This document shows positions 1 to 28,213 of a stretch of DNA of 28,213 nt, in pieces. Position 1 is the stretch's first letter; every line of letters starts with the position of its first letter. Below the pieces are notes generated by a model that had not been told where the DNA came from, did no database searches, and saw only the letters and a program-made list of their open reading frames with translations. The position numbers and the translations under genes were made by a program. This DNA comes from a virus, in IMG/VR virus record IMGVR_UViG_3300034812_000171, positions 1 through 28,213 of that record; one strand, written 5' to 3'.

Positions 1-102
1 CATTTGGTGGCCGTTGTCCGGCATGCACAAGGTCGGCACGTCGAAGGTCGTTTGGTAGGTGGGCTCCTGTGAGTGGGGCCCTAGGTATCCGTTATCTATC
101 AT
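1..102 (-). CDS. Partial small ORF running off the left edge
   Basis: The ATG at 102-100 overlaps the TGA stop of the upstream gene (ATGA, 99-102) and the frame stays open for 34 codons to the window edge. The visible N-terminus starts MIDNGYLGPH and shows no domain I recognise. The ATGA coupling is the same arrangement used by many genes in this window, which is the main reason to believe it. Only the beginning of the protein is present, so no function can be given. Confidence 0.55.
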   Translation of the reverse strand, partial: MIDNGYLGPHSQEPTYQTTFDVPTLCMPDNGHQM

Positions 103-341
103 GCGTTCCGCTGAATGTCTTTTTTGAATGCGTCCCAAAGGGCGTCGAACTTGCGCTTGAAGTCGTCAGCCTCCTCTGCTGAACGATAGTAAGTATCTGC
201 CCAAAGGTCATCAGCCTTCTCTTTGAAGGCGTCCGCTTCGCGGGCTACTTCTTGACGTGTGAAGTTTGCGGTCCAGTCGTTGAACGACTCGGCAGGCTGG
301 TCCGGGTATACCGTGTGTGAGATTCCGTTAGGCTTGAGCAT
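99..341 (-). CDS. Hypothetical 80-aa charged protein with an internal repeat
   Basis: Not a recognised family. Residues 35-76 contain two related helical units, one around EADAFKEKADDLWAD and one around EADDFKRKFDALWDAFKK, spaced about 21 residues apart, which suggests a short amphipathic or coiled-coil protein that grew by internal duplication. The matching DNA is also visibly duplicated. It starts with ATG at 341, overlaps the end of the 49-aa gene upstream by 14 nt and overlaps the next gene by ATGA. It lies after the terminator at 550-577, so it belongs to a transcription unit separate from the lysis genes. Confidence 0.7.
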   Translation of the reverse strand: MLKPNGISHTVYPDQPAESFNDWTANFTRQEVAREADAFKEKADDLWADTYYRSAEEADDFKRKFDALWDAFKKDIQRNA

Positions 342-477
342 TTTCTACTTCTTCAAGGATGAGACGGAAGCGGGCGCGGGCTACACCGAGAGACCACGAA
401 GGGCCGAAGTCGGTGGAGAGCCGGGGCTCCTCTTGGAGGAACTCTTGGCAGAGGTGTTGGATTTTTTCTAGGTCCAT
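328..477 (-). CDS. Hypothetical 49-aa protein
   Basis: This is a small ORF starting MDLEKIQHLC at the ATG at 477. The frame is open further upstream (to about 594), but that extension runs through the terminator hairpin and looks non-coding, so the ATG just after the A-rich leader was chosen. The protein is acidic and mostly helical by composition, with no known motif. It is the first gene after the terminator at 550-577 and would be transcribed from the candidate promoter at 511-537. It overlaps the 80-aa gene by 14 nt. Confidence 0.6.
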   Translation of the reverse strand: MDLEKIQHLCQEFLQEEPRLSTDFGPSWSLGVARARFRLILEEVENAQA

Positions 478-510
478 GTGTGTTTTGTTTGATTGAACTT
501 GGGGGCAAGG

Positions 511-537
511 TACAAAGAACTTACTATTGAACCAAAA
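511..537 (-). promoter_or_regulatory. Candidate Bacteroidota-type promoter
   Basis: On the minus strand GTTCTTTGTA (520-511) resembles the Bacteroidota -7 box TAnnTTTG, matching in the TTTG half. An upstream TTTTGG (537-532) could be the -33 TTTG element, but the spacing is roughly 8 bp shorter than usual. Its position between a terminator and the first gene of the next unit is the best argument for it. Confidence 0.3.
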
Positions 538-549
538 CTTTCTTGCATG

Positions 550-577
550 AAAAAAGACCCCCCGACGTTTCGGAGGG
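550..577 (-). terminator. Rho-independent terminator of the lysis operon
   Basis: In the minus-strand RNA an 8-bp stem (CCCTCCGA pairing with TCGGGGGG, one G-U wobble) with a 4-nt loop is followed by TC and six T. It lies 25 nt after the stop of the 76-aa membrane protein gene and ends the long minus-strand late operon. The rest of the 478-602 gap holds only the candidate promoter and leader. Confidence 0.85.
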
Positions 578-602
578 CCTCCCTTATCAAACAAAAGTTA
601 CA

Positions 603-833
603 CTACTTCCTCTCAAAGAAGGAAACACAGAGCGGGGTTATCCCTACAACACAGAGGACAATCCCCGGCCAAGATAGGCCGTTCTCGTGTATCTGCCAAA
701 GGGCCTCCAGTACAATCGCCCCTCCTATAGTTCGCTTCGCAGACCACCTCCGGAGGTTGCCTTTTTCTCGAAAGATTTGGGATACGTCTAAGGCCATGGC
801 CATAGCCAGCCAAGGGTTCACCTTCCTCTCCAC
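603..833 (-). CDS. Small membrane protein (76 aa), possible second holin or spanin-like protein
   Basis: The protein has a basic N-terminal half (RKVNPW, KGNLRRW, KRT) followed by hydrophobic segments around residues 41-70, including GIVLCVVGITPLCVSFF, and ends in a charged ERK. This suggests one or two membrane spans. I chose the GTG at 833, which follows AAGAGGA and sits 11 nt after the previous stop; a GTG at 908 would also be in frame but overlaps the phosphoesterase by 64 nt. As the last gene before the terminator in the lysis region it could be a holin or accessory lysis protein, but sequence alone does not show this. Confidence 0.6.
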   Translation of the reverse strand: MERKVNPWLAMAMALDVSQIFREKGNLRRWSAKRTIGGAIVLEALWQIHENGLSWPGIVLCVVGITPLCVSFFERK

Positions 834-844
834 CTGTTCCTCTT

Positions 845-1690
845 TTATACGGCTTCTCTTACGGTCCACTTGTAGTCGTCCTGGCGTTCCTGTACAGTAG
901 CCCACCACCCTCCAAGGCGTGGCGTGGCGAAGTTCTTCTCGGTAGCCCAGCCCGCGTACCTGTCGCCGAGCTTTTTATAGCTACCAAGGCGGAGGTGGTG
1001 GACCGTTCTTTGCTCGAGGTTCATGGCTTGGGTAATCCGGTCCACCGTCACGGGGAGGTGCCACTTTTGGTGGTCGTGTCCTCGCAGGATAAAGTCTGCG
1101 TCGGGGAAGTCTTTTTGGTCGATGTCCGCGCCCAAGATTCCTTTCGAACGCTTGGCGCCTCCGCCGTACCCGTGGTGGTAGTGGACGTTGAAACGCTTAC
1201 GGCTTGAGCCGTTGCGGTGCGGCGTAACACAAAGCCACCCGGCGTAGCCTCCTACCTCTACGTGTCCGCCGTTGGCGTTGATGATTTGCGCCACCCGGTC
1301 GATGGGGGAAACCATCATGCGCTTCTCTATGTTCGTCTCGTGGTTGCCCTTGGAGATGAACTTGATGACGTCGGCGTACTTGCTCAGCTTCTCGCCCACG
1401 TCTTGGATAACCTCGTCAACGTACACACAGGACTTGTACTCGGGCCTCAGCTCGGCGTAGTTGCCACGTGGATCAAACCGTCCCTGCATCAAATCAAACA
1501 GGTCGCCAAAGATAAACACCCCGGCACCCAGCTCGCGGGCCTCGTCGAGGTGCCTGTGAAGAAGCGAGCGGTCGCACTTCATGGCGTCGTAGTGGATGTC
1601 GGAGATGAACAGGAAGTGTTCCTTGCCTTGTCGCTTTTGGATGTCTACGTCCACGTGGTGAACGGTTCGGCTTTTTCTTAGTAGGTCCAC
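845..1690 (-). CDS. Calcineurin-like metallophosphoesterase
   Basis: All core motifs of the metallophosphoesterase fold are present in order: FISDIHYD (D31, H33), FGDLFD (D63), GNHE (N116, H117), a histidine-rich HYHHGYG (170-176) and RGHDH (203-207). These residues bind the two metal ions in this superfamily. At 281 aa it is a single-domain enzyme. The substrate cannot be read from sequence; phage members are often proposed to act on nucleic acid ends or cyclic nucleotides. The start is GTG at 1690 inside the end of the endolysin gene (13-nt overlap), the only start consistent with a full N-terminal strand before the first motif. It is co-transcribed with the lysis genes, which is an unusual place for a DNA-metabolism enzyme. 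Confidence 0.85.
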   Translation of the reverse strand: MDLLRKSRTVHHVDVDIQKRQGKEHFLFISDIHYDAMKCDRSLLHRHLDEARELGAGVFIFGDLFDLMQGRFDPRGNYAELRPEYKSCVYVDEVIQDVGEKLSKYADVIKFISKGNHETNIEKRMMVSPIDRVAQIINANGGHVEVGGYAGWLCVTPHRNGSSRKRFNVHYHHGYGGGAKRSKGILGADIDQKDFPDADFILRGHDHQKWHLPVTVDRITQAMNLEQRTVHHLRLGSYKKLGDRYAGWATEKNFATPRLGGWWATVQERQDDYKWTVREAV

Positions 1691-2034
1691 AGGGCGTTGG
1701 GGGTTTTGTTGGGGTCCATATCCACGTGTATAAAGTCCTCGCTCACTCCAATGCGGTTAAAGCCCGCGTCGAGCAAAGCCTCGACAAGGAGGAAGCGACG
1801 TCGGCTGTCAGTGATGGCGATGTCCACCGCCCACCCGAGAAGGTGCGACGACTTAGGCGAGCCACCTACGGCGCGGTTGTGTTCGACGCTACGGAAGCCG
1901 GAGGAGATTATCATGGGGTAGCCGTAGATGTCGCGGGCGATGTCGAGTGCCTGCACGACCTCGTGCTCCATGAGCTCCCCGGAGCCAGGACGGTCGGGGC
2001 TCTGGAACTCACTGAGCTTGAAATACTTGTACAT
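1678..2034 (-). CDS. Peptidase M15 family endolysin
   Basis: This 118-aa protein has the M15 zinc peptidase signature: SGFRS (45-49), SSHLLGWAVDI (H64 and D71 as zinc ligands) and FIHVDMD (H103). The family cleaves peptide bonds in the peptidoglycan stem or cross-bridge, and compact single-domain M15 proteins are common phage endolysins. There is no signal peptide, so it would depend on a holin for access to the wall. The chosen ATG at 2034 lies 1 nt after the stop of the holin-like gene; longer in-frame versions would overlap that gene heavily. Confidence 0.85.
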   Translation of the reverse strand: MYKYFKLSEFQSPDRPGSGELMEHEVVQALDIARDIYGYPMIISSGFRSVEHNRAVGGSPKSSHLLGWAVDIAITDSRRRFLLVEALLDAGFNRIGVSEDFIHVDMDPNKTPNALWTY

Positions 2035-2035
2035 A

Positions 2036-2239
2036 TCAGAGACCTTTCTTGGCGAGGAGAATCTTGAGCTCGTGTATGCCTTCGACGCATTCCTTGAGCA
2101 TGGTCTTAAGTTCGCTTTGGTCATTCTCTAGGCGGTAGACCCTTCCCTTGAGTTTGGCTACCTCGGAATTCAAGGATACCCAAACGCCGACCACGCCCAC
2201 AAGGGCAGGAATCAAAGTTGTCAACGCGTCGATGTTCAT
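2036..2239 (-). CDS. Holin-like protein with one membrane span and coiled coil
   Basis: The 67-aa protein has one N-terminal hydrophobic helix (residues 5-23, LTTLIPALVGVVGVWVSL) followed by a charged coiled-coil-like region to the end (EVAKLKGRVYRLENDQSELK). This topology resembles small phage holin or hemolysin XhlA-type proteins. It lies directly before the M15 endolysin (1 nt gap), as in many holin-endolysin pairs. The ATG at 2239 overlaps the metalloprotease stop (ATGA, 2236-2239), so its translation is probably coupled to that gene. The holin role is inferred from size, topology and position. Confidence 0.75.
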   Translation of the reverse strand: MNIDALTTLIPALVGVVGVWVSLNSEVAKLKGRVYRLENDQSELKTMLKECVEGIHELKILLAKKGL

Positions 2240-4074
2240 TGCTTGTATAGTTTCTGCACCCCGTCCGGTCCGGCTACGATGTAGAACCCCGTCGGCAGGT
2301 CGTCGAGTGGTCGGTAGACTCGGCGCCCCATGAGGTCGTAGACTTGTGTCTCCGCTGGGAGGGTGCGGGTTGGTAGGTTGAAAGGCTCGGGGGTACACTC
2401 GCTTCCCCATACACCGAGGAACACGAGCAGGTCGTTGACGTCTACGGCGCCGTCGCCGTCAAGGTCGTACTCACAAAACGACGTGCAACCGTATTGAGTC
2501 AAGAAGAGGAGCAGGTCGCCGTTCCCTACTTGCCCGTTGCCGTCGAAGTCGTAGGGGCACTCGCTTACGTTTACGCAGAACTCGAACACACGGCTCTCCC
2601 AGTTGCCGGAAATGTCCGTCTCGACAAGCACGCCGTCGACCGTTACGGACAGCTCGCCCCCGTAGGGCATCCCGTCGCCCCCAGCGTCGTAGAAGGTAAG
2701 CGTGTAGCACCCCGGGAATAGGCACGCGTCATAGCCGTACTCCACAATCCCTGCCGTATAGCCGTCCCCGGAAAGGACCACGCCGTTCGGTCCTTCCAAA
2801 ACCCACGACGTCTCGTTAGCAAAGAAGCCCGTGGTGAGGTCCATGGCAAACAGCGCCCCCGGTTCGTAGCTTACAAAACCCGTGAGGGTGTCGTTCGCGG
2901 GGTACTGGTCAAGCGGACTGACAAGGGACACCAAGAACTCGCCGTCGAGCGGTACGTTCTCAAACGTCACCGTGTAGGATTCACCTGGCAGGAGGTCGTA
3001 GACGTCCTCGCTGTACGTCGTGCCGTCCGATTCAAGGACGACGGACGCGGTACCTAGCGAAAGGTTGCCTAGCACGTCGACGTAGGTGGTAAGGTTTTGG
3101 GTTTGTTGGCAGAAGGTCTCCTCGTATTCTAGCCCGTTTAAGGCGATGTCGTAGTCGACGGGAGGGAGACACCCCGGAGAGTCAAGGAGCGAGCTCCTAG
3201 GCCCCTGCAAAAGGGCGTGCATACGCTCGGCTTGTCCTTGCGTAAACGCATCCCGGCAAGCGTCCGAGGTGTAGTCCATGTAGTTCGTTACCATGGCCCC
3301 CTCGCAAGCGGGTGAAACGCACGACTGGTTGGGGGTGGTGGGTGGCGTGTCGCAGACCATGTCGCCCTGCGTCTCGCAGTTGGTCTCGGCGCCACACGAG
3401 AACGTGTTGAAGAAGGTATGCTGAAGGCTGAGGTAGTGGCCGAGCTCGTGCGTTAGGGTCTTGCCTTGCGTGAACGGGGTGACTTGTACGCGGTTCGCCA
3501 GAATAACCACGCCGTCCAGACAGTTCCCTGTCGGTCCGGTGTAGGCGTACCCTTGAATCCCTCCTCCCCCGTTGTTGCCTTCTATCTCCGGCACGACGTA
3601 GACGTTCACGTACTCCGCGACGTCCCAACACGCAATGCTCTTGACCTCAAAGTCCGGCGCCCCTCCGCTCGTGCTACTGATGGCGATGCCCTCGGCTACG
3701 AACGCGGGGATGCCCGAGAGGTCGTGGCGTGTTATGCCGTTGGACGGGCTCCCATCGGGGCCACGTTGCGCCAGGCAGAAGTCTATCTTCGTGTCCACCC
3801 CTATACCGTCGCCACTTCCTCCCGGCTCCTTCCTGAATTGTGCGTTAACCTCGGCGAGCGTCTCCTGTATTCTTTCGGCTGTGATGTTTGATCCATCCCC
3901 TACGGGCTCGCCTAGGTGCATGACGTGGAAGACTATCGGGAGCGTCTTCTCCTCTTCGTCCACGAGGTCCGCTTGGAAGGCAGGCAACCCCATAAAGTAC
4001 GGGTTAAAACTTACGCACTGGCTTAGGAGGTTGTGGCTTACGAGGTAGAGGGTTAGGAGTAGGGCGCTTCTCAT
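2236..4074 (-). CDS. Secreted M43-family metalloprotease with dockerin-like repeats and T9SS sorting domain
   Basis: A 612-aa multidomain exported enzyme. Residues 1-19 form a signal peptide. The catalytic domain (about 45-300) carries HELGHYLSLQH (H209, E210, H213, H219) and the Met-turn NYMDYTSDAC (264-273), as in M43 cytophagalysin/pappalysin-type zinc proteases; the usual Gly of the third motif position is Ser216. A beta-rich region follows (to 500, with paired cysteines and YDAGGDGMPYGG), then two EF-hand-like calcium loops of dockerin type (D509-D520 and D537-D548). The C-terminus has VYDLMGRRV, LPTGFYIV and final QKLYKQ, typical of the T9SS type A sorting domain. Such proteins are normally bacterial secreted enzymes. 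Here the gene lies between the head-tail adaptor and the holin, and overlaps the holin gene by ATGA. Infected-cell secretion or surface display is inferred, not shown. Confidence 0.9.
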   Translation of the reverse strand: MRSALLLTLYLVSHNLLSQCVSFNPYFMGLPAFQADLVDEEEKTLPIVFHVMHLGEPVGDGSNITAERIQETLAEVNAQFRKEPGGSGDGIGVDTKIDFCLAQRGPDGSPSNGITRHDLSGIPAFVAEGIAISSTSGGAPDFEVKSIACWDVAEYVNVYVVPEIEGNNGGGGIQGYAYTGPTGNCLDGVVILANRVQVTPFTQGKTLTHELGHYLSLQHTFFNTFSCGAETNCETQGDMVCDTPPTTPNQSCVSPACEGAMVTNYMDYTSDACRDAFTQGQAERMHALLQGPRSSLLDSPGCLPPVDYDIALNGLEYEETFCQQTQNLTTYVDVLGNLSLGTASVVLESDGTTYSEDVYDLLPGESYTVTFENVPLDGEFLVSLVSPLDQYPANDTLTGFVSYEPGALFAMDLTTGFFANETSWVLEGPNGVVLSGDGYTAGIVEYGYDACLFPGCYTLTFYDAGGDGMPYGGELSVTVDGVLVETDISGNWESRVFEFCVNVSECPYDFDGNGQVGNGDLLLFLTQYGCTSFCEYDLDGDGAVDVNDLLVFLGVWGSECTPEPFNLPTRTLPAETQVYDLMGRRVYRPLDDLPTGFYIVAGPDGVQKLYKQ

Positions 4075-4113
4075 TGAGCCAGTTCTTGAGGAGTGTGATG
4101 TTCTGTTTTCTTG

Positions 4114-4680
4114 TCATTCGCTGAAGATGTACCGGGCGAGGTCGGGGTCCATCTGTCCCGTCCCCGTGGAGATGGTCATGCCGTTTTGGTAGTAGACGGT
4201 CTTGTCCGGTGCCATGTCGGGTGACTGGTTGCTGTTGTACTCCGGAAACAGGCTAGAGTTTTGGCAGAGGTAGTCGACCATGCGGGCCGTATAGAACTGG
4301 GCGTTCTGCCGTGCGTTCTCAATCTCGCGGTGCAGGTCGGCTTGTGAGATGGGTGCCGTGCTGTCTGACGTGCGGATGACAAGCCCACCGTTGTCGAGCT
4401 TGACGTACAGCGTAGGCAACACCTCCACCATGGTCCACCAGCACGTAGCCTTGCGGACGTAGGTGTCTAGGAGGGTGGCGTAGTCGCCCGCCGGACCGCT
4501 TCCTGCGATGTCGCTCTTGAGCTTGTTCAAGAGGTCCGTCCCAAGGAACTGCTGGAGGTACTTGTCCTGTGCTAGAATGATGGCAGGGGCGAGGACTTGG
4601 TCCTCTACGCTTCCGTTAATGGGGGTGATGCGCTTGAGGTAGTCGGCGTTGACAAATAGGACTTCTGCTGTGAGTGCCAT
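4114..4680 (-). CDS. Head-tail adaptor-like protein
   Basis: This 188-aa mostly helical protein begins MALTAEVLFV and contains a long N-terminal segment (SVEDQVLAPAIILAQDKYL, FLGTDLLNKL) resembling the head-tail connector-like proteins encoded next to portals in Bacteroidota phages (DUF6712-like, from memory). It starts immediately after the portal stop with no spacer. It probably joins the portal ring to the tail during assembly. The C-terminal 40 residues are polar and less family-like. The gap to the metalloprotease gene is 39 nt with no clear signal. Confidence 0.6.
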   Translation of the reverse strand: MALTAEVLFVNADYLKRITPINGSVEDQVLAPAIILAQDKYLQQFLGTDLLNKLKSDIAGSGPAGDYATLLDTYVRKATCWWTMVEVLPTLYVKLDNGGLVIRTSDSTAPISQADLHREIENARQNAQFYTARMVDYLCQNSSLFPEYNSNQSPDMAPDKTVYYQNGMTISTGTGQMDPDLARYIFSE

Positions 4681-6396
4681 TTAGCGTGGTGTTTTGATGT
4701 TCTTGGCTGCCTGATTGGACGGAAGGAAGCCTCGGTTTTGTGTGTCGCGTGGACGCTTGGCGACGAGCGGGTCGTTGACTTCAAGCGGTTCAAGTCCGGC
4801 CTCACGAATCAAGGCGCGAGCTTGGTTCACCGAGATGCGCTCGTTGTCCTTGCGTAGGTAGGTGCGACGCTCGAAGTAATGTTGGCATGACCCACCGCCC
4901 TTATGTAACCAAATCGAGTACGTGTCAGTGCCATTTGGGCCCCAGCCGGGGTTTACAGCGCGGTTGCCCGCTGCGATTATATCCTCCTTTCGCCAGACCC
5001 GGTTTCCGGCTCCGACCATCTTCTGACAAAACTCGCGCGAGGGGTTGCCATTCAGCCCGGTTTTCTTTGGCATGTATGCGTACCTCACGCGGATGAGTTC
5101 GTTGTCTTGCTCAGAGACACCACGGCTTCCACGCTCGGCGCTACTGCCGGGGATGGCACGAGCAAACGTCCACAAGGCGTCCTGCATGTCTTCTTTCTCG
5201 TAGTCGACCTTTCTCTCGTCGATAAGTTCCCATACGTCCTCGTCCATCTCTTCGCTCTGCTCAATGAGCCACGTTGCGACGTCGCCACTTGCTCGCATAG
5301 GCTTCTCCTTGGAAAGCTCGGCGGTAACGGTAGGTACCTCCTCCTCCTCTACCTTCTCAACGGTAACCACGGCAGGCGTTCCGGCTGCGTTCAGAATAGA
5401 AGACACGGCGTCCTTCAAGATGCGTTGGTAAGGCTTTACGACTTGGTTGTCGAACAGCTCGCTGGCAATCTCCAACTCTTGGGTGTTGCCTAGTTGTCCT
5501 TCTGTCTTGACACCAAACATGGCAGAAGACACCACGCGGTGTCCAATCATGATTTTGTCAGACACCTCCGTCGAGAGGAACTGGTACTGCTTGTCGGCAT
5601 CGGAAAGGGGGAACGGCTCGAAGTCGGGCTTGCGGTCCGGCTGGTCCGAGAAGGTCATGATGAACTTTCCGGCGTTCGTCGCCCCGGCTAGTTGCCTCTC
5701 CACGTCGTTACGAATCTTCCTGCGCTCCTCCTGTGACGGCGTGCCGTTCTTGAAGGCGAGGTGGAACGACGGCGCCATGCCGTTCTTGATGTTGTTGATG
5801 TGGTACTTCGCAATCTCCTTGTCTAGCTCGATGTAGTCGATGGAGCCGATGTAGTCGGGCTTAGGGTAGTAGTACGACCCGGGGGAGAACGGCTTGACGT
5901 ACAAAATCTGCACGGGGTACTCTACGGCCTCCTCGGGATCAAACGCCTTGACCACCTCCGGCTCCTGGCGCTTGTCGCTCCAGTCCTTGGAGTAGTAGTA
6001 GAACTCACACTTCTCGTCCTCGTTTACCTCTCCGCTTCGCACGTTTTCGAAGGGGCAGTGGCGGACCTTTGTGATGGTGGTGCGGTCGATGGAGTACACA
6101 ATTTCAAGGGCAAAGCCTCCTTGGATTTTGAGGTCGAGACACGCCTTGCGAATCTCGTCGTCAAGGCCCCACTCTTGAATCTTCAGGCGGGCTTCCAGCG
6201 TGTCCGCCTGTACACCGTCGCCGAAAATCATGTAGGCAATCGAAGTACACAGCGCGTTGTGCGTGGCGCTTGACTTGTAGAGGTCGATGAGGTACTGGGG
6301 GAAGAGGTTGTCGTCGCCGTAGTTCACGTAGCCCTGGTTGGAGGGTCGTTCGGCGTAGCTTCTCTCGACGTATTCTTTGAGCTTGAGGAGTTCCAT
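4681..6396 (-). CDS. Portal protein with C-terminal extra domain
   Basis: The N-terminal about 360 residues look like a phage portal of the Bacteroidota type: YVNYGDDNLFPQYLIDLYK (23-41), an alpha/beta stretch with LKIQGGFALEIVY (89-101), and a C-terminal helical core with IMIGHRVVSSAMFGVKTEG (282-300). Portals form the dodecameric ring through which DNA enters the head. Residues about 434-516 form a separate module with SREFCQKM (453-460), NPGWGPNGTDTYSIW (482-496) and GGGSCQHYFERR (500-511), which I recall from other Bacteroidota phage portals but cannot assign biochemically. Total length of 571 aa is longer than a plain portal because of this extension. Two nt separate it from the upstream gene. 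Confidence 0.8.
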   Translation of the reverse strand: MELLKLKEYVERSYAERPSNQGYVNYGDDNLFPQYLIDLYKSSATHNALCTSIAYMIFGDGVQADTLEARLKIQEWGLDDEIRKACLDLKIQGGFALEIVYSIDRTTITKVRHCPFENVRSGEVNEDEKCEFYYYSKDWSDKRQEPEVVKAFDPEEAVEYPVQILYVKPFSPGSYYYPKPDYIGSIDYIELDKEIAKYHINNIKNGMAPSFHLAFKNGTPSQEERRKIRNDVERQLAGATNAGKFIMTFSDQPDRKPDFEPFPLSDADKQYQFLSTEVSDKIMIGHRVVSSAMFGVKTEGQLGNTQELEIASELFDNQVVKPYQRILKDAVSSILNAAGTPAVVTVEKVEEEEVPTVTAELSKEKPMRASGDVATWLIEQSEEMDEDVWELIDERKVDYEKEDMQDALWTFARAIPGSSAERGSRGVSEQDNELIRVRYAYMPKKTGLNGNPSREFCQKMVGAGNRVWRKEDIIAAGNRAVNPGWGPNGTDTYSIWLHKGGGSCQHYFERRTYLRKDNERISVNQARALIREAGLEPLEVNDPLVAKRPRDTQNRGFLPSNQAAKNIKTPR

Positions 6397-6398
6397 GG

Positions 6399-6803
6399 TT
6401 ATTCGTAGTAGATGACGTTGTCCGGAATGGTCGGGGTGTCGAAGTCGTAGGGGGTTTCGTCAAACAAGATACGGCACGGCCCCACCTCGCAGGTACCTAC
6501 GACGGTGGCGTCGGTGGGGTCTAGGTTGGTGTCGCTGTTCTGGCCGTAGATGGTGTAGGTGTACAGCCCCGACTCGGTGAGTAGGATGTTCCCTGACGTC
6601 GGGTTGTCCGTGGCCGTGGAGATTCTGAACTGCGAGTAGCGTTCGTTATCGTAGGTGACGGTGGCGATGAAGGCGTAGGTCTCCTCGCTCGAGTCATTAC
6701 GAAGCACGACGAGGTAGTCCGTAAAGGACGCCAGGAACTTCCGCGCCTCGAAGGGCGTGCAGAGAATCTTTTGGCCTGCTTGGTTGGGTCGTAGTGTTAT
6801 CAT
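6399..6803 (-). CDS. Small structural or neck protein, function unknown
   Basis: The 134-aa protein begins MITLRPNQAG, is beta-rich (YLVVLRND, YAFIATVTYD, LYTYTIYGQN) and has two close cysteines (CEVGPC). Comparable short beta proteins precede the portal in many Bacteroidota phages, which is why a connector or neck role is suggested; there is no catalytic motif. It starts 9 nt after the U-tract of the terminator-like hairpin at 6813-6840, so it and the portal depend on readthrough, which may keep their levels below those of the capsid and tail proteins. Confidence 0.55.
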   Translation of the reverse strand: MITLRPNQAGQKILCTPFEARKFLASFTDYLVVLRNDSSEETYAFIATVTYDNERYSQFRISTATDNPTSGNILLTESGLYTYTIYGQNSDTNLDPTDATVVGTCEVGPCRILFDETPYDFDTPTIPDNVIYYE

Positions 6804-6812
6804 GCTTTAAGC

Positions 6813-6840
6813 AAAAAAGGGGAGAGCCAACGCCCTCCCC
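6813..6840 (-). terminator. Terminator/attenuator between major structural and portal genes
   Basis: In the minus-strand RNA a 9-bp stem (GGGGAGGGC with GCTCTCCCC, one G-U wobble) and loop GTTG are followed directly by six T. It stands after the 181-aa structural gene. Because the portal cluster begins immediately afterwards with no visible promoter, partial readthrough is more likely than full termination. Confidence 0.75.
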
Positions 6841-6875
6841 CTCCTTTGTATAACGGTCCTAGGCAGTGCCTCGGC

Positions 6876-7421
6876 TTATGTCGTAGGCGTGAGCGTAAGG
6901 TTGCTATCGCTAGTGTCCCAGAATGGGGCAGGGATAGCCTCCTCAGCCGTGAACTCCAACGTGTACCCGTTCAAGTCTCCGTAGGCGGTGCCTGTCGTGA
7001 GTGAACCACCGGACAACTCACAACCCCGGGTGTGGCCCAAGACGAAGTAGTTGTCATTGTTGTCCTGCACCACGATACCCAAGCGAGCCTTGGCAAGGTT
7101 GGTGAGTTCTACGATGTCGTCCGCGACGGGCTTATTCAATACCAAAGAGAGCACTTGGGTGTAGTACACCGTCCCGTTTTCGATTGAGCTATTGACGGTT
7201 TGCGTGAAGCTAGACGTATTCTTGGGGCTCACGTAGTCGTGGGCCACTGTTCCAGCCTTTGCTGTCACGTCTCCAGCGGTGTTGTCGTAGACCCACAAGT
7301 CAGAGGTAAAGCTAGTGTTTGCAGTGCCTCCAGCTACGTCAACGATCCACACGTTCTTCACCCCACCGAGGGCATCCCGGCAAGGGAGCGAACGTCCTGT
7401 AAGGGTTAATGTACAAGCCAT
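6876..7421 (-). CDS. Probable major tail protein or other abundant structural protein
   Basis: A 181-aa beta-rich protein with no catalytic motifs, starting MACTLTLTGRSLPCRDALGG. It lies just after the major capsid gene and is bracketed by two stable hairpins (7445-7464 and 6813-6840), an arrangement that fits high and stable expression. Size and composition (Thr, Val, Asn rich, few Lys) suit a tail tube or decoration subunit. Major tail protein is my best guess from position; mass spectrometry of virions would settle it. The ATG at 7421 has an A-rich leader (AAGAAAAA) rather than a Shine-Dalgarno sequence. Confidence 0.55.
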   Translation of the reverse strand: MACTLTLTGRSLPCRDALGGVKNVWIVDVAGGTANTSFTSDLWVYDNTAGDVTAKAGTVAHDYVSPKNTSSFTQTVNSSIENGTVYYTQVLSLVLNKPVADDIVELTNLAKARLGIVVQDNNDNYFVLGHTRGCELSGGSLTTGTAYGDLNGYTLEFTAEEAIPAPFWDTSDSNLTLTPTT

Positions 7422-7444
7422 TTTTTCTTGGGGTTTGTGAAGTT

Positions 7445-7464
7445 GGGGGAGCCAAAGCCCCCCC
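7445..7464 (-). promoter_or_regulatory. Stable intergenic hairpin without U-tract
   Basis: In the minus-strand RNA GGGGGGGC pairs with GCTCCCCC (one G-U wobble) around a TTTG loop. No T-run follows, so it is not a normal terminator. It lies between the major capsid and 181-aa genes and is similar in stem and loop to the terminator at 6813-6840. A role in RNA processing or protection of the capsid mRNA 3' end is possible. Confidence 0.55.
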
Positions 7465-7479
7465 TCCCTCGGTTAGTTA

Positions 7480-8418
7480 TCAAGTGTCGCGACGAACGCA
7501 AGCGGCGGAAGCCTCGTCCACAATCTGCGTACCTCCGTCGAACATCATCAAGATGCGAGTAAGGTCTGCACCAGTGGTGTTGCGCAAGTCGATGAAGCGG
7601 GCCTCCACGTGGTCGGTCAACACGTTCGTGCCGAAGTACAAGTTGTCCTTGCGAGAAGCCAGGAGCGTGTCGTCAGGGAATCCAGCGGGGCAAATGATTT
7701 CGTATCCCAAGTAGAACTTCGCCATCTGCGTAGCCAACACTGGGTTGTTGTCACCTGAAGCCAAGAACTGGAAGTACAACTGGAAGGTCTTACGGCTCAT
7801 GTAGATGACCGTGGCAGGGTCGCCAATCAAGGCGTCCGGCAAGTCAGCCACCAAAGATGCAAGGTGAGTAGCAATGCCAGTCAAGGCGTTGTCGTCACCC
7901 GTGAAGGCACCGTTCACCAACGTCTCGTTGGTTCCGGCACCCGCGACGTACTTGGCCATAATGCCGTCGTACAAGCCGTAGGTGGGGGAGCCACCATCGG
8001 TGAAGTCGTAGTTACCCTGCCAGATGTTGCGCTCGATGCTTTCAGCAACGCGAGCAGAGACGTACTGCGCGAGGAACTGCTCGTAGTCGCCGGGGACGGG
8101 AGCAAACGAACCACGCATCTGCTCGGCAGCCCAAGTGCGTGCCAGCTCGTGGTTGCAGATTTCCTCGTTGACCTGCAACTCGGTGGTCGTCAACACGACG
8201 TCTGAGATGTCGAGTGGAGTGGCAGGTGAAGAGAAGTCGCAAGAACGTGTGGCGATGGTGCCCTCTGTCACCTTGCGCAAGTTAGCCTTGTAGCGAACGT
8301 TGTCGAGAATAGTGCAGTACCCGTTCGCGATGGTGTCTGCGCTCAAAATTGCGGGAGCAACGAAAGGAACGGCAGCCGTGCCCGCGTACGTGCTATTCCC
8401 GAATGTCATATCAGCCAT
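7480..8418 (-). CDS. Major capsid protein
   Basis: The 312-aa protein follows the protease and scaffold genes in the standard head-gene order. It has an N-arm (MADMTFGNSTYAGTAAV), a long middle helix-rich stretch (QFLAQYVSARVAESIERNIW, about 115-134, resembling the HK97 spine helix) and beta segments near the end (ARFIDLRN, TRILMMFDGG). No motif suggests another function, and the length suits an HK97-fold capsid protein without a fused scaffold. It starts with ATG at 8418, 6 nt after the scaffold stop. The hairpin just after its stop fits high expression. Confidence 0.75.
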   Translation of the reverse strand: MADMTFGNSTYAGTAAVPFVAPAILSADTIANGYCTILDNVRYKANLRKVTEGTIATRSCDFSSPATPLDISDVVLTTTELQVNEEICNHELARTWAAEQMRGSFAPVPGDYEQFLAQYVSARVAESIERNIWQGNYDFTDGGSPTYGLYDGIMAKYVAGAGTNETLVNGAFTGDDNALTGIATHLASLVADLPDALIGDPATVIYMSRKTFQLYFQFLASGDNNPVLATQMAKFYLGYEIICPAGFPDDTLLASRKDNLYFGTNVLTDHVEARFIDLRNTTGADLTRILMMFDGGTQIVDEASAACVRRDT

Positions 8419-8424
8419 GATAGC

Positions 8425-9360
8425 TTATTTAGAAAATTGGTTTGCAAGGGCGCGGACGCGCTCTTCGATAGTCATGTTTGCAAGGTCGAGTGGCTCGGCC
8501 TTGGGTGCGCTTGGTGCCTTGTGCTTGAGGCCACCGTGGGCGCTCATCTTGTGCAACTGATCCAAGCGTTCGTTGGTTTGTGCGAGTGCCTCCTTGAGCA
8601 AGTCAATCTCGGACTTCTCTTCGATGGCGCTCAGCTCCTCCTTGGCCTCCTCGGCTTCGGGTTCTGCTTCAACCTCTACTTCCACCTCGACCTCTTTCTC
8701 GGCCTTTGGTGCTTCGGGGTTGACCTGCATTTCCTCCTTGTCCTTGTAGCCCATCTCCTCGTCTTCCTCTTCTGCCTCTACTTCGGCTTCGGGTTGTGCA
8801 TAGATTTCCTCCACCGCTACGGCGATGGCTTGAGCGACTTCTTCTCCGAGGTCCGGGAATCGCTCTTGGAGCATGGCGAAGACCAGCTCGGCGTTCAGTT
8901 CTACTTTCATGTCGGTAGTTTGTTCCTCGTCGGAGGAGAGTTTTTTCTTTCCTTTTTTGGATGGTTTGCCACCACCGTCGCCACCACCGTCGCCCTTGTC
9001 CTTCTTTTTGGCGGGCTTGGTCACGTCAATGTTAGGGACGTTGGCAGGCTTGCCGTCGGCACCTTTGCCTTCACCCTTGCCATCCGACACGGGCTTTTGG
9101 ACTTTGTTGATTTTGCCGATGTCTCCAATGGAGATAACCCCGCCGTCTGCGAGAGTGTAGTCGCCAGGGGGAAGCGGGATACGCTCGCCCTCGTCGTTGA
9201 TGATGTAGGCCTCGCCGTCCTCGACAAAGTCGTCGCCGTCGGTGTAGATGACGGTGCCGTTCTCGAGGGTGGCTTCTGCCAGTTCGGTACGTGTCTGCTC
9301 CACCGTCAAGTTGACGTTGAATTTGTGGAACAGTTCCTGCACTCTTTCTTGGATGGTCAT
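8425..9360 (-). CDS. Acidic scaffold-like protein
   Basis: The 311-aa protein is strongly charged and low complexity: a Lys/Gly linker near 110-140 (KKKDKGDGGGDGGGKPSKKG), a folded-looking helix (VELNAELVFAMLQERFPDL), then a Glu/Val-rich stretch with VEVEVEVEAEPEAEE and a C-terminal coiled coil (LLKEALAQTNERLDQL). This composition and its place between protease and capsid genes fit a scaffolding protein, used as core during procapsid assembly and then cleaved. Unusually, the first residues MTIQERVQELFHKF are echoed near the end by MTIEERVRALANQF. The ATG at 9360 lies 14 nt after the repeated intergenic element 9375-9405. Confidence 0.65.
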   Translation of the reverse strand: MTIQERVQELFHKFNVNLTVEQTRTELAEATLENGTVIYTDGDDFVEDGEAYIINDEGERIPLPPGDYTLADGGVISIGDIGKINKVQKPVSDGKGEGKGADGKPANVPNIDVTKPAKKKDKGDGGGDGGGKPSKKGKKKLSSDEEQTTDMKVELNAELVFAMLQERFPDLGEEVAQAIAVAVEEIYAQPEAEVEAEEEDEEMGYKDKEEMQVNPEAPKAEKEVEVEVEVEAEPEAEEAKEELSAIEEKSEIDLLKEALAQTNERLDQLHKMSAHGGLKHKAPSAPKAEPLDLANMTIEERVRALANQFSK

Positions 9361-9374
9361 GGGGTGCCGTTTTT

Positions 9375-9405
9375 TATATAAGGGAAAAGAGAGGTCAATC
9401 CTCAG
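9375..9405 (-). promoter_or_regulatory. Repeated intergenic element, copy B (possible phage promoter)
   Basis: The minus-strand sequence CTGAGGATTGACCTCTC continues into TTTTCCCTTATATA. About 24 of 31 positions match the element at 19541-19570, including a perfect 15-nt block (CTTTTCCCTTATATA). Both copies fill the short gap between a stop codon and a late-gene start. The TATATA end could act as a -10 box, giving a short leader for the scaffold gene. Confidence 0.5.
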
Positions 9406-9418
9406 AAGTTGGTGAAAA

Positions 9419-10762
9419 TTATTTTTCCGACTTTGGGTGCTTCTCTGGAAGCAGGTCGTTGTCTCCCGTGTACTTTTTGTTTTGAGGTCTGCCGTTCTTT
9501 ACCAAGTACAGGAAAGCGTTGACCCTAGCGAGTGCCCATTGCTGTTGACTCTTGACCTCGGGGCTGTGAGACGTTTGGAACGCACCCACCCCACGCTGGT
9601 AGACGACGCGAAGCTTGGCTACGCTGACGCCATACCCTAGGTCTTCTTTGTAGCGTTCGTTAAACTCGTCGCTCTTTTTTTGCAGAATCTCCTCGACCTC
9701 CTTGGGCACCTTTACCTTGCCCTCTTTGGATGCATCGCCGGGCTTGTTCTTGTCGCTCCCTCTTTTAGGGTTGGGGTTTTTGGTGTCGCTCTTTGGTGCC
9801 TTCTTGCTTTCCTTCACGCCACCACGCGGACCAATCTCTGCAAGCTCGTGTTCTAGTGCTTGGCAAAGTTCCTCCTTGAGCTTGGACTCCGCCCAACGCT
9901 TCGCAGCCTTGCCACCCCACAAGAGGTATGAGATGGTGCCACAGGCGCTCGTGTCGCTGGGGTCATAGTATTCCTCGGCGCGTGCCAAGTAGGAAGCCAT
10001 ACGTTTAACCGTCTCTAGGCTGACGGGCTCTCCGGCCTCTAACTGGGCACTGCGAATTCTACCAGTTCGCGTTGCGCATTTGTTGCCATGCTTCTCGTTC
10101 AGCTCCCTGCCTCGCTTGGCGTTGTTCCTGACTGCCTCGGGGTAGTCGCTGTACGATTCCATGACCACGCGCGTGCCGGACTTGGTTCGCTTGTCGGTCT
10201 TGACGATGGCCTTGGCTAGCTCGGCGAGCATCTCGTCCTCTGCGTTCTTCTTCATCTTGTCGACGAAGTAGCCCTCGATGGAGAAGCCCTTGACCTTCCC
10301 CTCCTTGCCCCACTCCTGCCATATCGCTTCGTTGTCCACCTTGACAGCCACCATCCACGTACCGACCGGGACGTCGAGGTCGTAGAGGTGCGACTTGTCC
10401 TGCTCTTTGTTTTCAACGATCCAAGACTCTACGACGGTCAGGCCGTGGATTTGGTGTTCGTGTTCGAGGGTGTGCTTGGCTTGGTTGCCGTGCTTTAAGT
10501 ACAACTCGCTCGCCTTGCGCACCGTGTTCTTGGAGAAATAGACGTAGAACTCGTCCTCCCCGTTCTTTCGGAAGATAGGCTTGTCAGGTACGAGGGCGGG
10601 TCCGATGAGGACGCGCTTGTCGGCGTCCACCTCTGCGAACTGCACGCGCTGTTCCTTGAGTGCGATGAAGTCTAGCTCAATGGCCGGACGGTCAACGAGG
10701 GATATGGCGTCGATGCCGTACAGCTCTGCCTCTTCGTCGATGATTAGTTCTACGATTCTCAT
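9419..10762 (-). CDS. Multidomain XkdF-like prohead protease fusion
   Basis: Three segments can be told apart. Residues 1-170 resemble XkdF-type phage serine proteases (IDAISLVDRPAIELDFIAL at 17-35, HEHQIHGLTVVESWIV at 101-116, KGFSIEGYF at 158-166 with Ser161 as the likely nucleophile and a His in 101-106). Residues 203-296 form the module often seen in phage proteins with YPEAVRNNAKRG (207-218) and LWGGKAAKRWAESKL (281-295). Residues about 365-438 match the DUF5824-type pattern, from memory (LGYGVSVAKLRVVYQRGVGAF, split here at 375-395, then QQWALARVNAFL and YTGDNDLLP). A basic linker joins the last two. The enzyme would cleave scaffold and capsid during maturation. It starts by ATGA overlap with the tape measure gene stop. 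Confidence 0.7.
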   Translation of the reverse strand: MRIVELIIDEEAELYGIDAISLVDRPAIELDFIALKEQRVQFAEVDADKRVLIGPALVPDKPIFRKNGEDEFYVYFSKNTVRKASELYLKHGNQAKHTLEHEHQIHGLTVVESWIVENKEQDKSHLYDLDVPVGTWMVAVKVDNEAIWQEWGKEGKVKGFSIEGYFVDKMKKNAEDEMLAELAKAIVKTDKRTKSGTRVVMESYSDYPEAVRNNAKRGRELNEKHGNKCATRTGRIRSAQLEAGEPVSLETVKRMASYLARAEEYYDPSDTSACGTISYLLWGGKAAKRWAESKLKEELCQALEHELAEIGPRGGVKESKKAPKSDTKNPNPKRGSDKNKPGDASKEGKVKVPKEVEEILQKKSDEFNERYKEDLGYGVSVAKLRVVYQRGVGAFQTSHSPEVKSQQQWALARVNAFLYLVKNGRPQNKKYTGDNDLLPEKHPKSEK

Positions 10763-12684
10763 AACGTTGCTTGGTCTTGGATTTGTTGGTTGGCTTGTTG
10801 TGCGTTGCTCACGTCCTGAGCGACGACAAAGGCTTGGATGGGTTCGGCCTGGCCTGCTCCCTCACCGAGGAAGGACAGGTCCAGTTGTGGTGCTTGCGTG
10901 CCCGCACCGACACCTGCACCCGCTCCAGCGGATAGGCTAGTGCTTGGCGTGTCGGGCTCTCCGCCTCCGCTACCTTGGAAGGTTTGCGATTTGATTTTCT
11001 GTACGTTGTTCAGTCCGGCCTTGACGGCTGCAACGGCTGCAAGACCACCGAGTACAGGTCCGACAAGGGGAACTTTCACTAAGCTGTTATAAGCCGACAC
11101 GGCGCTCTCGTAGGTAGAGATGAGGGCCTGTGCTGCTTGTATCTTCTTGGACCGCTCAAACGCTTTCTTCTGCTCTTTCTCGCTGTCGCCTTCGAACGCG
11201 GAGTTGAGGTCGGCGAGGACGCCCAAGGTGTTCTTGGTTGTCTCGATGAGCATCTCCTCGTCACCAAGGACAAGGTCACGGAATGCCTCCGCCTCTTCAC
11301 GACGTAGCCTCTTGCGTTTCTCGCTCTCGGTCTCTACGGCCTGCGTCTGCATTTTTTGGACCATGAGCGTTTTTGCTCCCGGGTCCTCCTCTTGTTCTAT
11401 CGGCTCAATATCCGCCCTAGCATCCCGCAGTCCGTCGCGTGTCTCTTGGAGTAGCTCCAGTTGCTCCCGGGCCTGCTCAATCAGTTGTTGATTAAGACCA
11501 AAGATGTTGGTCATGAGTTCGGTCTGCACGCCTGCACTCGTACCCCGTGCATCGGCTACCGCTATCTCTGCGTCGGCTACCGCTTGCAGTCTCTCCTCAG
11601 TCTCGCCTTGCAGTTCAATCTCCTGGCGGAGTAGTCGGGCCTTCTCCTCTTGGATAGCTACGTTCTCGTCCGCGATGCGCTGGTCTATCTCCGCAGCCAT
11701 CTCGGCAAACTTGATGCGCTCCTCAATGGAGAGGCGCTCGTCGTCGCGTTGCCTTTTGAGTTCCTCTACCTCTGCCCGGCTTTGTGCGGTGACTACGGCA
11801 AGGTCGCGTTCCCTGTCGGCTAGGTCTTGAAGTGCGAGGTCAAGGGCAACTGCTTGAGCCGACCCGCTGAACGCCTCCTTGGCAAACTCACCAACGGCCT
11901 TTGCCGTGTCGAGCATGGCGCTACCTACGGCCTTGGTTGCATCGACGACGGGGTTGGCCTCGATGTAGATTTTGGTGAGGCCATCTGCTGCAAGGCTTGC
12001 GGCCTCTTCGAACTCTCCGGAGAAGACAGCGCCGATGGCTTTGCCCAAGAGTCCGAACCCTTCGATGAGGGCCGTGACCTTGTCGGTGACGTAGCTCTTG
12101 ATGGTGTCGGCAAAGCCGATGACCTTCTCCTTGAGGGAGTCGAGCATATTGCCCGGGCTACTAAAGGCGTCAACGAAACGGTCCTTGAGTTCGGTGACTT
12201 TCTCGGTGATGCTTGCCAGCGCCTCTTGCGGGTTGTTGAATGCGTCCACAAGCACGTTCACCAGCTTCTCGCCTACCTTGACGACTGAGTTGATGACAGC
12301 ACCAAGGCCCGCCATGACAGCGGACAGCGCACCCGCCACGGTCTTGTTCTCGAGGAATGCAGCAAGGATAGGTTCCAGCACTTTGGTAAGAAGACCAAAG
12401 AGACCCGTCGCAGCGAGCGCCGCACCTACGGCTTTGAAGCCTGTGACGCCTGCATCCGCTGAAGCCTCTAACGCCTCGCCCGAAGCCTTAGCCTCTTTCG
12501 CTAGGTCCGACGTCGCGTCCGATGCTTTGTCGGCGCTCTTGGCTACGTCCTCGAGTTCGTCGTTCAGTCCCTCGGTAGCCTTGTTGGCCTCCTCGAGGTT
12601 CTTGCCGATTTTGGCCGTGGCCGTCTCTACGCCTCCCGTGTCGGCGTTGAATGTTAGGACGACTTCTTGATTCGTTACAGCCAT
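10759..12684 (-). CDS. Tape measure protein
   Basis: This 641-aa protein has the usual tape-measure layout: a helical N-terminus with Ala/Lys-rich repeats (EEANKATEGLNDELEDVAKS), a hydrophobic region near 85-150 (GAALAATGLFGLLTKVLEPI), long coiled coil from about 290 to 480 (EVEELKRQRDDERLSIEER), a second hydrophobic stretch near 555-580 (VPLVGPVLGGLAAVAAVKAG) and a Gly/Ala-rich tail. It would span the tail lumen and set tail length; at about 0.15 nm per residue this predicts a tail near 100 nm. Its presence argues for a long non-contractile or contractile tail, and no sheath gene is seen, so siphovirus is favoured. It overlaps the 57-aa gene by 10 nt. Confidence 0.85.
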   Translation of the reverse strand: MAVTNQEVVLTFNADTGGVETATAKIGKNLEEANKATEGLNDELEDVAKSADKASDATSDLAKEAKASGEALEASADAGVTGFKAVGAALAATGLFGLLTKVLEPILAAFLENKTVAGALSAVMAGLGAVINSVVKVGEKLVNVLVDAFNNPQEALASITEKVTELKDRFVDAFSSPGNMLDSLKEKVIGFADTIKSYVTDKVTALIEGFGLLGKAIGAVFSGEFEEAASLAADGLTKIYIEANPVVDATKAVGSAMLDTAKAVGEFAKEAFSGSAQAVALDLALQDLADRERDLAVVTAQSRAEVEELKRQRDDERLSIEERIKFAEMAAEIDQRIADENVAIQEEKARLLRQEIELQGETEERLQAVADAEIAVADARGTSAGVQTELMTNIFGLNQQLIEQAREQLELLQETRDGLRDARADIEPIEQEEDPGAKTLMVQKMQTQAVETESEKRKRLRREEAEAFRDLVLGDEEMLIETTKNTLGVLADLNSAFEGDSEKEQKKAFERSKKIQAAQALISTYESAVSAYNSLVKVPLVGPVLGGLAAVAAVKAGLNNVQKIKSQTFQGSGGGEPDTPSTSLSAGAGAGVGAGTQAPQLDLSFLGEGAGQAEPIQAFVVAQDVSNAQQANQQIQDQATL

Positions 12685-12848
12685 GTGATGAGCTTAGAGA
12701 TGAGGAACGCGATGCCACCCCAGAAGCCGACGTAGATGCACGTGGCGAGGAAGTAGTCGAGAGGGATGAGCCACCGGGGTAGGCGCCTCTTTACCTTGTG
12801 GTGCTGGAGAAGGTCAATGGCCTTCATGATGTGTTCGGGGTGCTTCAT
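12675..12848 (-). CDS. Small single-span membrane protein (57 aa)
   Basis: Starts at the ATG at 12848, which overlaps the stop of the 780-aa tail gene (ATGA, 12845-12848). The N-terminal half is basic (HHKVKRRLPRW) and the C-terminal half is hydrophobic (YFLATCIYVGFWGGIAFLIS), giving one membrane span with the N-terminus in the cytoplasm by the positive-inside rule. It lies between baseplate-type and tape-measure genes. A role in tail-tip or DNA-entry function is conceivable but not shown. The ORF is open further upstream, but that part is a shadow of the tail gene. Confidence 0.65.
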   Translation of the reverse strand: MKHPEHIMKAIDLLQHHKVKRRLPRWLIPLDYFLATCIYVGFWGGIAFLISKLITWL

Positions 12849-15187
12849 TGTGTAGGAGGTGTAGTTATGAGGCGGGCACGGCAGAGGCTCATGGGAGAGG
12901 TGCCACCGGGAACGCCTACAGGTATAGTCACCCAGTCGTATCCGTACCTCTCGCAACACGTTTGCGAACCGAAGTCAGGGGAGCCCGATGTTGAGCTGTT
13001 GAACAGGACGTACTGGTAGGTGCGGTCGTACCCTGTCGGGATGTCTTCGCAGATGGCTACGTCGGACAGAATCTTGATAAGCTCAACCTTGCACAACCCC
13101 TCGACGTTGGCGTCGTACTCAATCTTCAGCACGCGCCAGTATTCGTCCTGGATGAAGATGTTATCTGAGAACTCGAAGCCTGCGAGGTCTACGTTGTCGA
13201 GCCTCATGTGGCAGGTCATGATGCGAGCCTCGTTGGCGTACAGCTCGGTGGCGTACTGCGCCCAATATTCGAAGTACAGCGTGTTGGCTGCGTTGACCTC
13301 GATAGGAATGAACGGAGCCTCGGAGCCGTAGTTCAAGTCCAATGAGGACACCCGCGCCACGCGGTCCGAGTAGTTGGAGAAGATGGGTAGCTCGGTCTTC
13401 GTCACGGTACCCGGCGAGCTGATGTCGTCCTCGAGATACCAATCGCCGTAGGCCGAAGAGAGTCCCGTCCAGTATGCGACCATTGGCAAGGGGTTCTTGA
13501 CGGGTTGACCGTCGGATTGCACGCTCCGGTGGATAGGGATGTCCATGCCAGGGATCAAGCTCATCATGTACTGCCCGAAGGTGGTCTCTATCTTTTGGCT
13601 GCCCTTGGCGAAGTCGTTGCCCGGCTCGGTTATTTTGTACTCACCGTAGACCCTGTCGAGGGACTTCTGCACGGCGTCGGAGATAAAGTCCCCACCCTTC
13701 TTGTACGTCCACAGCGTCTGCTTCTTTTGGAGGTCCGTGGTGGGTTTGATGGTGACGTCTTTGGAGTAGTCCACCTTGCTCGTCCAGTCGTACTGCGTAC
13801 CCGTCGCCACGTAGTCCTGAAAGGGCTCGATGATGAGGTGGTTGGGCTTGTTCTTGTCCGGCACGAAGACAAGGTTGAACATCTTCTGCAAGCCGACAAG
13901 GAAGTCAATCTGCTTGACCTCTGGCAGGGAGGCTGCGACGTCAACGTCGAACTCGGAGTTGGCCGGGCTCGTGTCGTCAACGAAGAAGACGGTCGTGTTC
14001 TGCGTCAAGCCTAGCGTCGTGCCTCCACGAATCAAGCCGTAGTTGTCTACTTCGTAGCGGACCTCTAGCGTGTCGTTTTCCCCAAGGTCGATGCCGTTCC
14101 TTTGGAAGCCCGTGCCGTCGTGGCCGTACCCGCTGTAGGTCCATGTGGCCGTCTGCGTGAATTGGTTTGAGGACGTAGGCAAGAACAGGTTGACGGGTTG
14201 GTCGTACTCGGCCCCGTTCTTGTAGATGTACATTTTGATGCTCGTGGTGTAGGTCGAGTCGTACCCGCTCAAGCTGACCTTGAGGCGTATGGAGTATCGA
14301 CCCGCCACGGGAGCGGTGTACTGGTAGGTGGTGGCGTTAAAGTTGCCTCCGGCGTCCCATGCGTCGAGGATGTTGTCCTTGAGCTGTAGGGTTCCGCTCT
14401 GCGAGCCTCCGCTGTTCTCAAATACTTGCACGCTGTTGATGGCGACGCAGTTGTTCGACGGCTTCTCCTCCGCCTCGGGGTATGTGTTCCCGTTGACGCA
14501 CGGCATATACATATCCTGCGTGGGGCTGGCGCTGGCAGGGTCCACAAAGAAGTCACTCTCCCACGTGAAGCCTGCCTCATCCATGACAGCGTCGAGGAGC
14601 GAGTACAAGGAGACGAACGGCGTGAACTGGTTTTGGTAGATGCCTTGGTCACTACGCCAAGGGGGGTTGCCTTCGTCGTCGCCCTCCTGGCTCCAGTTAA
14701 ATCCACGGTCGACAAGACCGTAACGTATGTACGGAGCAATGCCCGTTGAGGCAGTCCAAGAGTATTCGAGGTTGGTGCGGTTCAGTTCGTGGTCAAGTGA
14801 GGACAGGTCGAGGTCTGAAAGCATCCCGTCACCGACGGCGCTCTTGAGGTCTACGGCACCACCAAAGAAGACGAGCTCGATGTCGGCGTACTTCTCCTTC
14901 TGCAAGTACACGGCCTTGATTTGGCAGAAGCCCGAGATGAGCGGGATGGAGTCGCGGAGCAGTTGCGCGGGGATGCGTTGCTTGACGTTGGACACACCCA
15001 CGGCGGTGGTGTCGTTGATGGGTCCGAAGTAGTCGAGGTTGTTGGGCGTAGCCGGGACGCGGAAGGTCTGCGAGAAGCTACCCGCCGGGCTGTTGATATT
15101 CTGCACGTCCGTGAACTGGAGCGTGAGGTTGACGCTGACGTCCTCGTACAGGTCTATCTCGTGGCCTTCTAGCGTGAGTCTTAGCAT
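12845..15187 (-). CDS. Large tail/baseplate protein of Bacteroidota phage type
   Basis: The 780-aa protein opens with LTLEGHEIDLYEDVSVNLTL and FTDVQNINSPAGSFSQTFRV, a pattern I know from large tail or baseplate proteins of Bacteroidota phages (nucleus: ligand-like beta domain, then SPAGSFSQTFRVPATPNN). Long Thr/Tyr/Ser-rich beta regions follow (GTLQLKDN, YSIRLKVSLSGYDSTY), consistent with a host-contact or baseplate hub role. There are no enzymatic motifs. It overlaps the 419-aa gene by 7 nt and the 57-aa gene by ATGA. The exact structural position is not derivable from sequence. Confidence 0.65.
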   Translation of the reverse strand: MLRLTLEGHEIDLYEDVSVNLTLQFTDVQNINSPAGSFSQTFRVPATPNNLDYFGPINDTTAVGVSNVKQRIPAQLLRDSIPLISGFCQIKAVYLQKEKYADIELVFFGGAVDLKSAVGDGMLSDLDLSSLDHELNRTNLEYSWTASTGIAPYIRYGLVDRGFNWSQEGDDEGNPPWRSDQGIYQNQFTPFVSLYSLLDAVMDEAGFTWESDFFVDPASASPTQDMYMPCVNGNTYPEAEEKPSNNCVAINSVQVFENSGGSQSGTLQLKDNILDAWDAGGNFNATTYQYTAPVAGRYSIRLKVSLSGYDSTYTTSIKMYIYKNGAEYDQPVNLFLPTSSNQFTQTATWTYSGYGHDGTGFQRNGIDLGENDTLEVRYEVDNYGLIRGGTTLGLTQNTTVFFVDDTSPANSEFDVDVAASLPEVKQIDFLVGLQKMFNLVFVPDKNKPNHLIIEPFQDYVATGTQYDWTSKVDYSKDVTIKPTTDLQKKQTLWTYKKGGDFISDAVQKSLDRVYGEYKITEPGNDFAKGSQKIETTFGQYMMSLIPGMDIPIHRSVQSDGQPVKNPLPMVAYWTGLSSAYGDWYLEDDISSPGTVTKTELPIFSNYSDRVARVSSLDLNYGSEAPFIPIEVNAANTLYFEYWAQYATELYANEARIMTCHMRLDNVDLAGFEFSDNIFIQDEYWRVLKIEYDANVEGLCKVELIKILSDVAICEDIPTGYDRTYQYVLFNSSTSGSPDFGSQTCCERYGYDWVTIPVGVPGGTSPMSLCRARLITTPPTQ

Positions 15188-16440
15188 CGGATGTCTTGAG
15201 CGAGTTCAATATTCAGGGACACGTCAAACAGCTTCGAGGCAGCGGGCTGGACGGTGTAGCTCTTGGTGTCTACGGTGCAGGGCAACCAGTCGCCCGTGCC
15301 TACTCTGAACATGACGTTCTTGGAGCGCAGGCAGTATTGCAAAAGGTCGCGCTCGGACGCGGTGAAGAACTGGTTGCGTAGGGCGTACTTCTCGCGGGCC
15401 GTGACGTGGTAGGGGGTGTCCTGGCGGTCGTAGGCGTTGAACGTGAAGTCGGCCTCGCCATAGCTACCCACCGTCTTGCGGTATCTCTTGTCCTCGGTGT
15501 TCACGGTCTTGAGTGCGCGCCCGTCGAAGCGTAGGTAGTCCCAGCCTCCCACGGTGTTCGCCCACGTCAGTTGCACGGGGTCGTGCTTAATGGGTCGGCA
15601 GTCGCGGTGGATGATGAGCTTCTTGGAGCGTGCCACCGGGCTCGCGGTACGGCGCATCTCTATCTCAATTTTGGTCCAGGTTCCGTCCCAGTTTGATCCT
15701 AGCAATTGAGCTACCTGCGAAGGCCCTAGGCACCCCATCAAGTAGTTCTCGTTGGCGAAGACTGACTCCGCAACGGACAGCTCGTCCGTTACTGTACCGC
15801 CTGTTTGGTAGACGCTGTAGTGGAACTTGTTGACGTCGGAATCGGACGTGAGAAACTTGTCCGGGTTGACGATGGCAACGATGCCTTGGTCTTCCGGTGC
15901 CATGTGCATCTCGATGTCCTCTTCGGGCTCGCCTCGGTCGGTGAGAAAGCCTTTGGCGGTGGCTGACTTCATGAGGTAGGGTTGCTCCTTGAATGAGAGG
16001 TACCCGTCAGAGATTTGACAAACGCCAGGCATGACGCCCACGTCTTCGGTGTCTTGAGGGCTTGAATCTTTCGTGCCGTTGCTGTAGTTGTACAGCTTCA
16101 GTTCGTACTCGCGCATACAACGGTCCGAAGACTGAAGGGCAGCGGTCATGCTTGTAAAGTCGTGGGCGTGTACGATGCCACCATTCTCGGCGTTCACAGC
16201 AGGAGAGAGCCTGCCTTCGATGACGTTGGCGAGATCAAACTGCACCCGGTCGTTGGTGTTGGGTGTGAGGTAAAACTCTCCAATCTTGGTGCCCGTCGAT
16301 GTGATGTTTGTATTCTCGTAGACCTCGATGACAAAGCGGTCCGGGGTAGTCACGGAGTCGTAGGCCGTGAAGACTAGGTGCTGGCCTGCAAACTTGGGCC
16401 CGTCGTTGGTGTCGGTGGGGGTGTGTTCGAACGTGCTCAC
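15181..16440 (-). CDS. Tail structural protein, conserved type, function unknown
   Basis: The 419-aa protein uses a GTG start at 16440 that overlaps the upstream stop as GTGA (16437-16440). It is beta-rich with an N-terminal domain (QHLVFTAYDS, DRFVIEVYEN) and a C-terminal domain with LTWANTVGGWDYLRFDGR, similar to the GGxDYF signature I remember from a tail protein always paired with the 780-aa type in Bacteroidota phages. The pairing in gene order here supports the same role, probably tail tip or baseplate. No catalytic residues are evident. Confidence 0.6.
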   Translation of the reverse strand: MSTFEHTPTDTNDGPKFAGQHLVFTAYDSVTTPDRFVIEVYENTNITSTGTKIGEFYLTPNTNDRVQFDLANVIEGRLSPAVNAENGGIVHAHDFTSMTAALQSSDRCMREYELKLYNYSNGTKDSSPQDTEDVGVMPGVCQISDGYLSFKEQPYLMKSATAKGFLTDRGEPEEDIEMHMAPEDQGIVAIVNPDKFLTSDSDVNKFHYSVYQTGGTVTDELSVAESVFANENYLMGCLGPSQVAQLLGSNWDGTWTKIEIEMRRTASPVARSKKLIIHRDCRPIKHDPVQLTWANTVGGWDYLRFDGRALKTVNTEDKRYRKTVGSYGEADFTFNAYDRQDTPYHVTAREKYALRNQFFTASERDLLQYCLRSKNVMFRVGTGDWLPCTVDTKSYTVQPAASKLFDVSLNIELAQDIRC

Positions 16441-16985
16441 TTAAATTTGATTTTGATGTTTCCGGCTTCGAAGGTGAGGGCCTTGAGGATGTCTTGAACC
16501 ACGGCGGACCCCATCTCCTCGACGTACTTGGGGACGGTCCTCTCGAGGGCGACCACGTAGTAGCGCAGGCCCGCGATGCCGTTGCGCTTGATGGCTCGGG
16601 CGATGAGGAAGGCAGCGGAGTTCAGCCTGCTTTCCGTCTGCTTAATGAACTGGCCCGTCTCGCTACGAAGGCGCACGGGCTTAATCTTCATCCACTTCCT
16701 CACCGCATCCATTGGTGGTTGCTTGGTCGTGTAGGAGTATGGCGCGTTCCGGTTCTTGCGTGTCCCGTTCACGCCCCAGTGAATGAAGGGTGCGGAGCGG
16801 TTGGGACTGCCGAAGCGGACCTTGCCATCTGAGATGGAGTAGGACAAGGACTTCTGAAGGCTACGCGAGGCCACACCGTAGGAGCGGTTCTTGCCTATCT
16901 TACGCGAGCCTAGTTGCCTCTTCGCTGCGTTGTTGACGTCGTCGGCGAAGCGGTCTAGTACCTTCTCAAAGTCCTTCAGCTCCAT
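16437..16985 (-). CDS. HK97 gp10-like neck protein
   Basis: The 182-aa basic protein has the HK97 gp10 layout: an N-terminal helix (ELKDFEKVLDRFADDVNNAA), a central beta region (KVRFGSPNRSAPFIHWG) with the charged loop GTRKNRNAPYSY, and a C-terminal helix (FLIARAIKRNGI). Proteins of this family sit at the head-tail interface and help complete the tail. The ATG at 16985 directly follows the stop of the 55-aa gene with no spacer. It is separated from the head genes, which here come after the tail genes. Confidence 0.7.
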   Translation of the reverse strand: MELKDFEKVLDRFADDVNNAAKRQLGSRKIGKNRSYGVASRSLQKSLSYSISDGKVRFGSPNRSAPFIHWGVNGTRKNRNAPYSYTTKQPPMDAVRKWMKIKPVRLRSETGQFIKQTESRLNSAAFLIARAIKRNGIAGLRYYVVALERTVPKYVEEMGSAVVQDILKALTFEAGNIKIKFK

Positions 16986-17153
16986 TTACTTCTTGGGGCC
17001 TTTGCTACGTCCGAGGATGACAGCTTGTACGATGCGGTCCAAGAGGTCGACCCAGCGGTCGTCGTCTTCGGATTCGGTCAAGGCAGAGATGGTTCCCAAG
17101 AGGGTGATGATGGCGAGCAGAAGCTCGGGCCAGTTGGCTACGATGAATTCCAT
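16986..17153 (-). CDS. Small membrane protein (55 aa)
   Basis: ATG at 17153, TAA ending at 16986, directly abutting the gp10-like start. The protein begins MEFIVANWPELLLAIITLLG, giving one membrane helix (about 8-25), followed by an acidic patch (ESEDDD) and a second weaker amphipathic helix, and ends KGPKK. It is 10 nt from the stop of the 558-aa gene. Such short membrane proteins occur among tail genes of several phages with unknown role; holin is possible but a better candidate exists next to the endolysin. Confidence 0.65.
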   Translation of the reverse strand: MEFIVANWPELLLAIITLLGTISALTESEDDDRWVDLLDRIVQAVILGRSKGPKK

Positions 17154-17163
17154 GCGTATAGGT

Positions 17164-18840
17164 TTATGCGTGAGTAATAGTCAAGGTAAAGGACTGTGGC
17201 TCCACGGTGACGGTGCCGGAGGGGAGGGACAGGATATTGAGAAGCACTTGGGCGGTGTTGTCTTGTTGCCAAAAGTTCACACTGCCTGCCGTGCTTGTGA
17301 TGGTGTACGTCTGCTTGGTGCCGTTGCCGATGATGGTGGCGCCTGTGTAGGTCGGGGCTGTGAAGAAGCCGTCGGTGTTCTGCATGCCAAGCGATGCGAG
17401 GCACCCTGTCGGGGCTGTGATTTCAATGGAGACGGCAACCTGCACCGTGCTTGTAATTGCTACAGGGAGGGCTTTGATTTCGCGTACTCCAGTATCCCAC
17501 CCCGCCGAGAAGCCCGCGCGAAGGGACTGAGAGAAGGTCGTGGTGCCTCCTAGGATACTACCAAACGAGAGGGTTTTGGCTCCGGATGTCGTGTAGTCAG
17601 TCGAGACAGTGGACAGAGTTTGAAACGTGGAGACCTGACCGTCACTAATGGGGTGGCCCGGCTCGAACAAGTCGCTCGTGTCGTTGTAGACCCACGTGTC
17701 GTTCTCAGCGGGTGCGGTGCTTGAGAAGCCCCAGTCGCTCTCTTCGGTTGGACCCAAAGCACCACCACCGAGAAACACGCGACCCTTGGCCATGTTCGGG
17801 ACGTCGTTGGTCCTGCCGACGCACGAGACCTTCAGACCCTGGCAGATGGTGCCGTTGGTCTTTAGCACCACCCCCACGTTCTGAATGAGGTTCGGGTCTA
17901 CGGGCTTGTCCTTCGTCAACCCTCCGCCGTTGTCGACGTAAAGAATGTCGTTTACCGCAAGCCCTGTGAAGCCGGAGATGTTTGTGTTGTAGGTGCCGAC
18001 CATGATGGCGTAGCCGTCCTTGGTTGCCCCGTTGGTTGTAAGCTCCGTCTCTGCAATGCCAATAGCTGGCATCTTGTCGGGGTCGCTGGCGTCGGCAATG
18101 CCCACGAGGATGCGCTCGCTACCTCCAATCTCGCCACGCGAGTACAGGGGCGTGCCCGCTGCGATGGTTGCCCCCTCGTCGTTCCTCACGGGGAAGTGTA
18201 CCTTCTCGGCTGTCTCGCCTCCAAAGGTGAGCGTTATCTCTCCGTCACCGTCGTCAGTCAACGATCCGTTGGGCACGTTCATGGTGGCCACGCTGAGGAC
18301 GTCGGGCGAGCCGTCAATCTCGCGTACCCTCAAGAGGCCACGGGCCTTGAACGAAGGCGTGGTGCTACCCTCGGGCTCGACTCCCTCGAGCGGTGCGTTG
18401 CACGAGTCGTAGGAGTACGGGACCGAGATGGACAAGTCAAGCAGGCACCCGGCAAGGGCGTTGCTCTTCTCCTCCTCAAGCGGGGTGACGCTGGCACCCG
18501 TGACGTCGTAGTGGTATCCGAAGCTGAAGATGTTTCCGCCGTTTTGAATGTCGGCTAGGATGTCCTCTGCCACCTGTTCCGCATCGGAGATGCTCTCCTT
18601 TTGGTAGGTCGTCTTGTCGGCCTCCGAAGGGGGGACGCTCAAGATGTAGCACTCGAGGTTGTAGGTCTTGGCCCTCTCGCTGTTGTAGTCGCCTCCGGTG
18701 TACACGAGATGCAGCAGGGGGTACTGGTCGAACTTGTCGAGGTCGACGTCGGCAGGCGAGCCGTAGGAGAACGTCCGGATGAACTTGTGGTCGTCGCAAA
18801 AGGCTTGGAACTTTGAGACGATGTTGTTAAAGGTTATCAT
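17164..18840 (-). CDS. Tail-terminator-like domain fused to fibre-like domain
   Basis: Residues 1 to about 155 resemble tail terminator proteins of Bacteroidota phages (MITFNNIVSKFQAFCDDHKF, YPLLHLVYTGG, SYDSCNAPL). From about 165 the sequence changes to a Gly/Thr-rich beta structure with VRNDEGATIAAGTPLYSRG, MPAIGIAETEL, VNDILYVDNGGGLT and GRTNDVPNMAKGRVFLGGGA, the pattern of fibre or decoration proteins in marine phages, as I recall. At 558 aa it is about three to four times the size of a plain terminator. It would cap the tail and carry an external appendage. The start overlaps the stop of the frameshifted gene as ATGA (18837-18840), which supports that gene's -1 frame. Confidence 0.6.
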   Translation of the reverse strand: MITFNNIVSKFQAFCDDHKFIRTFSYGSPADVDLDKFDQYPLLHLVYTGGDYNSERAKTYNLECYILSVPPSEADKTTYQKESISDAEQVAEDILADIQNGGNIFSFGYHYDVTGASVTPLEEEKSNALAGCLLDLSISVPYSYDSCNAPLEGVEPEGSTTPSFKARGLLRVREIDGSPDVLSVATMNVPNGSLTDDGDGEITLTFGGETAEKVHFPVRNDEGATIAAGTPLYSRGEIGGSERILVGIADASDPDKMPAIGIAETELTTNGATKDGYAIMVGTYNTNISGFTGLAVNDILYVDNGGGLTKDKPVDPNLIQNVGVVLKTNGTICQGLKVSCVGRTNDVPNMAKGRVFLGGGALGPTEESDWGFSSTAPAENDTWVYNDTSDLFEPGHPISDGQVSTFQTLSTVSTDYTTSGAKTLSFGSILGGTTTFSQSLRAGFSAGWDTGVREIKALPVAITSTVQVAVSIEITAPTGCLASLGMQNTDGFFTAPTYTGATIIGNGTKQTYTITSTAGSVNFWQQDNTAQVLLNILSLPSGTVTVEPQSFTLTITHA

Positions 18841-19537
18841 GCGACGGTGTTCATTTGTTGCTTTCGCTTGTGGTTAAGGTCTTGAAGGAAGGCGAGGTGC
18901 GTGAAAACAGCCGACGCAGGAAGCGCCGTGACGCGTTCCATCTTGAGTACGTCTTCCCCCGCCAGGGCGTAGAGCGCCGGATACCACCCCCACTTCGTAG
19001 CAAACTCATCGCCTTCATCGCCGTCTCCGCCAAAGATTTGCGCGTAGTGTTCAGCAGTTTCCGCTCGGTAGTCCAAAAAAAAAGCAGGGCCCCTGCCACG
19101 TAGGGCGCGGGCATCTCGAGGAACACGTCGGCGTCCTCCTTGGCTGTATACTTCTCGATGGTGTAGGCGTCGCCCCACTCACGGTCGATGGGTCGGTAGA
19201 GGACACTCATGGCCTTGTGTGCCGTCTTCCAAAAGTCTTGCGTGTAGACCTCCATGTCTATCCACTCTCCGGCGGTGAACTCCTCCCAGTTCGGGATGAA
19301 TCCGTAGCGCGTGCCCTTGAGTTCGAACGTCCGCTTGAAGTTGGCGACGTCGTTGCGTAGCAGGCTGTCGAGGTGTGCGTCCGCCTCGAGGATCAGGGGG
19401 TGGGGCATCTCGCGTAGCTTGGAGACACCGAGGCCCGTCACGGCGTCAAGGCGCCGGATAGGGTCGGTCTCTGTCTCTAGGGCTTGGAGGTGCCGTAGCT
19501 TGAGGTCTGAGAATTGAGCGGGCAAGCGAAGCTCCAT
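18837..19537 (-). CDS. Putative tail assembly chaperone-like gene, read through a -1 frameshift
   Basis: The first part (ATG at 19537) encodes 154 residues ending in GALLFF; at the nine-T run (19083-19075) the coherent coding frame moves to -1 and continues LDYRAETAEHYAQIFG to KWGWYPALYALAGEDVL and QQMNTVA, stopping at 18837. The joined protein is 233 aa. The -1 part has conserved-looking residues of Bacteroidota phage proteins at this position, and its stop overlaps the next gene as ATGA. Without slippage the zero frame continues to 18851 through Arg/Ser-rich sequence (228 aa) that looks non-natural. A slippery T TTT TTT heptamer fits -1 programmed frameshifting, as in tail chaperones; a missing T in the assembly is the main alternative. 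The wider tail-chaperone role is inferred. Confidence 0.6.
19075..19083 (-). other. Nine-T run, probable -1 frameshift site
   Basis: The minus strand reads CTT TTT TTT TGG in the zero frame; slipping back one base gives TTT TTT TTG and the downstream coding frame. An AGGGG purine block lies about 6-10 nt upstream, similar to stimulators of bacterial -1 slippage. No clear downstream pseudoknot was found by eye. Confidence 0.55.
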
Positions 19538-19540
19538 ATC

Positions 19541-19570
19541 TATATAAGGGAAAAGGGGTTGATATCTCAG
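19541..19570 (-). promoter_or_regulatory. Repeated intergenic element, copy A (possible phage promoter)
   Basis: This fills almost all of the gap between the large terminase stop and the next ATG at 19537. It shares the 15-nt block CTTTTCCCTTATATA and a conserved CTGAG start with the element at 9375-9405. Here only 3 nt separate TATATA from the ATG, so a transcript from it would be nearly leaderless; alternatively the element acts in translation. Confidence 0.5.
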
Positions 19571-19572
19571 GT

Positions 19573-20727
19573 TTACCCGATGGCGTAGGAGCCGTAGTTC
19601 GGGTTCGTTTGATTCCAAGTAACAGCGTAGCGCGAGGCGTCTACGAAGTGGTTGAACGCATCGACGGGCTCGTTGAGCTGGCGCCCGTTCTTGTCCTCCT
19701 TGTACTTGTAGTTGCGTAGCTCCTTGATGCCGTTAACGCTCCGCTCGGTAATGAGCAGGGGACGCGACCGGAGAAAGTCGATGCCGGAGCGTACCGAGTC
19801 CGGACCCTTCCTGGCGGGGTGTACGTTGAACCCGTGGCCGTGTATCTCGTCAATCGACTTGGGCTCGGCTGAGTCGGCGACCACCATGGCCTTGCCTATC
19901 TCAGCGTCGCGTAGCGTTTGCGCAATGGCTGCGTTGGTGAGTCCGGTGGCGTAGCACACCTCGTCGAGGCAGAAGCCATGCCCGTCCGTGTAGACCTTTA
20001 CGATAGCGGTGGGGTCGTTGGTGTATCCGAAGTCGAGGCCGAGGTTGAGGAGCCTCCATCCGTCCGGCACTTGGGGTACCTGCTTCCAGTGCGTGAGGAT
20101 AGTCGAGCGGGACACCCCCCTCTCGCCTAGACCGTACACCCTCCAGTAGTCGGGGTCGGCTTCCTGTAGGCGTTCAATCTCTCGGACGGTTGCCTGGCCT
20201 AGGAAGGGGTTGTCCTTGTAGGTAGTCTGGAAGAACTCGTGGTCGTCTCGTGTAAGGACGTGGTCGTATATCCAGTGGAACTCGTCGGAGGGGTTGTAGT
20301 CGATGATGGCCCGCCCGGTGGTTCGTAGCATCAGTTGCCTCCAGTCCTCGAGTGCCAGCTCGTTGGCTTCGTTGACAAAGAGGATGTCGCGCTTCCTACC
20401 CCGCACCTTCTGCGGTTGGTCTACGGATATGAACTCGACCAGGTTGCCGAAGAGGAGGTAGGTTGCTTGGGACTTGTTGTGGAGGTCGGGGTTGTAGATG
20501 TCCTCGCGTTCGAGTATCTCAAAGAAGTCACGCATGCACGACGCACGGATGGCGGGGAAGGTCTTACGAGCAATGGTAATGACCGCCCCACTGTTCTCGT
20601 TGCGGTGGCACAGCTCGATGAGGGCGGTGAGGATGGAGTAGGTCTTGCCGGAGCGCGTCCCGCCTTGATGCACTTGGACCTTGGCCGTGCTATTCTTGAC
20701 GTGGTAGTATGTGGCGGGCTGTCTCAA
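19573..20727 (-). CDS. terL: Terminase large subunit
   Basis: The ATPase motifs are clear: Walker A GGTRSGKT (22-29, numbering from the TTG) and Walker B ILFVNEANE (115-123). The nuclease domain begins at LGLDFGYTNDPTA with D232, followed by MVVADSAEPKSID and a final VDAFNHFVDASRYAV, which supply the metal-binding acidic residues. It resembles the PBSX/XtmB-type group. The enzyme pumps DNA into the procapsid and cuts it. I chose the TTG at 20727, which overlaps the preceding methyltransferase stop as TTGA and leaves 21 residues before Walker A, as usual for relatives; a GTG at 20769 is possible but overlaps the other gene by 46 nt. Confidence 0.9.
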   Translation of the reverse strand: MRQPATYYHVKNSTAKVQVHQGGTRSGKTYSILTALIELCHRNENSGAVITIARKTFPAIRASCMRDFFEILEREDIYNPDLHNKSQATYLLFGNLVEFISVDQPQKVRGRKRDILFVNEANELALEDWRQLMLRTTGRAIIDYNPSDEFHWIYDHVLTRDDHEFFQTTYKDNPFLGQATVREIERLQEADPDYWRVYGLGERGVSRSTILTHWKQVPQVPDGWRLLNLGLDFGYTNDPTAIVKVYTDGHGFCLDEVCYATGLTNAAIAQTLRDAEIGKAMVVADSAEPKSIDEIHGHGFNVHPARKGPDSVRSGIDFLRSRPLLITERSVNGIKELRNYKYKEDKNGRQLNEPVDAFNHFVDASRYAVTWNQTNPNYGSYAIG

Positions 20728-21365
20728 AACATGCGGAGCTGGGCCTTGTGCCGTTCCAAACGCTCGCACGCGCCCTTGTAGTAGTCCTCGTCAAGCTCGC
20801 ACCCGACAAGGTCGAAGCCGAGGTTGTGGCAAGCGATGGCAATTGAGCCACTGCCTAGGTGCGTGTCAAGGATGCGGTCGCCCTCTTTCGCGTAATTCAT
20901 GAGAAGCCACTCGTACAGCTTGACGGGTTTTTGAGTTGGGTGTATCGGGCTTTCTTTCCAAAGTTGAGACCTGTGCAAATTGAACGCCCGCGGAACCCTG
21001 TCAAAAGAAGTATAGGCTATCTCAAGGTCGCCATAGGTCAAGCCCCTTTGCACCTTATCCCAAACAATCCATCCTCGCGTGTTGTCTAGGTGCTCCACGA
21101 AGTAGTTGGCGCCCCATATGATTTGGTCTTGTGCAACTCGCTTGACTTCTTGAAAATACCCAGCGCATGGCTTTTGGTCCCAGGCTTTGCGCTCGTATGC
21201 CTTTCTTAACCTGTTCCCCTTTGGTTTGCTTTTTCCGGTGCTAATTGCTTCACCCACGCCGTCCATGCCTATCCCATAGGGGGGGTCTACAATAGCAAGC
21301 TCAAAGGCGTTGTCCTCGCACGTCGCGAGGTACTCCATGCAGTCGCCGTGCCGGAGGTCAATCAT
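20724..21365 (-). CDS. DNA methyltransferase (N6-adenine/N4-cytosine type) between the terminase genes
   Basis: The 213-aa enzyme has DPPYG (27-31, catalytic motif IV), HPTQKP (142-147) and DTHLGSGSIAIAC (167-179, AdoMet-binding motif I), the order of the beta group of amino-methyltransferases. The target-recognition region lies between 32 and 141. The ATG at 21365 overlaps the small terminase stop (ATGA, 21362-21365), and its own stop overlaps the large terminase start (TTGA). The recognition site cannot be inferred. No partner restriction enzyme is visible, so it is an orphan methyltransferase, probably protecting or marking phage DNA near the time of packaging. Confidence 0.9.
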   Translation of the reverse strand: MIDLRHGDCMEYLATCEDNAFELAIVDPPYGIGMDGVGEAISTGKSKPKGNRLRKAYERKAWDQKPCAGYFQEVKRVAQDQIIWGANYFVEHLDNTRGWIVWDKVQRGLTYGDLEIAYTSFDRVPRAFNLHRSQLWKESPIHPTQKPVKLYEWLLMNYAKEGDRILDTHLGSGSIAIACHNLGFDLVGCELDEDYYKGACERLERHKAQLRMF

Positions 21366-21724
21366 GATACGGTCGAATCGTCGGATACGAACCACGAGAG
21401 GGGCTTCTTCTCGGCCACCTCAATCTCCTGGCGCTCGACGTACCCACGCCCTTTGCCTTTGGTCTTCAGGAAGAAGATGGTCGCAGCAGGGTTGCCCTCT
21501 TTGATGAGCTTGTGAAGGTGGCTCTCTGCGAAGTCGAGGGTGCGGTTCTCGATGCCCTTAACGGCCTCCCGGTACTCGGGGTCGTCCTTAATCCATTGGT
21601 AGTGTGTGGTGCGCCCTACCCCCACGGCGTTGCAAGCTGTCGTCACGATGCCAAGCGAACGCTCAAGGGCTTCGAGCATTGCCTCTTTTTTGGTGTTCGT
21701 CCTGTTCTGTTTTACTGCTTCCAT
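21362..21724 (-). CDS. terS: Terminase small subunit (homeodomain-like)
   Basis: The 120-aa protein begins with a helix-turn-helix (ALERSLGIVTTACNAVGVGR, then TTHYQWIKDDPEYREAV) of the phBC6A51-type small terminase group and continues ENRTLDFAESHLHKLIKEGN and AATIFFLKTKGKGRGY, all typical. It binds the packaging site and recruits the large subunit. The ATG at 21724 overlaps the ParB-methyltransferase end by 13 nt. The large subunit is not next to it; a methyltransferase gene intervenes. Confidence 0.8.
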   Translation of the reverse strand: MEAVKQNRTNTKKEAMLEALERSLGIVTTACNAVGVGRTTHYQWIKDDPEYREAVKGIENRTLDFAESHLHKLIKEGNPAATIFFLKTKGKGRGYVERQEIEVAEKKPLSWFVSDDSTVS

Positions 21725-22881
21725 AGCTCTGCTTTTTTACCTGTGAAGTCCTCCCACCGCTTGACGATGACGTCGCAGTATTTAGGGTCGAGTTCCATGT
21801 TGTAGCAAATCCTTCCTGTCTGTTCTGAAGCAATCAAAGTAGACCCACTCCCTCCGAAAGGTTCGTAAACAAGACCCTTGAGCGGTGCGCTGTTTTTAAT
21901 TGCGCGTGCTGGGAGGCTTGTCGGTTTTTGCGTTGGGTGCAAGTAGTCGCTTCGGTTGTCTCTTTTTAATTGCCAAACGTCGCTGGCTTCGTCTTCTGTT
22001 CTGCCTCCGAACCAGTTGTTGAGACCACCGCCCCCTGCTTTGTAGCCGTGGAAGATTATCTCGTATTGGTTGTGGTAGCCGTTTGGCTTCATGACGTGGC
22101 TTTCCTTTACCCAAATCAAATGGCGTGGGAGTTGCCTACAAAATCTCTCAAAGAGTTTGGCATATAGGCCAATGTTTCCCTCGCCTCCACAAAAGTACAG
22201 ACGCGCGCTTTCCTTCGTTGCTGTTGAAACCGCAAGGTCAAAAGAGAACGGTATGGCCGTTTGGGTAAGGTCTCCCGCGATTGTGCTGTTGTTTTTGCCT
22301 CCTTGAATGTTCACGCCGTACGGTGGGTCGGTGAAAACCATGTCGGCCTTATTGCCATCCATGAGGCGTTGCACGTCCTCGGCTTTGGTTGAGTCCCCAC
22401 ACAAGAGGCGGTGGTCTCCCAAGAGCCAAAGGTCGCCGGGTTTGGTTGTAGGCTCCTCGGGTGCTTCAGGTACTTCGTCGGGGTCGGTTAGTCCTTCAGT
22501 CTCATCTTCAAGCATGGGAACCTCTAGACCCCAGTCGTTCAGCTCGTCGGGTTCCCACTCGTTGGCGAGCATATCCCAGTCCCACTCACCGAAGGCGAGG
22601 TTGTCTTTGATGATGAACTCTTTGTTCTTGGCTTCGTCCCAGGAGGCCACGTAGACGGGCACCTCCTTGAGCCCTGCCTGCATCGCTGCCTTGAGGCGCA
22701 TGTTGCCACCTAGGACGACGTAGTCGGGGTTCACTACAATGGGACGTGCTTCGAGCATCTCCGGAAACTCCCGGAGGCTTTTGACTAGCTTCTCTAGTTG
22801 GTCCTTGCGAATCGCCCGGGGGTTATTCGGATTCGTCTTGAGTTTGTTGGTCGCGGTAAGCGTCGGCTGCGGTGAGTACAT
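21712..22881 (-). CDS. ParB-like domain fused to DNA methyltransferase
   Basis: The N-terminal 1-100 is a ParB/sulfiredoxin-type domain (TNPNNPRAI at 16-24, RPIVVNPDYVVLGGNMRLKA at 46-65). The C-terminal part is an amino-methyltransferase with TDPPYGV (184-190), HPTQKP (315-320) and EPFGGSGSTLI (340-350), again in the beta-group order. Such ParB-methylase fusions are frequent in phages and act as orphan DNA methyltransferases. I chose the ATG at 22881 (389 aa); a longer reading to 22947 lies in the upstream gene. It overlaps the 77-aa gene by 59 nt and the small terminase by 13 nt. The base modified (adenine N6 or cytosine N4) is not certain. Confidence 0.85.
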   Translation of the reverse strand: MYSPQPTLTATNKLKTNPNNPRAIRKDQLEKLVKSLREFPEMLEARPIVVNPDYVVLGGNMRLKAAMQAGLKEVPVYVASWDEAKNKEFIIKDNLAFGEWDWDMLANEWEPDELNDWGLEVPMLEDETEGLTDPDEVPEAPEEPTTKPGDLWLLGDHRLLCGDSTKAEDVQRLMDGNKADMVFTDPPYGVNIQGGKNNSTIAGDLTQTAIPFSFDLAVSTATKESARLYFCGGEGNIGLYAKLFERFCRQLPRHLIWVKESHVMKPNGYHNQYEIIFHGYKAGGGGLNNWFGGRTEDEASDVWQLKRDNRSDYLHPTQKPTSLPARAIKNSAPLKGLVYEPFGGSGSTLIASEQTGRICYNMELDPKYCDVIVKRWEDFTGKKAELWKQ

Positions 22882-23056
22882 TGCGTAGGGTTTCGCGGAT
22901 GTGGTAGTCAGAGATAGCGAGGTTGAGGAGTATTTCCCAGCTCTCAAGTTTTTGGTAGAACGCTCCGAAGTCGGCGGTCTCCCCGTGTTGCTTCATGGTG
23001 AAGACAAGGAAGTCGTCGCTCTCATTGAGCATTCTTTTAACCTTTCGTAGTGTCAT
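22823..23056 (-). CDS. Hypothetical 77-aa helical protein
   Basis: A small acidic, helix-rich protein (MTLRKVKRMLNESDDF, FYQKLESWEILLNLAISDYH, ending QQTQDESE). No known domain was recognised. The ATG at 23056 overlaps the stop of the DnaA-domain-like gene (ATGA, 23053-23056), so the two are probably co-translated and may work together. It may be a partner of that DNA-binding protein, but this is only a guess from the coupling. Confidence 0.65.
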   Translation of the reverse strand: MTLRKVKRMLNESDDFLVFTMKQHGETADFGAFYQKLESWEILLNLAISDYHIRETLRNVLTAADAYRDQQTQDESE

Positions 23057-23469
23057 GCGTTGCTGAAGATTTGGTATTTGTCCACGAAGCTCTTGTCTAT
23101 CTCCAAGAGGACGTTGGCTTGCTTGACGGAGTGGACGCTCGTGGTATGGTTGATCCTGCCGAGGCTCTCGCTTATCTCGCGGAAGGTTAGGCCGTGGTCG
23201 CGTAGGTACTTACTCACCATGTGGCGGGTGTCGGCTACGTGTCCGCGCCTGTCTCTCTTGACGAGGTCAACCCACTCCAGTCCGAGCGCCCGGACGCCAC
23301 GCCTAGCTCTCTGCATGGCTATCTCCTTGTCGTAGTCCTTGTCTACCCGTGCCCCTACGTTCAGCCATAGGCTGTCGGTTATTCCTTCTCTTTCCATTGC
23401 CTGGCGCATATTGCTATTCTTTGACGTTCGTTTGGGTACTCGGCGTTCATAGTCTCGTCTGCCATGCAC
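23053..23469 (-). CDS. Protein with DnaA domain IV-like DNA-binding region
   Basis: The C-terminal half (about 78-125) has TRHMVSKYLRDHGLTFREIS and GRINHTTSVHSVKQ, matching the DnaA domain IV pattern (helix with basic residues, then a signature resembling the DHTTVLHA of DnaA). In DnaA this domain binds DnaA boxes at origins. There is no AAA+ domain, and the N-terminal region is basic and unassigned. It may bind origin or operator sites or compete with host DnaA. The GTG at 23469 is the ORF start; the ATG at 23409 (MRQAMEREGI) is an equally good alternative giving 118 aa. Confidence 0.65.
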   Translation of the reverse strand: MHGRRDYERRVPKRTSKNSNMRQAMEREGITDSLWLNVGARVDKDYDKEIAMQRARRGVRALGLEWVDLVKRDRRGHVADTRHMVSKYLRDHGLTFREISESLGRINHTTSVHSVKQANVLLEIDKSFVDKYQIFSNA

Positions 23470-23508
23470 CGTGACAGGAAGCCTGCCATGTTCTCTTGTG
23501 GTTCGGGT

Positions 23509-23895
23509 TTAGGAATCGGCACTGTCTACAATTTTTTTGAGGTCTCTGAGGAGCTGGCGGTTGCACGGTGGGCAACTGCTGGCCCTCTTGTTGGGGTGAA
23601 TGAACTTGGCCACGAGGTCGGTCAGCTCCTTCTGCGTCCTCTCGGCGTTGTCGCGGTCGAGGAACTCGCGTATACGGTGTACGTCCTCGGGCTTGATGTA
23701 TGCGTCCCACTTTCCCAGGGGACAGGACGACGTCTTGAGCTTCGTCTTGGCGGGCATATAGCACCCACACAACTTGGAGTCGGTAAACGCCTCGGTGACG
23801 AGGGGCCCGCACGACTTGGTGTTCTCCACGTAATGGTCGCAGGCTTGGCAAATGGCGAGCCTATCTGCCTTCTTTTGTGCGCTGACGAATAACAT
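23509..23895 (-). CDS. Cysteine-rich, probably zinc-binding protein
   Basis: A 128-aa protein with eight cysteines in pairs or groups: CQAC near 16-19, C29, CGC near 43-45, C58 and CPPC near 108-111. Spacing suggests zinc-binding ribbons rather than disulfides, since there is no signal peptide. I recall similar Cys-rich proteins in Flavobacteriales phages but know no function. It starts inside the end of the sigma-like gene (35-nt overlap). A DNA- or RNA-binding role is plausible but unproven. Confidence 0.65.
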   Translation of the reverse strand: MLFVSAQKKADRLAICQACDHYVENTKSCGPLVTEAFTDSKLCGCYMPAKTKLKTSSCPLGKWDAYIKPEDVHRIREFLDRDNAERTQKELTDLVAKFIHPNKRASSCPPCNRQLLRDLKKIVDSADS

Positions 23896-24349
23896 CGCGG
23901 AGTTTCTTTTTGGATTGACTGATTGACTCGTACAGGGTGGAGCGGTTTATACCCGATTCTCTTGCAAGTTCGGCCATGCTCCAGCCCTCAAGGTACAACT
24001 CTAGAACCTTGCGGTCAAACCATTTGAGGTGGTTCGCCATGAGTAGCGCCTCTTCCTTGCGTATGGCGTCGCGTAGGTCGTAGTCCGACACCAACTCTTT
24101 TTGTGGTGCGTCGGCTACGTGGTAGAGTTTCCGGAAGTCGCGCTGGGCGAATTTCCACAAGGCGGTGTGGACATATCCTCCGAAGTTGTCTGCGATTTTC
24201 GGGTTGGCGTCGAGCGCCTGGCAGACGCTGAGGTAGGTGTGGTGGACGAGGTCGTAGGCGTCGGGGTGCAGGGCGAAGGATGTTTGGACGAGGTCTTCGT
24301 AGTTCTCAGAGAACCACGCATCAAAGTCCCTTCGTGCTGCGAAGCTCAT
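23861..24349 (-). CDS. Sigma-70-family-like transcription factor
   Basis: The 162-aa protein has two helical parts like an ECF-type sigma factor: an N-terminal region with DLVHHTYLSVCQALDANP and NFGGYVHTALWKFAQRDFRK (33-74, sigma region 2-like) and a C-terminal helix-turn-helix (WSMAELARESGINRSTLYES at 123-142, then SQSKKKLRDVI, region 4-like). It would direct RNA polymerase to phage promoters, perhaps the repeated elements at 9375 and 19541. The ATG at 24349 gives a 29-nt overlap with the recombination gene; the upstream extension looks like shadow sequence. Region 2 is divergent, so an antisigma or plain regulator role remains possible. Confidence 0.65.
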   Translation of the reverse strand: MSFAARRDFDAWFSENYEDLVQTSFALHPDAYDLVHHTYLSVCQALDANPKIADNFGGYVHTALWKFAQRDFRKLYHVADAPQKELVSDYDLRDAIRKEEALLMANHLKWFDRKVLELYLEGWSMAELARESGINRSTLYESISQSKKKLRDVIRQRTKEGR

Positions 24350-24707
24350 CGACGAGGCGCTTGTAGTGGTGGAACATCTGCTCGAGTTCGGCGTGTGTGA
24401 ACTTGCGAGTCTTCTTGGATTCAATCATCAGACGCTCCGCCGTGCCCTCTCCATACTCTTGGTCGAGGTGGATGGAGAACAGGTACTGCTCTCCAGACCG
24501 GAAGCCGTTGCAGCGTTTGCACTGAAATTGAACATTCCCATCCGGGTCCCACCGGGTACTCATGCAGGCCCGGCTCATGAAGTGCCCGGCGTCTACCTCT
24601 GTCCAATGGCGGACAGCTCCGCAGGTGTAACATTCACCCATCCCCCTGTGGTCCGTCGCTCGGAGCCTCACGTATTGGGAAAATATCGCGTCCAGTTTCT
24701 TCACCAT
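24321..24707 (-). CDS. ninG: NinG/Rap-like recombination protein
   Basis: The sequence has the NinG signature: CYTCG (26-30), VDAGHFMSRACMSTRWDPDG (38-57), FQCKRCNG (61-68) and the SGEQYLFSIHLDQEYGEGTA stretch (71-90). The two CxxC pairs bind zinc, and the central histidine (H42) lies in an HNH-type nuclease context. In lambda, NinG (Rap) is a branched-DNA endonuclease acting in recombination. The ATG at 24707 (MVKKLDAIF), preceded by AGAGGAG, was chosen because relatives start near this point; longer in-frame reading is Ser/Thr/Lys/Arg-rich shadow sequence. It overlaps the upstream gene by 74 nt. Confidence 0.8.
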   Translation of the reverse strand: MVKKLDAIFSQYVRLRATDHRGMGECYTCGAVRHWTEVDAGHFMSRACMSTRWDPDGNVQFQCKRCNGFRSGEQYLFSIHLDQEYGEGTAERLMIESKKTRKFTHAELEQMFHHYKRLVDELRSTKGL

Positions 24708-25299
24708 CGCGCTCCTCTTGGGTGTACGGGATGGCTTGCCAGCGCCCCCGCGAGTCGGTCGGGACGCTTTTGATGGCTTGGGCTTTCTTGAGTTCCTCTG
24801 TTTTGGCTTGTCGCTGTTTGGCATAGTTGTCGTAGAGTGCTTGGATTTGGTCGTCGGAGAGTTTGTCGGGCGTGGCCTTCTTGAGCTCGCTCCAGTTGGC
24901 CTCGCGTACCTCGGCACGCTCCCCTTCGTACTGCTTAAAGATATCAACAAGCTCGGGAAGTTTCAAACGCTCGAAGCGGACGGCGTACTCGCCTGTCTTC
25001 AGTCGGTGGCAGATGATGTGCCATTCCTCGAGTTTCATGGCCGGGAAGGCGTCGCGCAAATGGTGAACGGCATCGATGAGGTCGCGGTCCGCTGTGATGG
25101 TCTTGGAGCACTCGAGGTAGTTGAGCGTGTCCTTGAGCAGGATAAGAAGTGTCGCCTCGGTGCGGGCGGGGTTGACGCGGTACGACGCGAGGACGTTGGT
25201 GCCTTCAGCCCAGGCTTTGGCCGGAGTCATCGGCGAGCTTTCGGAGATGCGCTGTAAGGAGTGAGCCATCTGAAGGGCCACGGTTTGCTCTGCTTTCAT
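24634..25299 (-). CDS. Replication-region protein, possible helicase loader
   Basis: The 221-aa protein follows the winged-helix initiator and overlaps it by 95 nt if the ATG at 25299 is used (ATG at 25266 or 25230 are alternatives). It contains a helical domain near 80-140 (FPAMKLEEWHIICHRLKTGE, then RFERLKLPELVDIFKQYEGE) that I recall from proteins placed next to replisome organisers in Bacteroidota phages. There is no Walker motif, so it is not an AAA+ loader; it may be a helicase loader-like or initiator partner. The C-terminus is polar. Confidence 0.6.
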   Translation of the reverse strand: MKAEQTVALQMAHSLQRISESSPMTPAKAWAEGTNVLASYRVNPARTEATLLILLKDTLNYLECSKTITADRDLIDAVHHLRDAFPAMKLEEWHIICHRLKTGEYAVRFERLKLPELVDIFKQYEGERAEVREANWSELKKATPDKLSDDQIQALYDNYAKQRQAKTEELKKAQAIKSVPTDSRGRWQAIPYTQEERDGEETGRDIFPIREAPSDGPQGDG

Positions 25300-25903
25300 T
25301 GTGTTGGTTTTTGAGTGGGAAGAAACCGCGCCACCCGTTGGCGAGGCTCTGCCCGATTATACGAACGGCGGTTGGTTCGTCTCCGCCGGAGAGGTTTTGT
25401 AGTTGGTGGAGGCTTGCCTGCTCGCTGGCGGAGCTCTTGAACTTGAAGCCATGCTCGTCGCGCTTGTAGTCCTTCCAGCTTTGCCAGGCTACCGAGAACT
25501 CCTTGGAGTCAAACGGCAACACCACCCCCTTCTTCTTTACTGTGTTTTCTTTTGTTCTTTCTCTTGTATTAGTAGAGGTATCATTTGGGGATGCTGCCTC
25601 CCCATTTTGGGTAGTCTGCCTCCCCATTTTGGGGATGCAGCCTGCACGAGTAGTGACGCAACGTACTCTGCCATTGAACGTTACGTCCACAAACCCACGC
25701 TCTGCGAGCTTGCGTAGGCTCCTGCCGATGGTGTTGCGTGAGATGCCATACTCCGCTTGAATGGTTACGTTGGACTTCATGAAGCTCCGCCCGTTGCCCG
25801 TGAAGCTGTCTATCTCTGCGAGCAGGGCTTTCTCCACAAGGGTGAGGTCTCTGTCTAGCCATACCTTGGCGGGTATCCATACGCCCTTAAAGTTTCTTTC
25901 CAT
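25205..25903 (-). CDS. Winged-helix replication initiator (replisome organiser type)
   Basis: The N-terminal 1-85 is a winged helix-turn-helix (LTLVEKALLAEIDSFTGNGR, then SNVTIQAEYGISRNTIGRSL and KLAERGFVDVTFNGRVRCV), as in phage replisome organisers. Residues about 134-198 form the conserved C-terminal domain (FSVAWQSWKDYKRDEHGFKF, AVRIIGQSLANGWRGFFPLK). The linker between them is encoded by 22-bp iteron-like repeats (25573-25638). The layout resembles lambda O, which binds iterons inside its own gene. It starts at the ATG at 25903, overlapping the methyltransferase end by 17 nt. Function is inferred from domain type and context. Confidence 0.75.
   Translation of the reverse strand: MERNFKGVWIPAKVWLDRDLTLVEKALLAEIDSFTGNGRSFMKSNVTIQAEYGISRNTIGRSLRKLAERGFVDVTFNGRVRCVTTRAGCIPKMGRQTTQNGEAASPNDTSTNTRERTKENTVKKKGVVLPFDSKEFSVAWQSWKDYKRDEHGFKFKSSASEQASLHQLQNLSGGDEPTAVRIIGQSLANGWRGFFPLKNQHNESRANRGPSDGSLLTAHLRKLADDSGQSLG
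25573..25638. repeat. Iteron-like 22-bp tandem repeats in the initiator gene
   Basis: Copies at 25617-25638 and 25595-25616 share TGCCTCCCCATTTTGGG; a third, half-degenerate copy lies at 25573-25594 (right 11 bases match). Each core has a CCCCA/TGGGG inverted repeat around TTT. The period of 22 is not a multiple of 3, so the repeats are read in different frames and are probably kept for their DNA sequence. A replication origin is inferred. Confidence 0.55.
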
Positions 25904-26720
25904 CTTCGTGTGCTTGAATTGCTTTGAATATCTGCAAAGCTACTTGAGGAACTATTGCGTTCCCGTAGGCTTTGACGGCTTCGCGCTTCCACTTTGAAAC
26001 GGTGAGACCGTCCAGTCGTTCGGGAAGCCCATCATCTCCCCCGCAAATAGGGGCGAAAGTTGGGAAGGTTTGCCAGGCTTCAGACCTGGGCAAATCCCGC
26101 TGTATAGGAGTTGGCTCAAGAGGCAGTTGTACTTGTTTCCTGGAGGATCGTTTGGGTTGTTCTTCCCCATCTCCGTCCGAAGGGCGTGGCGTGCCTTGTA
26201 CCTCTCCGGTGGCTCGTCCACCTGTACGGCAAGGGGCGTGAGCAACAATCCAGACTCGAGGCCGGCGGTGTGGGGCTCCGACCCCTGAAGCTGGAAGTAC
26301 AAACGGTTGTACCTCGTACCCTTCAGCTTCCAAGCTAGCGCACACCTCCTCGAAGACCATTCCTCCATGCCAACCAACAAGGCCGAGAACGTTTTCGCCC
26401 ACGACGTAGCGCGGGGCGCATTCTCGAATAACGCGCAACATCTCCGGCCACAGGTGGCGCTCGTCTTCGTTGCCTTTTTGTAATCCTGCGACGGAGTAGG
26501 GCTGGCAAGGGAACCCTCCTGTGAGGATATCAACTCGTCCAGCGTAAGCTGTCGCGTCGAGTTCTTTGATGTCTCCATGTTGTATAGCGTTTGGAAAATG
26601 GTGTTTTAAGACTTGGCGGGGGAACTCTTCCCACTCGCAGTTGAAGAGGTTTGTCCACCCCATCCACTCGGCAGCGAGGTCGAAGCCCCCTATCCCTGAA
26701 AAGAGGGAGGCATGAGTCAT
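25887..26720 (-). CDS. dcm: DNA cytosine-5 methyltransferase
   Basis: The 277-aa protein has the ordered cytosine-C5 motifs: SLFSGIGGFDLA (5-16, AdoMet binding), GGFPCQPYSVAG (68-79) with catalytic C72, GENV (108-111), HRRPRVWIVA (151-160) and AYGNAIVPQVA (251-261). It transfers a methyl group to C5 of cytosine in a target set by the short recognition region (about 165-240). No cognate restriction gene is near, so it is orphan, consistent with protection against host restriction. The ATG at 26720 overlaps the small HTH gene stop (ATGA, 26717-26720). A second ORF is nested in another frame at 25952-26578. Confidence 0.92.
   Translation of the reverse strand: MTHASLFSGIGGFDLAAEWMGWTNLFNCEWEEFPRQVLKHHFPNAIQHGDIKELDATAYAGRVDILTGGFPCQPYSVAGLQKGNEDERHLWPEMLRVIRECAPRYVVGENVLGLVGWHGGMVFEEVCASLEAEGYEVQPFVLPASGVGAPHRRPRVWIVAHAPCRTGGRATGEVQGTPRPSDGDGEEQPKRSSRKQVQLPLEPTPIQRDLPRSEAWQTFPTFAPICGGDDGLPERLDGLTVSKWKREAVKAYGNAIVPQVALQIFKAIQAHEDGKKL
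25952..26578 (-). CDS. Overlapping ORF nested in the cytosine methyltransferase gene (208 aa)
   Basis: Lies wholly inside the methyltransferase gene on the same strand, in the +1 frame, covering that protein's residues 48-256. It starts METSKNSTRQ and contains LASPTPSQDY, ALAWKLKGTRYNRLYFQLQG, ESGLLLTPLAVQ and near the end FAGEMMGFPNDWTVSPFQSG and KPSKPTGTQ. I recall this same pattern (WKxKGTxxNRxYFQL, then EMMGFPxxWTxLPF) in ORFs next to or overlapping phage Dcm genes, often annotated only as hypothetical. Length alone is not proof, since long shadow ORFs exist in this window, but the recognisable motifs make it likely to be translated. Function unknown; it may modulate or complement the methyltransferase. 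Confidence 0.6.
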   Translation of the reverse strand: METSKNSTRQLTLDELISSQEGSLASPTPSQDYKKATKTSATCGRRCCALFENAPRATSWAKTFSALLVGMEEWSSRRCALAWKLKGTRYNRLYFQLQGSEPHTAGLESGLLLTPLAVQVDEPPERYKARHALRTEMGKNNPNDPPGNKYNCLLSQLLYSGICPGLKPGKPSQLSPLFAGEMMGFPNDWTVSPFQSGSAKPSKPTGTQ

Positions 26721-26950
26721 ACCTCCCCCTCTCTGATGGCTTCTAACTCCGTCAACTCGTACTCCCGGAACAACACCTCACCCATGAGCTGGGTGAAGGT
26801 GGTGTCCTTGTACTTGATAATTTCGGGAGCGTGGCGTAGGATGCCTCGCGGGTTCTTCTTTATCCAGTTCTGCACGGTGGCCGTGGTGACGCCCAGCTCG
26901 TCGGCGCATTGCTTCTGAGAGCCGTACAGGGTCTTCAAGTAGCTCTTCAT
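26717..26950 (-). CDS. Small Cro/CI-like helix-turn-helix protein
   Basis: This 77-aa protein has a helix-turn-helix at about 10-34 (YGSQKQCADELGVTTATVQN and WIKKNP), as in Cro/CI or DNA-invertase-like DNA-binding folds. The ATG at 26950 overlaps the stop of the upstream gene (ATGA, 26947-26950); the in-frame reading to 26977 is less likely. It is short for a full repressor and has no dimerisation domain visible, so it may be an early regulator of this operon. Its stop in turn overlaps the methyltransferase start. Confidence 0.75.
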   Translation of the reverse strand: MKSYLKTLYGSQKQCADELGVTTATVQNWIKKNPRGILRHAPEIIKYKDTTFTQLMGEVLFREYELTELEAIREGEV

Positions 26951-27228
26951 GCTTTCGTGTATTTGATGAGGCCCCACAGGATGGAGACCTCGGTGGATGG
27001 CTTCATGTACCTCGTGTACTTCGCGCCTTTGGTTGGCTCTTTGTATTGCAACCTGGCACGTGTAGCCTGCGTCTTACTGACCATGCGATGCTTGACGCGA
27101 GCCTGCTGAATGCTAGCGCGTGTGCGTCCCATGATTTCGGCGATCGCCTTGTCGGTGCTTCCTGCCTTGTGCAACTTCTTGAGGGTTTGCACTTCCCCTG
27201 CGGTCCATGTTTTGTTCTGTCTGTTCAT
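26947..27228 (-). CDS. Small helix-turn-helix protein (Myb/SANT-like)
   Basis: The 93-aa basic protein has WTAGEVQTLKKLHKAGSTDK and AIAEIMGRTRASIQQARVKH, a three-helix DNA-binding pattern like Myb/SANT or GcrA-type proteins, starting near residue 8. The remaining C-terminal part is basic and unassigned. It begins 9 nt after the upstream stop and leads into the next HTH gene by ATGA. Paired small DNA-binding proteins suggest early regulation, but the targets are unknown. Confidence 0.7.
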   Translation of the reverse strand: MNRQNKTWTAGEVQTLKKLHKAGSTDKAIAEIMGRTRASIQQARVKHRMVSKTQATRARLQYKEPTKGAKYTRYMKPSTEVSILWGLIKYTKA

Positions 27229-27237
27229 CTCTTGATT

Positions 27238-27525
27238 TTAATTAGCCCCCAAAAAAGCGAGAGGGTCGTGTGTTTCTTGTTCTTGCCTAGCCTCACCTTG
27301 AGCGTCAGCATGCTGTCGGTCGGCAGCTTCTCTTTCCAGTTCTTGAAAAAACTCATGTGGCGGTGTGATTTTGTGGAAGAGGTTGGGCTCGCCCTTGGCA
27401 AACGTCAGCCACTCGGAGCCGTCCCACTTGCCGACGTCGTAGATGGCGCCGTCCCCCATGGTCCATGCGCATAAGTACCACCCGGTCTTCTCGGGGATAC
27501 CCTCGTGCCAGTAGAAGGGGTTCAC
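27238..27525 (-). CDS. Hypothetical 95-aa protein
   Basis: Uses a GTG start at 27525 that overlaps the upstream stop as GTGA (27522-27525). The N-terminal half has several aromatic and Trp residues (FYWHEGIPEKTGWYLCAWTM, KWDGSEWL), a pattern like the small DUF551-type proteins in phages; the C-terminal half is Glu/Gln/Ala-rich (FFQELEREAADRQHADAQGE). No enzymatic motif is seen. It is likely an accessory early protein of unknown role. Confidence 0.65.
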   Translation of the reverse strand: MNPFYWHEGIPEKTGWYLCAWTMGDGAIYDVGKWDGSEWLTFAKGEPNLFHKITPPHEFFQELEREAADRQHADAQGEARQEQETHDPLAFLGAN

Positions 27526-28064
27526 GGTTGTACCTCGTTCTTAATTTCGTCGCGAGCTTGCAAGGCAATTCGTGCCAGGTGCAAAACGCGCCTTTCGAAG
27601 AAGTCATCTGTGTCTGTGTATGTGCCAGCAACAGACATGGCACACCCCACAGCCCACGAGGCGATTATGCCCTTGGTGGTTTCGTCGTCGTTAGCCTTTG
27701 GCTTAAAGCCTCCGCCCCCTGAGAAGCCGGGGCGGTCGAGCTTGAGACGTGGCCCCCACTTCGTTTGGTTGTGTTCCTTTACGACGACCTCGTCGCCGGG
27801 CTTCCACTTGTCCTGCGTGAGGGCGTTTACCTCTCCCACGAGTCCGTTCTCAAGGATGCAGTCGAACTTGTAGAATGTTTTCCCGTTGCTCTCAAAGGAG
27901 CCCTGCGGGGTCAGGTTTTGAATTTTGGTTTGTTCCATGGTTTTGGGTTTTGTGCGCTTTGTTGCGCGGGTTTGCGGGATAAAGTCGTCGAGCAATTCGT
28001 GAACATTCCACATATCATATGGCTCGTCTTCAAGGCAGTCCTCGTAAAGATTCAAGTGTTTCAT
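27522..28064 (-). CDS. Hypothetical protein with possible OB-fold region
   Basis: The 180-aa protein has a central segment (about 43-110) with alternating strands: TKIQNLTPQGSFESNGKTFY, KFDCILENGLVGEVNAL and KPGDEVVVKEHN, followed by a Gly-rich linker (FSGGGGFKP) and a C-terminal helix (ERRVLHLARIALQARDEI). The strand pattern resembles an OB fold and suggests single-stranded DNA or nucleic-acid binding, but no signature confirms it. The ATG at 28064 overlaps the upstream stop as ATGA; an internal ATG at 27938 with an A-rich leader is an alternative start. Confidence 0.6.
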   Translation of the reverse strand: MKHLNLYEDCLEDEPYDMWNVHELLDDFIPQTRATKRTKPKTMEQTKIQNLTPQGSFESNGKTFYKFDCILENGLVGEVNALTQDKWKPGDEVVVKEHNQTKWGPRLKLDRPGFSGGGGFKPKANDDETTKGIIASWAVGCAMSVAGTYTDTDDFFERRVLHLARIALQARDEIKNEVQP

Positions 28065-28213
28065 AACGTTTTTATTTTTGTGGTAAATACAAAGCCCTTC
28101 GCCTCAATCTTCGGACGGCACACCTCCCATACGCGAGGCGAACCCCAAAACCAACGGGTGGGGCTGTCGCGCTCCGGGTGTTGGCTGTCGATGGTCCAGC
28201 GGTATCCGATACT
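28061..28213 (-). CDS. Partial C-terminal end of an upstream gene
   Basis: Open from the right edge for 50 codons and ending in TGA at 28061-28063, which overlaps the next ATG. The visible end reads SIGYRWTIDSQHPERDSPTR and later WEVCRPKIEAKGFVF, with several Trp and Cys residues. No family is recognised, and the start lies outside the window. Confidence 0.55.
   Translation of the reverse strand, partial: SIGYRWTIDSQHPERDSPTRWFWGSPRVWEVCRPKIEAKGFVFTTKIKTL

What the first reader, a model, noticed from the sequence alone, without database searches (positions are those of the whole stretch)
2236..4074. Phage gene for a T9SS-targeted metalloprotease in the lysis operon
Seen: signal peptide, M43-type HELGHYLSLQH and NYMDYT, two dockerin-like calcium loops, and a C-terminal VYDLMGRRV...GFYIV...QKLYKQ sorting tail. 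Known: the T9SS sorting domain directs proteins across the outer membrane of Bacteroidota by a bacterial machine. Inferred: the phage makes an exported protease through the host's own T9SS during late infection, translationally coupled (ATGA) to the holin. Possible roles are degrading surface layers to free virions, altering host surface receptors against superinfection, or nutrient release. I know of no described phage that uses this route.
Basis: partly seen in the sequence, partly recalled or inferred. Interest (0 to 1): 0.88.

Follow-up and report, generated by a model that had tools for sequence, protein, structure and literature searches.

The report
Phage proteases tagged for host export
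A small marine phage carries, beside its lysis genes, a protein-cutting enzyme that ends in what looks like a shortened form of the tag its bacterial host uses to push proteins out through the outer membrane; relatives of it sit in several other phage groups, usually next to a second tagged protein.

Summary
The gene is real (minus strand, 2236-4074, 612 aa) and not a chimera: two contigs from other metagenomes carry it at about 92% DNA identity, dN/dS about 0.1. It encodes a secreted pappalysin-like (M43) zymogen: signal peptide, invariant Cys20 (probable cysteine switch), HELGHYLSLQH, NYMDY, two beta domains, GC-type dockerin, loose linker, 42-residue tail. No curated T9SS model passes on this tail. 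Support that it is a short type-A T9SS signal: an HMM of cellular T9SS domains picks out 46 of 62 such tails at E<1 and almost no shuffled ones; motifs match published short signals; AlphaFold gives three strands; relatives carry curated type-B T9SS domains in the same slot. Against: the likely host genomes show no clear tail of this short type. Of 63 complete slots in related phages 39 are empty and 23 hold M43, a type-B protein or both. In phages without the window's portal, M43 has a type-B neighbour in 23 of 24 loci. The M43s are nearly phage-only and have moved between phage lineages. Phage T9SS cargo was already described in 2019-2020, so the novelty claim fails; the protease, the pair, the A/B exchange and the lysis-operon slot look new. 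Surface shaving late in infection is my preferred, unproven role.

The parts
2236..4074 (-). M43 (pappalysin-like) metallopeptidase gene, 612 aa
   Evidence: orthologues L002, L003
4021..4074 (-). signal-peptide-like segment, residues 1-18
   Evidence: sequence; heuristic; helix 2-17 in the model
3949..4020 (-). putative pro-segment, residues 19-42, with Cys20 as candidate cysteine switch
   Evidence: Cys20 invariant in 33 of 33 aligned rows; segment 18-32 has pLDDT under 50; mirolysin Cys23. End point is inferred
3175..3948 (-). catalytic domain, about residues 43-300; zinc motif 3418-3450, Met-turn NYMDY 3271-3285
2572..3162 (-). two beta domains, about residues 305-400 (CARDB-like) and 405-501
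   Evidence: strands in the model; Foldseek match to a CARDB domain, 3idu, E 3.6e-4; weak Pfam CARDB, over cut-off in the homologue L103
2395..2559 (-). GC-type dockerin, residues 506-560, two calcium loops
   Evidence: NF041540 25.6 bits, cut-off 29; PDB dockerin matches in the profile search
2239..2394 (-). linker (residues 561-570) and short T9SS type-A-like signal (571-612)
   Evidence: pLDDT under 50 in 561-570, strands 577-579, 596-602, 605-611; window tail 8.8 bits to the cellular CTD HMM; motif residues D580 G583 R584 V586 G596 Y598 K608
4004..4117 (-). conserved micro-ORF, 37 aa, ATGA overlap with the DUF6712 stop, overlaps the 5' end of the M43 gene out of frame
   Evidence: found by a simple ATG search in 20 of 25 loci examined
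4114..4680 (-). DUF6712 protein, upstream border of the slot
   Evidence: Pfam PF20459 E 6.8e-23
2036..2239 (-). small holin-like protein, 67 aa, downstream border of the slot
   Evidence: weak PHROG holin match on the longer ORF; 65-100% identical in relatives where found
1678..2124 (-). M15 endolysin (true start possibly further downstream, about 2034)
   Evidence: PF08291 6.6e-18; phrog_894 endolysin 5.9e-28
845..1690 (-). metallophosphoesterase-like protein of the same operon

Best explanation
The window is a nearly complete small tailed-phage genome of a Bacteroidota (probably Flavobacteriales) host. Its operon portal - DUF6712 - micro-ORF - M43 - holin-like - M15 endolysin - phosphoesterase contains a cargo slot before the holin-like gene. 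The cargo is a pappalysin-like protease made as a zymogen: Sec exports it (signal peptide), Cys20 keeps the zinc blocked, a short type-A C-terminal signal is taken up by the host T9SS, and the enzyme becomes active outside with calcium. SHOWN by computation: conserved catalytic machinery, purifying selection, syntenic orthologues, enrichment of a cellular T9SS signal model in these tails, curated type-B T9SS domains in the same slot of relatives, exchange of the family between phage lineages. INFERRED: export through the T9SS, cleavage of the tail, latency and activation, late timing. Most likely role (my estimate 0.35-0.4, best of several): it shaves proteins from the surface of the infected cell and its debris late in infection, destroying receptors so that progeny are not lost by re-adsorption and the cell is not superinfected; it works like a receptor-destroying enzyme. 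The confidence below is for the molecular part (exported protease via T9SS), not for the role.
For: M43 identity: Pfam; profile to ulilysin 6.6e-47 and mirolysin 1.7e-43; Foldseek top hit mirolysin 4.1e-16. Cys20 invariant in 33 of 33, as mirolysin Cys23 (PMC6949598, passages). Selection: dN/dS 0.11 and 0.086. Tail: HMM from 56 cellular type-A domains against 3283 distinct C-termini of mechanically called viral ORFs: 46 of 62 M43 tails at E<1, 33 of 33 type-B tails, 8 of 3188 others, all 8 of which carry T9SS-like ends (4 full type-A, 4 type-B missed by my regex); at 7.5 bits 42 of 62 real against 1 of 6200 shuffled tails; window 8.8 bits, E 0.23. Motif fit and three-strand fold as in P. intermedia short signals. 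Type-B domains in the slot: CHU_C 50.7, 55.0, 53.2 bits (cut-off 27) in 3 of 3 tested; TIGR04131 34.4, 40.0, 37.3 (cut-off 35). Slot census. Pairing in other phages 23 of 24; endolysin within 4 kb 12 of 24. SprA in 6 of 6 candidate host-type genomes.
Against: No curated T9SS model passes on the window tail, and TIGR04183 sub-cut-off hits are unspecific (13 of 14 control genomes ring). Short signals are reported only from Prevotella intermedia (PMC11969387), and a profile of the phage tails finds only three weak partial matches (E 0.01-0.04) in six candidate host-type genomes, so the host's use of short tails is not shown. In those genomes GC-type dockerins end the protein without a tail (9 of 10 loci read), and some phage M43s also end after the dockerin (L238, L241, L244), so the dockerin could be the true anchoring signal and the tail may not be needed. 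The host is not identified. The role is untested; M43 sometimes stands without its type-B partner and most slots are empty, so it is dispensable.
Confidence: 0.72

Rival explanations
1. The enzyme is exported and acts on surface layers or outer-membrane proteins to help lysis or detach virions from matrix, as an accessory to the endolysin, rather than destroying receptors.
For: Gene sits between DUF6712 and the holin-like gene and M15 endolysin, with start-stop overlaps; in 12 of 24 loci of other lineages an endolysin lies within 4 kb, e.g. an amidase beside L206, L211, L212, L217.
Against: 39 of 63 slots are empty, so lysis does not need it; no background rate for the endolysin neighbourhood was measured; other phages have no endolysin near.
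Confidence: 0.25
2. It is a nutrient or competition factor: a public-good protease that frees amino acids or attacks neighbours, like cargo speculations made for Cryophage.
For: Cellular relatives are large secreted T9SS proteases; Cryophage cargo includes hydrolases (PMC7468147, passages).
Against: Position in a late, lysis-linked operon of a small genome without a recognised integrase among the proteins scanned leaves little time to profit.
Confidence: 0.15
3. Secretion does not use the T9SS: the dockerin or another mechanism anchors or exports it, and the tail only resembles a T9SS signal.
For: Curated models fail; host-type proteins end in the GC-type dockerin; dockerin_GC is called an anchoring domain by NCBIfam; tail profile barely found in host-type genomes.
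Against: Tail test with shuffles, motif conservation, type-B signals in the same slot and in neighbours.
Confidence: 0.2
4. It is a virion or tail protein with a protease domain that acts at entry.
For: Neighbours upstream are structural (portal, DUF6712).
Against: Signal-peptide-like start and T9SS-like ends, which only 2 of 377 ORFs matching other window genes show for the start; dispensable in 39 of 63 slots.
Confidence: 0.06
5. Host DNA joined to a phage contig by misassembly.
For: Nearest cellular homologues are ordinary secreted bacterial proteases.
Against: Syntenic copies in two other metagenomes, many relatives in the same slot, closest phage homologues 95% and closest cellular ones listed at 46% or less.
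Confidence: 0.01

Closest known systems
Mirolysin (Tannerella forsythia) and ulilysin: unicellular pappalysins, family M43
   Same: Catalytic motifs, Met-turn, calcium-rich secreted zymogen plan, N-terminal Cys matching the mirolysin cysteine switch
   Different: 26-32% identity in the structural alignments; extra beta domains, dockerin and a short tail; encoded by a phage. That mirolysin itself is T9SS cargo is recalled, not taken from a call
Cryophage T9SS cargo genes (PMC7468147, passages read)
   Same: Variable phage genes with T9SS signals, proposed hijack of the host T9SS
   Different: Cargo there: endoglucanase, GH39, PA14 protein with type A domains; here an M43 protease with a short tail, type-B partner, slot in a lysis operon
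crAss-like phages with BACON and T9SS sorting-domain proteins (PMC6949934, passages read)
   Same: T9SS sorting-domain proteins in Bacteroidota phages, near head genes
   Different: Carbohydrate-binding BACON repeats, no protease or lysis slot in the passages seen
Short C-terminal signals of Prevotella intermedia T9SS cargo (PMC11969387, passages read)
   Same: 40-55 residues, motifs B (Gly, basic), D (GxY, Ile) and E (Lys), one three-stranded sheet after a flexible linker
   Different: Bacterial, other order; consensus cleavage site PT/GI not seen in the phage tails
NCBIfam NF041540 GC-type dockerin proteins
   Same: Dockerin of 506-560 scores 25.6 bits; six candidate host-type genomes hold 16-46 matches each to the dockerin-plus-tail query
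   Different: Below the cut-off of 29; host copies read end at the dockerin

Membership tests
Peptidase M43 (pappalysins) | HExxHxxGxxH-type zinc motif and family profile | tested here: met
   HELGHYLSLQH; Pfam 69.1 bits, cut-off 23. The usual Gly of the recalled long motif is Ser/Leu here, but ulilysin-like proteins share the spacing
Peptidase M43 (pappalysins) | Met-turn | tested here: met
   N264, M266, Y268 invariant in 33 rows
Peptidase M43 (pappalysins) | cysteine-switch pro-segment (unicellular pappalysins) | tested here: inconclusive
   Cys20 invariant in 33 of 33, but the segment is poorly modelled and zinc binding not testable
T9SS type A cargo | TIGR04183 or PF18962 over the curated cut-off | tested here: not met
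   No hit in the window
T9SS type A cargo, short-signal class | motifs B, D, E in 40-55 C-terminal residues; three strands after a linker | tested here: met
T9SS type A cargo | Sec signal peptide | tested here: inconclusive
   Crude heuristic only
T9SS type A cargo | T9SS-dependent export and tail cleavage | not testable with these tools
   Needs an experiment
Phage-encoded T9SS cargo (Cryophage kind) | phage context, variable between relatives | tested here: met
   the partner type-B proteins pass PF13585 in 3 of 3 tested
GC-type dockerin (NF041540) | score over cut-off | tested here: not met
   25.6 bits against 29

The most novel reading that the evidence does not exclude
A phage-specific two-part export module - a latent pappalysin with a type-A-like tail plus a type-B T9SS protein whose N-terminal domain was not found in 299 genomes of the candidate host order - moves between phage lineages and plugs into their lysis regions, where it remodels the surface of the dying cell as a receptor-destroying or superinfection-blocking device.
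Probability: 0.3. Interest if true: 0.82.

Novelty: new variant of a known kind. Interest (0 to 1): 0.63.

Why it matters
If true, several groups of marine Bacteroidota phages use the host's T9SS to place proteases and surface proteins outside the infected cell, at a fixed place in the lysis region. That makes phage control of the cell exterior in a major marine phylum directly testable, gives natural examples of minimal T9SS signals, and adds latent extracellular proteases to the list of phage gene products that reach sea water.

Tried and rejected
Chimeric host DNA: rejected. Lipoprotein reading of Cys20: rejected from the sequence, since Gln precedes it in the window and the Cys position varies (alignment). 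Curated T9SS models on the window tail: failed. Host search by the phage portal: 2 of 399 genomes of the order of G013 (45% and 30% identity), the better one on a 3.5 kb contig that ends before the slot, so the host stays unproven. Tail profile in six candidate host-type genomes: three weak partial matches only. Structure of the type-B partner: pLDDT 58.6, not used. A clustering of M43-bearing loci by shared genes put 144 of 152 loci in one component by chaining and was not informative. tblastn of M43 in 50,697 phage records: one weak match, 40% over 100 residues; of the partner: five records, matching only its type-B end (three) or short repeats (two). tRNAs in the window: none. Nearest viral folds are mostly giant-virus ulilysin-like proteins, not pursued.

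Dropped or special rows: the slot census uses distinct DUF6712 contexts (81), of which 18 were cut before the next gene and left out, giving 63. L219 was labelled other+type-B there because its M43 ORF starts early; searches show the M43, so I count it as M43+type-B (7, not 6). L247's M43 is split into two ORFs and was left as it is. The loci come from capped best-80 lists and one M43-driven scan, so the proportions are not prevalences. In one search, four loci listed as 'other phages' (L276, L288, L301, L306) belong to the window family by their MPE match; they do not enter the 24 loci used for the pairing count.

Full report
OBSERVATION. The 612-aa ORF is on the minus strand at 2236-4074. 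Pfam M43 passes; a profile of 33 phage homologues matches ulilysin (6.6e-47) and mirolysin (1.7e-43) in the PDB. AlphaFold (mean pLDDT 77.7, pTM 0.58) gives a catalytic domain, two beta domains, a dockerin, a linker with pLDDT under 50 at 561-570 and a final three-stranded piece; Foldseek's best match is mirolysin (4.1e-16). Cys20 is invariant in 33 of 33 rows, at the place where mirolysin has its cysteine switch (PMC6949598, passages).

NOT A CHIMERA. The window is an IMG/VR record of 28,213 bases. L002 runs from portal through the M43 gene to the lysis genes and on past window position 1 to window position 28,213 with 18 bases between, so the window is probably a nearly complete, permuted genome. 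M43 of L002 and L003 is 92.6% and 91.6% identical in DNA, dN/dS 0.11 and 0.086.

THE SLOT. Scans of IMG/VR with portal, capsid, phosphoesterase, DUF6712 and M43 queries gave several hundred loci from best-80 lists. Among 63 distinct complete slots between DUF6712 and the holin-like or M15 gene, 39 are empty, 13 hold M43 alone, 7 M43 plus a type-B protein (6 by script, L219 added by hand), 3 a type-B protein alone (L026, L045, L294) and 1 two small other ORFs (L053). M43 identity to the window is 27-95% while DUF6712 neighbours are 71-97% and portals 61-93% in the M43-bearing loci. The type-B proteins pass Pfam CHU_C (50.7, 55.0, 53.2 bits, cut-off 27); TIGR04131 passes in 2 of those 3.

THE TAIL. 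Curated type-A models do not pass on the window tail. I built an HMM from 56 C-termini with a YPNP-type motif in the cellular loci and searched 3283 distinct viral ORF C-termini (mechanical ORFs, many spurious). At E<1 it hit 46 of 62 M43 ends, 33 of 33 type-B ends and 8 of 3188 others, of which 4 are full-length type-A ends (two of them pass TIGR04183, L244 and L239; L251 scores 19.9, under the cut-off of 23; L263 was not tested) and 4 are type-B ends my regular expression missed. At 7.5 bits or more 42 of 62 real tails and 1 of 6200 shuffled ones remain; the window tail scores 8.8 bits, E 0.23. Tails are related to each other, so these are not independent events. Across 14 tails D, G, R, V, G, Y are invariant, the residues of motifs B and D of the short signals of P. 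intermedia, and a Lys of motif E is nearly so; those signals are 40-55 residues with one three-stranded sheet, and for Hbp35 the last 22 residues suffice (PMC11969387, passages). Against: that paper calls P. intermedia the only reported species with short signals, and six candidate host-type genomes gave only three weak partial matches to the tail profile.

BEYOND THE WINDOW'S FAMILY. The M43 scan found 237 viral stretches encoding a relative, best 80 kept. None of 26 M43-bearing records tested encodes the window's portal, while the three positive controls do; a phrog_2 terminase is seen in 6 of the 26, and L241 has a terminase and portal of other PHROG families. Records may be fragments. In 24 such loci with 3.5 kb on both sides a type-B gene lies within 3 kb in 23 and an endolysin within 4 kb in 12; no background rate was measured. 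In L238, L241 and L244 M43 ends after the dockerin and the type-B gene overlaps it; in L260 both are one protein, but that contig and the 113-152 kb ones (L249, L254, L258) may be other kinds of element. The partner's N-terminal domain is found in 6 of 6 phage records (5 not used to build the profile) and in 0 of 6 candidate host-type genomes and 0 of 299 genomes of the order of G017.

DESCENT. In a tree of 50 viral and 45 cellular catalytic domains a branch with 97% support separates all cellular rows plus two viral ones (L254, L258) from the other 48 viral rows; the label needs 2 changes, shuffled mean 31.8. The best cellular matches listed are 31-46% identical over long stretches (a capped list). 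Window-family M43s are not one clade among viral M43s (18 against 27 rows, AU p 1.2e-5; at least 3 changes forced by supported branches). Some rows counted as other may be short contigs of the window's family, and long branches are present, so the exchange between lineages is likely, not proven.

HOST. T9SS points to Bacteroidota. The nearest cellular M43s with dockerins are from Bacteroidetes and Flavobacteriales MAGs, some with 54-60% G+C like the phage; all six such genomes have SprA and 16-46 matches to the dockerin query. A cultured relative by portal is Nonlabens phage P12024S at 33.7%. One of 399 genomes of that order has a 45% portal.

MECHANISM. Shown: a conserved, selected, secreted-type M43 zymogen in the lysis operon with a T9SS-like end. 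Inferred: Sec export, T9SS passage, activation by calcium and propeptide loss, late timing from operon position. Preferred role: destruction of surface receptors on the dying cell and its debris. Rivals are listed with their odds.

PRIOR ART. Nine searches of the held library brought up two papers with phage T9SS cargo (PMC7468147, PMC6949934; passages read). None of the listings showed a phage M43 protease with a T9SS signal; subscription papers and preprints are not held. Novelty is therefore a new variant of a known kind.

Noticed in passing
window 4004-4117, minus strand: A conserved micro-ORF (MTRxENxxxLKxWL, 23-53 aa) starts on the DUF6712 stop and in the window overlaps the signal-peptide region of the M43 gene out of frame; found by a simple ATG search in 20 of 25 loci.
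   Followed up: partly
L244:9755-12196 (-), L239:10245-12683 (-), L251:10245-12314 (-), L263:5221-7644 (-): A further 689-813 aa secreted-looking phage protein with a full-length type-A T9SS domain (TIGR04183 35.1 and 35.6 bits, cut-off 23, in L244 and L239; 19.9 in L251; L263 not tested by that model), a few kb from the M43 pair.
   Followed up: partly
L260:1035-3890 (+): M43 and type-B T9SS domain fused in one 951-aa protein on a contig with housekeeping-like genes; phage or cellular origin unclear.
   Followed up: no
window 20724-21395, 21712-22947, 25887-26720: Three DNA methyltransferase genes, one with a ParB-like N-terminus, in a 28 kb phage.
   Followed up: no
L053:10384-11072 (+): One slot holds two small ORFs (128 and 101 aa) instead of T9SS cargo.
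   Followed up: no
genomes G013-G018: Candidate host-type Flavobacteriales/Bacteroidetes MAGs hold 16-46 matches each to the dockerin-plus-tail query; 9 of 10 loci read end at the dockerin, which suggests a terminal anchoring domain.
   Followed up: partly
window positions 1 and 28213: The two window ends are 18 bases apart in L002, so the record is probably a nearly complete permuted genome.
   Followed up: partly

Follow-up and report, generated by a model that had tools for sequence, protein, structure and literature searches.

Genes and features of the locus

The window analysed here, a 28,213-nucleotide stretch comprising positions 1 to 28,213 of the viral record IMGVR_UViG_3300034812_000171, carries on its minus strand a C5-cytosine DNA methyltransferase gene (alpha) that wholly encloses a second open reading frame (beta) in the +1 frame. 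Beta has an ATG start and covers 75% of alpha (Dcm). The 208-codon out-of-frame ORF that the initial annotation had reported inside the Dcm gene is present with the coordinates, frame and coverage given to it. The identity of this second protein is a separate matter, for which the initial annotation had made no proposal. The features of the locus are listed below in the direction of transcription.

26721-26733, minus strand: purine-rich Shine-Dalgarno stretch gagagggggaggt before the alpha ATG (read from the sequence)
25887-26720, minus strand: alpha, predicted C5-cytosine methyltransferase large subunit, 277 amino acids, motifs I-VIII and X (PF00145, phrog_363)
25952-26578, minus strand: beta, +1-frame ORF nested in alpha, 208 amino acids (ORF list, phrog_1008)
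26576-26578, minus strand: start codon ATG of beta, 142 nt into alpha (sequence)
26493-26519, minus strand: alpha motif IV GGFPCQPYS with the catalytic Cys, doubly coding (sequence; invariant in alignment A2)
26288-26332, minus strand: beta motif WKLKGTRYNRLYFQL, beta residues 83-97 (conservation in alignments A1 and A4)
26231-26251, minus strand: LLTP module of beta, the repeat unit of its variable, presumed target-recognition region (alignment A1)
26006-26065, minus strand: motif-IX-like segment SQLSPLFAGEMMGFPNDWTV of beta, residues 172-191 (hhalign and position before motif X in relatives)
25932-25973, minus strand: alpha motif X KAYGNAIVPQVALQ (alignment A2), which shares 25952-25973 with the C-terminus of beta

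The ORF at 26717-26977 (minus strand), whose end overlaps the start of alpha by 4 nt, encodes a small helix-turn-helix protein with a weak YdaS-like match below the cut-off. A further helix-turn-helix protein is encoded at 25205-25903 and, together with the NinG-family recombination protein at 24321-24950 (minus strand, E 8e-14), makes up a module of replication and recombination genes as is typical of phages. At 21712-22947 (minus strand) there is a second DNA methyltransferase, a fusion of a ParB_N domain with an N6_N4 methylase. Elsewhere in the window, a 314-codon open frame at 8437-9381 (plus strand) runs antisense to a 311-codon ORF at 8425-9360, which is possibly an effect of composition.

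Alpha lacks motif IX

Alpha matched PF00145 with an E-value of 4e-44, yet only over positions 1-161 of the 324 in this profile, and it matched phrog_363 with 2.4e-73. A phmmer comparison of alpha with M.HhaI likewise covered only residues 5-160. The part of alpha between motifs VIII and X is hydrophilic and variable. When 153 alphas were searched with an HMM for motif IX only, the highest score was 0.4 bits, while an HMM spanning motifs IX-X scored above 5 bits on its motif X end in 92% of alphas. Alpha thus lacks the combination of motifs I-X and a target-recognition domain (TRD) that defines an all-in-one single-chain Dcm. It has the composition of the large polypeptide of the M.EcoHK31I type, namely motifs I-VIII and X with motif IX absent, and beta occupies the place of the small polypeptide, in the other frame within the large gene.

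For comparison we assembled a control set of ordinary single-chain C5-methyltransferases, mostly out of the same host genomes. PF00145 covered most of these controls nearly end to end, whereas in nested-type alphas the coverage usually extended to position ~165. None of the single-chain controls matched the nested profile, and their longest +1 open runs measured 40-82 codons.

The nested frame is conserved and under purifying selection

To what extent could such an open frame arise by chance? Using the window sequence alone, a +1 open run of this length (217 codons) was reached in 65 of 20,000 synonymous-codon permutations, in 15 of 20,000 codon permutations and in 294 of 20,000 codon-usage resamplings. 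Randomised versions therefore attain an equal run in 0.08-1.5% of cases depending on the null, which corresponds to a single-sequence p of ~0.001-0.015. Judged on the window sequence alone, the nested ORF is unusual, yet this is not decisive. Across 153 aligned relatives, by comparison, the body of beta contained no stop codon at all, while the +2 frame had, across that stretch, a mean of 13 and a minimum of 3. The few +1 stops seen in the alignment were all located upstream of the beta start or past the beta end; this includes the apparent stops in three relatives (L050, L082, L093), which were considered as breaks in beta and rejected on account of their positions outside its body.

Beta homologues proved to be widespread and almost invariably associated with a methyltransferase gene. 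Beta matched the phrog_1008 profile (E 1e-12), and each of the 36 loci obtained in a scan of viral contigs had a +1 overlap between the beta homologue and a dcm homologue. Wider scans yielded 58 loci in bacterial genomes and 80 viral loci. In all 179 sequences first collected, a set in which the window and three phage records are counted and some contigs occur twice, the beta family was +1 relative to a dcm ORF. The exceptions among the ORFs of these sequences were three frameshifted loci (L071, L086, L114) and one extra downstream copy. At the three loci the frameshift switches both frames together, possibly through sequencing error or decay. A separate search route, with a DNA pattern for the C-terminal motif WVEWLMG of related ORFs, returned 120 viral stretches, 114 of which are +1 inside a methyltransferase.

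A homologue belonging to a different branch matched 262 records of annotated phages, among them those of 182 Mycobacterium and 33 Paenibacillus phages. In Spikelee, Salmonella phage S9-5 and Microcystis phage Mel-JY01 the beta homologue lies in the +1 frame of an annotated methyltransferase, in Pseudomonas phage phPA-G (L338) beta is the only annotated frame, and in FoulBall and Camerico beta is annotated beside alpha with the two overlapping in part. In the records inspected, both subunits were annotated only where the overlap is partial, as in the latter two phages, and otherwise one of them. A potential ATG for beta is found 4 or 13 nt past the annotated alpha start in S9-5 and Mel-JY01 (L336 and L337), which means that nearly the whole gene would be double-coded. 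The extra downstream copy is that of Edaphocola aurantiacus (L041:3833-4399, plus strand), which begins 11 nt past the alpha/beta gene stop, with no methyltransferase frame overlapping it. This de-overlapped copy indicates that the beta protein also occurs outside an overlap, and it is possibly a second specificity subunit.

We then compared selection on the two frames in 51 disjoint pairs of sequences, using codons in which the alpha residue is unchanged. Synonymous change in the alpha frame was 0.387 outside the overlap, 0.214 inside it and 0.098 over the motif-IX-like part. It was lower inside the overlap than outside in 45 of the 51 pairs, and lower over the motif-IX-like part in 48 of 50 (sign test, 2e-12). 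Along the gene, synonymous change in the alpha frame drops to 0.22-0.25 over the beta motif WKLKGTRYNRLYFQL. Amino acid identity, again for disjoint pairs, was higher in the alpha frame than in the beta frame over residues 60-120 (0.876 versus 0.684), and this was also the case over residues 60-165. The order was reversed in the middle region (beta 0.571, alpha 0.470) and in the motif-IX part (beta 0.834, alpha 0.760), so that change in the middle and C-terminal parts tracks the nested frame.

A complication is that ordinary methyltransferases can show a shadow of this similarity. The +1 frame of ordinary C5-methyltransferases from 10 Bacteroidota genomes (L359-L368) matched the nested profile with E-values of 2e-8 to 4e-4. 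These matches contain 3-8 stops and concern the N-terminal half alone. Part of the similarity in the N-terminal half of beta is therefore due to this shadow of alpha, and the case for beta consequently rests on its openness, the synonymous conservation and the C-terminal half. As a full explanation the shadow similarity is real but insufficient. It does call for caution in searches for overlapping genes.

Taken together, the randomisations, the stop-free body in relatives and the synonymous conservation led us to reject a chance open frame. We conclude that the nested frame is genuine and conserved, that purifying selection acts on it, and that it goes together with alphas of this type. The grounds for doubt that the initial annotation had named, a lack of homologues in the alternative frame and stop codons in close relatives, did not materialise, since the protein search produced hundreds of such homologues and no stops in the body. 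The comparison of synonymous rates that it had proposed revealed strong purifying selection on the second frame, and the motifs that it had named as recurring with Dcm genes (WKLKGTRYNRLYFQL and EMMGFPNDW) belong to the most strongly conserved segments of a real family, matched by phrog_1008 (E 1e-12). Its suggestion that the stretch encodes two proteins is likewise borne out by the stop-free body, the homologues and the synonymous conservation, which all speak for predicted dual coding.

Beta carries a putative motif IX and a variable, recognition-like region

In alignment A1, the part of beta that corresponds to the stretch between motifs VIII and X consists of a varying number of LPTP modules followed by SQLNPLFVEEMMGFPxxWT, and T114 of beta is near-invariant in alignment A4. 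These variable modules are the presumed TRD, and the overlap thus probably includes the target-recognition region, as the initial annotation had held. An hhalign comparison of beta with single-chain C5-methyltransferases gave only one match, a weak one (E 0.09) that falls exactly on their motif IX. Motif IX of M.HhaI also resembles the C-terminal segment of beta. With a motif-IX HMM built from 20 single-chain enzymes, beta was weakly set apart from alpha and from shuffled controls; with the IX-only HMM, 21% of betas exceeded 2 bits, and of the 5 tested betas that carry motif X as well, not one did. Because this separation is weak, the assignment of motif IX is based mainly on the position relative to motif X.

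Searches of Pfam and NCBIfam returned no match for beta, nor did a profile search of the PDB. AlphaFold modelling of beta alone with 141 homologues, an alignment from which three rows from annotated records were left out, gave a low-confidence structure (pLDDT 70, pTM 0.42) for which no PDB fold match was found. The modelling of beta by itself is uninformative, possibly since beta requires alpha.

The distribution of motif X over the two frames was more telling. At three loci (L207, L218, L219) the alpha frame ends after motif VIII, and the beta frame contains the LPTP modules, the motif-IX-like segment and motif X. The annotated pairs gp6/gp5 of Mycobacterium phage FoulBall (L333) and gp38/gp39 of Gordonia phage Camerico (L334) show the same split as L207. 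FoulBall gp5 matches phrog_1008 (5e-59) as well as the motif IX-X part of the phrog_116 methyltransferases (7.5e-6). By contrast, alpha extends across the motif-IX region in 110 loci, and motif X is absent from beta in all of these. Motif X is thus located in whichever frame reaches the gene end, which indicates that the two frames share out one set of methyltransferase motifs. This evidence points to beta as the small subunit of the same methyltransferase, providing a putative motif IX and probably the recognition region.

Proposed expression and assembly of the two subunits

No Shine-Dalgarno sequence was found before the beta ATG in the window sequence. An ATG is present at the place of the beta start in 95 of the 153 relatives, and among the 133 relatives with His, Tyr, Asn or Asp at the overlapping codon, 104 have T as its third base. 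In the scheme that we propose, alpha would be translated from its strong Shine-Dalgarno sequence, while beta is probably initiated separately at its own ATG in the +1 frame. Alpha would then supply the SAM-binding and catalytic core (motifs I-VIII) together with motif X, and beta would supply motif IX. The variable target-recognition region with its LPTP modules would most probably come from beta as well. The two chains would assemble into one active methyltransferase that may methylate the DNA of the phage itself, presumably as a protection against restriction by the host. We infer the translation of beta, the formation of a heterodimer, its specificity and the equation of the LPTP region with a TRD from sequence comparisons; the anti-restriction role is suggested by the phage context, namely the terminase, NinG and the second methyltransferase.

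Alternative explanations

We hold it very probable that alpha and beta are the two subunits of a C5-cytosine DNA methyltransferase of the M.EcoHK31I type, both encoded on the same DNA. The points that speak against this reading are the weak sequence similarity of beta to motif IX, the low-confidence model of beta with its lack of a PDB match, the beta start with no Shine-Dalgarno sequence, and the published placement of the predicted M.EcoHK31I TRD on alpha. A different way to use both frames would be programmed ribosomal frameshifting, in which translation of alpha would shift into the +1 frame and yield an alpha-beta fusion with TRD and motif IX, without a separate beta start. The lack of a beta Shine-Dalgarno sequence in the window is in line with this, as are L207, L218, L219 and FoulBall, which need one +1 shift for a complete single-chain methyltransferase. 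However, a fusion of the window type would be without motif X, which sits in the alpha frame, and the potential beta ATG is kept in place in 95 of 153 relatives. Moreover, the synonymous conservation is spread across the overlap rather than peaking at a single slip site, and the Edaphocola genome has a free-standing beta copy. We therefore regard frameshifting as unlikely.

Could beta be a genuine nested gene with a function of its own, for instance in anti-restriction or regulation, and no methyltransferase subunit? The phrog_1008 label was assigned by similarity only and beta alone has no sequence or fold match in the PDB, which would agree with such a function. It is nevertheless quite unlikely in view of the nearly perfect pairing of beta with one type of alpha and of the absence of motif IX from alpha exactly where beta has its motif-IX-like segment. 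The movement of motif X between frames as part of one shared motif set, and the IX-X part that FoulBall gp5 has in common with phage methyltransferases, also argue against it. That the +1 frame is an untranslated by-product, seemingly conserved through the conservation of alpha, is in our view extremely improbable. The shadow similarity in the 10 Bacteroidota genomes (E 2e-8 to 4e-4) shows that such an effect exists, but the shadow matches carry their 3-8 stops and are limited to the N-terminal half, and constraint on alpha cannot give synonymous conservation in the alpha frame, a beta identity above that of alpha in the middle and C-terminal parts, or a free-standing beta copy.

Relation to known methyltransferases

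M.EcoHK31I (YGGCCR), from the work of Lee, Kam and Shaw in 1995, reportedly has a beta of 176 amino acids encoded in another frame inside its alpha gene (309 amino acids). Like the predicted two-subunit enzyme of the window, it is a two-polypeptide C5-methyltransferase with the same division of motifs over a large and a small chain, where motif IX of the window is putative; this likeness is based on the published motif layout. The large polypeptide of M.EcoHK31I bears motifs I-VIII and X, and the small one motif IX alone (PMC3404938). Its predicted TRD was placed on alpha (PMC3404938), whereas the recognition-like LPTP modules of the window are on beta. M.EcoHK31I is furthermore part of a restriction-modification system, while the window is from a phage.

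M.AquI (alpha and beta, CYCGRG) is also a split, two-chain C5-methyltransferase and resembles the arrangement in L207, L219 and FoulBall. It has motif X on beta (PMC3404938), unlike the window, where alpha holds motif X and the whole of beta is nested, which sets the window apart from the M.AquI type. The layout of L207, L218, L219, FoulBall and Camerico is, by its predicted motif content, intermediate between M.AquI-like and fully nested genes. Both M.HhaI and M.HaeIII align with alpha residues 4-160 but have the TRD and motif IX in one chain. The PHROGs v4 label of phrog_1008, 'DNA methyltransferase', omits the usual +1 position of this family within the phrog_363 methyltransferase family.

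Implications for phage genomes

We know of few DNA phages in which long same-strand nested genes have been proven, and in the open-access literature we found no description of nested genes in phage methyltransferases. As far as searched, the kind is known from one enzyme and its scale in phages is undescribed. Beta, conserved in hundreds of phages, is most probably the missing DNA-recognition subunit of the enzyme, as its motif content suggests. Beyond the window, we consider it reasonably probable that a very large and mostly unannotated class of phage cytosine methyltransferases has its catalytic and DNA-recognition subunits on the same base pairs in two frames, so that swaps of recognition modules in beta necessarily rewrite a tolerant linker in alpha. 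If this is true, few of the long nested gene pairs known from one strand of DNA phages would be as widespread. If the two-subunit interpretation holds, the low-complexity, hydrophilic part of these Dcm proteins that separates motif VIII from motif X would be the shadow of a recognition region in the other frame, and many phage 'Dcm' entries would be half enzymes. The pair would then be a rare case of target specificity and a catalytic subunit evolving under a shared coding constraint and, as the activity of the partner enzyme is easily read out, it should be open to simple genetics.

The gene of Salmonella phage S9-5 also has close DNA relatives in 4 of 5,426 Escherichia coli genomes (NZ_CP090448, NZ_CP101866, NZ_CM129871 and NZ_AP045802), full-length in 2, where the annotation names a DNA cytosine methyltransferase only.
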